A DNA stretch of 42,620 nt from Alphaproteobacteria bacterium (GTDB lineage: Bacteria; Pseudomonadota; Alphaproteobacteria; CAAGCB01; CAG-977), in NCBI GenBank assembly GCA_017480385.1, contig JAFVAT010000029.1:1-42620 (forward strand). The letters run 5' to 3'. The first letter of the stretch is position 1. The number at the start of each line of letters is the position of its first letter. The translations under genes were made by a program, and so were the position numbers. The notes under the pieces were generated by a model that was not told where the DNA came from, ran no database searches, and was given only the letters and a program-made list of their open reading frames with translations. Of the stretch, positions 1 to 42,620 are shown in pieces.

Positions 1-175
1 AACCTAACGCCTTAAACTCGTTGATTAAATCGACCAGTTGAGAATAACGGCACTTTGACGCGCTTTCCTTGCCCGTAACGCGGCGTAAAATATCGCGGTA
101 TTGGTCATCGTCCAGTCCCAGCTGAGCTTTGGCGATATGAATCTTGGCGATTAAAGGACATTTATCTGCGGTCAT
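1..175 (-). CDS. GemA/gp16-like phage regulator (DUF1018), N-terminal part
   Basis: The 58 visible codons begin MTADKCPLIAKIHIAKAQLG and continue with LDDDQYRDILRRVTGK. This is the typical N-terminus of the Mu gp16/GemA (DUF1018) family: a lysine-rich helix followed by a conserved 'LGLDDD.YR..L...TGK' block. In Mu, GemA is an early protein linked to host gene expression and DNA supercoiling. The gene runs off the left window edge, so its length and C-terminus are unknown. It is the most distal early gene seen here, as expected for gemA just before the middle operon. Family assignment is strong; the function in this phage is inferred from Mu. Confidence 0.85.
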   Translation of the reverse strand, partial: MTADKCPLIAKIHIAKAQLGLDDDQYRDILRRVTGKESASKCRYSQLVDLINEFKALG

Positions 176-244
176 TTCAGATTCCTTTCAAGTACAGAAA
201 ACCCTGCCGCCGTGAAAGCGGCAGGGGAAATAAAGGTTAAAAGA

Positions 245-391
245 TTAATTGCGGTTAAGAATTTCGCGGATTTTAAGAGCGAGGGCCAAATCTTCAAAAG
301 TGATTTTACCGTTTTCAATCGCGTCTTTAATTTTACGGCTGACATCTGGTTTATAAATCCGCTTTCGGGGCATTTTAATGACTTTTCCCAT
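245..391 (-). CDS. small basic phage protein, 48 aa, unknown function
   Basis: This short ORF starts MGKVIKMPRKRIYKPDVSRK and ends LKIREILNRN. It has a good ribosome-binding site (GGAGGG, about 7 bases before the ATG). It lies 4 bases after the stop of the upstream antirepressor-like gene, so it fits the compact early operon. The protein is rich in Lys/Arg at its N-terminus and forms a predicted helix afterwards, which would suit a small DNA-binding or partner-binding protein. I do not recognise a family. Confidence 0.6.
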   Translation of the reverse strand: MGKVIKMPRKRIYKPDVSRKIKDAIENGKITFEDLALALKIREILNRN

Positions 392-395
392 TGTT

Positions 396-959
396 TTACC
401 CTCCGAACGGCAGGGAAAGCTGAGCGGATTTGCGTCCCGAAACCAAACGGACGGGAAAGCCGCAAGCGTGCATACGCTGAAGCTGTCGATTGACGGTATC
501 TTTTGATTTTCCGATGACTTTTCCGATTTCCTTGCCTGAAAGCCCCGCCTGATGACAGCGAAGAATCTTTGCCCATTCGGGGCAAAGCCGCAACAGCTCC
601 TCCCTGAGGGCGTTCATTTGCTCGGTTTGAGCTTTTGTTGATTGCTTGCCTTCCAAAACGTCCAGAATGAACGCTCGGAACTGCGTCGCAACCGGCGTTT
701 GCGCGTACATCGCTATCAATGCCGCCCCACGCAAAGAATAAAGGCGTGTCAATTTGTTGCCCGTTGTCGTCGGCATTTCGGCGGCTATCGACATTTCCGG
801 CGTAAATTCCTTTTTGTGTTTCCGATAAATTTTTGCAACTGCCTTTGCCGGAAACGCCAATTCTAAACAGGAACCAATCTGGTTCCCGTTCAAATAGCTC
901 TCGCCGTTGAACGTTGTGAGTTTGATATTCTGATTCTGAAATTTGATTAAATTCGTCAT
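396..959 (-). CDS. phage antirepressor-like protein (P22_AR_N/Bro-type N-domain plus HTH)
   Basis: A protein of 187 aa. Residues about 1-105 look like an antirepressor N-terminal domain: FNGESYLNGNQIG, then a block ending in RAFILDVLEG, which is the usual end of this domain. Residues about 135-165 (LSGKEIGKVIGKSKDTVNRQ) form a clear helix-turn-helix. I chose the ATG at 959 because GGAGGT stands 6-7 bases upstream; an ATG at 989 lacks such a site. Such proteins switch phage gene expression by DNA binding or by titrating repressors. The gene lies in the early operon between an uncharacterised ORF and a 48-aa ORF. A second frame on the same strand stays open across the whole gene (see findings). 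Confidence 0.75.
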   Translation of the reverse strand: MTNLIKFQNQNIKLTTFNGESYLNGNQIGSCLELAFPAKAVAKIYRKHKKEFTPEMSIAAEMPTTTGNKLTRLYSLRGAALIAMYAQTPVATQFRAFILDVLEGKQSTKAQTEQMNALREELLRLCPEWAKILRCHQAGLSGKEIGKVIGKSKDTVNRQLQRMHACGFPVRLVSGRKSAQLSLPFGG

Positions 960-1251
960 AATGACCTCCAAGATTAAAAATTTGAACAAAGTCGCCCAAA
1001 TCGTTTTTGAGGACGATCAAGGCGGGAGGATGCTCAAAACCTGTAATCTTGGAAACAGGCGCACTTATTCGCGGCGAAAAGCCCTTATATCGTGACCAAC
1101 CTCCCCAAAAATCGGGAAGTTCACGCACAAAAATAGCGTCACAAACGGACGCCGTGCGTCCAAGATTAAACAAAAGAGGTTTTGAGTCCCCATCAGTGTT
1201 TTTTGCGCTGACGGGTATCAGATTAACCTGTTTGTCCCTTCTTGTCAACAT
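960..1251 (-). CDS. uncharacterised early phage ORF, C-terminal end unclear
   Basis: The reading frame from the ATG at 1251 (MLTRRDKQVNLIPVSAK...) encodes about 97 residues that look protein-like, including FVRELPDFWGGWSRYKGFSP and ALIVLKNDLGDFVQIFN. AGGAGGG lies about 12 bases upstream. There is no stop where the next gene begins: the same frame stays open to 172, through the whole antirepressor-like gene. I annotate only the part before that gene. Either the protein really overlaps its neighbour or a small indel has removed the normal stop. No family recognised. Confidence 0.4.
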
Positions 1252-1286
1252 TGTGTAGATTTTCCCTCCTTTCTTTTGGTTTATCA

Positions 1287-1310
1287 CTTGGGCGGAACGC
1301 GCCGCCCAAG
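1287..1310 (-). repeat. GC-rich hairpin in the phage early operon (copy 1)
   Basis: CTTGGGCGG and CCGCCCAAG form a perfect 9-bp stem with a 6-base loop. It lies between the stop at 1326 and the next start at 1251. A related hairpin is at 1895-1915. No T-run follows on the minus strand, so it is more likely an mRNA-processing or attenuation structure than a simple terminator. Confidence 0.55.
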
Positions 1311-1325
1311 ACATAAGCCAAAAAA

Positions 1326-1583
1326 TCACGCTTGCCCGACCGCCTTGCAAAAGGCTTTCAGCTGTTCCGCCGTTTCAAAATGCCAACGCCAGCCGCCGTA
1401 TATCGTTGAAAAACGATCCTCAAAACTGCCGTTTTCACGGTCATACCAGCTTTCTTCCGTCTCAAAGTCGTCGAACGGTCGAAAACCCGTTCTGAAGCAC
1501 CCGATTTTGATGCACTCCGGCGGCGTTACGCCGTTTTTCAGCATTCCGTCCGCGATCTGTTTGATTTCTTCTTTCGTCGTCAT
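1326..1583 (-). CDS. hypothetical phage protein, 85 aa
   Basis: The ORF begins MTTKEEIKQIADGMLKNGVT and is acidic and rich in aromatic residues in its second half (WYDRENGSFEDRFSTIYGGW). Its ATG overlaps the stop of the upstream ASCH-like gene, so the two are probably translated together. A purine-rich GGGGAAAAG lies 6 bases before the start. An upstream ATG at 1613 would overlap the previous gene by over 30 bases and is less likely. I do not recognise a family; it is one of the small accessory genes of the early operon. Confidence 0.6.
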   Translation of the reverse strand: MTTKEEIKQIADGMLKNGVTPPECIKIGCFRTGFRPFDDFETEESWYDRENGSFEDRFSTIYGGWRWHFETAEQLKAFCKAVGQA

Positions 1584-1861
1584 GCGATTCTTTTCCCCAG
1601 CTCTATATCCCAAACGTCCGGTAAATTCAGATCGTTCGGAATGTTCTGTTTGCGCTCAATCGCCTTGACCGTGAAAATCATTTTTTCTTTGCTTTTATAG
1701 CCGCGCCGGAAACAAACGTGAGTGAACCGCTTTCCCGCCAATCTGATATTCCAATAATCCCGCGCTTCCCTGTATTCGTGCGTCTTTTCGCCCGACTTGA
1801 TTTTGTCGAACCAGTATTCGGTCAAAATCAAAAACAAAACACGATTGTAAGCCTTGTCCAT
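1580..1861 (-). CDS. ASCH/PUA-like domain protein, 93 aa
   Basis: The protein starts MDKAYNRVLFLILTEYWFDK. Its layout 'L.L...YWFDKIKSGEKT.EYRE', followed by a beta-rich region (FTHVCFRRGYKSKEKMIFTV), matches the ASCH (PUA-related) fold found in many phage-borne small proteins. Such domains bind RNA or modified bases. The start at 1861 is chosen because it lies after the upstream DUF3164 gene and has GGAGCAAGG just before it; a longer form from 1966 would overlap DUF3164. Its job in the phage is unknown. Moderately confident in the fold, not in the function. Confidence 0.6.
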   Translation of the reverse strand: MDKAYNRVLFLILTEYWFDKIKSGEKTHEYREARDYWNIRLAGKRFTHVCFRRGYKSKEKMIFTVKAIERKQNIPNDLNLPDVWDIELGKRIA

Positions 1862-1894
1862 TGCCTTGCTCCATTCATCATTTTCCTTTTGTCC

Positions 1895-1915
1895 GGGGCG
1901 GCGTTTATCCGCCCC
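1895..1915 (-). repeat. GC-rich hairpin in the phage early operon (copy 2)
   Basis: GGGGCGG and CCGCCCC form a 7-bp stem around CGTTTAT. Like the copy at 1287-1310 it follows directly on a gene end that reads GCGTGATTTT on the minus strand, and it precedes the next ribosome-binding site. Confidence 0.5.
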
Positions 1916-1929
1916 GCCCAAAAAGAAAA

Positions 1930-2556
1930 TCACGCTTTCGCCAGATCGACCGTGACCGCCCGCCAAGCGGCACTCGGCGTGTCCCGTTCATAAAAGCGGT
2001 AGTAACTTTTAGAGCCTTCCACGCGAATGCTGTCCGTGATGGCTTGCATGGCGCGTTGCCACGTTTCGTCTTTGATGTCCAAGCGGCGGAGCGACAACAG
2101 AGCGTTCCGGTTGATTTTGCCTTCTTTGTCCACTTGAAAAGCGTGATCGATCAGCGTGATGATTTCAGGACGGCTGTCCGCCCCCCATTCGTTGATGCAC
2201 TCGTCAATCAGCGTCTTTGCCGTCTGCAATTCCGCGCCGAAAACGATGTTTTCAGAGATGGCGACCTGAACCTTTTTCAAGCCGTCATACGTCTGGAATG
2301 TCATATTTCCTTTGCGTCCGCCTTTCTTGACGCCGTATTTTTCGTCAATCAAAGACAGATATGCGGAAATGTCGTCGCCGGTATGTCCTTTAAAGCGGGC
2401 GATCTGGTCGGACAGCGCACGGGCATAATCCATAACCTTATTGACGAGCTGGTCTTCCAGCTTTTCTTCCGGTTTGACGATGCTTTCCGGCACGAGGCGA
2501 CCGGCGGCATCTTTCATATATCCGGCGGGAATGGTTGTCGTTTCTGTTTCACTCAT
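1930..2556 (-). CDS. DUF3164 family phage protein
   Basis: A 208-aa protein with the marks of the DUF3164 family of Mu-like phages: an N-terminal 'KDAAGRLVPESIVKP' block, a helical part, then YGVKKGGRKGNMTFQTYDGL and an acidic helix TLIDECINEW. The family is nearly always found between the transposition genes and gemA in Mu-like prophages, which is its position here. The biochemical role is not known. The start has AAAGGA about 7 bases upstream. Length is normal for the family and nothing looks truncated. Confidence 0.85.
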   Translation of the reverse strand: MSETETTTIPAGYMKDAAGRLVPESIVKPEEKLEDQLVNKVMDYARALSDQIARFKGHTGDDISAYLSLIDEKYGVKKGGRKGNMTFQTYDGLKKVQVAISENIVFGAELQTAKTLIDECINEWGADSRPEIITLIDHAFQVDKEGKINRNALLSLRRLDIKDETWQRAMQAITDSIRVEGSKSYYRFYERDTPSAAWRAVTVDLAKA

Positions 2557-2676
2557 TTGTTTTTCCTTTCTCTTTCAGGTGGTTGATATGTGATTTTGAA
2601 AATAAAAAATCTGATGATTTGACGGAGCGTTTTTAAAACCCCGTCTGGAGGACGTTTCGCCCGGAGCGGCTCACTC

Positions 2677-2970
2677 CTAAGCTGCCGGAGGAAGATCATC
2701 ATCGCTGTTGTCCTTTTTGAAATCCGCCCCGTTCACTACGCCCAAGTGACGCAAGCGGACGGCTATGGCGACAGTTTCTTTTGACAATCCGGCTTTGTCG
2801 GCAAGTTCGTATTCCAGCTCGTTGACTTCGTTTTTAATGCGGGTCAGCTTCTTGATTTCCCGTTCCATTATCGAAGCCGGTATAAAGCCGATCGGTTCTT
2901 GCCCGTATTCCCTTGTCAGCGTTGAAATCACGCCGAAAATCCGTTGCGATAAAGTGGCATTAACACTCAT
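2677..2970 (-). CDS. hypothetical small phage protein, 97 aa
   Basis: The ORF begins MSVNATLSQRIFGVISTL and contains a long charged helix (EREIKKLTRIKNEVNELEYE) followed by a helix-turn-helix-like stretch (KAGLSKETVAIAVRLRHLG) and an acidic tail ending DDDLPPAA. It overlaps the end of the upstream HTH gene by 11 bases and has AAAGGA before its ATG. It is probably a small regulator or an accessory protein of phage DNA metabolism, but I cannot name a family. The 120 bases after it hold no gene. Confidence 0.6.
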   Translation of the reverse strand: MSVNATLSQRIFGVISTLTREYGQEPIGFIPASIMEREIKKLTRIKNEVNELEYELADKAGLSKETVAIAVRLRHLGVVNGADFKKDNSDDDLPPAA

Positions 2971-3280
2971 TTGATTTTCCTTTCCGGTTGATGCAGGTTT
3001 TACAGGCTTTAAAAAGTAAAACCCGCTGATGGTTTGTTGCCGCGAACGGCTGACGTTGTATTGATAAACAGCGGTGTGCGGGGATCGCCCCCAAAATCGG
3101 ACAAGTCACACAGGCGGCTTGAAAAGCCCCTTTAAAGGCTTGTTCAACGGCGGTTAAATCGCCGGTATATTTGCCCTTTAAAACCAAATTGATGACGGCG
3201 GGCGAGTATCCCATCGCCTCGGCGACGGCACGTTGCGACTGCCGGGCGCAAATATCGCGCAATTCATCGACAAAGCTCAT
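2960..3280 (-). CDS. HTH protein with C-terminal Cys motif, Mu-like phage type
   Basis: A protein of 106 aa. Residues about 1-45 form an XRE-like helix-turn-helix (SQRAVAEAMGYSPAVINLVL). The second half has CPILGAIPAHRCLSIQRQPF, then ACKTCIN, a Cys arrangement seen in small regulators of Mu-like phages. The start overlaps the previous gene's stop (ATGA), so translation is probably coupled. The Cys residues could bind metal; this is inference. Its position between the MuB block and DUF3164 is typical. Confidence 0.65.
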   Translation of the reverse strand: MSFVDELRDICARQSQRAVAEAMGYSPAVINLVLKGKYTGDLTAVEQAFKGAFQAACVTCPILGAIPAHRCLSIQRQPFAATNHQRVLLFKACKTCINRKGKSNEC

Positions 3281-3825
3281 TCTTCGCCTCCCGTTTGATA
3301 AACAACCTTTTTCAAATTCGGGTCATAAACCGATTTAATCCGTTGAATTTGAGGAGCTTTCGCGCCGGTGTTGCGAACAAACAAAAATCGTGTTTCTTTG
3401 CGTTTCAGATACTTTGCGCGGCATAACAGCTTGCAGTATGATTCAACATTATTCGCTGTTGTTTTTCGCGGCGTCGAAGCCATCAGATCGGCGACGGAAA
3501 ATTCTTTTAAAATCTTCATCGACCGCCATAAATCCTGATTAATGTCCGGCGGCAGAATTTTGCCGTCACGGGTGACACGTGGCGCATCAATCCCGACATC
3601 CTTTTTCAAGACATAGCAATTTGTTTTGAACTGCGTCTTTACAAAAGGTTTATCCGTTTCTTTCTTCTCAAAAACCTTTACGAAACCGGCTTTTTCCAAG
3701 CCGACGACATAAGTTCTGATTGTGCCGCGGTCAATCCGGCTTCCGGTCGTTAAGGAATCCAGCGTAAACTCTTTCTGTTTTCTGATTTCTTCCCAAATTT
3801 GCTGGCGTTTGCTTTCCTTGCCCAT
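3277..3825 (-). CDS. phage early protein with two winged-helix-like segments
   Basis: This 182-aa protein starts MGKESKRQQIWEEIRKQKEF. Residues about 8-55 (FTLDSLTTGSRIDRGTIRTY) and about 103-145 (FSVADLMASTPRKTTANNVE) both look like winged-helix DNA-binding units with a following beta-hairpin, so the protein may be a tandem winged-helix factor. GGAGGG stands 7 bases before the ATG at 3825, 3 bases after the MuB stop. Proteins of this size follow the B gene in many Mu-like phages. The exact function is unknown. Confidence 0.65.
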   Translation of the reverse strand: MGKESKRQQIWEEIRKQKEFTLDSLTTGSRIDRGTIRTYVVGLEKAGFVKVFEKKETDKPFVKTQFKTNCYVLKKDVGIDAPRVTRDGKILPPDINQDLWRSMKILKEFSVADLMASTPRKTTANNVESYCKLLCRAKYLKRKETRFLFVRNTGAKAPQIQRIKSVYDPNLKKVVYQTGGEE

Positions 3826-3827
3826 GA

Positions 3828-4568
3828 TCACACCCTCCGCAAGGGCGCGTCGCCCGTGAAAAACGGTTCGTTCCAATCGCTCAAGCCGATTTCTCGCATC
3901 GCCATTGTAATCGCCGTTTGCTGGATGCGTTCCAAGTTCACGCAGATCCGGCGGACGGAACCGCGAGCCGATTTGCAAACTTCTTCAAGCAAGTCGTCCC
4001 CGATCTTGACTTTTTTGCAATACAAATCCCGCAAGGCTTGCGCGTCTTCAAAACTTGCCGGTTGCGCCGGTATAAAGTCCAAGATGCGCCCGTGGGTGCG
4101 TTCCCAACGCTTCAGCTTGTTCGGCAACTGTTCCTCGCCGATCAGAATGACCGGCGCGGCGGAGCCTTCAAACAGATCGCGGACAACGTCCACTTTGTTG
4201 CGGTCGACCAGATAATCAAATTCATCAATAATTAAAGCGCGACCGCTTAAAATCAGCTGTTCCGTCACCATTTCGCCCAAAACAGCCAAAGTGTCGCTGT
4301 TGCTGTAAGAAATCGACATTTCGCGGCAAATCGCTTGAAGCAGATATTTGACCGTCCACGTTGATTTCAATTCAACATAATAGGCGTTTTTGACGTTCGC
4401 GACATACGCGGCGGCATAACTTTTCCCCCAACCGCTGGGTCCGTAAAAACAGACCAGCCCCGGAAGATGCGCCGGACGGTTTTCCGCCCGTTCAACACCG
4501 GTCAGTAAAGCAATGACATTCCGAAGTTGCGCCGTTTGCGCGTTATTGACATCAGTCGTTTGTTCCAT
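3828..4568 (-). CDS. MuB-like AAA+ ATPase, transposition target protein
   Basis: A 246-aa AAA ATPase. Walker A is GPSGWGKS (43-50) and Walker B is LIIDEFD (112-118); a sensor-like LIGEE follows. In Mu, the B protein binds ATP and DNA, picks the target site and activates the MuA transpososome; it also gives target immunity. The gene follows the transposase gene by 57 bases, as B follows A in Mu. It lacks a long N-terminal HTH domain and is shorter than Mu B (about 312 aa), as in many non-enterobacterial Mu-like phages. Confident in family and role. Confidence 0.88.
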   Translation of the reverse strand: MEQTTDVNNAQTAQLRNVIALLTGVERAENRPAHLPGLVCFYGPSGWGKSYAAAYVANVKNAYYVELKSTWTVKYLLQAICREMSISYSNSDTLAVLGEMVTEQLILSGRALIIDEFDYLVDRNKVDVVRDLFEGSAAPVILIGEEQLPNKLKRWERTHGRILDFIPAQPASFEDAQALRDLYCKKVKIGDDLLEEVCKSARGSVRRICVNLERIQQTAITMAMREIGLSDWNEPFFTGDAPLRRV

Positions 4569-4625
4569 TACATTATCCTTTGTCTTGTTTTGAGCCGTCG
4601 GGACTTCTGTTTCGGCGGTTCTTTT

Positions 4626-6758
4626 TTAAATCGCGCCCGCCAATACTTTCGGACACTTCGCGGCAAAAACTTGCGCCTTGTATTCGGCTGTCGTGGGATA
4701 GGTTTCGACAAAGAAACTTTCGTTCTCATCTAACGCATCCCCCGCGTCAAATCGGGCTTTCAGTTCTTCCCAGCGTTTGAAATTCTGTTGCGGTGTCGGC
4801 TTTAACCGGACGATTTCCGCCGGTCGGCTGTTTTGTTTCAACCGTTCAGCCGTCGCCTGTTCCGCCGCGCTTAATTCCGTCGGTTTCGGCGGTTCTTTGG
4901 AAATCGCGGCTTTGAGTGCTTCCGCCATTTGTTCCGTTTCGTAGGCGGTCGTTTCAGACGGAAGCCGCACCAATTTTCCCGCTTCTTCAGCGGCTTGCAT
5001 AAAGACTTCCCGCACCATCTCATTGCCTTTAAGGTTCGTTTCTTTGGCAATCCGGCGCAAAGCGTCCTTTTTAGCCTTTAACGCCCGCTTTTGAACCGCA
5101 GATCGGGCGGCGGCGACTTCTTCCAATGAAACGCCTTTGTTTTCGGCGGAAATCACTTTGCAAAGAAACTTTCCATCAAGGTCGAAAGCGTAAAGCTCGC
5201 CATAATCCTGTTCATCAAGCAATAAGCGCACTTGTTCGCCTTCGTGTCCGCCCAATTCCGGCGCGTTATAGTAGCTTCCTTCGTATGAAATGCCTTTTTT
5301 GGACACGACACGGATCCCGTCTTTTCCCGCCGGTTTCGCCAGCAGGACATCTAAACAGCGTTCATCGGCTATCCGGCGAATCGTGCCGACGTAGGAAGCC
5401 GCTTTTTCATCGGGTGTCATTCCAAGACTGCCGTGTTCTTCGCGTTCATAGACAATTTTGCACCAGTTGTCGCAAAATTCCTGCAATTCTTGAGTGGTTA
5501 AACGCAATTCGATAGTTTCATCTTTATTGAATAAACGCTGTGAAAACGAACGGCGGGCTTCTATATCTTTGCGTTCGGTAACGTTGTGACCGATAAAGCC
5601 GTCAAGCTGTTCCAACAAGGAATGCGAAAACGTCCGAAAAACCCGTTCAATATGCGGTTTCTTTTGCGGATTGAAGGGCGGGCAAATAATCTGCTCTATG
5701 TTCAGCGCGGCGAAAACGCGCTTGATATAATCGGCGACATAATCTTTACCGTTATCCGTGCGCACCGTTTCGGGAACGCCCCACTTCAAAATGGCTTTCC
5801 GTGTCGCGCATCCGACCGCATAAGCCGAAGCGCGATCGCAAACGCTCAAACTCAACCGACGGGAATAAACGTCGATAATGCCGACGATGTTGCACCGTTT
5901 CCCGTCCGCTAAAAGCAGATCGGACGGCGTTCCGTCGAATTGCCATTCTTGATTTAATCGGGTTATGCTTTCGGACGCGCTTCCGGCGGCGGCTTTGTAT
6001 TTCGACCGCCATTCGTCCGGATTTTTGACCGCCGTCAATAACTGTTCGTTGTCCTCTTTCCACGTCTTAACCCAATCTTGCAAAGTCCGGTAAGACGGCA
6101 AACTGTCCCGCGTTTCCTTAAAGCGGGCGCGTAACCCGCGCATGATGTTCTTGCACGAAACGTGCGGCGTTTCATAAATCGCGCCTAAAATGTAATTTTT
6201 AACGGCTTCATTCGTATCAATGATGCCCGTGCCTTTGCGACTGCCGTATTTGCCAGCCAAGCCGGAAATGCCTTTGTTCGCCAAAACTTCCGCCCAATTC
6301 CTTAAAGTGCAAGCGGAAAGCCCGACTATCGTATTCTTTACCCAATCGGCGACCGCCACTTCACCGGCATTGTATTTTTCGGCGAAAATATAACGGGCGC
6401 GAGTGTTCGCAAAGCCTAACGACGTTTGAAATTCCTTGAACGCTTCTAAAATTTCCAGTTTGGCATCGATCCGGCTTTTCGCCCGTCCTTCGATATGGGC
6501 ATATTCCGCTAATCCTTGCGGATTGATTTCCTCTTTTACGATCTCTTTTTTAGCCGCCGGAGCCGTCAAAACAGCCAACTGAATGCGGGCGATTTCCGGC
6601 AAGTTGGAAATATGATATTCTTTCCCGCCGCCGCGTCCTTCGCGAGCGCGACATTTCCAGCTTTCGCGTTTTCCCTTTTCAATAATACAAATTTTGCTTG
6701 TCGGCATTGCCGGTAATTTCAAATCCGCCAGTTCTTTGGCGGTAAACCATTCTTTCAT
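4626..6758 (-). CDS. MuA-like DDE transposase
   Basis: A 710-aa transposase. The N-terminus (EWFTAKELADLKLPAMPTSK) is the Mu-type HTH that binds phage ends or the enhancer. A helical DNA-binding middle part follows. The catalytic core holds D275 (QFDGTP), D335 (RTDNGKD) and E371 (PHIERVF), with the 35-residue D-to-E spacing of DDE enzymes. The C-terminal region is Lys-rich and would contact MuB. The length is close to Mu A (663 aa). GAGAGG lies 7 bases before the ATG. The protein catalyses strand transfer during integration and replicative transposition. All three catalytic residues are present, so the enzyme may be active. Confidence 0.95.
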   Translation of the reverse strand: MKEWFTAKELADLKLPAMPTSKICIIEKGKRESWKCRAREGRGGGKEYHISNLPEIARIQLAVLTAPAAKKEIVKEEINPQGLAEYAHIEGRAKSRIDAKLEILEAFKEFQTSLGFANTRARYIFAEKYNAGEVAVADWVKNTIVGLSACTLRNWAEVLANKGISGLAGKYGSRKGTGIIDTNEAVKNYILGAIYETPHVSCKNIMRGLRARFKETRDSLPSYRTLQDWVKTWKEDNEQLLTAVKNPDEWRSKYKAAAGSASESITRLNQEWQFDGTPSDLLLADGKRCNIVGIIDVYSRRLSLSVCDRASAYAVGCATRKAILKWGVPETVRTDNGKDYVADYIKRVFAALNIEQIICPPFNPQKKPHIERVFRTFSHSLLEQLDGFIGHNVTERKDIEARRSFSQRLFNKDETIELRLTTQELQEFCDNWCKIVYEREEHGSLGMTPDEKAASYVGTIRRIADERCLDVLLAKPAGKDGIRVVSKKGISYEGSYYNAPELGGHEGEQVRLLLDEQDYGELYAFDLDGKFLCKVISAENKGVSLEEVAAARSAVQKRALKAKKDALRRIAKETNLKGNEMVREVFMQAAEEAGKLVRLPSETTAYETEQMAEALKAAISKEPPKPTELSAAEQATAERLKQNSRPAEIVRLKPTPQQNFKRWEELKARFDAGDALDENESFFVETYPTTAEYKAQVFAAKCPKVLAGAI

Positions 6759-6784
6759 TTTCGACCTCTCTTGTTTGTCGTATC

Positions 6785-6806
6785 CTTAAGAAAGATTCTT
6801 TTTAAG
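6785..6806 (+). promoter_or_regulatory. hairpin overlapping the ribosome-binding site of the inverted gene
   Basis: CTTAAGAAAG and CTTTTTAAG form an imperfect stem with an ATT loop. Its right arm runs into the AAGGAGG ribosome-binding site (6804-6810) of the gene starting at 6817. It may limit translation or end transcription coming from one side. Confidence 0.4.
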
Positions 6807-6816
6807 GAGGCGTAAA

Positions 6817-7314
6817 ATGTCTGGTTTAGGAAATTATGCACGAGCCGCTTTAGAACTTGCATACGAATGGGAAAAGCGGTTAACCAAGCAAGAATGGCGC
6901 GAGCTTTACAAAACTTTGCAACAGATTTCTTTGCCCGAATGGGAGACTTGGAAAACGGATCAAAAATCATATCTTCAAGATTTGATATCCCAAACTCCTG
7001 CCAAAGTTGCTCGTTCTCTTTCCAATATTTCCTCGTCCCAAAAAGGTCTTTACGTTTTCGCCGTATCCCAATTATGTTACGAGGCCGCAAAAGTTCTGGA
7101 TGTTTCATGGCGAATAGGAAATCTCGTTGGTACTTCATATCGACAGATGACTCGATATGCGGCTTGCATTGCCCAAAATGATGATCCGCATGAAGACGCT
7201 TCTTTTTGCCCAGATTGGAATTTTGCTGTTCCTCCTCCATACAAGGGCTTTGAGGAATTTGAGGATTGGTATATAAACAGACCTTTTCCTCCTGCTGACT
7301 GTAAAGATGTTTAA
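6817..7314 (+). CDS. unknown protein encoded backwards inside the phage early operon
   Basis: A 165-aa protein (MSGLGNYARAALELAYEW...) rich in Trp, Tyr and acidic residues, with amphipathic helices (LTKQEWRELYKTLQQISLPE) and a Pro-rich end (PPPYKGFEEFEDWY). AAGGAGG stands 7 bases before the ATG. It is the only plus-strand gene between repressor and gemA and sits exactly between the 154-aa regulator gene and the transposase, which suggests later cargo ('moron') insertion. I recognise no family and see no membrane segment or signal peptide. An opposite-strand ORF (6755-7318) fills the same interval and is tiled by ATGA overlaps with both neighbours; I prefer the plus-strand gene because of its ribosome-binding site and more protein-like composition. 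Confidence 0.65.
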   Translation: MSGLGNYARAALELAYEWEKRLTKQEWRELYKTLQQISLPEWETWKTDQKSYLQDLISQTPAKVARSLSNISSSQKGLYVFAVSQLCYEAAKVLDVSWRIGNLVGTSYRQMTRYAACIAQNDDPHEDASFCPDWNFAVPPPYKGFEEFEDWYINRPFPPADCKDV

Positions 7315-7779
7315 TCATGACCGCCTCCGTATCTTAACAGGCGCAACCGAGTTCAATTCTTTTTGATATTTTTTCAGTTCTTCAATTTGTTGCGCGACGC
7401 GCCCGCGTTCGGCGAGCAAGGCTTCGTCCCCGAACAGCACAGTGAAACCTTCGTCTTTTAAAAGTTCGTCCCACGCCCACGCGGCATCAGCCACGCGGAC
7501 GAGGACGATAAAACGATACAAAGGGATTTGATGGAGTTCGTTTGCCTCGCTTGAATAGTTATCAAGCATCGCTTTACTGAAACTCGGGCAGTCCATTGCC
7601 TCCGCCATTTCAGCGGCGAGCTGTTCTCTGGTTTTCGGACTCTCTTTTAAAATCAAAGACACCAGCCGTTTGATCTTGCCGCTCAAATCAACCGTTTGGG
7701 AGATAACCGGCGGTCGGCGAACGGGATAAACCCGTTCAAATAAATCAAGCGTCTGTGTGTCTTTGAATCTCTTTGACAT
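7315..7779 (-). CDS. small early protein of Mu-like phages, putative regulator
   Basis: A 154-aa protein. It opens with a charged stretch and TLDLFERVYPVRRPP, continues with a helical region that looks like a CII-type regulator (KTREQLAAEMAEAMDCPSFS), and ends in a coiled-coil-like helix (RGRVAQQIEELKKYQKELNS). Proteins of this size and pattern often lie just before the transposase gene of Mu-like prophages. The exact role is not known; DNA binding is plausible from the HTH-like part. Its stop codon lies 2 bases from the end of the inverted gene, with convergent orientation. Confidence 0.55.
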   Translation of the reverse strand: MSKRFKDTQTLDLFERVYPVRRPPVISQTVDLSGKIKRLVSLILKESPKTREQLAAEMAEAMDCPSFSKAMLDNYSSEANELHQIPLYRFIVLVRVADAAWAWDELLKDEGFTVLFGDEALLAERGRVAQQIEELKKYQKELNSVAPVKIRRRS

Positions 7780-7790
7780 CGCTTTAACCT

Positions 7791-8063
7791 TTAAGCAAAC
7801 AAAGTCAAAATCGTCTGCCGACCTTGTTTCCGGTCGAAAAATCTATCCGTTCCAGCGTGGCGCATTGATATAAACGTCTCTATTGCTTGCGCAACATGGT
7901 CGGCATCTTTTACGTCATTCAGAGCCGACATAAAGACGATGCAAAACGCTCTTTTTCCAATATTGAGTTCCATATAAACCGGTTCTACGATTTCTCGATA
8001 AAACGCTTCATTGTCTTCGCTTTTTGTCAATTTCGTCAGTTCTGTAAATTCTTCGTATGTCAT
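7791..8063 (-). CDS. hypothetical early phage protein, 90 aa
   Basis: The protein begins MTYEEFTELTKLTKSEDNEA and is mostly helical, with ELNIGKRAFCIVFMSALNDV in the middle. I choose the ATG at 8063; a start at 8108 would overlap the Ner-like gene and add a poorly conserved-looking Arg-rich lead. It lies in the first transcript after ner. I do not recognise a family. The overall make-up suggests a small soluble protein, perhaps a partner of the transposition or repression machinery. Confidence 0.5.
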   Translation of the reverse strand: MTYEEFTELTKLTKSEDNEAFYREIVEPVYMELNIGKRAFCIVFMSALNDVKDADHVAQAIETFISMRHAGTDRFFDRKQGRQTILTLFA

Positions 8064-8083
8064 GGCAAAAAATATCCTTTTGT

Positions 8084-8365
8084 TTATGCGGCATCGCGTT
8101 TTAAACATTGCCGAGGACGGCGACTTTCGATATATTTATGGAGTCGGGAGTTTTTACGGCTTCCGTCGGCATTGAAACGATCAGGCCAGAGTTCACAGGC
8201 GGGAACGCCTAAAAAATTAGCTATCGCTTCTTCTCCGGCGGGAAACGGAACTTGGATTGCTTTTGAGCAAGCCTCCATGCAAAGTCCTGCTTTAAGCGAC
8301 AGACTTCTCAAAGTCGCTCCTTTCAGCAGAACCGCGCATTTGATTTGTATGGGCGTCCAATTCAT
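8084..8365 (-). CDS. Ner/Nlp-like DNA-binding regulator
   Basis: A 93-aa protein that starts MNWTPIQIKCAVLLKGATLR and carries a lambda-repressor-like HTH (LRSLSLKAGLCMEACSKAI), then PFPAGEEAIANFLGVPACEL and the motif LWPDRFNADGSRK. The LWP-R-...G-R end is characteristic of Ner/Nlp proteins. In Mu, Ner shuts off the early and repressor promoters. It is the first gene of the early operon, divergent from the repressor, exactly as in Mu. GGAGG lies 5 bases before the chosen ATG at 8365; the longer form from 8401 lacks such a site. Confidence 0.85.
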   Translation of the reverse strand: MNWTPIQIKCAVLLKGATLRSLSLKAGLCMEACSKAIQVPFPAGEEAIANFLGVPACELWPDRFNADGSRKNSRLHKYIESRRPRQCLKRDAA

Positions 8366-8561
8366 AAAAGCCTCCGATCCTTGATTTAAACCGACCGGCA
8401 AGTCGGTTTCTTTTGGGGTGTTAAATTCAACTTATGGAATTAACATAAGGCAATAAATTAAACTTGTAAAGTCAAAAAATTACCTTACGGTTTAATTTTA
8501 TGTCTCAATTGGTGTAATTTGTGAATTTGTCAAACAAATTCAATGTGTTGGGGAAAGTGTA
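8366..8561. promoter_or_regulatory. divergent early/repressor control region with palindromic operators
   Basis: This AT-rich gap separates ner (minus) from the repressor gene (plus). It holds at least two inverted repeats: CTTATG/CATAAG at 8431-8449 and a perfect 8-bp repeat GAATTTGT-CAA-ACAAATTC at 8523-8541. A looser AAATTA...TAATTT pair lies between them around 8478-8500. The minus-strand reading of the 8523 palindrome contains TTGACA, a full -35 box. These are the likely repressor and Ner operators and the early promoter, by analogy with Mu; no -10 box is clear. Confidence 0.6.
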
Positions 8562-9038
8562 ATGTTTGACGAACAAGACGCGGAAAACCTTACAGTTACA
8601 GAAAAGAACCGTAAGGCTATGGCTTCCAGATGGCGTGATTTATGGATTCGGTCAAACTTAAATCAAGATGAATTTGCAAAAAGTTTAGAAGTTGCCCCGT
8701 CTACGTTTAAAAATTGGATTTCCGGCAGGAGTTGCCCTACTATCGACACTCTTCTCTATATTTGTGAAAAGCACGATATTTCTTTTTACTGGCTTGCTAC
8801 CGGACAAGGAACTACACAGAAAGCGGTCATATCTCAACCGCTTGACGAAGCATTATTGACGGAAATCGTTGAATATATCGATTCGGAATTCAAATTTGAA
8901 AAAGCCAAAAATAAGGCTCCGTTAATCGTCAAAATTTACGCCTATATATTGAAAAAACGGGCGGGACGCAAGGCTTCAAAAGAAGAAAACACCGCAGAAA
9001 TCATTGATTTGATAGAGGTTTTAAAATCCGCCGTTTAA
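8562..9038 (+). CDS. phage repressor, CI-like HTH protein
   Basis: A protein of 158 aa. Residues about 20-75 are an XRE-type helix-turn-helix (LNQDEFAKSLEVAPSTFKNW, then ISGRSCPTIDTLLYICEKHD) followed by the SFYWLATGQG phrase common in phage CI-like repressors. The C-terminal half is helical, without the Ser/Lys pair of a LexA-type peptidase, so inactivation by RecA-driven self-cleavage is unlikely. It is divergent from ner across an operator-rich gap, as the Mu c gene is. It would keep the prophage silent. Confidence 0.85.
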   Translation: MFDEQDAENLTVTEKNRKAMASRWRDLWIRSNLNQDEFAKSLEVAPSTFKNWISGRSCPTIDTLLYICEKHDISFYWLATGQGTTQKAVISQPLDEALLTEIVEYIDSEFKFEKAKNKAPLIVKIYAYILKKRAGRKASKEENTAEIIDLIEVLKSAV

Positions 9039-9079
9039 AGGTATCTCTCCTTTTGTGTTATAAACGAAAGGAGTAAAAT

Positions 9080-9433
9080 ATGGACGATGATTTAAACACC
9101 CTTAAACAAGCCTTTAAAAATCTTAAAAACGACCGTTTAAACCGCTGTTTAATGACGACTCTTTTGTTGCTGTTAGGATTGGCGGCGTTTTTTATCGCAC
9201 GAACGGAGCAAAGTCCGGTCAATCAGATTCCTTGCCGGATTTCAGAGACGCAAAAGGATTTTTTGATCACACGGGTGGAAGCGGTCGCATCGTGCGGCAC
9301 AACGTCAAAAATAACGGTTTATAAGGCGTTGAAGGCTCATTTTAAATATGAAACCATCGGAAAAATGCCTTGTCATCAATTCGGCGAAGCCGAAAAAATT
9401 TTAGATGATATGAAACGGCGTTTTTGTCCTTAA
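9080..9433 (+). CDS. membrane protein with ORF6C-like C-terminal domain
   Basis: A 117-aa protein following the repressor by 41 bases, with AAAGGAG before the ATG. Residues about 24-41 (MTTLLLLLGLAAFFIA) form one membrane helix. The part from about 55 onward (RVEAVASCGTTSKITVYKAL, then KMPCHQFGEAEKILDDMKRR) resembles the ORF6C domain found at the C-terminus of phage antirepressors. Three Cys residues lie in that domain. A membrane-anchored ORF6C module beside the repressor is unusual; it might act in superinfection control or repressor signalling, but this is inference. Confidence 0.6.
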   Translation: MDDDLNTLKQAFKNLKNDRLNRCLMTTLLLLLGLAAFFIARTEQSPVNQIPCRISETQKDFLITRVEAVASCGTTSKITVYKALKAHFKYETIGKMPCHQFGEAEKILDDMKRRFCP

Positions 9434-9436
9434 TCA

Positions 9437-9456
9437 GGTCGGGGGAAGCCCCGACC
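9437..9456 (+). terminator. terminator-like hairpin after the repressor operon
   Basis: GGTCGGGG and CCCCGACC form an 8-bp stem with a GAAG loop, 3 bases after the stop of the preceding gene. The following T-run is weak (GTTTAAAG). Confidence 0.65.
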
Positions 9457-9464
9457 GTTTAAAG

Positions 9465-9512
9465 TTAAAATTATCCTGCGTTTTTTTACAGAAAATTTAA
9501 AACTATCCTGCG
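9465..9512. repeat. two 16-bp direct repeats near the phage end
   Basis: TTAAAATTATCCTGCG (9465-9480) and TTAAAACTATCCTGCG (9497-9512) differ at one base and are spaced 32 bases apart, about three helical turns. They lie between the last phage gene and the phage end and are candidates for transposase-binding sites. Confidence 0.65.
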
Positions 9513-9570
9513 CCGAAAAAAATAAAAGCGGCAAACACGCCGCCAAAATTTTAAGGATTTCCGCCCCTTT

Positions 9571-9610
9571 TATCCCGTTATATCCCGTTTAATCCCACTT
9601 TATCCCGTTA
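9571..9610. repeat. four tandem 10-bp repeats near the phage end
   Basis: The units are TATCCCGTTA, TATCCCGTTT, AATCCCACTT and TATCCCGTTA, in exact 10-base register. The core ATCCC recurs every helical turn, so a protein binding it would line up on one face of the DNA. The complement of the core (GGGAT) resembles the AGGATA of the 16-bp repeats at 9465-9512. Probable transposase or host-factor binding array at the phage terminus. Confidence 0.7.
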
Positions 9611-9648
9611 AAGCAAAATATATAAAATTATGTTTCGTGTTACAGCTA

Positions 9649-9671
9649 AAAACAGTCCACTGGACTGTTTT
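9649..9671. terminator. symmetrical terminator-like hairpin at the phage/host border
   Basis: AAAACAGTCC and GGACTGTTTT form a perfect 10-bp stem around ACT. The A-run and T-run on either side allow it to work in both directions. A stretch at 9680-9714 contains TTCAAG-CCC elements that resemble a tRNA T-arm, but no complete tRNA can be folded there. Confidence 0.5.
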
Positions 9672-9732
9672 CTTAACGCTCAAGCCCTCTTAGGGTTCAA
9701 GTCCCGCTCTATGTAAATTACCCAAATAAAAA

Positions 9733-9748
9733 CCTCCCCGAAGGGAGG
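9733..9748 (-). terminator. intrinsic terminator of the tRNA gene
   Basis: On the minus strand CCTCCC-TTCG-GGGAGG folds into a stable hairpin and is followed by TTTTTATTT. It begins about 10 bases after the tRNA 3' end. Confidence 0.8.
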
Positions 9749-9757
9749 CTTTTATTT

Positions 9758-9834
9758 TGGTAGGTCCAGAGGGACTTGAACCCCCGACCAAGGCGTTATG
9801 AGCGCCCCGCTCTAACCAACTGAGCTATGGACCC
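9758..9834 (-). tRNA. tRNA with CAU anticodon, probably tRNA-Ile2 (lysidine type)
   Basis: The 77-base gene folds as a full cloverleaf, with encoded CCA. The acceptor GGGTCCA pairs with TGGACCT (one G-U at the end); the anticodon loop is CTCATAA on a 5-bp stem; the T-arm is GGGGG-TTCAAGT-CCCTC. The CTCATAA loop followed by CTTGGTCG resembles the minor isoleucine tRNA, whose C34 is converted to lysidine by TilS. An elongator tRNA-Met is the alternative; anticodon alone cannot decide. Confidence 0.9.
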
Positions 9835-9895
9835 ACTTGTTAAAATAGCAGGCTTTTTATATTTTTCAACAGTTATATCCGGTTATAAGAATAAA

Positions 9896-9930
9896 AAAAC
9901 GCGGCAAGGAAAATATACCCTCCGCGTTTT
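9896..9930 (-). terminator. intrinsic terminator of rpoD
   Basis: On the minus strand AAAACGCGG pairs with CCGCGTTTT and is followed by a run of seven T. It lies 22 bases after the rpoD stop codon. Confidence 0.75.
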
Positions 9931-9951
9931 ATTCATTATTCGGCAGTCAAA

Positions 9952-12039
9952 TCAGCCGTTGTCCAAAAACGAACGCAACTTTCTTGACCGGCTGGGGTGT
10001 TTCAGCTTGCGCAGAGCCTTCGCTTCAATCTGGCGGATACGTTCGCGCGTTACAGAAAATTGCTGTCCGACTTCCTCTAACGTATGGTCTGTATTCATGC
10101 CAATGCCGAAACGCATTCTTAAAACACGTTCTTCGCGTGGTGTCAGGCTGGATAATACAGCTGTGCATGTCGCACGCAAGTTCGTTTGAATTGCCGCATC
10201 CAAAGGCTGAACGACGTTTCTGTCTTCGATAAAATCGCCTAAATGGCTGTCCTCTTCATCGCCAACCGGCGTTTCCAAACTGATCGGCTCTTTGGCGATT
10301 TTTAAGACCTTGCGGACTTTTTCCAAAGGCATAGTCAGCTTTTCAGCCAATTCTTCCGGCGTCGGTTCACGTCCGATTTCATGCAGCATCTGACGGCTGG
10401 TGCGTACCAGTTTGTTAATCGTTTCGATCATGTGGACCGGGATACGAATTGTACGCGCTTGATCCGCAATAGAGCGGGTAATCGCCTGCCGAATCCACCA
10501 TGTTGCATACGTTGAAAATTTATAACCGCGGCGGTATTCGAATTTATCAACGGCCTTCATCAGACCGATGTTGCCTTCTTGAATCAAGTCAAGGAATTGC
10601 AGTCCGCGATTGGTATATTTTTTCGCGATTGAGATCACTAAACGCAAGTTAGCTTCAATCATTTCTTTTTTAGCGCGGCTGGATTCCTGTTCGCCTTTTT
10701 TAACCATGGAACAAATTCTGCGGTATTCAAAAATAGGCATGCCTATTTCGTCGGCCATTGAAGCGACGGCGTTTTGAATTTCCGCGATTTCCACCGCATA
10801 CTTTTCTGTGAACGCTTTCCATGCTTTGCCGGTTGTTTTTTGGATCCAGTTTGGATCAAATTCGGATTCCTTATAAGCGACCAAAAAGTCCTCGCGTTTA
10901 ATACGGCAGCTCAGTGCCATACGCAGCATTTTGCCTTCTAAGGTCATCAAGCGTTTGTTGTATTCGTTAAGCTGGTCCACCAACATTTCGATGCGGGCGG
11001 GATTCAGCTGAACGCCTTCCATTAAAGACACGAGTTCCTGCTTGATTTTTTCGAATTTCTTTTCTGTCGCGGCGGAAACCGGTTTTGAAGCGCGGATAGC
11101 GGCCAGCCGTTGGTCCTGTACGCGTTTAAGCTTTTGGTGCAGGGACAGTATTTGTTCAAACTGTTCCAGGACCTGCGGCATTAAGGATTGTTCCATTTGG
11201 GCTAAAGAGACGGAAGGCGCATCATCAGCGGCGGCATCTTCATCGTCCTCTTCCTCAGAATCGGAGGGTTCTTCGTCTTCCAGACCGTCATCGTATTCTT
11301 CTTCATCGCCGTCATCGGAGCCGTCCGCTTCGTCATCATCATACTCTTCGTCAGACTCTTCTTCGTCATATTCTTCGTAATCGTCTTCGTCTTCTTTGTC
11401 CTCTTCTTGTTCGGACTGCGAACGGGCAGAAACAGTTTCTTCCGCCATAACCGCGGCAGAGGGCAATGCCGAAGCTAAAGACAACGCCGGCGTTTCACCG
11501 TCGGCTCCGAAGGTGGCCTCCAGATCGATAATGTCGCGTAACAGCATTTTTCCTGAAATCAACGCATTGTGCCACCCGTTCAGAGCTTTGATCGTCAGGG
11601 CGCTTTCGCACAGTCCGCCGATCATTAGGTCACGACCGGCCTCGATTCGTTTGGCAATAGCGATTTCGCCTTCGCGGGACAGTAGTTCGACGGCGCCCAT
11701 TTCGCGCAGATACATGCGCACGGGGTCATCAGTGCGGCTGCCTTCGATTTCGTCTAATCTGAAGCCGTCATCGTCGTCATTTTCCGGGCTTTCTTCGTCC
11801 GCTTCATCATTTTCGATCAAGTTGATGCCCATATCGGAAATCATAGCCATGACGTCTTCGATTTGTTCGGACGATTCTTTTTCCGGCGGCAGGGCACCAT
11901 TTAATTCATCAACGGTGATATAGCCGCGGCTTTTTCCCTTATTGAGGAGCTTTTTTAAAGAAGCGCTGAGGGAATCCAGCAGAGCGTCTTCTGTATTATC
12001 TGTCGGATTCAATTCTTCATCGGCACTGGAAGTAGTCAT
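9952..12039 (-). CDS. rpoD: RNA polymerase primary sigma factor (sigma-70/RpoD)
   Basis: A 695-aa primary sigma factor. Region 1.1 is at about 20-75 ([16 protein letters not shown]), region 1.2 at about 102-135 ([20 protein letters not shown]), region 2 includes [20 protein letters not shown] and [17 protein letters not shown], and region 4.2 ends in the [23 protein letters not shown]. Residues 208-274 are almost all Asp/Glu, an acidic insert in the non-conserved region as in many alphaproteobacterial RpoD. It directs core RNA polymerase to housekeeping promoters. AAAGG is 8 bases before the ATG. It is the last gene of a yqeY-dnaG-rpoD group. Confidence 0.98.
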
Positions 12040-12167
12040 ATAAAATAGCCTTTACCATTACAGCAAAAAATTTGCACACAAAACCCCCGGAAAAACTCCG
12101 GTCAGTTTTGCACCTTTTATGTTGTTATCCGGTATTTGTCAATAATTAAATCGGGCAAAAAGCAGAT

Positions 12168-14012
12168 TTATTCACTTTCTTTTTCTTCTTTCAGCAGATT
12201 TTGGTACTGTTCCCATAAAAGGGCGGCATCATCGCTTGACGCGGCGGCGATTCGTTCGGCCAGTCTTTGCAGTTCGGTCCGCAAAGCTTTTTTGTGCATG
12301 CCTTTCAGCAATTCGGTCAAGTCGGATTTTGCCTCATAGGGCAGGATTTTTTTGCGGTGCAGCATTTCCAGTTCGGCGCTTAAGGAGGCATAGAGCTGAT
12401 CCTGCCCCGTCAGCCGCAAATGCTCTTTCAGTCGGTCGGCGGAAAGGTCGGGATCGGTGCTTAAAGCCTCCAGCAGCAAGGCAAGGTCCCGGCCCAGTTC
12501 GGGGGAGGGGGCTGTCCAGCCGGCCAAGTCCTCAAGAAAATCGCTGCCGATATCAGGGAAGAGCAGCAAATAAGCCAATAACATGCGCGTTTCATTATGG
12601 TCCGCGATCAAAGAAGGGTGCGTCACCGGATCGGCCCAAAAACGGTTGAATTCTTCCGATCCGCGTTCGGGAATCAGCGTGTGATCGGACCGTTTTGCTT
12701 TGCCGTGCTTAAATAAACGGGGAGCCGCGGCGACACTGCTTTCCGGCGCGAATAATTTTTGCAAAGCGTCTCTGAATTCCTGACGGTAGTAATGCCTGAC
12801 GTCCTGATTTGCGATTTTATTCAGCTCTTCCTCGATGTCCTTTTTCAGTCCGGCCTTGCGTTCCGGCGTGGACAAATCGCGACCGTTCAAAAGCATCTGC
12901 CATAACTGTTTGAATAAAGGGCGGTATTGCGTCTGCAAAAAGTCCTCCAGAGCCGTAACGCCGCGTTCCTGAATGAATTCGTCGGGATCCAGATCGTCGG
13001 GCAAAGTAATGAAGCGCAGCGAATATCCGGGCTTCAGCAAAGGCAGCACGCGTTCAGCAGCACGAGCGGCGGCTTTTTGCCCGGCGCCGTCACCGTCAAA
13101 GCTGCATAAGGGTTCCGGCGCATATCGCCACAGCAATTCGATCTGTCGTTCCGTCAAGGCGGTGCCCAAAGGCGCGACGGCGCGGTTGATGCCGGCCTGC
13201 GCCATAGCGATCACGTCCATATAGCCTTCAACAACGATAATTTCCTGTTTTTTGCGGGCCTGATCGCCGGAAAGATGCAAGGCATACAGGTTTTCGCCTT
13301 TGGAAAAGACGGGCGAATCGGGTGAATTGAGATATTTCGGTTCGCCGTTGTCCAGCACGCGTCCGCCGAAAGCAATGACTTTGCCGCGCCGATCCATGAT
13401 CGGGAACATGACTCGATTTCGGAAATAGTCATAAAAAGAATCAGAGTCGGCTGATTTGGAAATTAAGCCGGCTTCCCGCAGAACGTCTTCGGAAAAGCCT
13501 TCGCGGGTCAACAGGGCCTTCAGCGCGTTGCCCGGCACAGCATAGCCCAGGCGGAACCGCTTGATTGTTTCAGCTGTCAGACCGCGCTGCTGCAAATAGT
13601 ACAGTCCCGGCCTTCCGGCGGGTTTCTGCAGTTGCTCTTCAAAGAATTGACAGGCCGTTTCCAGAGCTTCGGTCAGCCCTTTCTTTCTGCGTTCGCGTTC
13701 AAATTCTTCCGGCGTGGCGCGGGGGATTTCCATGCCGGCCTGATGCGCCAGATATTCCACGGCTTCGATAAACGTCATGCCCATTGCTTTTTGCACGAAG
13801 TTAAAGACGTTTCCGTGTTCTCCGCAGCCGAAGCAATGATAAAATTCCTTTTCGTCACTGACGGAAAAAGAGGCTGTTTTTTCATGGTGGAAAGGACAAC
13901 AGCCCCAGTATTCATTGCCGCGCCGTTTCAGCTTGACGGTTTGGCCGACAATGCTGACAATGGAAACGCGGGACGACAATTCCTGCAAAAACGAAGGCGA
14001 AAAGACGGGCAT
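12168..14012 (-). CDS. dnaG: DNA primase DnaG
   Basis: A 614-aa primase that makes RNA primers for lagging-strand replication. The N-terminal CHC2 zinc finger has C39, H42, C60 and C63 (CCPFHHEKTASFS; FYHCFGCGEHGN). The catalytic TOPRIM core follows with VVEGYMDVIAMAQAG, LGTALTERQIELL and CSFDGDGAGQKAA, which hold the metal-binding acidic residues. The C-terminal helical part would bind DnaB helicase. The length is normal. The start lies 6 bases after the yqeY stop without a clear ribosome-binding site, which suggests translational coupling. A 128-base gap with a weak CCGGA/TCCGG hairpin (12087-12101) separates it from rpoD. Confidence 0.97.
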   Translation of the reverse strand: MPVFSPSFLQELSSRVSIVSIVGQTVKLKRRGNEYWGCCPFHHEKTASFSVSDEKEFYHCFGCGEHGNVFNFVQKAMGMTFIEAVEYLAHQAGMEIPRATPEEFERERRKKGLTEALETACQFFEEQLQKPAGRPGLYYLQQRGLTAETIKRFRLGYAVPGNALKALLTREGFSEDVLREAGLISKSADSDSFYDYFRNRVMFPIMDRRGKVIAFGGRVLDNGEPKYLNSPDSPVFSKGENLYALHLSGDQARKKQEIIVVEGYMDVIAMAQAGINRAVAPLGTALTERQIELLWRYAPEPLCSFDGDGAGQKAAARAAERVLPLLKPGYSLRFITLPDDLDPDEFIQERGVTALEDFLQTQYRPLFKQLWQMLLNGRDLSTPERKAGLKKDIEEELNKIANQDVRHYYRQEFRDALQKLFAPESSVAAAPRLFKHGKAKRSDHTLIPERGSEEFNRFWADPVTHPSLIADHNETRMLLAYLLLFPDIGSDFLEDLAGWTAPSPELGRDLALLLEALSTDPDLSADRLKEHLRLTGQDQLYASLSAELEMLHRKKILPYEAKSDLTELLKGMHKKALRTELQRLAERIAAASSDDAALLWEQYQNLLKEEKESE

Positions 14013-14018
14013 CAGAGG

Positions 14019-14480
14019 TTATTTGGCAGCCAGAATCGCCTTGACAATAACGGAAGCTTGACCGAAATCCATTTGACCGGCAAAGCGTTCGCGCAGGACG
14101 GCCATGACTTTGCCCATATCCTTCAAGCCGGCGGCCTGTGTTGTTTTTATGACGTCCTCAACGGCTGTTTTAATTTCGGCTTCCTCCATTTGCTTGGGCA
14201 GGAAAGACTGAATGATTTCGATTTCCGCCTGTTCGCTGTCAACCAAGTCCTGTCGGTCGCCTTTTGTATACATGGCGATGCTGTCTTTGCGCTGTTTGAT
14301 CATGGACTGCAGCAGCTGCAAAATATCGTCATTCGAAATCAGGCCGTCTTTGGTCGTGCCGCGGGAAGCGATGTCACGGTCCTTAATCGCGGCCAGAATC
14401 AGGCGGATTGTTGAAATTTTATGGGTATCTTTTTCCATCATTGCCGTTTTCAAAGCGGCTTTTAACTGTTCGCGCAGCAT
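14019..14480 (-). CDS. yqeY: GatB/YqeY domain protein
   Basis: A 153-aa protein of the YqeY family. It shows the usual N-terminal MLREQLKAALKTAMMEKD, then STIRLILAAIKDRDI and the helical tail GKVMAVLRERFAGQMDFGQA. The fold is like the tail of GatB, the amidotransferase subunit that handles mischarged tRNA, but the function of the free-standing protein is not settled. It sits directly before dnaG, the normal place in many bacteria. TAGGAG is 7 bases before the ATG. Confidence 0.92.
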   Translation of the reverse strand: MLREQLKAALKTAMMEKDTHKISTIRLILAAIKDRDIASRGTTKDGLISNDDILQLLQSMIKQRKDSIAMYTKGDRQDLVDSEQAEIEIIQSFLPKQMEEAEIKTAVEDVIKTTQAAGLKDMGKVMAVLRERFAGQMDFGQASVIVKAILAAK

Positions 14481-14574
14481 TTTAAACTCCTAAAGCATCA
14501 AGTCAGAGGAACTAAATCTTTTGACATAAAACACCGTTTTTGATGTTTTGGCAAGCTGATGTTTTTGATAACGC

Positions 14575-14603
14575 TTGAAGAAAAAAAACAACCCTTGTAT
14601 GAT
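14575..14603 (+). promoter_or_regulatory. sigma-70-type promoter of greA
   Basis: TTGAAG (14575-14580) and TATGAT (14598-14603) are separated by exactly 17 bases, an A-rich spacer. Transcription would begin near 14610, leaving a leader of about 75 bases before greA. Confidence 0.65.
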
Positions 14604-14624
14604 AAGGGCCGGAATAGGAAAGGG

Positions 14625-14661
14625 CTTTTTCGGTAAACGGGCCGAAAAAGTTGCTTTTTTT
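14625..14661 (+). terminator. attenuator-like hairpin in the greA leader
   Basis: CTTTTTCGG pairs with CCGAAAAAG over an 8-base loop. Seven T residues follow at 14655-14661. The structure lies between the greA promoter and its start codon and looks like an early terminator, which would make a short leader RNA. Confidence 0.6.
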
Positions 14662-14686
14662 GTTGCTTAGTATAAGGAAAAAATAA

Positions 14687-15160
14687 ATGCAGAAAGTGCC
14701 TATGACCAAAAAAGGGGCAGAACGCCTGCAGCAGGAATTAAAGAATTTAAAGAACGTCGAACGTCCTGCGGTGATCGCGGCTATTGCGGAGGCGCGCGCG
14801 CACGGAGACTTGTCGGAAAATGCGGAATATCACGCCGCCCGTGAAAAGCAGAGCTTTATTGAAGGCCGGATTCAGGAATTGGAATATGCTGTTTCCTGTG
14901 CGGAGGTTATTGATACGGCGGCTTTGTCCGGGGACACTATTGTTTTCGGCGCGACGGTCCTTTTAATGGACGAAGACACCGAAGTTGAACAAACGTATCA
15001 GATCGTCGGACAGTACGAAGCCGATCTGGAACGCGGGCTGATTTCGATTCAGTCTCCGCTGGCCAGAGCTTTAATCGGCAAATCGATCGGCGACAGCGTG
15101 GACGTTGCTTCGCCGAAGGGAACGCGGTCATACGAGATTTTAAATGTGGAATATATTTAG
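14687..15160 (+). CDS. greA: transcript cleavage factor GreA
   Basis: A 157-aa GreA protein. The N-terminal coiled coil includes [20 protein letters not shown], whose loop acidic residues (D and E in GDLSENAEY) enter the RNA polymerase active site to stimulate RNA cleavage. The C-terminal globular domain ends in [20 protein letters not shown] and an EILNVEYI tail. The length is normal. AAGGA lies 10 bases before the ATG. It heads a plus-strand run with two MCE genes and DUF2155 and is divergent from yqeY. Confidence 0.96.
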
Positions 15161-15163
15161 CCG

Positions 15164-15628
15164 ATGAAGACCGAACGCACAGAGCTGATTGCCGGCATGA
15201 CCGCTTTTTTTGCGGCGGTGCTTGTCTTTTATTTGATAGGGGCGTCATCGGTATTCCGCCAGAAATCTGACACTTACACGCTGCAGGCCCGATTTAACCA
15301 GACGGACGGTCTGAATATCGGGGACGAGGTGCGTCTGGCCGGCATCAGAATCGGTCAGGTTCTGTCACACAAATTGGACGAATATTACGGTGTGACAGTG
15401 ACGTTTTCTGTGCCGAATGACATTCGGCTGCCGGCAGACAGCGGGGCGTCCGTTCAGTCCGCGGGATTGATCGGCGGCAAGTATATCGAGCTGCAGCCGG
15501 GCGGAGACGAAGATATATTGGAACCGGGCGGCATGATCGAGTTTACGCAGGATTCGCCGGATTTAATGGCGCTGCTGGACAAGGTGATCTCGATGGCCAA
15601 AGCGGATCGGAAGAACCGCGCGAAATAG
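15164..15628 (+). CDS. MlaD/MCE-domain lipid-transport protein (first copy)
   Basis: A 154-aa inner-membrane-anchored MCE protein. Residues about 8-28 form the membrane anchor (LIAGMTAFFAAVLVFYLIGA). The MCE domain follows: ARFNQTDGLNIGDEVRLAGI, then IRLPADSGASVQSAGLIGGK and LQPGGDEDILEPGGMI. MlaD proteins form hexameric rings that pass phospholipids across the periplasm as the substrate-binding part of an MlaFEDB ABC importer. The start is 3 bases after greA, with no strong ribosome-binding site, so coupling is likely. mlaE and mlaF are not in the window. Confidence 0.85.
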   Translation: MKTERTELIAGMTAFFAAVLVFYLIGASSVFRQKSDTYTLQARFNQTDGLNIGDEVRLAGIRIGQVLSHKLDEYYGVTVTFSVPNDIRLPADSGASVQSAGLIGGKYIELQPGGDEDILEPGGMIEFTQDSPDLMALLDKVISMAKADRKNRAK

Positions 15629-15637
15629 AGGGAAAAG

Positions 15638-16087
15638 ATGAAAAAAAGTCCGATAGAAACGATTTTAGGCGTTTTAGTTATTTTGGTCGCATTCTTTTTT
15701 GTGCGTTTTGCGGCCAGCAAGATTGACGCCAGACCGCAGCAAGGCTATGAGCTGACGGCTGTTTTTTCGCGTTCCGGCGGTTTGGAAAGCGGCAATGACG
15801 TGCGCGTCAGCGGGATCAAGGTCGGCTCTGTTGTCGGGTTGGATTTAACGCCGGACTATACGGCGAAAGTGACGTTAAACATTCGCGAGGGCATCAATTT
15901 GCCCAAAGATTCGACGGCGGTTGTTGCCTCTGACGGGTTAATGGGGGGGACGTTTGTGCGTTTGGAACCGGGCCGGTCCAAAGAATTTTTAAAAAGCGGG
16001 GACCAATTCGCCAGGGTTAAGGATTTCCGTTCTTTGGAGGACGTTGTCAGCGAAGTCATTTTTTTAGCCACGGGGAAAGACGATTAA
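15638..16087 (+). CDS. MlaD/MCE-domain lipid-transport protein (second copy)
   Basis: A 149-aa paralogue of the preceding gene, 9 bases downstream. Membrane anchor at about 8-24 (TILGVLVILVAFFFVRFA), then the MCE core: FSRSGGLESGNDVRVSGIKV, INLPKDSTAVVASDGLMGGT and RLEPGRSKEFLKSGDQF. The C-terminus (RSLEDVVSEVIFLATGK) is shorter than in E. coli MlaD. Tandem MCE genes could build a mixed ring or two different transporters; the sequence cannot tell. A run of seven G at 15943-15949 encodes Met-Gly-Gly and is unlikely to be a switch. Confidence 0.85.
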   Translation: MKKSPIETILGVLVILVAFFFVRFAASKIDARPQQGYELTAVFSRSGGLESGNDVRVSGIKVGSVVGLDLTPDYTAKVTLNIREGINLPKDSTAVVASDGLMGGTFVRLEPGRSKEFLKSGDQFARVKDFRSLEDVVSEVIFLATGKDD

Positions 16088-16090
16088 CAC

Positions 16091-16723
16091 ATGAAGCGGG
16101 CATGGTTGGTTTTAGGGGCGGCAGGCCTTTTAAGTATGGCGGCACCGGCGAGGGCCGAAGATATATCCTTGGAACAGGTCGTGTTGCGCGGATTGGATAA
16201 GGTGACTGGTCGGCTGAGTACGATGACGGTAAAGGTCGGGGAAAAGACGACCTTTGGCGCGTTAGACATTTATGTGCGGGTCTGTTATGCGCACCCGCCG
16301 GAAGAAACGCCGGAAAACGCGGCTTATTTAGACGTGGTTGAAAACAAAGAAGAAGGACAGTTAAAACTGTTTTCGGGCTTTATGTTTTCCTCTTCGCCGG
16401 CATTGTCGGCCATGGACCATGCGGTGTACGATGTTTGGGTTCTGAAATGCCAGGGGGAACCGTTTACGGCCCCGAAACCGGAACCGTTGGTTTTGGAAAG
16501 TCCGATAGAGCCGGCGCCGATACAGCCCAAGCTGAAAATTATATTAGAGGAAGAAAAAAAGCCTGCCGCTGACGAAGAATGGGAACGGCAAACGGACGGC
16601 GAACAGGATGGCGAGGAGCTCCAAATACAGGAGGCGGTTATCTTTTTGGAAGATCGACTGCCAAAAGAAGAGGGTGCGGCAGAAATCGAATCTTTTCGGG
16701 AAATTTCGCCGGAAAATGAATAA
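16091..16723 (+). CDS. DUF2155 secreted/periplasmic protein
   Basis: A 210-aa protein with a signal peptide (MKRAWLVLGAAGLLSMAAPARA). The DUF2155 domain follows: VLRGLDKVTGRLSTMTVKVG, TTFGALDIYVRVCYAHPPEE, and FSGFMFSSSPALSAMDHAVY with VWVLKC. DUF2155 is nearly confined to Alphaproteobacteria and usually lies next to MCE and complex I assembly genes; its role is unknown. A long acidic, low-complexity tail (from about residue 145) is not part of the domain. The start follows the second MCE gene by 3 bases. Confidence 0.85.
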   Translation: MKRAWLVLGAAGLLSMAAPARAEDISLEQVVLRGLDKVTGRLSTMTVKVGEKTTFGALDIYVRVCYAHPPEETPENAAYLDVVENKEEGQLKLFSGFMFSSSPALSAMDHAVYDVWVLKCQGEPFTAPKPEPLVLESPIEPAPIQPKLKIILEEEKKPAADEEWERQTDGEQDGEELQIQEAVIFLEDRLPKEEGAAEIESFREISPENE

Positions 16724-16819
16724 CTGTAAGAGATAACAGCTTTTTATCAGAATAGTCAAAAGATAAAAAGGATATTTTAATAAAACGTTCAACGTGCTTT
16801 GATGCGTTTTTATCGTTTA

Positions 16820-16838
16820 TTAAACAAATCCCGTTTAA
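16820..16838. promoter_or_regulatory. inverted repeat upstream of the autotransporter gene
   Basis: TTAAAC and GTTTAA are separated by 7 bases in an AT-rich intergenic stretch of about 200 bases before the autotransporter start. It could be an operator; no clear promoter boxes were found around it. Confidence 0.3.
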
Positions 16839-16924
16839 AATAACCCAAAAATTATATGCGGTCGGTGCGGAACAGAATGAGCCCGCCCGTCGGTGTTGAT
16901 GTTTGTTTAGAGGGGGAAATGTCA

Positions 16925-19900
16925 ATGAATTTCAGACGTTTTAAACGCACTTTATTGTTATCTGCGGCATTTATTGCTTTGTCCGGTCCAGCCGGTGCTT
17001 ATAGGTTGCTTAGTGATCTTCCTCTGTTGCAGATTTATAATTTAGATGAGTATGCTCCAGTTTACGGTTTTGAATCCGGAATAGAGGCTTATGCTGCTCT
17101 AACTTCTATCGGTGAGGGCGGACCGATTTATCGTGTTGGGGACGAATACTATTATTGGTCTGTTTTGACTGACAGTCTGGAAATGAATGTTGATACAACT
17201 CTCGGCCAAAAATCATATTTTCTTTCTGAAGTGATTGAACCGACCGACCAAATAAATATGGGAGAGCTTTTTGAAAGGACCTACGGCGGGACAGAAAGTA
17301 CATTTGGTTTTAGTCGATATTCATTCCCCGCTTTCAGCGGATTGAATACAGACGAAGGAAGGAATGTAGAACGCAATGGGTTTGAAACGAAATTTGGTTT
17401 TGAATATTGGAGCGGTAATCTTGTTTACGGCCAGACAGATTCTGATTTCTTGACCAATTCTCCTTATTTCTATTCTCGTATGTCCATTCTGGCAAATGTG
17501 CGGTCAGAAAATATCACCAACAGCGTTTATCCTTCATCTCCAGAATACTTCTTTTTAATGTATAATGGGAACAGGAATGGTGCTGACACTCTGCTGTTTA
17601 TGAATAACTATGGGGCAATCGGAAATGCATCGACTTTGGACTTACAGCATTCTGCCTTTTTAGGAAATTCGGCAGGGCGGCTGATCACGCCTGGCTTGAC
17701 GGGCATTGGTGGCGGCGGCGTAATTTATAATGAAGGAACGATAAATACAGATCAAAACGTATTTGTTGCCAATTCCTACAACGCATGGGAGAGTACCGAT
17801 GGCGATATTTACGGTTTTATTTATGGTGTTCCTGATCCGACCATTTATAATCGCGGCGGGGCGGTTTTCAATGCGCGTGACTGGATATCAGTAAATGATC
17901 AATTCTTTGCCAACTGGTCAAATCGGGGGGGGGCGGTTTATAATGCTTCTTTCGGTTCCTTGAATATAGATACCGGCTTGTTTGTGCAAAACGAAGCCGG
18001 TTATGGCGGGGCGATTTATTTGGGATTGGTCGATGAATATTTTTCCGGAGAAAGAAGTCTGTTCGGTACGGGGAGAACTCGGCGGGTAGACGTAAGTATT
18101 TCCAATACTTCTTTTGCAAAAAATCATGCGTGGTATGGTGGGGCGGTTTATAATGAAAACGATGACCTTGGGGCATTCAGAGCAATTAGCAGCTCTACCT
18201 TTGACGGGAATGAAGCCTATCAAAATAATGGGGATATTAGAAGCGGCGGATATGGTGGGGCGATTTATAATTACGGTCCTCTTGAATTGCACCAAGATCG
18301 TTTTTTCCGCAATAAGGCCGTGGGAGTGGATATTCTCGGATATGGGACCGGATATGGCGGAGCGATTTATAACACATACTCTTATAACACATACTCGGAC
18401 GTTTTAGCTTTTACGCCTTCGGGTATTGGTACCCTGAACATTGTCTCTTCAGAATTCGGTGAAAATGAGGCCTATCAGGGCGGGGCGATTTATACTGCCG
18501 GCGGAAATATTACGATATATGAAAGTGGCTTTTATGACAATAAGGCTCATGATGTCGGCGGGGCGATTACAATCATAGGTGATGATTCCTTTTTAGAACT
18601 TAGCGGCGACAAATCTGCATTTGTTCACATTTTTGATTCGTTTTTTTCCGGTAATGTGATGAATACCGATGCTGTTGCTGTGGCCAATGATATTGCTTTG
18701 TTAGGGAGTGATGTGTACTTATCTTTAACGGATAGCGGTTATGCTTTAACAAGTTTGGAGGGCGGAATATACTCTGACGGCAGTTCGTCTCAGATAATAG
18801 ATATTGCTCATGTTTGGAATAGGGTCGGAACGGTTTCAATCGGCGGGACGCAGAATAATACGTTTAAAGGCAGTTTGAACATACTTGGCGGTATATTGCA
18901 AATGCAGGCCGGCGCGGTGGGTTTTGATAAGGCTCAATGGACGATCGATAATGGCAGCACGCTGGACGTGATGCAGGGAACGGAGGCGGCGGATTACGCA
19001 ACATATGTGCTTCAGCTTGTCGATTATTCGGAATTTAATGTCAAGCTGGATTTAAATGCCGCGGACGGATCAAGCGATGTGTTGGATATTTATGATGTAA
19101 ACGGCAGAGGAGAGCCTCTTGTTTCTGTAACAAAGGTTTCCATTGCCGGCCAAAGCGGCGCATTTGATAATAACGGCGATCAGGTTGATTTTATAGTGTT
19201 GCAAGATGATGGAATTTTGGCCATTGATCCCAGATTGGCCGCAGAATCGTTTGATCTGGAAACGACGGTCTATAAAACGGAATCTGATGCTCTGATCGCA
19301 TCGGTGAATTATGATCATGTCTTTTACACTCATGATTATGAAGGCGCCGCTTTGGGGTATTTAGATGTTACAAGTTCCAATATGCTTTCACTTATTCGCG
19401 ATGACAGTCTGATTTCCGATTGGACAGAAACGGATAAAACGCCGATCGGCGATACGCTGGCATTGTTGAATCAGACCACGCAATTTTCTGAAAAAACGTT
19501 TTCATTTAATCGGGCGGATACCTATACGGCTTCCGCAGAGCCGGGGGATACTTCCGGTATCATGAATATTGTCGGAACCAGCGGGGCGGTGATTGATCTG
19601 TCCGCTGTCTCCCCCTCTATCGGATTTTTTTCCTTAATCAATGGGGCAAAGATCAATATTTCCGATGTTAAGCTGGTTTCAAACTCCGGCTATGCTCCTG
19701 TCATTTATACTGATGCCAGCGATGTGGCCGTTACATTGTCAAATGTTTCTTTTTCCGGCAGCAGCGCGTCCGATGTGGACCTTTATGGCGGCTCTCTGTA
19801 CCTGTATGGCGATGTTGCTCTGAATAAAGGGGTGTATGCCGAAAATGCTCAAGTAAACATTTATGGAGCAGCAAATTCATCAAATGCCGTTGTTCAGGTT

Positions 19901-22177
19901 GCGGACACCGGTGTGCTTTCCATTGTAAACGGAGGTTCTTTAAAAGTTAAGGCAGCCAATCTTAAATCAGATAATAATATCGTCAATAACGGCACGTTAG
20001 TTTTACAAACGGGAACATACAGTTCCAGCGCCATTACCGGAGACGGAACAACGGAAATTTCCGGAACAGTAGCCGTTAATGCTTCTCTCGGTACTAAAAT
20101 TACTGTGGCGGAGGGCAATGCTCTGTCAATTTCTGCCGGCAATGTCGGAGGTGCGGTGACGAATACCGGTATGCTGACTTTATCAAACGGTACGTTAAGC
20201 AAGGCTATTTCCGGTACGACGGGGACTACCGTCATTAATGGTTCCATTATTGTTAATGGCGTGGCGATTGATAATGGGATTACCATTAATTCCGGAAAAA
20301 CCCTGCAGACTTCGGCAGATTATATCGGCGGGGAAGTTGACAACAGCGGGACAATAACATTAACCGATGGGACGCTGGTAAAGGCGATTTCCGGGACGGG
20401 ATCGGTGATCATTAACGGATCAGTTGAGGCAAACGCCGCTATTGCAAATACTATTACAATCAATAATGATAAAACATTGAATATTTCCGGTGATTATTTG
20501 AACAATGCCGTGACTGCCGCAGGAACGCTGAATTTAATTGGCGGAACGCTGGCGCAGGAGGTTACGGGTGCCGGATCGATCACGGTAAATGGTGATGTTG
20601 TTATCAGTGGCAATTATAACAGCTTTACGGGAACGGCAGCGCTGAACAGCGGTTCTTTGACTTTGTCCGGCACGACAACGTTTAATCAGGAAGTCGATGT
20701 TAACGCCGGTACGCTGGAATTGGGACAAGAGCTGCTGAATGCCAATACGGTTGTTTTTAAATCCGGTTCTGAACTTAATATCACAGTTTCAAACAATGAT
20801 GATGCCGTTACGACCGGTCGTGTGAACGCTTTTGATATACTGACCGCAGAAGACGGAGCCATATTGAACATAGCGCTGGAAAATTTCACGTTGAGAAAAG
20901 GGGAAAAGCAAACGGTAACGCTTTTGTCCGCTGGTTCATCAATAACAGACAACTTTACCGTAACGGACGGCTTGCGTTATGCTTTTGAAAGGACAGGAGA
21001 CGGCGTCTATACGATTACGGGTGTTTTGTCCGCCGGGGACGTGGCCGGATTGGTCGGCGGATCTTCGAATAATACTGCCGCTGCCGATGCGTGGGACAAT
21101 GCTGACACTAATGACGGCGCTGTCGGTAGTGATATAGCCAAAGAGCTGGCTTCTTTATCCGCCGATACTTCGCAGGGCAAGAAATATCTGACGGCCCTGA
21201 CGGCCCTTGCTCCGGAAGAAAAGCCTATGGTTGCTGCCGTATCGACGGAAAATGTACATAAAGTTTTTAATGTGGTAGGTTCCCGTTTAAGCGCGCTACG
21301 CCAGTCGTCCTACGGAAATACGTCAGCCAATCAAATGCGCAGAGCTTTACAGCAAGTGACTGACCGTGGACGCAGCGGCGGATCCAGATCGAACCCGAAT
21401 ACATTCGGTTCCGTATGGGGGCAGGGATTGTATAACTATGCTAAATTCAGCGGATCTCAGGGCTTTGAAACAAATATGGCCGGCGGAGCTGTCGGGGCCG
21501 ATTTCGGTATCGGCGGTTTCAGACTGGGCTTCGGGTCCGCTTATACTGCCGGTACGGTTGACGGCTATCAGCGCGAAACCGATGTGAAAAGCTATACCGG
21601 TTTCTTATACGCCGAATATCTGACGCGAGCCGGCTTCTATATCAATGCGGCTGCCAGCTATGGCCTCAGCGAATATGATGAGGAAAAAAAGGTTCTGTCA
21701 ACAAAAGTCAAAGGAAATTATGACGTGTCGACAATCGGGGCTCAGGCAACCGTCGGCTGGGAATTCTCCGGTTTCAGTCCGGAAATCGGCGTGCGTTATG
21801 CCCATTTTGAACAAAAGAAATATACCGATACGATCGGTCAAACTGTTGGAAATACGTCCGGCGAGACAATCACCGGTGTGGCTGGTGCAACGATCAGCCG
21901 AAGCTATAAAACCGGATATAAGTCTTTCTTTGAACCAAGCTTCAGACTGGGGGCCGCTTATGACTTCAAGCAGGACAAAATGAAAAATATCGTTACGCTG
22001 AGCAATGGTTCAACGTACGAAGTTACCGGTGAAAATTTGGATAAGTTATCCATTGAAACAGGACTTGACCTGACATTCCGCAGCGGAAAAGGGGAAATTT
22101 CTTTAGGCTATGAAGGCCGCTTCCGCGAACATTATCAGGATCATACCGGCACGCTGAATTTCAAGTATAACTTTTAG
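16925..22177 (+). CDS. giant Pmp-like autotransporter (type V secretion)
   Basis: A 1750-aa outer-membrane protein. The signal peptide is MNFRRFKRTLLLSAAFIALS plus GPAGA. Residues about 263-550 carry nine GGA[IV]-type motifs (mostly GGAIYN or GGAVYN) alternating with FxxN-like motifs (FAKN, FDGN, FFRN, FGEN, FYDN), the pattern of chlamydial polymorphic membrane proteins, which form beta-helical adhesins. Residues about 1057-1232 hold three repeats of about 58 residues. The last 260 residues (from SVWGQGLYNYAKFSG) form the beta-barrel translocator and end in Phe. A run of nine G (17925-17933) inside one GGAVYN codon set makes the gene a likely phase-variable locus. I chose the ATG at 16925 because GAGGGGG lies 8 bases before it. 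Confidence 0.92.
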   Translation: MNFRRFKRTLLLSAAFIALSGPAGAYRLLSDLPLLQIYNLDEYAPVYGFESGIEAYAALTSIGEGGPIYRVGDEYYYWSVLTDSLEMNVDTTLGQKSYFLSEVIEPTDQINMGELFERTYGGTESTFGFSRYSFPAFSGLNTDEGRNVERNGFETKFGFEYWSGNLVYGQTDSDFLTNSPYFYSRMSILANVRSENITNSVYPSSPEYFFLMYNGNRNGADTLLFMNNYGAIGNASTLDLQHSAFLGNSAGRLITPGLTGIGGGGVIYNEGTINTDQNVFVANSYNAWESTDGDIYGFIYGVPDPTIYNRGGAVFNARDWISVNDQFFANWSNRGGAVYNASFGSLNIDTGLFVQNEAGYGGAIYLGLVDEYFSGERSLFGTGRTRRVDVSISNTSFAKNHAWYGGAVYNENDDLGAFRAISSSTFDGNEAYQNNGDIRSGGYGGAIYNYGPLELHQDRFFRNKAVGVDILGYGTGYGGAIYNTYSYNTYSDVLAFTPSGIGTLNIVSSEFGENEAYQGGAIYTAGGNITIYESGFYDNKAHDVGGAITIIGDDSFLELSGDKSAFVHIFDSFFSGNVMNTDAVAVANDIALLGSDVYLSLTDSGYALTSLEGGIYSDGSSSQIIDIAHVWNRVGTVSIGGTQNNTFKGSLNILGGILQMQAGAVGFDKAQWTIDNGSTLDVMQGTEAADYATYVLQLVDYSEFNVKLDLNAADGSSDVLDIYDVNGRGEPLVSVTKVSIAGQSGAFDNNGDQVDFIVLQDDGILAIDPRLAAESFDLETTVYKTESDALIASVNYDHVFYTHDYEGAALGYLDVTSSNMLSLIRDDSLISDWTETDKTPIGDTLALLNQTTQFSEKTFSFNRADTYTASAEPGDTSGIMNIVGTSGAVIDLSAVSPSIGFFSLINGAKINISDVKLVSNSGYAPVIYTDASDVAVTLSNVSFSGSSASDVDLYGGSLYLYGDVALNKGVYAENAQVNIYGAANSSNAVVQVADTGVLSIVNGGSLKVKAANLKSDNNIVNNGTLVLQTGTYSSSAITGDGTTEISGTVAVNASLGTKITVAEGNALSISAGNVGGAVTNTGMLTLSNGTLSKAISGTTGTTVINGSIIVNGVAIDNGITINSGKTLQTSADYIGGEVDNSGTITLTDGTLVKAISGTGSVIINGSVEANAAIANTITINNDKTLNISGDYLNNAVTAAGTLNLIGGTLAQEVTGAGSITVNGDVVISGNYNSFTGTAALNSGSLTLSGTTTFNQEVDVNAGTLELGQELLNANTVVFKSGSELNITVSNNDDAVTTGRVNAFDILTAEDGAILNIALENFTLRKGEKQTVTLLSAGSSITDNFTVTDGLRYAFERTGDGVYTITGVLSAGDVAGLVGGSSNNTAAADAWDNADTNDGAVGSDIAKELASLSADTSQGKKYLTALTALAPEEKPMVAAVSTENVHKVFNVVGSRLSALRQSSYGNTSANQMRRALQQVTDRGRSGGSRSNPNTFGSVWGQGLYNYAKFSGSQGFETNMAGGAVGADFGIGGFRLGFGSAYTAGTVDGYQRETDVKSYTGFLYAEYLTRAGFYINAAASYGLSEYDEEKKVLSTKVKGNYDVSTIGAQATVGWEFSGFSPEIGVRYAHFEQKKYTDTIGQTVGNTSGETITGVAGATISRSYKTGYKSFFEPSFRLGAAYDFKQDKMKNIVTLSNGSTYEVTGENLDKLSIETGLDLTFRSGKGEISLGYEGRFREHYQDHTGTLNFKYNF
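17925..17933 (+). repeat. G9 mononucleotide tract inside the autotransporter frame
   Basis: Nine G in a row encode part of Asn-Arg-Gly-Gly-Ala-Val-Tyr at about residue 333. In the sequence given the frame is open. A change of one G would shift the frame before the beta-barrel and switch the protein off. Confidence 0.85.
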
Positions 22178-22203
22178 AATTTCCGGGAGTGAACGCTTCT
22201 TTA

Positions 22204-22236
22204 AAAAAGAGGAAAAGAATGTTTTTTCCTCTTTTT
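22204..22236 (+). terminator. intrinsic terminator of the autotransporter gene
   Basis: AAAAAGAGGAAAA pairs with TTTTCCTCTTTTT over a 7-base loop, followed by CTTTTT. It starts 27 bases after the stop codon. Confidence 0.75.
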
Positions 22237-22298
22237 CTTTTTCGGAAAATTGTTGTTTTATAAAGAAAATATTCCTTTTTATCATCGGCAAACGGAGA

Positions 22299-22329
22299 AC
22301 CGGTCAAGCGGATCCAACACTTGACCGGT
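22299..22329. terminator. hairpin with GGATCCAAC loop between convergent genes
   Basis: ACCGGTCAAG and CTTGACCGGT form a 10-bp stem around an 11-base loop containing GGATCCAAC. Two more inverted repeats follow: ATGCAGG/CCTGCAT around 22334-22361 and GCAGCGGCG/CGCCGCTGC spanning about 22413-22486. The 322-base gap between the autotransporter and the Cys-rich gene holds these structures and no supported gene. Confidence 0.5.
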
Positions 22330-22499
22330 CCGGCATGCAGGTACGGAGAGTGCCTGCATAAACAGAGGGGGAAAAAGGAGGGATATTCCCCTTCTGCAAA
22401 AGGTAAAGTCAGCAGCGGCGGATTTTGTTGGACAGAGCCTTATTTGCGGTTTTGCAGCAAAAGGACGCTTCCACTATTCGCCGCTGCATCAAACAGTTC

Positions 22500-22886
22500 C
22501 TATTCGCAGCAGCAGCTTTTGGATTTAGCTACCGGTGAATAGGCCCAAGTACAGTAAACACCGTCGCAAACGGAAACGCAGGATCCGTTGTGATCCAAAC
22601 GGTATTTTTCTTTGCACGTGAACGAATGGCCGTTGCATTTGGCATTGCTTGGACAGCTGACGCATTCGCCGTCTTTTATGTATTGAGACGACGTACAGAC
22701 CGTTCGTGAGTTTTTTGAACTGACAGTACGCGATGCAGATACCGAAGACAGATTTTGTACATCACGCCCCAATTTAAACGCTTTAGCGACTTGAAAACTG
22801 TCTTGAGAATTTAACTCTCCTGCCGCCTGAACCGATAAGGGAAGCGCACAGCACAGAATAAACATCATTGTTAAATATTTTTTCAT
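22500..22886 (-). CDS. Cys-rich secreted protein, 128 aa
   Basis: A protein with a signal peptide (MKKYLTMMFILCCALPLSVQ-AA). The mature part has a Ser-rich linker, then a Cys module: GECVSCPSNAKCNGHSFTCK, followed by CVSVCDGVYCTWA and a final KSKSCCCE. The module CxxCPxNAxCxGxxFxC is also present in the protein at 41113-41439, so the two are paralogues. It is the second gene of an operon: the upstream Cys-rich gene ends 15 bases before it, and AAAGGAGG lies between. Secretion and disulfide bonding are likely; the function is unknown. Confidence 0.75.
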   Translation of the reverse strand: MKKYLTMMFILCCALPLSVQAAGELNSQDSFQVAKAFKLGRDVQNLSSVSASRTVSSKNSRTVCTSSQYIKDGECVSCPSNAKCNGHSFTCKEKYRLDHNGSCVSVCDGVYCTWAYSPVAKSKSCCCE

Positions 22887-22901
22887 GATAAGTTTCCTCC
22901 T

Positions 22902-24323
22902 TTAATAAACACAACAGCACTTGTCGCTTGATAAAGTTGCATCAGGAGGACACATTCCAACCCGATTCAGTTTGCATTCGCCATTTTCAAAGGTGTAGTC
23001 GGAGTTGCACTTCTGACAAGAACCGTCAGAGGTGCATTTATCACAGCCTTCCTTCATACACGCTTCTTTTGTCACCGGACAGCTGAAGTGGGTAAGTGCG
23101 CAGTAATAACCGGCTGGAATATGTTTTTCGCATTCTTCCATAGTCCAAAAATCCCCTAAACCATTGCCGAAGCATTGCATAACAACGGTATCAGTTTCAT
23201 ATGTTACCAATTTTTTGGTGTAAGCGTCATAAATGGTAAGATCAGGAGTATAGGAGTAATAAGCGCTGATACCATTACGTGATTGATAGGATGATTGGTA
23301 CCTTGAACCGTCCGAATTTTGTTTTACCAGCGAGAAGGATTCCCAGATGCACTTTCCATTGTATTCGATAAACTCTTTATCACATGACACACTCAAGCAT
23401 GCTGTGGAACTGCAGGAAGTGCAGGTTCCGTCTGCTATGTCGAATTTTGAACAATCTTGGGGGCAAGAGTGGTTACTACGAACAGAGCCAGTTGGATCTT
23501 CACCTACAAAAGAAAACATTGTACCGTTATTTTTATAGATGTACTCGCATAATTCTTCCCCGATCTGTCCGCCCCAGCCAACATATAGATCCTCATCAAT
23601 AGTATAACAGTTGTAATCAGGGATCATTGAACAATAGCTCGTCGTACAGCTGGACGCTCCCTCGTCCGAAGTTTGACCGCTGGGGCAGGGTGTGCAGGAT
23701 GTGTTTCCTGGACCTGAAGCATATGTTCCGGCGGGACATTTGTCACAAATGCCACCAGAGCCATAATATCCGGCCGGACAAGGTATGCATCTGGTGGCTC
23801 CAACACCACCATCCCAACCATTGGCATATAGATTAGTCTCAATACTGCTATCTATATCGTTTTTATACAGATCTTCAGAAGTAGTCCCCGCCGGACACCG
23901 TGAGCACGTGGTATTCCCTGTTCCGGAAGCATAGTCTCCATCATGACATGAATCGCAATAAGTTTCTCCTGACATATTCTGTTTAGTTCCCGCCGGACAA
24001 GGTTTACATGCAGTGGCTTCATCTTCATCAGAATAAGTTCCCGGCTTACACTGTGCGCAAGTCCCGTTGTTTTTGTACGTGCCGGCATAACAAATCTCTT
24101 CGAACGGGATGGAAATGGATGAATTGCCGCTGCATGTATAACAGCCGGCATAGTAACCTGCCTTGCAAGTTCCGGAGCAACGTGAATTACAGTCAGATAA
24201 TGTTAATTCACCTTTTAAATCACAGCATGATTCTTGAGTGGTATTGGCCGGACATTGCGCTCTTGAAAACCCTTGCTGCGGATAAAGCAGCAAAAGCAAA
24301 AAAATGATAGATATCTTTTTCAT
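22902..24323 (-). CDS. large Cys-rich secreted protein with EGF/TNFR-like repeats
   Basis: A 473-aa protein with a signal peptide (MKKISIIFLLLLLYPQQGFS). Residues about 20-230 hold repeated CPAGTYxSG-x-x-x-x-CxxCP units, like the GCC2/GCC3-type Cys repeats of eukaryotic and VSP-like surface proteins. A less Cys-rich middle part follows (about 230-400). The C-terminus returns to CxxC spacing (CDKCTSDGSCQKCNSDYTFE) and ends in SSDKCCCVY, echoing the neighbour's SKSCCCE. GAGGGGG lies 6 bases before the ATG. It is the first gene of a two-gene operon and has a G14/C14 tract beside its promoter. Likely exported; no membrane anchor seen. Function unknown. Confidence 0.8.
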   Translation of the reverse strand: MKKISIIFLLLLLYPQQGFSRAQCPANTTQESCCDLKGELTLSDCNSRCSGTCKAGYYAGCYTCSGNSSISIPFEEICYAGTYKNNGTCAQCKPGTYSDEDEATACKPCPAGTKQNMSGETYCDSCHDGDYASGTGNTTCSRCPAGTTSEDLYKNDIDSSIETNLYANGWDGGVGATRCIPCPAGYYGSGGICDKCPAGTYASGPGNTSCTPCPSGQTSDEGASSCTTSYCSMIPDYNCYTIDEDLYVGWGGQIGEELCEYIYKNNGTMFSFVGEDPTGSVRSNHSCPQDCSKFDIADGTCTSCSSTACLSVSCDKEFIEYNGKCIWESFSLVKQNSDGSRYQSSYQSRNGISAYYSYTPDLTIYDAYTKKLVTYETDTVVMQCFGNGLGDFWTMEECEKHIPAGYYCALTHFSCPVTKEACMKEGCDKCTSDGSCQKCNSDYTFENGECKLNRVGMCPPDATLSSDKCCCVY

Positions 24324-24362
24324 AAAATCCCCCTCTTATTGTAGAAAAAATGGTTCAAAAAC

Positions 24363-24391
24363 ATTCTTACGCAAATAAAAATGCATCTCAA
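24363..24391 (-). promoter_or_regulatory. putative sigma-70 promoter of the Cys-rich operon
   Basis: On the minus strand TTGAGA (24386-24391) and AAGAAT (24363-24368) are 17 bases apart, giving a leader of about 33 bases. The C-tract of 14 bases begins 9 bases upstream of the -35 box. Confidence 0.5.
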
Positions 24392-24400
24392 TAAAGATAT

Positions 24401-24414
24401 GGGGGGGGGGGGGG
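24401..24414. repeat. 14-base G/C homopolymer tract upstream of the Cys-rich operon
   Basis: Fourteen G on the plus strand (C on the coding strand of the operon) lie 78-91 bases upstream of the start codon and just upstream of a putative -35 box. Length changes would move upstream sequence along the helix relative to the promoter. The gap 24324-24791 otherwise holds AT-rich DNA and the ettA terminator; no supported gene. Confidence 0.85.
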
Positions 24415-24651
24415 TATATTTTTAACAAAAGTGTCACAAATAAAACAAGAGTCAAGACCGCTTTTAGTGTGAATCATAAAGTGATAAAAACGAAGAAATA
24501 CTTAAATAATTGTTTATATAAATAGCTCAAATATTATAAATAATGTTTTTTTTAAATAAATACAAAAACAGAAAAAAAGGCTGCGTTTTCACTAAATTAA
24601 GATGCAGGATAAAGAAATATCCGCCAGACAGGCACGTGGTTTTCGGAATAC

Positions 24652-24678
24652 AAAAAATCCCCGCCGATGTGACGGGGA
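24652..24678 (-). terminator. intrinsic terminator of ettA
   Basis: On the minus strand TCCCCG pairs with CGGGGA over a 9-base loop and is followed by TTTTTTG. It lies about 115 bases after the ettA stop codon. A shorter T-run on the other side may let it work in both directions. Confidence 0.7.
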
Positions 24679-24791
24679 CTTTTGAAAACTGCAGATCAGT
24701 ATGGTTCAGCAAATCCGCCTGTTTTTTATCACGGCAATCCGGAACGTATCAGCATGAGGCGTAAAACGTTTTGCTTCTTTGTTCATGCAGG

Positions 24792-26474
24792 CTATTTGCG
24801 CACCAAAGGCTTATATTTCACGCGGTGCGGCTGGTCGGCGTCCGCGCCCAGACGGCGTTTCTTATCGGCCTCATATTCCTCGTAGTTGCCTTCAAACCAT
24901 TCGACATGACTGTCACCTTCAAACGCCAGAATATGCGTCGCGATCCGGTCTAAAAACCAACGGTCATGGGACGTGACGACGGCACAACCCGGAAACGCCT
25001 GTAAAGCTTGTTCCAGTGCCCGCAGCGTATCAACGTCCAAATCGTTCGTCGGTTCGTCCAGCAAAATCACATTCGCGCCGGATTTCAGCATTTTGGCCAT
25101 GTGAACGCGGTTGCGTTCGCCGCCCGAAAGCAGGCCGACTTTCTTTTGCTGATCGGAGCCTTTGAAGTTGAACTGGCCGACATAAGCGCGGGACGGAATT
25201 TTGCGCTTGCCTAAAACGATTTCGTCCTGACCCTGAGAGATTTCTTCCCAAACGGTCTTGTTCGCATCAAGCGCGTCACGGCTTTGGTCGACATAGCCCA
25301 GCTGTACGGTCTCTCCGATTCTGAAATCGCCGGAATCGGGCTTTTCCTGTCCGGTAATCATGCGCATCAACGTTGTCTTGCCCGCGCCGTTCGGACCGAT
25401 TACGCCGATAATGCCGCCGGGAGGCAGTTTGAAAGATAAATCATCGATCAGCAGGCGGTCGCCGTACCCTTTGGAAACGTTCTTGGCTTCAATGACCAAA
25501 TCGCCCAAACGTGGGCAGGGCGGAATGACGATTTGAGCGTTTTGAACAGTCTCTTTATCCGCTTCATTGACCAAAGCGTCAAACGCCTGAATACGGGCTT
25601 TGCTTTTGGCCTGGCGGGCGCGTGGGCTTTGACGGATCCATTCCAGTTCCTGCCTGATTGTGCGCTGACGGGCGGATTCTTCTTTGGCCTCCTGCGCCAG
25701 ACGCTTTTCCTTCTGTTCCAGCCAAGAGGAGTAATTGCCCTCATACGGAATGCCTTCGCCGCGGTCAAGCTCCAAAATCCAACCGGTGACGTTGTCCAGA
25801 AAATAGCGGTCATGCGTGACCATGACAACCGTTCCCGGATAGTCATGCAGATGCTGCTGCAACCACGCGACGGATTCCGCATCTAAATGGTTGGTCGGTT
25901 CGTCCAGCAGCAATAAATCGGGCTTGGACAACAATAAACGGCACAAAGCGACGCGGCGCTTTTCTCCGCCCGACAGTTTTGTTACGTTCGCTTCCGCCGG
26001 CGGACAGCGCAGAGCGTCCATCGCGATTTCAATCGTGCGTTCCAAATCCCAGCCGTTGCAGGCGTCTATTTTTTCCTGCAATTCCGCTTGTTCGGCAATC
26101 AAAGCATTCATTTCATCGTCGGTCATTTCTTCGGCGAATTTCATTGAAATTTCTTCAAACCGTTTCAGCAGGTCGCGCGTTTCGCCGCACCCGTCCATGA
26201 CGTTTTCCATAACGTTCTTATTCGGGTCCAGCTGCGGCTCCTGCGGCAGATAGCCGACGCTGGCTCCTTCAGCGGCCCAGGCTTCGCCGTTAAATTCGGT
26301 TTCAATGCCGGCCATAATCTTTAACAGTGTGGATTTCCCCGCGCCGTTCGCGCCCAACACGCCGATTTTTGCCCCCGGGAAAAATGACAGCCAGATGTTG
26401 TTCAGCACCTGTTTGCCGCCGGGATACGTTTTCGACAGGTTTTTCATCACATAAATGTACTGGTAGGAAGCCAT
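24792..26474 (-). CDS. ettA: energy-dependent translational throttle EttA (ABC-F ATPase)
   Basis: A 560-aa soluble ABC-F protein with two ATPase domains. Domain 1: Walker [10 protein letters not shown] (41-49), signature LSGGE (167-171), Walker B LLLLDEP (187-193). A basic linker (about 245-310: [20 protein letters not shown]) enters the ribosome. Domain 2: Walker [10 protein letters not shown] (360-368), then LSGGERNR and [10 protein letters not shown]. EttA binds the ribosomal E site and gates the first peptide bond according to ATP level. It has the arm insertion (about 90-150) that marks EttA. Length is normal (E. coli 555 aa). Confidence 0.95.
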
Positions 26475-26541
26475 GATCGCCCTCTTTAAAATGTATTGAA
26501 GTCTTGTTTATATCAGATACAAAATGTTGTTCAAAGCAAAA

Positions 26542-28281
26542 TCAGCGCCCGCCTCCTCCTCCGCCGCCGAAACCGCCGCCGGAAAAGCCTCTGCCGCCTA
26601 ATCCCGAACGGATCGGTCGAATGCCCGCTTTGGAAAGCGTGGCATGCAGATTGCCAAAACCGTTCATGGAAAAATGGCCTTTAAACCATTGCGGCTGATA
26701 AGCCGTTCCCGCCACTAATTTTATTTTCGCCTCCCATTCCTTTTCCAGGCCGAGCAGAAAAGCATAGGGCAAAAGCTCTTCCATGCTGTTGAAATCGACT
26801 TTATCGGGCAAAGTCGGTTCCACGGTTTTTAAAAACATTTTGATGCCGTCCAAGTGGGCGATGATCCGCATTCCTTCGTATGTCGGACGGATAATCAGAT
26901 ACGAATAAACAATCAGGGCAAAGCCGGACAGGACATAAAACAGAATGACCGTTTTGGTTTCCGGATTTTCGTCAATCACGTTTAACGTTGTGGCGCAGAA
27001 GTGCAGAAAAATCACAAAAAGCGTCCAAAATGAGGCATAAGGAAATTTCTTGGTGACAATTCCTTTCAGGAATCTTTTTCCCAAAGGAACGGAAAAAATC
27101 AGATAAGCCCCCATTATTATGGACAAATACGGCGCCTGCGCGAAAAAACTCAGCCCCGTTGTCAGCGCCAGCATCAAAACACAGCCGAAAAACACTAAAA
27201 ACGTGTTTGCGGTAAAGTATTTTTCTCCGGCTTTTTGTTCCAGAAATTCTGAAAAATCCAGCATGAAACGTTCCAGTTTCGGCGAATATTTATCAACGAC
27301 GACCAAGGGGAACGTCATATAGCGTTCAAATGTTTTTTCCTCGCCGTTTTTGGCTTCGCGGGCTTTGGTCACTTTCAGAAGCCCGTTATTGTATTTGATA
27401 TGCAAAAATCCGGAAAGTCCTCCTTGTAACAGAGCGGCGGCCAGGCAGCCCTCTTTATTATGACCGCAGGAGTATATCCAGCCTGCTAAAGCCGGCGTTA
27501 AACCGGACGGGCCGCGGAATCTGGGCACAATAACGTCCTGCGGCGGGTCGCGTCCGAACAAAAACCAGGTAACCAGCATGTATGACCCCAGAATCAACGC
27601 GGCATATTGTGCAAACTGTTCCAAAGGAAAACGGGTTGCTTCGACAAAGCCCTTGTCAAATCCGACGGCAATGGTCAGGCCTTCTCTTTGTTTCAGAGAG
27701 CGGGGGGCCGAAAAAACATTTTTTTCGGAAAGGTAAAGGCCCGCTTCTTTCGAACCGAGAAAACCGATATAGCTTGATGTTTGGCGGATTTCTGCACCAT
27801 CGGGCAGAACGACTTCGACCGAAGCCCGCTCTATCGGAAAGCTCCATTCGTTTCCCGTAACGTTCCAATAAAGTTCGTCATGGTTTTTAAAAGACAGAAT
27901 AACGTTTGAGGCCTGATACGTTATTTCAAAAGTATATAACCCGTCGTGAGGCAGAAAGGTGTCATTTCCTGTATTGATTGTAAAAAATCGTCTGGCTTTT
28001 TCAGTAAAATAAGGTTCCGGTTTGCCGTCGCGTTTGACGGAAAGAACGGAATAGGTTACGCCCCTTGTTTTGGGCAGGCTGCGGTAAATGCCGCGTCTGA
28101 TTTGTTTGCCTTCCCGATAGACGGTGATTTTTTCGGTGACAATAACAGATCCGTCAGTCTGCACCTGAATATCGGCATGAAAGTCTCTGATTGTTTCCAA
28201 GGCAAAAGCCGCGGGAGAAAATGCGGGAAAAACAAAAAGCAAAAGAATATTTGTTATGAAACAAAAACGGTTGCCCTTCAT
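26542..28281 (-). CDS. DUF2207 membrane protein with Gly-rich tail (copy 2)
   Basis: A 579-aa protein with a signal peptide (MKGNRFCFITNILLLFVF-PAFSPAAFA), then a beta-rich extracytoplasmic DUF2207 domain (RDFHADIQVQTDGSVIVTEK; RRGIYRSLPKTRGVTYSV). Membrane helices lie at about 228-247, 358-400, 420-440 and 445-465. A soluble helical domain and a tail of Gly repeats (GGGFGGGGGGGR) finish the protein. DUF2207 proteins often accompany LemA; the role is unclear. It is closely similar along its length to the preceding gene in the operon, a tandem duplication. Confidence 0.85.
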   Translation of the reverse strand: MKGNRFCFITNILLLFVFPAFSPAAFALETIRDFHADIQVQTDGSVIVTEKITVYREGKQIRRGIYRSLPKTRGVTYSVLSVKRDGKPEPYFTEKARRFFTINTGNDTFLPHDGLYTFEITYQASNVILSFKNHDELYWNVTGNEWSFPIERASVEVVLPDGAEIRQTSSYIGFLGSKEAGLYLSEKNVFSAPRSLKQREGLTIAVGFDKGFVEATRFPLEQFAQYAALILGSYMLVTWFLFGRDPPQDVIVPRFRGPSGLTPALAGWIYSCGHNKEGCLAAALLQGGLSGFLHIKYNNGLLKVTKAREAKNGEEKTFERYMTFPLVVVDKYSPKLERFMLDFSEFLEQKAGEKYFTANTFLVFFGCVLMLALTTGLSFFAQAPYLSIIMGAYLIFSVPLGKRFLKGIVTKKFPYASFWTLFVIFLHFCATTLNVIDENPETKTVILFYVLSGFALIVYSYLIIRPTYEGMRIIAHLDGIKMFLKTVEPTLPDKVDFNSMEELLPYAFLLGLEKEWEAKIKLVAGTAYQPQWFKGHFSMNGFGNLHATLSKAGIRPIRSGLGGRGFSGGGFGGGGGGGR

Positions 28282-28308
28282 TTCTATTCTTTTCCCGAAA
28301 AACAGGGG

Positions 28309-30039
28309 TTAACGCCCGCCGCCGCCTCCGCCGCCAAAGCCTCCGCCGGAAAAGCCACCGCCGCGCGATCCTGATTTGGAAGGGCGAGTACAGGATTTGG
28401 AAACGGTCGAATGCAAGCTTTTACAACTGCCCATGGTAAAATGATGGCCGTTATACCAAGACGGTTTATACATTTCTCCGGCCAAAAGAGTTTTCATTTT
28501 CGATTCCCATTCTTTTTCAAGGCCGAACAGAAAAGCATAAGGCAGCAAAGCCTCCATTTTTTCATAATTCACTCCTTTAGGAAGGGTCGGGTCAACGGCC
28601 TTTAAAAACATTTTGATGCCGTCTAAATGAACGGATACCTGCATTCCTTTATACGTCGGACGGATAATCAAATAAGAATAAACGATCAAAGCAACAATGG
28701 ATATGACATAAAAAATGATGATTGTAGTTGCTTCCGGCGTTTCTGATATGATCCCCACAGACATCAAGCTAAAATGAATAGCGGTAAAGATCAGAATAAA
28801 AAGCGATGAAGAAGAAATTTTTCCGGTTGCAAGACCAATAACAAATCTTTGACCGGCAGAAATGAAAAAAATCGAATAAATGCCCGCCAGAAAAGTCAGT
28901 TGTGCAGCATCTGCCAAAAAGAATAATCCGGCTGTTAATGCCAAAATTAGAACTCCCCCTAAAATCAACCACGGAGTATTTGACGTAAAGTATTCTTCTC
29001 CGCCTTTTTGCTTCAAAAAGGTTTCGAACGTTTTCATAAAACTTTCCATTGTCGAAGAATATCTGTCTGTCAGCATCAGAGGAAAAGAGAGATTTTTTTC
29101 AAATATCTTTTCTTCGCCGTTTTTAGGATCTCGCAATTTTGTGATTTCGACGTTTTTTGCTTCCTCTTTCATCTGTAAAAAACCGGATACGCCGCCCTGC
29201 AATAAAGCCGCCGCCAAACAGTTTTCTTTGTTATGTCCGTAGGAATAGATCCAGCCGGCTTGGGCTGGCGTTAGATCCGGCAGTCCTTTAAACTGTGGCA
29301 TGACGGCATCTTTGACCGGATCGCGACCGAACAGGTGCCAAGTGATCAGAAAATAAGCGCCTAAAATTAAGCCGGCATATTGCGCATATCGATCCAGCGG
29401 TACGGCGGGCGGCTGCGTTATATCGACAAAACCTTTGTTAAATCCGACGGCAACGGTCAGCCCTTCACCCGGATACAACTGTCTGGGCGTTGAAAAAAGG
29501 CTCGTTTCCGAATTATATGTTCCCGCTTCTTGAGAGCCATGCCGGCCAATGTAACTGGACGATTGCTTAAGGTTTGCTCCCTGCGGCAAAAAGACCTTGG
29601 CTGAAGCGTGTTCTATAGGAAAAATCCATTCATTTCCCGTGACGTTCCAATAAATTTCATCATAATCCTTAAATCCTAAGATAACATTCGAGGCCTGATA
29701 CGTTATTTCAAAGGTGTATAGCCCGTTGCGGGGCAGATACTCGTCATTACCGGTATTGATTCTGTAAAAACGACCGGCATTTTCTGTAAAATACGGTTCC
29801 GGTTTTCCATCGCGCTTGACAGAAATAACGGAATATTGAACTCCCTTCGTGCGGGGCAAATCACGATAAATGCCGCGTCTGATTTGCTGACCTTCCCGAT
29901 TAACGGTGATTTGTTCGGTTACAATGACGGAGGCGTCTTCCCGGACATGAATGTTCGAATGAAAATTTTTAATGGTTTCCGCGGCAGAAGCCGGTAAGGA
30001 AATCATTAAAAAAAGAAGGAATAATATAGTTTTTCGCAT
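28309..30039 (-). CDS. DUF2207 membrane protein with Gly-rich tail (copy 1)
   Basis: A 576-aa protein with a signal peptide (MRKTILFLLFLMISLPASA), the same DUF2207 layout as its neighbour (KNFHSNIHVREDASVIVTEQ; RRGIYRDLPRTKGVQYSV), membrane helices at about 225-245, 355-400, 410-430 and 435-460, and a Gly-rich end (GGGFSGGGFGGGGGGGR). It follows lemA directly, its start codon overlapping the lemA stop. The whole-length similarity to 26542-28281 shows a gene duplication with both copies intact. Probable envelope function with LemA; no enzyme motif seen. Confidence 0.87.
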   Translation of the reverse strand: MRKTILFLLFLMISLPASAAETIKNFHSNIHVREDASVIVTEQITVNREGQQIRRGIYRDLPRTKGVQYSVISVKRDGKPEPYFTENAGRFYRINTGNDEYLPRNGLYTFEITYQASNVILGFKDYDEIYWNVTGNEWIFPIEHASAKVFLPQGANLKQSSSYIGRHGSQEAGTYNSETSLFSTPRQLYPGEGLTVAVGFNKGFVDITQPPAVPLDRYAQYAGLILGAYFLITWHLFGRDPVKDAVMPQFKGLPDLTPAQAGWIYSYGHNKENCLAAALLQGGVSGFLQMKEEAKNVEITKLRDPKNGEEKIFEKNLSFPLMLTDRYSSTMESFMKTFETFLKQKGGEEYFTSNTPWLILGGVLILALTAGLFFLADAAQLTFLAGIYSIFFISAGQRFVIGLATGKISSSSLFILIFTAIHFSLMSVGIISETPEATTIIIFYVISIVALIVYSYLIIRPTYKGMQVSVHLDGIKMFLKAVDPTLPKGVNYEKMEALLPYAFLFGLEKEWESKMKTLLAGEMYKPSWYNGHHFTMGSCKSLHSTVSKSCTRPSKSGSRGGGFSGGGFGGGGGGGR

Positions 30040-30590
30040 TAAAATGAAACCTTAACGTTCTGCTTTTCAGTTTCTTCGATATCGAAGAATTCCCGCTTCT
30101 CAAAGCCATATCTGCGGGCAATGATGTTTGACGGAAAAGTATCGACGGCCGTGTTTAAATTACGGACAGTCGCGTTATAATAACGTCTGGCGTTTTGCAG
30201 ATCGTCTTCGACCGTGTTCAAAGACTGCTGCAGTTCAATAAAAGTTGTATTGGCTTTCAGATCGGGATAGCTTTCACTTAAAGCAAACAAAGATTTTATC
30301 GTTTGAGAAAATTCATTTTCAACGACCGCTTTTTCGGCGGGGGCTTGGACGCTCATGGCCTGATTGCGTTTTTCAATGACTTTTTCAAACGTTTCTTTTT
30401 CGTGCGCAGCATATCCTTTGACACAGTTTACCAGATTGGGAATCAGGTCGTAACGGCGTTTCAATTGAACGGAAATGCCGCTCCACCCTTCTTCAGCCTG
30501 ATTTTTCAAACGAACCAAGCGGTTATAGATTGAAATGATGTAAAAAATAACAACGGCAAAGATGATCAAAATGATAATAATGGGATTCAT
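30039..30590 (-). CDS. lemA: LemA family protein
   Basis: A 183-aa LemA protein. A membrane helix at about 3-21 (PIIIILIIFAVVIFYIISIY) is followed by the conserved coiled-coil part: NRLVRLKNQAEEGWSGISVQ, LKRRYDLIPNLVNCVKGYAA, YPDLKANTTFIELQQSLNTV, and ARRYYNATVRNLNTAVDTFP. The end (FFDIEETEKQNVKVSF) is the standard finish. LemA proteins are anchored with the coil outside the cytoplasm; their role is not settled. Here lemA heads an operon with two DUF2207 genes, a common pair. AAGGAGG stands about 7 bases before the start. The 243 bases upstream hold no supported gene. Confidence 0.93.
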   Translation of the reverse strand: MNPIIIILIIFAVVIFYIISIYNRLVRLKNQAEEGWSGISVQLKRRYDLIPNLVNCVKGYAAHEKETFEKVIEKRNQAMSVQAPAEKAVVENEFSQTIKSLFALSESYPDLKANTTFIELQQSLNTVEDDLQNARRYYNATVRNLNTAVDTFPSNIIARRYGFEKREFFDIEETEKQNVKVSF

Positions 30591-30833
30591 GTCGCGACCT
30601 CCTTAAAAAATATCGTCAAAAAGATAACGCATTATTAACAAAAAGTCAAGGATTTTAGCATGCGGCGTTGTATCACTGACGGAAGCATTTGTACAAAATT
30701 TTCAGCGTTTTTCAAAGGAGAAACTTTTTCTGCGGAGAAATATTTGAAAATGCCTCTGATATTCAATCAAGGCCATTTTATTTCCGCCTTAAAAAAGGGG
30801 GAGCTTTATAACCGTTCAGGACGAAACGCTTCT

Positions 30834-31943
30834 TTAATGCTGAGCCGCACGCTCTTTTACTTTGGCGGCGAGAGACGGCTCGATTTTAGGCGTCGGAGCG
30901 ATATTCTTTAAGGCTGTCATCATCGGCGGGCGGGCAGAGGCGGCAGCTGCTTCTTTGGGCCGTTCCTGAGAGGCGTATGTTTGCCCTGTCGTATAAGAAT
31001 ACATGTCGCGCAAAGTCGGATCCGTCTTTCTTCCGTTGTAGATCATTGCTGATCTGTCCAATCTTTCAATGGCATTTTCCGAAATGGAAAAGGCTTCTTT
31101 CGATGTTAAAAATTCGGGAGAAATTTGCTGCCTGAGGTCATCGGACAGAAAAACCTGCTGCAAAACTTCGTCGGAAGAAATGGTGCCGGTCAGGATTTCT
31201 TTGTGGTTGGCATAGCCTTGTTCCATAGAAAACGTAAAATTGCTGACATGATCATTTTCATAGGAAGTTTGATAGTGTTTAAAGCCGTACCATGATTTGA
31301 ATGCGGCTTCTCCAGCCTTTCCCATATCGCCGGATTTTTCCATTTCTTCCACGAAAGCGCGATACATCGGAAAATCACCGGTCAGTCTTTCAACTTCGGG
31401 GTGCTGTTCGCGAATTTGATATGAGAATTTAGCCTGTTCCGCCCAAGCCGCCGCTTCGGCAGCGCGCGTAAATTTAAACTGATCGGCTAAAGTTAATTCC
31501 GCTCCCTTATGTCCCAAATATCCGGTCCGTTCCTGCTGAAGGGCGTGAGTCATTTCGTGAACGGCTGACGACGCCATTTCCGCCGCGCTGCCAAGCATGC
31601 AGGAGGAGAGCATAATCTTTTTCTGATTAGCGTACATACAGCCGAAGTTTTTTGAATGGAATGTTTCGAAATAGACGTCATATCCCGCGGCTGCAACCTC
31701 ATCTAAAAGCTTTTTTCCTTGAGGAACGGACGCGATCAGATCAAAGGTTTCTTTCAGCAGTTTCTTTTCTTCTTCCTGAGCGGGTCGCTTCTTTTGAAAA
31801 GTATTTTGCAATATTCCCTGTGGCGTTTCATAAGTATATGTCTGCAATTCATTAACAGAGAAAGACTCTTCCATATCCTGCCGGGTTCTGGGCGGTTCGG
31901 GCTCCTGCGGTTTTCTTCTGAAAAGATTGGATAAAAAAAACAT
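30834..31943 (-). CDS. putative zinc metallopeptidase (DUF6782-like), copy 1
   Basis: A 369-aa protein. HEMTH at 129-133 is a gluzincin HExxH zinc site; RAAEAAAWAEQAKF (160-173) matches RVMEADAMAHECA in the copy at 35986 and may give the third ligand (Glu). Both also share AFKxWYxxxxY and a MEQG/MGQ block. No signal peptide is seen; the Ala-rich, basic C-terminal tail is low complexity. The ribosome-binding site is fused to an 11-base G tract directly before the ATG, so translation may switch with tract length. The substrate is unknown. Confidence 0.75.
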   Translation of the reverse strand: MFFLSNLFRRKPQEPEPPRTRQDMEESFSVNELQTYTYETPQGILQNTFQKKRPAQEEEKKLLKETFDLIASVPQGKKLLDEVAAAGYDVYFETFHSKNFGCMYANQKKIMLSSCMLGSAAEMASSAVHEMTHALQQERTGYLGHKGAELTLADQFKFTRAAEAAAWAEQAKFSYQIREQHPEVERLTGDFPMYRAFVEEMEKSGDMGKAGEAAFKSWYGFKHYQTSYENDHVSNFTFSMEQGYANHKEILTGTISSDEVLQQVFLSDDLRQQISPEFLTSKEAFSISENAIERLDRSAMIYNGRKTDPTLRDMYSYTTGQTYASQERPKEAAAASARPPMMTALKNIAPTPKIEPSLAAKVKERAAQH

Positions 31944-31946
31944 GCT

Positions 31947-31957
31947 CCCCCCCCCCC
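31947..31957 (-). repeat. 11-base G tract in the ribosome-binding region of the metallopeptidase gene
   Basis: On the coding (minus) strand the ATG at 31943 is preceded by AGC and eleven G. The G-rich stretch itself is the only possible Shine-Dalgarno. A second ATG (31957-31959) directly before the tract is one base out of frame; with ten G it would come into frame and extend the protein. Confidence 0.85.
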
Positions 31958-31984
31958 ATGGTCATCATAATGAAAAACAGGAAA

Positions 31985-32013
31985 ATAGTAGAAAAGAAAA
32001 AGAATTTTGTCAA
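31985..32013 (-). promoter_or_regulatory. sigma-70 promoter of the metallopeptidase gene
   Basis: A perfect TTGACA (32008-32013) and TACTAT (31985-31990) lie 17 bases apart on the minus strand. Transcription would begin near 31977, placing the G tract inside the short leader. Confidence 0.7.
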
Positions 32014-32193
32014 TCTTTTCCATGCAAAACAATCGCTGTGCCTGGATTTTTGGCTGATTTTTTCAAGAACAACGGCAATGTTTATTTCATGAAGGTCAGG
32101 CATAAAATCAACATTGATTTTTTTTTGTTTTAAGACTTGTTCTTTTTTTATTCTGTGCAACAATTAAAAAAAATTTTGCAGAAAGGCGTCGTT

Positions 32194-32856
32194 ATGATCA
32201 CGATTGACAGTTCTTTGAATGTTTTATCCGGAGCGGCTTTAGGCGTTTTAGTCTGTAAGGCCGATGTTTTTGAAAGTTCGGCTGAGCAGCTGCGGGAATT
32301 TGATGAATTGATCAAGGGGCTGGAAAGCAAATATGCCGAGTTATCTTTTGTCGCTCAGAACCCGCAGATAGCCGCGACGCGCGCCGCCTATAAAGCATTG
32401 GGCAAGGATCCGTCCAAATACCGCAATTCGGCGGAAGCGATGCTGCGCCGGATCGCTAAGAAAAACGGGCTGTACCGTGTTAACAACGCGGTGGACATCA
32501 ACAATATGATTTCGATTGAATCGGGATATTCGCTGGGCTCTTATGACCTTGCCGCCATTCAGGGGCAGATCGTATGGAAGCGTTCGCCTGACGGGGAAAA
32601 GTATCAGGGGATCGGCAAAGACGTCTTGAATATCGAGCATTTGCCGGCATTATATGATGATCTGGGTATTTTCGGCAATCCGACCAGCGACAGTCGCCGA
32701 ACCATGATTGAACCGGGGCAGGGAAAAAGGTTGCTTTACGTGATTTATGCGTTTAATGAGGAAAACGAATTGCCCCATTGGTTGGACAAGACGGCGGCTT
32801 TGTTGGAAAAATACTGTGCCGCACAGACAGAAAAAACTCAAATTATAAAAGCCTGA
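32194..32856 (+). CDS. B3/B4 domain protein (tRNA-synthetase-like editing fold)
   Basis: A 220-aa protein that starts MITIDSSLNVLSGAALGVLV. The pattern AATRAAYKALGKDPSKYRNS, then AEAMLRRIAKKNGLYRVNNA and VDINNMISIESGYSLGSYDL is typical of free-standing B3/B4 proteins, whose domain is the editing fold of phenylalanyl-tRNA synthetase beta. Such proteins may remove wrong amino acids from tRNA or bind other ligands; the substrate here is unknown. AAAGG is 7 bases before the ATG. It is convergent with the DUF5131 gene, 3 bases away. Confidence 0.85.
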   Translation: MITIDSSLNVLSGAALGVLVCKADVFESSAEQLREFDELIKGLESKYAELSFVAQNPQIAATRAAYKALGKDPSKYRNSAEAMLRRIAKKNGLYRVNNAVDINNMISIESGYSLGSYDLAAIQGQIVWKRSPDGEKYQGIGKDVLNIEHLPALYDDLGIFGNPTSDSRRTMIEPGQGKRLLYVIYAFNEENELPHWLDKTAALLEKYCAAQTEKTQIIKA

Positions 32857-32859
32857 GCG

Positions 32860-33744
32860 TTATTTTCCCGTACAGGCGCAAGTGCGGCAGAATGAACAGC
32901 CGTTGCATATCATGCGCCCGGCGCAGTCGGCACAGTAAGGTTTGTATTTTTTCTGATACGGCGGAGAAACAAATAAGGAGGTCTGTTCGGCCTTTTCCAG
33001 ATTGAAATGAAGTGGCTTTCCCTCGTATTGCAGACCGGATTTAAAGGCCTGTACACTTTGTAGTCGTTTGGAGGGCAGGCGGTATGTCCTGCCGTCTTTG
33101 ACAAAGACGGTTCCCGTCTCCATAAAGCAAAAGCGCGTGTCGGTGGCGGTGCATTCGTCGTAAAGATTTTTAACCCATTCATAGTGCAACGGTCGCGCGC
33201 CGTCATAATTTTCTCCGCCGGCAACGACCTGTTCAATCTGTGGATCGGAAAGCCATTGTTTCAGACTGAGCGGACCGATAAAAGGCGCTGCAAAAACGCC
33301 TTTGTGTTTAAAGGGCAGGGACAGAAGAAAAGGCATTCGTTCTTCGGCGCGCCGCTGATTTTCGCAGGTTACGTTGAAAAACACGTTTTCCCAGCCGACG
33401 CCCCAATCATCGGGCAGATGTTGTGCAGCACGTTCCGGCCTTTTGGTCAATAAAAAGAAAACAACATCGGGACGTTGGCGGATAATCTCCCACGCTTTCG
33501 GGCGCCATGGATCGGCCTGTTCCAAAAAGAAATCGGAAGTCATGCAGACACGGATCATTTCTCCGCTGCGGATCTTATATTGTCCTGATTTATCTCGCTG
33601 CAGAGGGTAATCAAAGCTGTTTTGAACTTTATAAATATCCGCGCCGTTTTTCTGCCGCTGCCGGTCCAGAAAATACATATAGCAATTTTCACAGCCTTCG
33701 CTCTTTTTGATGCAGCCGTGCCAAGGGTTCCATATATCGTGCAT
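32860..33744 (-). CDS. DUF5131 (phage Gp37/Gp68-like) protein with Cys-rich tail
   Basis: A 294-aa protein of the DUF5131 family. It opens with the family hallmark MHDIWNPWHGCIKKSEGCEN, with C11, C18 and C21, a radical-SAM-like Cys set. VCMTSDFFLEQADPWRPKAW and VFFLLTKRPERAAQHLP follow, and VVAGGENYDGARPLHYEWVK. The final 30 residues hold seven Cys (CADCAGRMICNGCSFCRTCA), an added zinc- or cluster-binding element. DUF5131 enzymes are found in phages and bacteria; their reaction is unknown. The gene is 3 bases from the end of the PreT-like gene upstream and may be in its operon. Confidence 0.82.
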   Translation of the reverse strand: MHDIWNPWHGCIKKSEGCENCYMYFLDRQRQKNGADIYKVQNSFDYPLQRDKSGQYKIRSGEMIRVCMTSDFFLEQADPWRPKAWEIIRQRPDVVFFLLTKRPERAAQHLPDDWGVGWENVFFNVTCENQRRAEERMPFLLSLPFKHKGVFAAPFIGPLSLKQWLSDPQIEQVVAGGENYDGARPLHYEWVKNLYDECTATDTRFCFMETGTVFVKDGRTYRLPSKRLQSVQAFKSGLQYEGKPLHFNLEKAEQTSLFVSPPYQKKYKPYCADCAGRMICNGCSFCRTCACTGK

Positions 33745-33747
33745 AAG

Positions 33748-35028
33748 TTAAGAAGCCGGCTCGTGTTTTTCTACGCCTTCTACAACGGTGCAGGATTTAG
33801 CTTTATAAGTCACAATCCGGCTGACGGGGCAAACAGCTTCTTCAATTTCTCCCGTGATTGCGGCGTGCAGTTCGTTCGCGGCGTTCTTGCCCGAAGCGAC
33901 GGCCTCCACAATCGTCGAACCGCCGTGACTGCAGTCGCCGGCATAGATGACCTTTTCCGCTTCCGTTTTCGGATCGGCAATAGAACCGACAGCCATGATC
34001 ACGTGAGCAAATCCCGGACGCTTGATCGTTGTGTCGGGAATATCCTCCAACTTGGTGCCGTTAAAACGTGTTTTGCAAGTGTAAAGCGTGTATGTGCCGT
34101 CAATTTCTTCAATCTTTTCGACACGAGTCATTGACGTGATGTCCACCATTTTATCCAATAGCCATGACCGCTCCTCTGCCGTAAGCTTCATATCGGGAAT
34201 ACGACGGCGCACAAACATTTCAACATTTTCCGCTCCGTTGTCTTTAGCCGTCACTGCACAGTCCACGGCAACCGCCCCGCCGCCCAAAACGGCAACATAG
34301 CCCGTTGTTTTATACTTTTCCGGATCAGTCAGATAATCCATAAAAGAAACGGCCAGGCTTTCGCCGGGAATGCCCATTTTGGCCGAATGAGGCTCGCCGA
34401 CGGCCACAATAACGCCGTCATAGCCGTCTTTCAGCAAATCAACCGGATTGGCAACGCGATGATTCATCTGCCAAGTGATATCGCCGAACGTTTTAATGTA
34501 TTCCCAATCCTTTTCAATGACTTCATAGGGAAGTCGAGCATCGGGGATCAGCTTTGCCGCACCGCCGACTTTGCCTGATCCTTCAAAAACAGTCACGCTG
34601 TATCCTTTGCGGGCCAGAACGGCCGCTGCGCCCATGCCGGCCGGACCGGCGCCCACAACGGCAATATTCCTGCCGTTCGAAGCTACTTTTTCAGGCGCCT
34701 CCAACGGACCGAAAGAACGGGCCTTTTCTAAAATCGCCGCCTGAACAGCCGGTATTTTGATCGGCACGTCCAAATGCTGGCGGGAACAAGCTTTCATACA
34801 AAACTGATCGGGACACGTCAAACCGCACATCTGCCCCAGCGGATTGGCTTTTAAGATCAATCCGGCTGCTCTTGTGTAAGCCTCCTGCGTATCCGCTTTG
34901 GCCGTCGTGATAAAGTCCGCCGGAGAACAATTCGCCGGACACGCTTTCATGCACGGCTTTTCGGCGCAGTAAAGGCAGCGCTGCATTTCGGATTTCAGTT
35001 GGGCAGTTGTCAGATAAAGCTTTTTCAT
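33748..35028 (-). CDS. FAD/NAD(P) oxidoreductase, PreT/GltD-like
   Basis: A 426-aa flavoenzyme. The N-terminal Fe-S domain has C18, C21, C26, C30 and a second set C68, C72, C77, C81, as in GltD and PreT. GAGPAG (126-131) binds FAD, GGGAVA (249-254) binds NAD(P), and IYAGDCSHGGSTIVEA closes the FAD site. PreT works with PreA in pyrimidine breakdown and GltD with GltB in glutamate synthesis; neither partner is near, so the electron acceptor is unknown. AAAGGA lies 5 bases before the ATG. Confidence 0.85.
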   Translation of the reverse strand: MKKLYLTTAQLKSEMQRCLYCAEKPCMKACPANCSPADFITTAKADTQEAYTRAAGLILKANPLGQMCGLTCPDQFCMKACSRQHLDVPIKIPAVQAAILEKARSFGPLEAPEKVASNGRNIAVVGAGPAGMGAAAVLARKGYSVTVFEGSGKVGGAAKLIPDARLPYEVIEKDWEYIKTFGDITWQMNHRVANPVDLLKDGYDGVIVAVGEPHSAKMGIPGESLAVSFMDYLTDPEKYKTTGYVAVLGGGAVAVDCAVTAKDNGAENVEMFVRRRIPDMKLTAEERSWLLDKMVDITSMTRVEKIEEIDGTYTLYTCKTRFNGTKLEDIPDTTIKRPGFAHVIMAVGSIADPKTEAEKVIYAGDCSHGGSTIVEAVASGKNAANELHAAITGEIEEAVCPVSRIVTYKAKSCTVVEGVEKHEPAS

Positions 35029-35040
35029 CGGTTCCTTTCT

Positions 35041-35093
35041 TCCGGCTTGAAATGAAAGCGCCGGATTAAAATCAAACGGGCGTTAGTCTAACG
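35041..35093 (-). promoter_or_regulatory. inverted repeats upstream of the PreT-like gene
   Basis: TCCGGC/GCCGGA (35041-35065) and a 13-base palindrome CGTTAGTCTAACG (35081-35093) lie just before the gene. The second looks like an operator half-site pair; the first could be a leader hairpin. Confidence 0.35.
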
Positions 35094-35115
35094 AATAATC
35101 CCGGAAAAGCAAGAA

Positions 35116-35817
35116 TTAATGCCCGAACCAGCGTTTAAAAGCCAAATTCGCGGTGGAGAGAAACTTTAATGCGGGACGCAGAATTTTCGGGGCGGCTCCG
35201 GCAGCCGAAAAACGAACGGGAACTCTGTTCAATCCCAATTCCAAAGCGATTCCCATACGGTGATGACCGTTATTAACACAATCTTTTGCACCGAATAAAC
35301 GGCACAGCATAATATCGATCGGCATATCGTCCTGAAAACCGTTTTCTTTAATACTGTTAAAAATGCGACTGTATTCTTCTTTTCTTTCCTGCGGCGGCAT
35401 TCTGTATTTCGGATTAGTGAAGGAATAAGCGTTTTCTCGCGTTTTAATCGTGCGCTCTATTTTCATCGCCCGAATGTCTTTCGGATCAAGATGATAAACA
35501 TGGGAGCCGTAAAAATGTATTTTATAGCGCAGAGCGCGAATGATCGGTGACAATAAATCAAAGGGCTTGTTTGCCGGAATAAAAGCCAATCGAACGGGAA
35601 TAAAAGGAATGTTTTCCTCAGCGGCTTTCCGAACAATGTCCCGACCCTTGATCAACACATCTTTATTCGCTGTATCGCCGATCATGGGATTGGTTCCGAT
35701 CAGCACGATGACCTCGTCCGCTGTATCGGGCACGCCGATATCTTTGCCGTTCTCCAAAGCAAGCACGTCAGCTACAGCGATGCGGTAAATTTCAGAGGAA
35801 AAAACAAGTACAGGCAT
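35116..35817 (-). CDS. ParB/Srx-like nuclease-fold protein
   Basis: A 233-aa protein. The central part (HVYHLDPKDIRAMKIERTIK; EEYSRIFNSIKENGFQDDMP) and the motif NNGHHRM (182-188) followed by IALELGLNRVPVRFS are those of a ParB N-terminal (sulfiredoxin-like) fold, where the GxHR-type motif binds nucleotide. It lacks the HTH of chromosome-segregation ParB. The first 90 residues are of unknown kind. It is alone on its strand. No strong ribosome-binding site precedes the chosen ATG, so the start is uncertain. Confidence 0.6.
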   Translation of the reverse strand: MPVLVFSSEIYRIAVADVLALENGKDIGVPDTADEVIVLIGTNPMIGDTANKDVLIKGRDIVRKAAEENIPFIPVRLAFIPANKPFDLLSPIIRALRYKIHFYGSHVYHLDPKDIRAMKIERTIKTRENAYSFTNPKYRMPPQERKEEYSRIFNSIKENGFQDDMPIDIMLCRLFGAKDCVNNGHHRMGIALELGLNRVPVRFSAAGAAPKILRPALKFLSTANLAFKRWFGH

Positions 35818-35946
35818 AATTAGGATTTTTATTCTTAACCGGTTAAAATTTATGCGGAAGTATATTAGGTAAAAAATAAAAACGCAAGATGATCGGCATT
35901 TAAAGAGAATTTTTTACAAAAAATGCTTTTTTGTCCATTTTTTTTG

Positions 35947-35974
35947 TGATATCTTCTAAAGAAGATCATTTTTT
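35947..35974 (+). terminator. terminator-like hairpin directly before a ribosome-binding site
   Basis: ATCTTC-TAAA-GAAGAT followed by CATTTTTT ends one base before AGGAGGG of the metallopeptidase gene at 35986. Either it ends incoming transcription or it attenuates the gene. Confidence 0.5.
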
Positions 35975-35985
35975 AGGAGGGTGTT

Positions 35986-36924
35986 ATGCCAATAATCGTC
36001 GCTCCCAACGGTGCAATAATGACAGCGATGGAAGAGCCTATGGATAAGGCCGAAAAAGAACGGCGGGAAAAAGAACGCGCCGCCCGTGTCGATCGGTTGA
36101 TTGAACGGGTTTCCAAATCGAGTCCGATCGGCAAAAAGATTTTGGAGTCTGCCATAGAGCGCGGAATTTCAATCGGCATTGACGGGGATAAGGGAAACAG
36201 CTGGGGGTCTTATATGCCTTCGTTCAAGTATGTTTCTTTGAACGAAAAGGCTAGCGACGAACAGTTGCTGTCCACAATTGTGCACGAATGCCGTCATTCC
36301 GAACAGAATCCAAAACGCGATATGTCTTATACGATGTATGCCTCGATTTGTGAAACGCGCGTTATGGAAGCGGACGCAATGGCGCATGAATGTGCTGCCG
36401 TTTATCAGATGCGCAAGGCGGAACCGGAAACGTACAAGCTGTTTTGTGACCGCCACGGCGGAATTATGAAAGCGTATGAGACGTCTTTTGAAAAGAATAA
36501 GGATGAAACCAAGGCCAAGGCAGAAGCTTTCAAAGCGTGGTACGATCATGCGGAATACGTTGAATTGTACGATCGCAGTGTTGTGGAATTCATGTCTATG
36601 GGGCAGATGCATACCGGCGCGTATAAACAGGATATGTCGGTTCAGGTGCTGAAAGACAACGTTCCTTATGTCGAACCGTCCTTCTTTACGTCCCAGCGGG
36701 CGACGACGGTTTCCGAAAAAACGGCACAGGATTCGGCAAAAATCGAACGCAGTCATATCCGTCATGCCTTTAAGATTTTCAGCAGGTCAAAAATGCCGAC
36801 TTCTGCGGATAAATTCTATGTGCGCGACGCAAACGGGAGTGTCAGACCTCCTATTGCCAAAACGGAGGAAAAAACAAACACGGCAGCTGTCGTTAAAGCG
36901 GCATCGCGTTTAAAAGACAGATGA
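35986..36924 (+). CDS. putative zinc metallopeptidase (DUF6782-like), copy 2
   Basis: A 312-aa paralogue of the protein at 30834. The zinc motif is HECRH (100-104), and RVMEADAMAHECA (125-137) carries the likely third ligand. N-terminal residues 20-45 form a highly charged helix (KAEKERREKERAARVDRLIE). FKAWYDHAEYVELYDRSVVE matches the paralogue. No signal peptide is visible, so it is probably cytoplasmic or uses another export route. AGGAGGG is 5 bases before the ATG. Substrate unknown; family call rests on shared motifs. Confidence 0.72.
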   Translation: MPIIVAPNGAIMTAMEEPMDKAEKERREKERAARVDRLIERVSKSSPIGKKILESAIERGISIGIDGDKGNSWGSYMPSFKYVSLNEKASDEQLLSTIVHECRHSEQNPKRDMSYTMYASICETRVMEADAMAHECAAVYQMRKAEPETYKLFCDRHGGIMKAYETSFEKNKDETKAKAEAFKAWYDHAEYVELYDRSVVEFMSMGQMHTGAYKQDMSVQVLKDNVPYVEPSFFTSQRATTVSEKTAQDSAKIERSHIRHAFKIFSRSKMPTSADKFYVRDANGSVRPPIAKTEEKTNTAAVVKAASRLKDR

Positions 36925-36925
36925 T

Positions 36926-37666
36926 TTATTTTATCGGTCGGTTGGCTTCGTCCGGTGCGTAAGAGTTTAATCCTGCCCAGTACCGTCCGCCGAACGGTTT
37001 TAACAGTTCGTCCGCTAATTCGCGGAGAGGGAGTGTGTTTCCGCAAAATGCCGATTTAAAAGCGGTCTCGTAATTGTCCGCCAGATCGGGAAATGCTTTT
37101 TTAATCGCTCTGGTCAGTGATTTCGCGCTGCCGGACCAGCGGCGGTTTGCCCGCAAATAAAAATCCCCTAATTTTTGGTATAATGCGCTTAAAGTGCCAT
37201 ACAGCTCCGCGGTATTTTTGGGGCTTTCCATGTCGTCCAGCAGATCGGTCAGCGCATAACGTCGGTTATTGATGTCTTCCGCGCTTAATTCAGCGGGGCC
37301 GGCGGCAAGAACTGAGCGGGCGCTATTTTGCAGAGAACGGGCAAATTCGTTTTCTTCGGGAATAATAATTCCTTCGGCAATCATGTGGATCAGCACCGGC
37401 ATGCCGCAGGCAATATCCTGTTGCCAAAAGAAGGCAAGGGAATAATCGTTTTGAACAAACAGCTCCACAGGCCAATCCCGATAAATCAAACTGCCGCGAT
37501 ACGCTTTTGGCAAATCTTTCACGTCGCAAATAACGACAATATCGATGTCTGAAGTTGCGGTTTGTTCTCCGCGAACGACGGATCCGGCAATAAGAGCGCT
37601 TTTCGCCGCCGGAAATTTTTCGGCCAATAATTCTTTCGCCGTTATTAAATAATCTGTTTTGCTCAT
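36926..37666 (-). CDS. nucleotidyltransferase-domain protein
   Basis: A 246-aa protein with a polymerase-beta-like nucleotidyltransferase site: GSVVRGEQTATSDIDIV, G28-S29 with D40 and D42 as metal ligands. The C-terminal half is helical (RYALTDLLDDMESPKNTAEL; FYLRANRRWSGSAKSLTRAI), like an HEPN-type or kanamycin-transferase helical domain. It may modify a small molecule, a protein or RNA, or be one half of an MNT/HEPN-like unit; no separate partner is nearby. I chose the start at 37666 over 37774, whose extension is hydrophobic and unlike the family. Confidence 0.7.
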   Translation of the reverse strand: MSKTDYLITAKELLAEKFPAAKSALIAGSVVRGEQTATSDIDIVVICDVKDLPKAYRGSLIYRDWPVELFVQNDYSLAFFWQQDIACGMPVLIHMIAEGIIIPEENEFARSLQNSARSVLAAGPAELSAEDINNRRYALTDLLDDMESPKNTAELYGTLSALYQKLGDFYLRANRRWSGSAKSLTRAIKKAFPDLADNYETAFKSAFCGNTLPLRELADELLKPFGGRYWAGLNSYAPDEANRPIK

Positions 37667-37836
37667 TTGCCCGATTCCGAAACGATTTCTTTTCAGGCTG
37701 CCTATAGTAACGGAAAACAACGCTGTTGAAAAGATCGGAAATAAATGGAGAAAAAATCTAAAATATGATTGCAATTCGACAGGATAGCTTTATACTTCGT
37801 TAGCTTTAATTGTTTTTTAATAAACGGAGTATCTTT

Positions 37837-38256
37837 ATGCTGATCAATCCTGCTTTTGCTCAAGAGGCCGCTGTTGCCGCCGCTGCTGCCGTTGATCCGG
37901 CTGCCGCAGTTAATCCTTTACGTATTTTGTTGCAGTTTTTGGTTATTTTTGCTGTCTTTTATTTTTTCCTGATTCGTCCTCAGCAGAAAAAATTAAAAGA
38001 ACATCAGCTTATGCAGATGAATATTTCCCGCGGGGATACGGTTGTAACGTTCGGCGGCATTGTCGGAAAAGTGATCCGCTCTAATCAGGACGATCTGTTG
38101 ATTGAAATTGCCGACGGTGTGCGGGTGGTCGTTGTGCGCGAACGCGTATTGAGCCGTCGTTCTCAGCCTGCGGCAGAGTTCGCAGAGGAAGAATCCGTTA
38201 ATGACAACGCGAAAAAAGGCAGTGCGGGTCTGAAAGACGTTTTAACAAAGAAATAA
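37837..38256 (+). CDS. yajC: preprotein translocase subunit YajC
   Basis: A 139-aa inner-membrane protein. One membrane helix at about 27-46 (RILLQFLVIFAVFYFFLIRP) ends in the family motif RPQQKKLKEHQLM, followed by a beta-rich cytoplasmic domain (ISRGDTVVTFGGIVGKVIRS). YajC joins SecD and SecF in the accessory Sec complex. GGAG stands about 8 bases before the ATG at 37837; a start at 37810 is less likely. It heads a yajC-secD-secF operon. Confidence 0.93.
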   Translation: MLINPAFAQEAAVAAAAAVDPAAAVNPLRILLQFLVIFAVFYFFLIRPQQKKLKEHQLMQMNISRGDTVVTFGGIVGKVIRSNQDDLLIEIADGVRVVVVRERVLSRRSQPAAEFAEEESVNDNAKKGSAGLKDVLTKK

Positions 38257-38267
38257 AGGAAAATCAG

Positions 38268-39827
38268 ATGTTTAATTATCCTAAATGGAAAATAGCGCTG
38301 ATCGGCATTATTGCCGTGACGGGGCTGTTTTTCTGTATTCCTAATTTTCTGCCGAAATCCCGGCAGGAAAAACTGCCCGAATGGTGGCGACCGATGACGT
38401 TGGGACTGGATTTGCAGGGCGGATCTCAATTAACGCTGCAGGTGGATTTGAATCAGGTTGTGGCAGATCAGCTGAATGGCATTTTGGACGCGGCCAGAAG
38501 CAATTTGCGTGAAAAGAGCATTCGTTATACGGGACTGGCTGTTGCGGACAGTGCTTTGAGCGTGAAAATTGTCAAGGACGAACAGCTGACACGGGCTAAA
38601 GAACTGCTGCGCAAAATTGACAAGGGCAATCTGGAAATAACGGAAGAGGGCAATCTTTTAACGGTCCGTTTTACGCAGCTGGCTTTGGACAAGATGAAGA
38701 CTGCGGCAGTGGATCAGTCGATTGAAATTGTGCGCCGCCGTATTGACCAGCTGGGGACGCGCGAACCGTCCATTATGCGGCAGGGATCGGATCGGATCAT
38801 GGTGCAGCTGCCCGGCGTGGAAGACCCGAACGAAGTTAAAAAACTGCTGGGGAAAACGGCGAAGATGTCTTTCCATTTCATTGATGACAAGACGACGCTG
38901 GCCGATGCGCGCCGCGGTAAAATTTCGCCGGAATCAAAAGTGGTTCCGGGCGCGGAGGATTCCGATTCCGCTCATTACGTTATTGAACGCAAATCCATTG
39001 TCGGCGGCGAACATTTAACCGATGCCCGCGCGGATTTCGCGGAAGGGGAACCGGTGGTGGCTTTCCGTTTCAATTCGTACGGCAGCAAGCGCTTTGGAGC
39101 GGCAACGCGTGACGGTGTCGGTCGCCGGCTGGCGATTGTTCTGGACGGCAGAGTGCTGACCGCGCCGGAAGTCAAGACGGCTATTACAGGCGGTTCCGGC
39201 ATCATTACCGGCAGCTTTACGGTGCAGAGCGCTTCCGAATTGGCCTTAATGCTGCGTTCCGGGGCTTTGCCGGCACCGTTGGAAGTGGTGGAAGAACGCA
39301 TCGTTGGTCCCGGCTTGGGAACGGATTCCATTGATGCCGGAAAGAAATCCTGCGTGATAGGATTGACTTTGGTATTAGCTTTCGTTTTGGCGACTTATGG
39401 CTTGTTCGGTTTATTTGCCGATATAGCGCTGGTTTTAAACCTTTTCTTGTTATGCGGTTTGATGAGCGCTTTGGGCTGTACGCTGACTTTGCCCGGTATC
39501 GCTGGCATTGCGCTGACGTTGGGTATGGCGGTTGACGCAAACGTTCTGATTTATGAACGCATGCGCGAAGAACAGGCTTTCGGCAAATCGATTCTGAATA
39601 CGGTGGAAGCCGGATTTGAAAACGCTTCTTCGGCGATTTTCGATTCAAACTTAACCAGCTTGTTTGCCGGCGCAATTTTGATTTGGCTGGGGAACGGGCC
39701 GGTGCGCGGATTTGGCGTGACAACCTGTTTGGGATTGGTAACGTCGGTCTTTACGGCGGTTTATGTGACCAAGGTGCTGATTTTGGCGTGGATCAAATTC
39801 TTTAAACCAAAACAGTTAAACGTGTAA
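38268..39827 (+). CDS. secD: protein translocase subunit SecD
   Basis: A 519-aa RND-type membrane protein. TM1 lies at about 6-26; the large periplasmic part begins WWRPMTLGLDLQGGSQLTLQ, the typical SecD entry. The C-terminal bundle of five helices starts near 360 and includes LGMAVDANVLIYERMREEQ (D in a membrane helix takes part in proton coupling). With SecF it uses the proton gradient to pull preproteins across the membrane after SecYEG. Length fits the family. AAAGGA stands just before the start, 11 bases after yajC. Confidence 0.97.
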   Translation: MFNYPKWKIALIGIIAVTGLFFCIPNFLPKSRQEKLPEWWRPMTLGLDLQGGSQLTLQVDLNQVVADQLNGILDAARSNLREKSIRYTGLAVADSALSVKIVKDEQLTRAKELLRKIDKGNLEITEEGNLLTVRFTQLALDKMKTAAVDQSIEIVRRRIDQLGTREPSIMRQGSDRIMVQLPGVEDPNEVKKLLGKTAKMSFHFIDDKTTLADARRGKISPESKVVPGAEDSDSAHYVIERKSIVGGEHLTDARADFAEGEPVVAFRFNSYGSKRFGAATRDGVGRRLAIVLDGRVLTAPEVKTAITGGSGIITGSFTVQSASELALMLRSGALPAPLEVVEERIVGPGLGTDSIDAGKKSCVIGLTLVLAFVLATYGLFGLFADIALVLNLFLLCGLMSALGCTLTLPGIAGIALTLGMAVDANVLIYERMREEQAFGKSILNTVEAGFENASSAIFDSNLTSLFAGAILIWLGNGPVRGFGVTTCLGLVTSVFTAVYVTKVLILAWIKFFKPKQLNV

Positions 39828-39839
39828 GGAGTATTTGAA

Positions 39840-40769
39840 ATGCCCAGACTTATTCATTATTTCATTAAACCGACGCACGTTAATTTTATTGGTGCGCGCA
39901 AGCCGGCTTTCTTTTTATCGCTGTTGTTATGTGTGGTGTCGATTTGGTCGATTGCCGTCAAAGGCATGAATTTTGGCATTGATTTTAAAGGCGGCGTTTT
40001 AATGGAAGTGCAGGCCGAAGAACCGATTGATATGAAGGAAATGCGTTCCAAATTATCGGCGCTGAATGTTGATTTACAGCCGCTCGGCGATAAAGGAACG
40101 GAGGTGTTGATCACAGCTTTGGGGCGCGGTGACAGCGAACAGGAGCAAATGAAAATTTCGAACGTGATCCGTCAGGAATTAGGCGAAGAGTATACGTTCC
40201 GCAGAATCGAAATGGTCGGTCCGCGCGTTGGAGCGGAACTGATTCATAACTGTATCCTGGCTTTGATTTTAGCCGGTGTTATGATTACGGTTTATGTTTG
40301 GACGCGGTTCGAATGGGAATTTGCGCTAGGAACGATGTTGTCTTTGATTCATGATATTATCATTGCTGTCGGACTATTTTCCATTTTGCAACTGGATTTC
40401 GATATGACAATCATCGCCGGTTTGATGACTTTGGCCGGTTTTTCGGTAAATGATACGATCGTTTCTTATGACCGTATGCGTGAAAACCTGCATAAGTACC
40501 GCAAAATGCCGATTGATGAAATGATCAACAAGACAACAAACGAAATGTTGCCGCGTACATTGCTGACGGGTATGTCCACAATTATTATGCTGACGATTAT
40601 GCTGTTTATGGGCGGTCCGGTATTGCAGGGCTTTGCGCTGATGATGCTGTGGGGCATTTTGGTCGGAACATATTCTTCTATTTATGTCGCGATGCCGATT
40701 TTAATGTACTTGGACGTCCGCAAGACAATGGAAAACAAAAATAAAAATCTTAATCCGTTTGAAAATTAA
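39840..40769 (+). CDS. secF: protein translocase subunit SecF
   Basis: A 309-aa membrane protein. The start (MPRLIHYFIKPTHVNFIGAR) and the phrase GMNFGIDFKGGVLMEVQ are standard SecF. Helices follow from about 130; the functional motif AGFSVNDTIVSYDRMREN lies at about 199-216. It partners SecD in the Sec pulling complex. AAGGAG precedes the ATG. Length matches the family (E. coli 323 aa). Confidence 0.97.
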   Translation: MPRLIHYFIKPTHVNFIGARKPAFFLSLLLCVVSIWSIAVKGMNFGIDFKGGVLMEVQAEEPIDMKEMRSKLSALNVDLQPLGDKGTEVLITALGRGDSEQEQMKISNVIRQELGEEYTFRRIEMVGPRVGAELIHNCILALILAGVMITVYVWTRFEWEFALGTMLSLIHDIIIAVGLFSILQLDFDMTIIAGLMTLAGFSVNDTIVSYDRMRENLHKYRKMPIDEMINKTTNEMLPRTLLTGMSTIIMLTIMLFMGGPVLQGFALMMLWGILVGTYSSIYVAMPILMYLDVRKTMENKNKNLNPFEN

Positions 40770-40788
40770 AGTGGTTTAGGGAAAGAAG

Positions 40789-40818
40789 AGCCCTGCTGAT
40801 GATCAGCAGGGCTTTTTT
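40789..40818 (+). terminator. intrinsic terminator of the yajC-secD-secF operon
   Basis: AGCCCTGCTGAT and ATCAGCAGGGCT form a 12-bp stem with a one-base centre and are followed by a run of T. It lies 19 bases after the secF stop. Confidence 0.92.
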
Positions 40819-40989
40819 GTATTGGGAAGAACTTTTGGCGGATAATTTTAAAAATGATCCTTAATGAACAGCGGGCCCCTTTTGTATTGAAAAAAGCTGT
40901 GCCGGTCTGTGATTTGAGGAATACGGCTGCCTATACCAAACAAAAATTGAGGCAAATTTATGCCGCAGTCCAATAACCATACCTCTTTT

Positions 40990-41013
40990 TGACAGGCACT
41001 TTCATTCCTGTCA
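40990..41013. repeat. inverted repeat in a gene-free stretch
   Basis: TGACAGG and CCTGTCA enclose 10 bases. The 290 bases between the secF terminator and the Cys-rich gene hold this hairpin, a second stem (AAGTCAT/ATGACTT around 41052-41074) and the 15-base G tract, but no supported gene. Confidence 0.4.
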
Positions 41014-41075
41014 GAAAGGTCCGTTGTTCGGAACAGCAAGCTGATCGTGCAAAGTCATAGCTTTGCAATGACTTC

Positions 41076-41090
41076 GGGGGGGGGGGGGGG
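41076..41090. repeat. 15-base G/C homopolymer tract behind a Cys-rich gene
   Basis: Fifteen G in a row on the plus strand. On the minus strand the tract begins 22 bases after the stop codon of the Cys-rich gene at 41113-41439. It is the longest homopolymer in the window. Confidence 0.85.
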
Positions 41091-41112
41091 CTTGCGCGCC
41101 TAATAGGTACGG

Positions 41113-41439
41113 TCAGTTTGTACACAAATCGTCAATTGTGCGCTGTCCGTTGGGGCATAAAAATGTTCTGCCGCCCATGCAAACCGCATTATCCGGGCAA
41201 ACAATGCATTTATTTCCTTTAAGAAAGTAATCACTATGACAAATGGTGCATTTGCCAGATATTGTACAGGACAGACAATTTTCGGGACACGGCATTTTCC
41301 TTAATTTTTTGTCATTTCCGCCCTGATTCCTTATTGATACCGCATTGACATTCTGCTCTGTTTTAAAGGTTTCGGAACCGGCTTGGTCCTGTATCATTAA
41401 ACACAATAAAGGCACGAGTATGATTATATGTTTTTTCAT
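41113..41439 (-). CDS. Cys-rich secreted protein, 108 aa
   Basis: A small exported protein: signal peptide MKKHIIILVPLLCLMIQDQA-GS, a polar linker, then a Cys region: CPENCLSCTISGKCTICHSD, YFLKGNKCIVCPDNAVCMGG, RTFLCPNGQRTIDDLCTN. The block CxxCPxNAxCxGxxxFxC is shared with the protein at 22500, and CxxC spacing resembles VSP/furin-like repeats. AAGGAG lies 9 bases before the ATG. Probable disulfide-bonded surface or secreted protein; function unknown. Confidence 0.75.
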   Translation of the reverse strand: MKKHIIILVPLLCLMIQDQAGSETFKTEQNVNAVSIRNQGGNDKKLRKMPCPENCLSCTISGKCTICHSDYFLKGNKCIVCPDNAVCMGGRTFLCPNGQRTIDDLCTN

Positions 41440-41491
41440 AACAAAAAGTCTCCTTAAATTCCATGGTCGGCAATTGAAACGATGCGCTGCA

Positions 41492-41773
41492 TCAATTGCT
41501 GAAGGGCTTAGTTCTATTGTTGGGAAAATTCAGAGACGGCTTTTGTTTTGAATAAAGGCCTGCGGTTGCAAGGAAGTCCGCAAAACAAAGAGTTGACGCC
41601 GAATTGAAGAGAAAGTTTGTTATTTTATTTTTTACAGAAACAGCAAGTGTCAGACTGCCATTAACAAGAATATTTTTCGTTATTTTTATTTGTAAATCAG
41701 CCGCAGCTTCTGTTTTGATATGCACAGACCGGGCTAATATACAAGAAAACGAAGAAAATAAGCTTTTCTTCAT
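41492..41773 (-). CDS. small hypothetical protein, perhaps a decayed family member
   Basis: The 93-aa ORF (MKKSLFSSFSCILARSVHIK...) has a very good ribosome-binding site (GGAGG, 8 bases before the ATG) and an N-terminus like the start of a signal peptide, but the hydrophobic run is broken and only two Cys follow. It sits between two Cys-rich genes on the same strand. It may be a remnant of such a gene whose body has been lost, or an unrelated small protein. The 453 bases upstream (41774-42226) hold no other supported gene. Confidence 0.35.
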   Translation of the reverse strand: MKKSLFSSFSCILARSVHIKTEAAADLQIKITKNILVNGSLTLAVSVKNKITNFLFNSASTLCFADFLATAGLYSKQKPSLNFPNNRTKPFSN

Positions 41774-42150
41774 TGTGGAATCCTCCCGTATATATAAAGT
41801 CTTTTATTAAAATACCATAGAAAAAGGCAATTTTAAATAAATATAAAAAAAAGAAGCAAAATCCTGCGGCAAAACATCTCTTTTATACTTCTGAAAAGGG
41901 AATGAAGATGAGTTTGATCGATGATTTTTAAGAAAAAAGGGCAGCAGTCTTTCATTTTGACAGCGATCGAATGCATGAAAAAGAAGGGCGCATGAACTTT
42001 TTAAAAATTCAGAACCAATCTAAATAAGAAAAGTTGTGTCAGTTTTTTTTCGCTCTGCCATAAGAAATATGATAGTTCGACCGCACAAAACAGACTGTAC
42101 AAGGAGGCTCTTGCAACGGTACTTTCTTATGAAAAAATATTAAAAAGTAA

Positions 42151-42185
42151 GAAGCCGCGGAGAGGATCCAACTATCCGCGGCTTC
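42151..42185 (-). terminator. terminator-like hairpin with GGATCCAAC loop
   Basis: GAAGCCGCGGA and TCCGCGGCTTC form an 11-bp stem. The loop contains GGATCCAAC, the same nine bases as the hairpin at 22299-22329. It lies 42 bases downstream of the stop codon of the Cys-rich gene at 42227. Confidence 0.65.
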
Positions 42186-42190
42186 TTTTG

Positions 42191-42216
42191 CAGTCACAAA
42201 GGAGGGGGGGTGACTG
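42191..42216. repeat. hairpin containing a G7 tract behind a Cys-rich gene
   Basis: CAGTCAC and GTGACTG enclose a purine-rich loop with seven G (42204-42210). The tract lies 17 bases after the stop codon of the gene at 42227, matching the G15 tract behind the gene at 41113. Confidence 0.55.
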
Positions 42217-42226
42217 CTATTCTAGG

Positions 42227-42620
42227 TCATAAACGATCTATCACATCATCTTTGACACATTGGAAACAGGCCGCGCCGTTATTGTTCTTTATAGGACAAC
42301 ACCCATTTTTTTCCAATATGAAACCTGGTCCACAATAAGTTGGAGTTCCATTAACGCAAGGACCATGTGAAGAACTAGTACCTCTACATTGCCCGCCTAC
42401 AGGTTTTTCACCGTTAGTGCAGCGTTGGCAAACAACACCTGTTTTAGAGCTTGTGCACTGTGAACAATTTGCTATAGCAGAAGAACAAGACGGACACATG
42501 CCAGATGTATAATCCAAGTAATATCCGGAGCTGCATGTACTGCAGTATCCTTTTGAGCACATGTCTGCGCAATGGTTCGGGCAAACAGCATTGACACATT
42601 TTCCAATAACCTCGTTATAT
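42227..42620 (-). CDS. Cys-rich VSP/EGF-like protein, partial (N-terminus outside window)
   Basis: The frame is open to the window end, so only the last 130 residues are seen. Cys pairs are dense: CVNAVCPNHCADMCSKGYCS, TCSSGYYLDYTSGMCPSCSS, CSQCTSSKTGVVCQRCTNGE, then GCCPIKNNNGAACFQC. CxxC spacing and YYLD-type turns resemble VSP/furin-like repeats and the nearby Cys-rich proteins. The tail (VKDDVIDRL) is acidic and has no membrane anchor. It is most likely a secreted protein; the signal peptide would be outside the window. Confidence 0.75.
   Translation of the reverse strand, partial: YNEVIGKCVNAVCPNHCADMCSKGYCSTCSSGYYLDYTSGMCPSCSSAIANCSQCTSSKTGVVCQRCTNGEKPVGGQCRGTSSSHGPCVNGTPTYCGPGFILEKNGCCPIKNNNGAACFQCVKDDVIDRL

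Follow-up and report, generated by a model that had tools for sequence, protein, structure and literature searches.

The G9 tract and its autotransporter gene

A run of nine G lies within the coding sequence of a large autotransporter in the window, that is, the whole stretch of 42,620 nucleotides analyzed here. It raises the question of whether this surface protein is switched on and off by changes in the length of the run. The parts of the gene that bear on the question are as follows:

16925 to 22177, plus strand: autotransporter gene, 1,750 aa, with a signal peptide, Pmp-like repeats, and a C-terminal beta-barrel
17642 to 18604, plus strand: Pmp-like repeat part of the passenger, which holds the G9 tract; GGA[ILV] and FxxN motifs, about residues 240 to 560
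17925 to 17933, plus strand: G9 tract, in frame, codons CGG GGG GGG GCG (R-G-G-A)
21413 to 22090, plus strand: Autotransporter beta-domain (PF03797; Pfam, E 1.1e-29)

The gene starts at the ATG at 16925, which is preceded by the SD-like sequence AGAGGGGG, and the signal peptide MNFRRFKRTLLLSAAFIALSGPAGA was recognized by eye. The exact G9 was confirmed, in frame as had been predicted, with the reading AAT CGG GGG GGG GCG GTT TAT AAT (N R G G A V Y N); the tract covers residues 334 to 337. Removing one G in silico leads to a stop at residue 346 and adding one to a stop at residue 340, in agreement with the earlier claim that the gain or loss of a single G breaks the frame before the barrel.

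The passenger contains 10 copies of GGA[ILV] (mean of shuffled sequences, 0.4) and 17 copies of FxxN (shuffled mean, 6.2), and its match to the Chlam_PMP repeat (PF02415) sits exactly at the Pfam cut-off. The chlamydial Pmp middle domain was absent from the Pfam matches of the protein (E <= 0.001), and we therefore describe the autotransporter as Pmp-like and do not file it as a Pmp. The polyG of chlamydial pmpG is a precedent for tract variation (PMC6740158). Like the pmpG group of C. pneumoniae, C. abortus, and C. psittaci, the protein studied here has a barrel and GGA[ILV]/FxxN repeats, and the polyG lies in the passenger upstream of the barrel, where a frameshift would truncate the product (PMC6740158). 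It differs in that no middle domain was found, in being alphaproteobacterial, and in having a tract of only nine, known here at one length.

Codon background and distribution of G9 tracts

The proposal that the repeat motif itself seeds the G run is well supported: most GGA[IV] copies in the repeat region use GGNGGGGCG, reading GGN GGG GCG, and the G9 copy is two synonymous C-to-G changes away from a neighboring copy (residue 311, CGC GGC GGG GCG). The tract might thus be a chance product of the G-rich codons for R-G-G-A that has no selected function and maybe mutates somewhat faster than average, an explanation that we consider reasonably probable. When synonymous codons were permuted within the autotransporter gene, the probability of a longest G run of at least nine was 0.027, and it was 0.011 when codons were drawn from the usage of the other genes in the window. 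By this codon null, G9 is only mildly unexpected, and in a set of some 2,000 genes, P values of 0.01 to 0.03 would arise several times.

In the 2.03-Mb genome, there are eight G7, two G8, and five G9 runs, and 21 runs of at least ten. The G/C tracts of at least ten are far from chance, whereas the G9 class is ambiguous and may be due to chance. The five G9 runs exceed what would be extrapolated from G7 and G8, and in meningococci most homopolymers of at least eight vary (PMC5084427); both points speak against a chance origin. However, among 12 genomes of the family, G9 tracts are not commoner in the six tract-rich genomes (5, 1, 2, 2, 1, and 3) than in the six tract-poor relatives (5, 2, 6, 2, 0, and 2). 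A second in-frame G9 of the same genome (L143:3559-3567) lies in an RNase J-like gene, where its codon P is even lower (0.003). An evolved on/off switch in such a gene is unlikely, and this tract cautions against calling every G9 a switch.

The original prediction was that G9 is an evolved translational phase switch, in which a slip to 8 or 10 would turn the autotransporter off early and a reversion would restore it. The in-frame position with early stops on both sides, the nature of the host gene as a surface autotransporter with Pmp-like repeats, and the richness of the genome in tracts all fit this idea. So do the precedents in chlamydiae (PMC6740158, PMC4514472); in CT166 of C. trachomatis, the ON state has nine Gs, and the reads are of mixed tract length (PMC4514472). 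Autotransporter-like genes of two relatives carry a G9 (G010, in a gene without Pfam match) and a G10 (G011) at positions unrelated to that of the focal tract, which is suggestive but not decisive. Set against this are the codon null, the G9 counts, the G9 of the RNase J-like gene, and the presence of MutS. Moreover, the same tract was not seen in relatives: no orthologous autotransporter with the tract was found, and the best relative (G001) runs off its contig before the passenger. No second assembly of the same species was found among genome contigs (by protein) or viral contigs (by flank). We therefore regard an evolved switch at G9 as doubtful. What stands of the predicted phase switching is that the organism appears to use G/C tracts; G9 itself is a candidate.

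The G9 in the autotransporter is the weakest kind of switch candidate. The tract, a short stretch of G-rich codons within the GGA repeat, is probably slippage-prone; after a slip, the autotransporter would be cut off a few residues further on. At most, it is a minor, currently ON, translational contingency tract.

Mismatch-repair loss was considered as the cause of the abundance of tracts in this family and was rejected: MutS is present in all 12 genomes, complete in 10 (full length in this genome) and in pieces in 2.

Longer tracts in the window

The window contains three longer tracts that the original prediction did not mention: G14 at 24401, C11 at 31947, and G15 at 41076. The first belongs to a promoter with the following parts:

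24415 to 24437, minus strand: conserved upstream box GTGACACTTTTGTTAAAAATATA, GTTACA-type half-sites 11 bp apart
24401 to 24414, minus strand: C14 tract (G14 on the plus strand) in the promoter of a Cys-rich gene, the window member of the promoter-tract family
24386 to 24391, minus strand: predicted -35 (TTGAGA), 9 bp downstream of the C14 tract
24363 to 24368, minus strand: predicted -10 (AAGAAT), 17-bp spacer
22902 to 24323, minus strand: gene for a secreted Cys-rich protein under the C14 promoter, 473 aa, with Ephrin_rec_like/TNFR-like repeats
22500 to 22886, minus strand: second gene of a probable operon, with a signal peptide and a ...SFQVAKAFKLGRDV motif

The C14 promoter probably also drives the gene at 22886-22500. 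The other two tracts have different surroundings:

31947 to 31957, minus strand: G11 (C11 on the plus strand), occupying the Shine-Dalgarno position of the DUF6782 gene, 3 nt ahead of its ATG
30834 to 31943, minus strand: gene for a DUF6782 putative metallopeptidase, downstream of the G11
41076 to 41090, plus strand: G15 tract, 23 bp past the stop codon of a small ORF (41113-41439, minus strand) that encodes a secreted Cys-containing product

A TTGACA-N17-TACTAT promoter lies upstream of the G11, and a DUF6782 paralog (L250), which is 63% identical, has the same start without the tract. The G15 adjoins a short inverted repeat. At the edge of the window and contig, the ORF at 42227-42562 (minus strand) is cut by the contig end; it is Cys-rich by eye and probably a further member of the secreted Cys-rich family.

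A promoter module with a poly-C tract

Ten of the 21 tracts in the genome, which are 10 to 16 G/C long, share one promoter context. On the strand of the downstream gene, this module consists of a GTTACA-cTTTT-GTTAMA box, AATATA, C13-15, and then ATATCTTTATTGAGA. The box is composed of two half-sites 11 bp apart that form a GTTACA-type direct repeat. When every offset and spacer was scanned over 28 copies, the common core that scored best had the -35 at +10 to +15 past the tract, a 17-bp spacer, and the -10 at +33 to +38, a placement 5 SD above the mean; the gap between tract and -35 is therefore 9 bp. The ATG follows at about +70 to +85 past the tract, with a good Shine-Dalgarno sequence. An alternative placement, in which the -10 followed the C tract directly, was rejected, as the scan favored the -35 at +10 and the -10 at +33.

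A degenerate pattern of box and tract gave 9, 6, 14, and 9 matches in four species of the genus and no match in the other eight of the 12 genomes, and a reversed control pattern gave none in all 12. Among 84,980 species genomes, all 17 matches to the exact pattern fell in three MAGs of this genus of uncultured Alphaproteobacteria. In total, box, tract, and core are common to about 30 copies in four species, with the tract at a fixed place in the promoter, and the three sister species carry it as C12-21. A member of the same promoter family in G001 (L204) has the same type of gene downstream but only six Cs (CCCCCCT), a short or locked version.

Over the module copies, tract lengths range from 12 to 18 on near-identical flanks, apart from one of 21 at a contig end; paralogous copies in G003 have 12, 13, 14, and 16 Cs. 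The assemblies are MAGs, so that the lengths are consensus values, and the differences are between paralogous copies and not between cells. They are what slippage would leave, although they could also be fixed rather than switching. It might be supposed that the promoter C tracts are fixed structural elements, such as a spacer or bend, in line with the clustering of lengths at 13 to 15 in G000. The spread of 12 to 18 Cs, the related G001 promoter with only C6, and the known instability of pure C runs of such length in other bacteria (PMC1891110) make this improbable. It is less probable still, to the point of being remote, that the lengths are assembly artefacts: although MAGs were used, and several tracts lie less than 100 nt from contig ends, some of them beside odd A/T runs, most tracts in G000 are contig-internal with flanks conserved on both sides, and the same module occurs in four independent assemblies. 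In G003 and G001, many of the promoter tracts are about 100 nt or less from a contig end, as though the assembly had been broken by tract heterogeneity or by identical flanks.

Judging from the position, conservation, and length variation of the tracts, we consider it highly likely that the promoter tracts act as phase switches. Slipped-strand mispairing would alter the length of the C tract, which lies between the box and a predicted sigma70-type core whose -35 begins 9 bp past a C12-18 tract. The box would bind a putative activator, perhaps of the OmpR family, which is suggested by the 11-bp direct repeat. With each base gained or lost, the box would then shift and turn with respect to the polymerase, the rotation being about 34 degrees, and this displacement would raise or lower the transcription of the downstream genes for Cys-rich proteins.

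Genes behind the tracts and other placements

Nine of the ten module copies in this genome precede genes for secreted Cys-rich proteins; the exception, L056, encodes a 221-aa protein with few cysteines. The products have a signal peptide and many cysteines, and several of them match Ephrin_rec_like and TNFR-like repeats and, weakly, Giardia VSP. Many also share an N-terminal motif such as SFQVAKAFKLGRDV.

Tracts are found at other sites in related genera. In genera g2 and g3, Cys-rich genes (L150, L155, L156, and L161) carry a C10-11 tract directly behind the signal peptide. L155, L156, and L161 have the same N-terminal motif, and the tract encodes PPP in frame (n = 10, 10, and 11), whereas in L150 (n = 10) the gene and its signal peptide are in different frames, so that both states exist among the copies. 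G10-12 tracts also lie between a TTGACA-like -35 and the -10 in genus g2 and G005 (L066, L067, L077, L085, L142, and L163, also L059). They precede flagellin-like, pilin-like, lipoprotein-like, and Cys-rich genes, named by eye from the N-terminal sequence.

It is conceivable, with the arguments about evenly balanced, that a multi-locus phasome has evolved in this lineage. Poly-C tracts, placed differently from genus to genus (in the interval from the activator box to the -35, in the -35/-10 spacer, or just after the signal peptide), would switch a single family of secreted proteins rich in Cys, and the G9 of the Pmp-like autotransporter would be a recent addition at the short end of the length range.

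Relation to known systems and implications

Promoter switches that work through spacer length are known, as in the Neisseria porA and Haemophilus hif type. The tracts between -35 and -10 in the sister genera are of this class, which was seen in relatives and not in this window. The module itself has counterparts in two other systems, which the proposed binding of an activator and rotation of the box resemble. In the C-stretch promoters of fim2, fim3, and fimX in Bordetella, a long promoter C tract, up to C19, also stands beside a conserved upstream box and before genes for surface or secreted proteins (PMC1891110). In contrast to these, the tract of the module lies upstream of a recognizable -35, its box consists of an 11-bp repeat of the GTTACA type, and each genome carries about ten copies of the module before genes for Cys-rich proteins. 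In sabA of H. pylori, the length of a T tract alters the alignment of upstream elements and the core promoter (PMC4081817), and this homopolymer, like that of the module, separates an upstream element from the core promoter and stands just ahead of the -35. The module differs in having C instead of T and an upstream element that resembles a response-regulator site and not an UP-like element. G/C-tract phase variation is of a known kind, but its occurrence in this lineage and the promoter module are apparently undescribed; a literature search of incomplete coverage returned nothing relevant on such tracts in alphaproteobacteria or this lineage.

Most known cases of multi-locus phase variation through tracts come from host-associated pathogens and commensals, although a 2025 review notes a possible database bias (PMC11868660). 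Considering the G/C tracts together, this organism very probably phase-varies through them, mainly elsewhere than at G9. The reading that we favor, with some confidence, is that its surface and secreted proteins are varied by slippage of long G/C homopolymers, mainly via the repeated promoter module, and that G9 makes at most a minor contribution. For the focal G9, tract length and codon background need to be weighed before it is called a switch. For the promoter module, the effect of the spacing between box and core on output could be tested directly with about 30 natural tract-length variants of one cassette, drawn from four related species.
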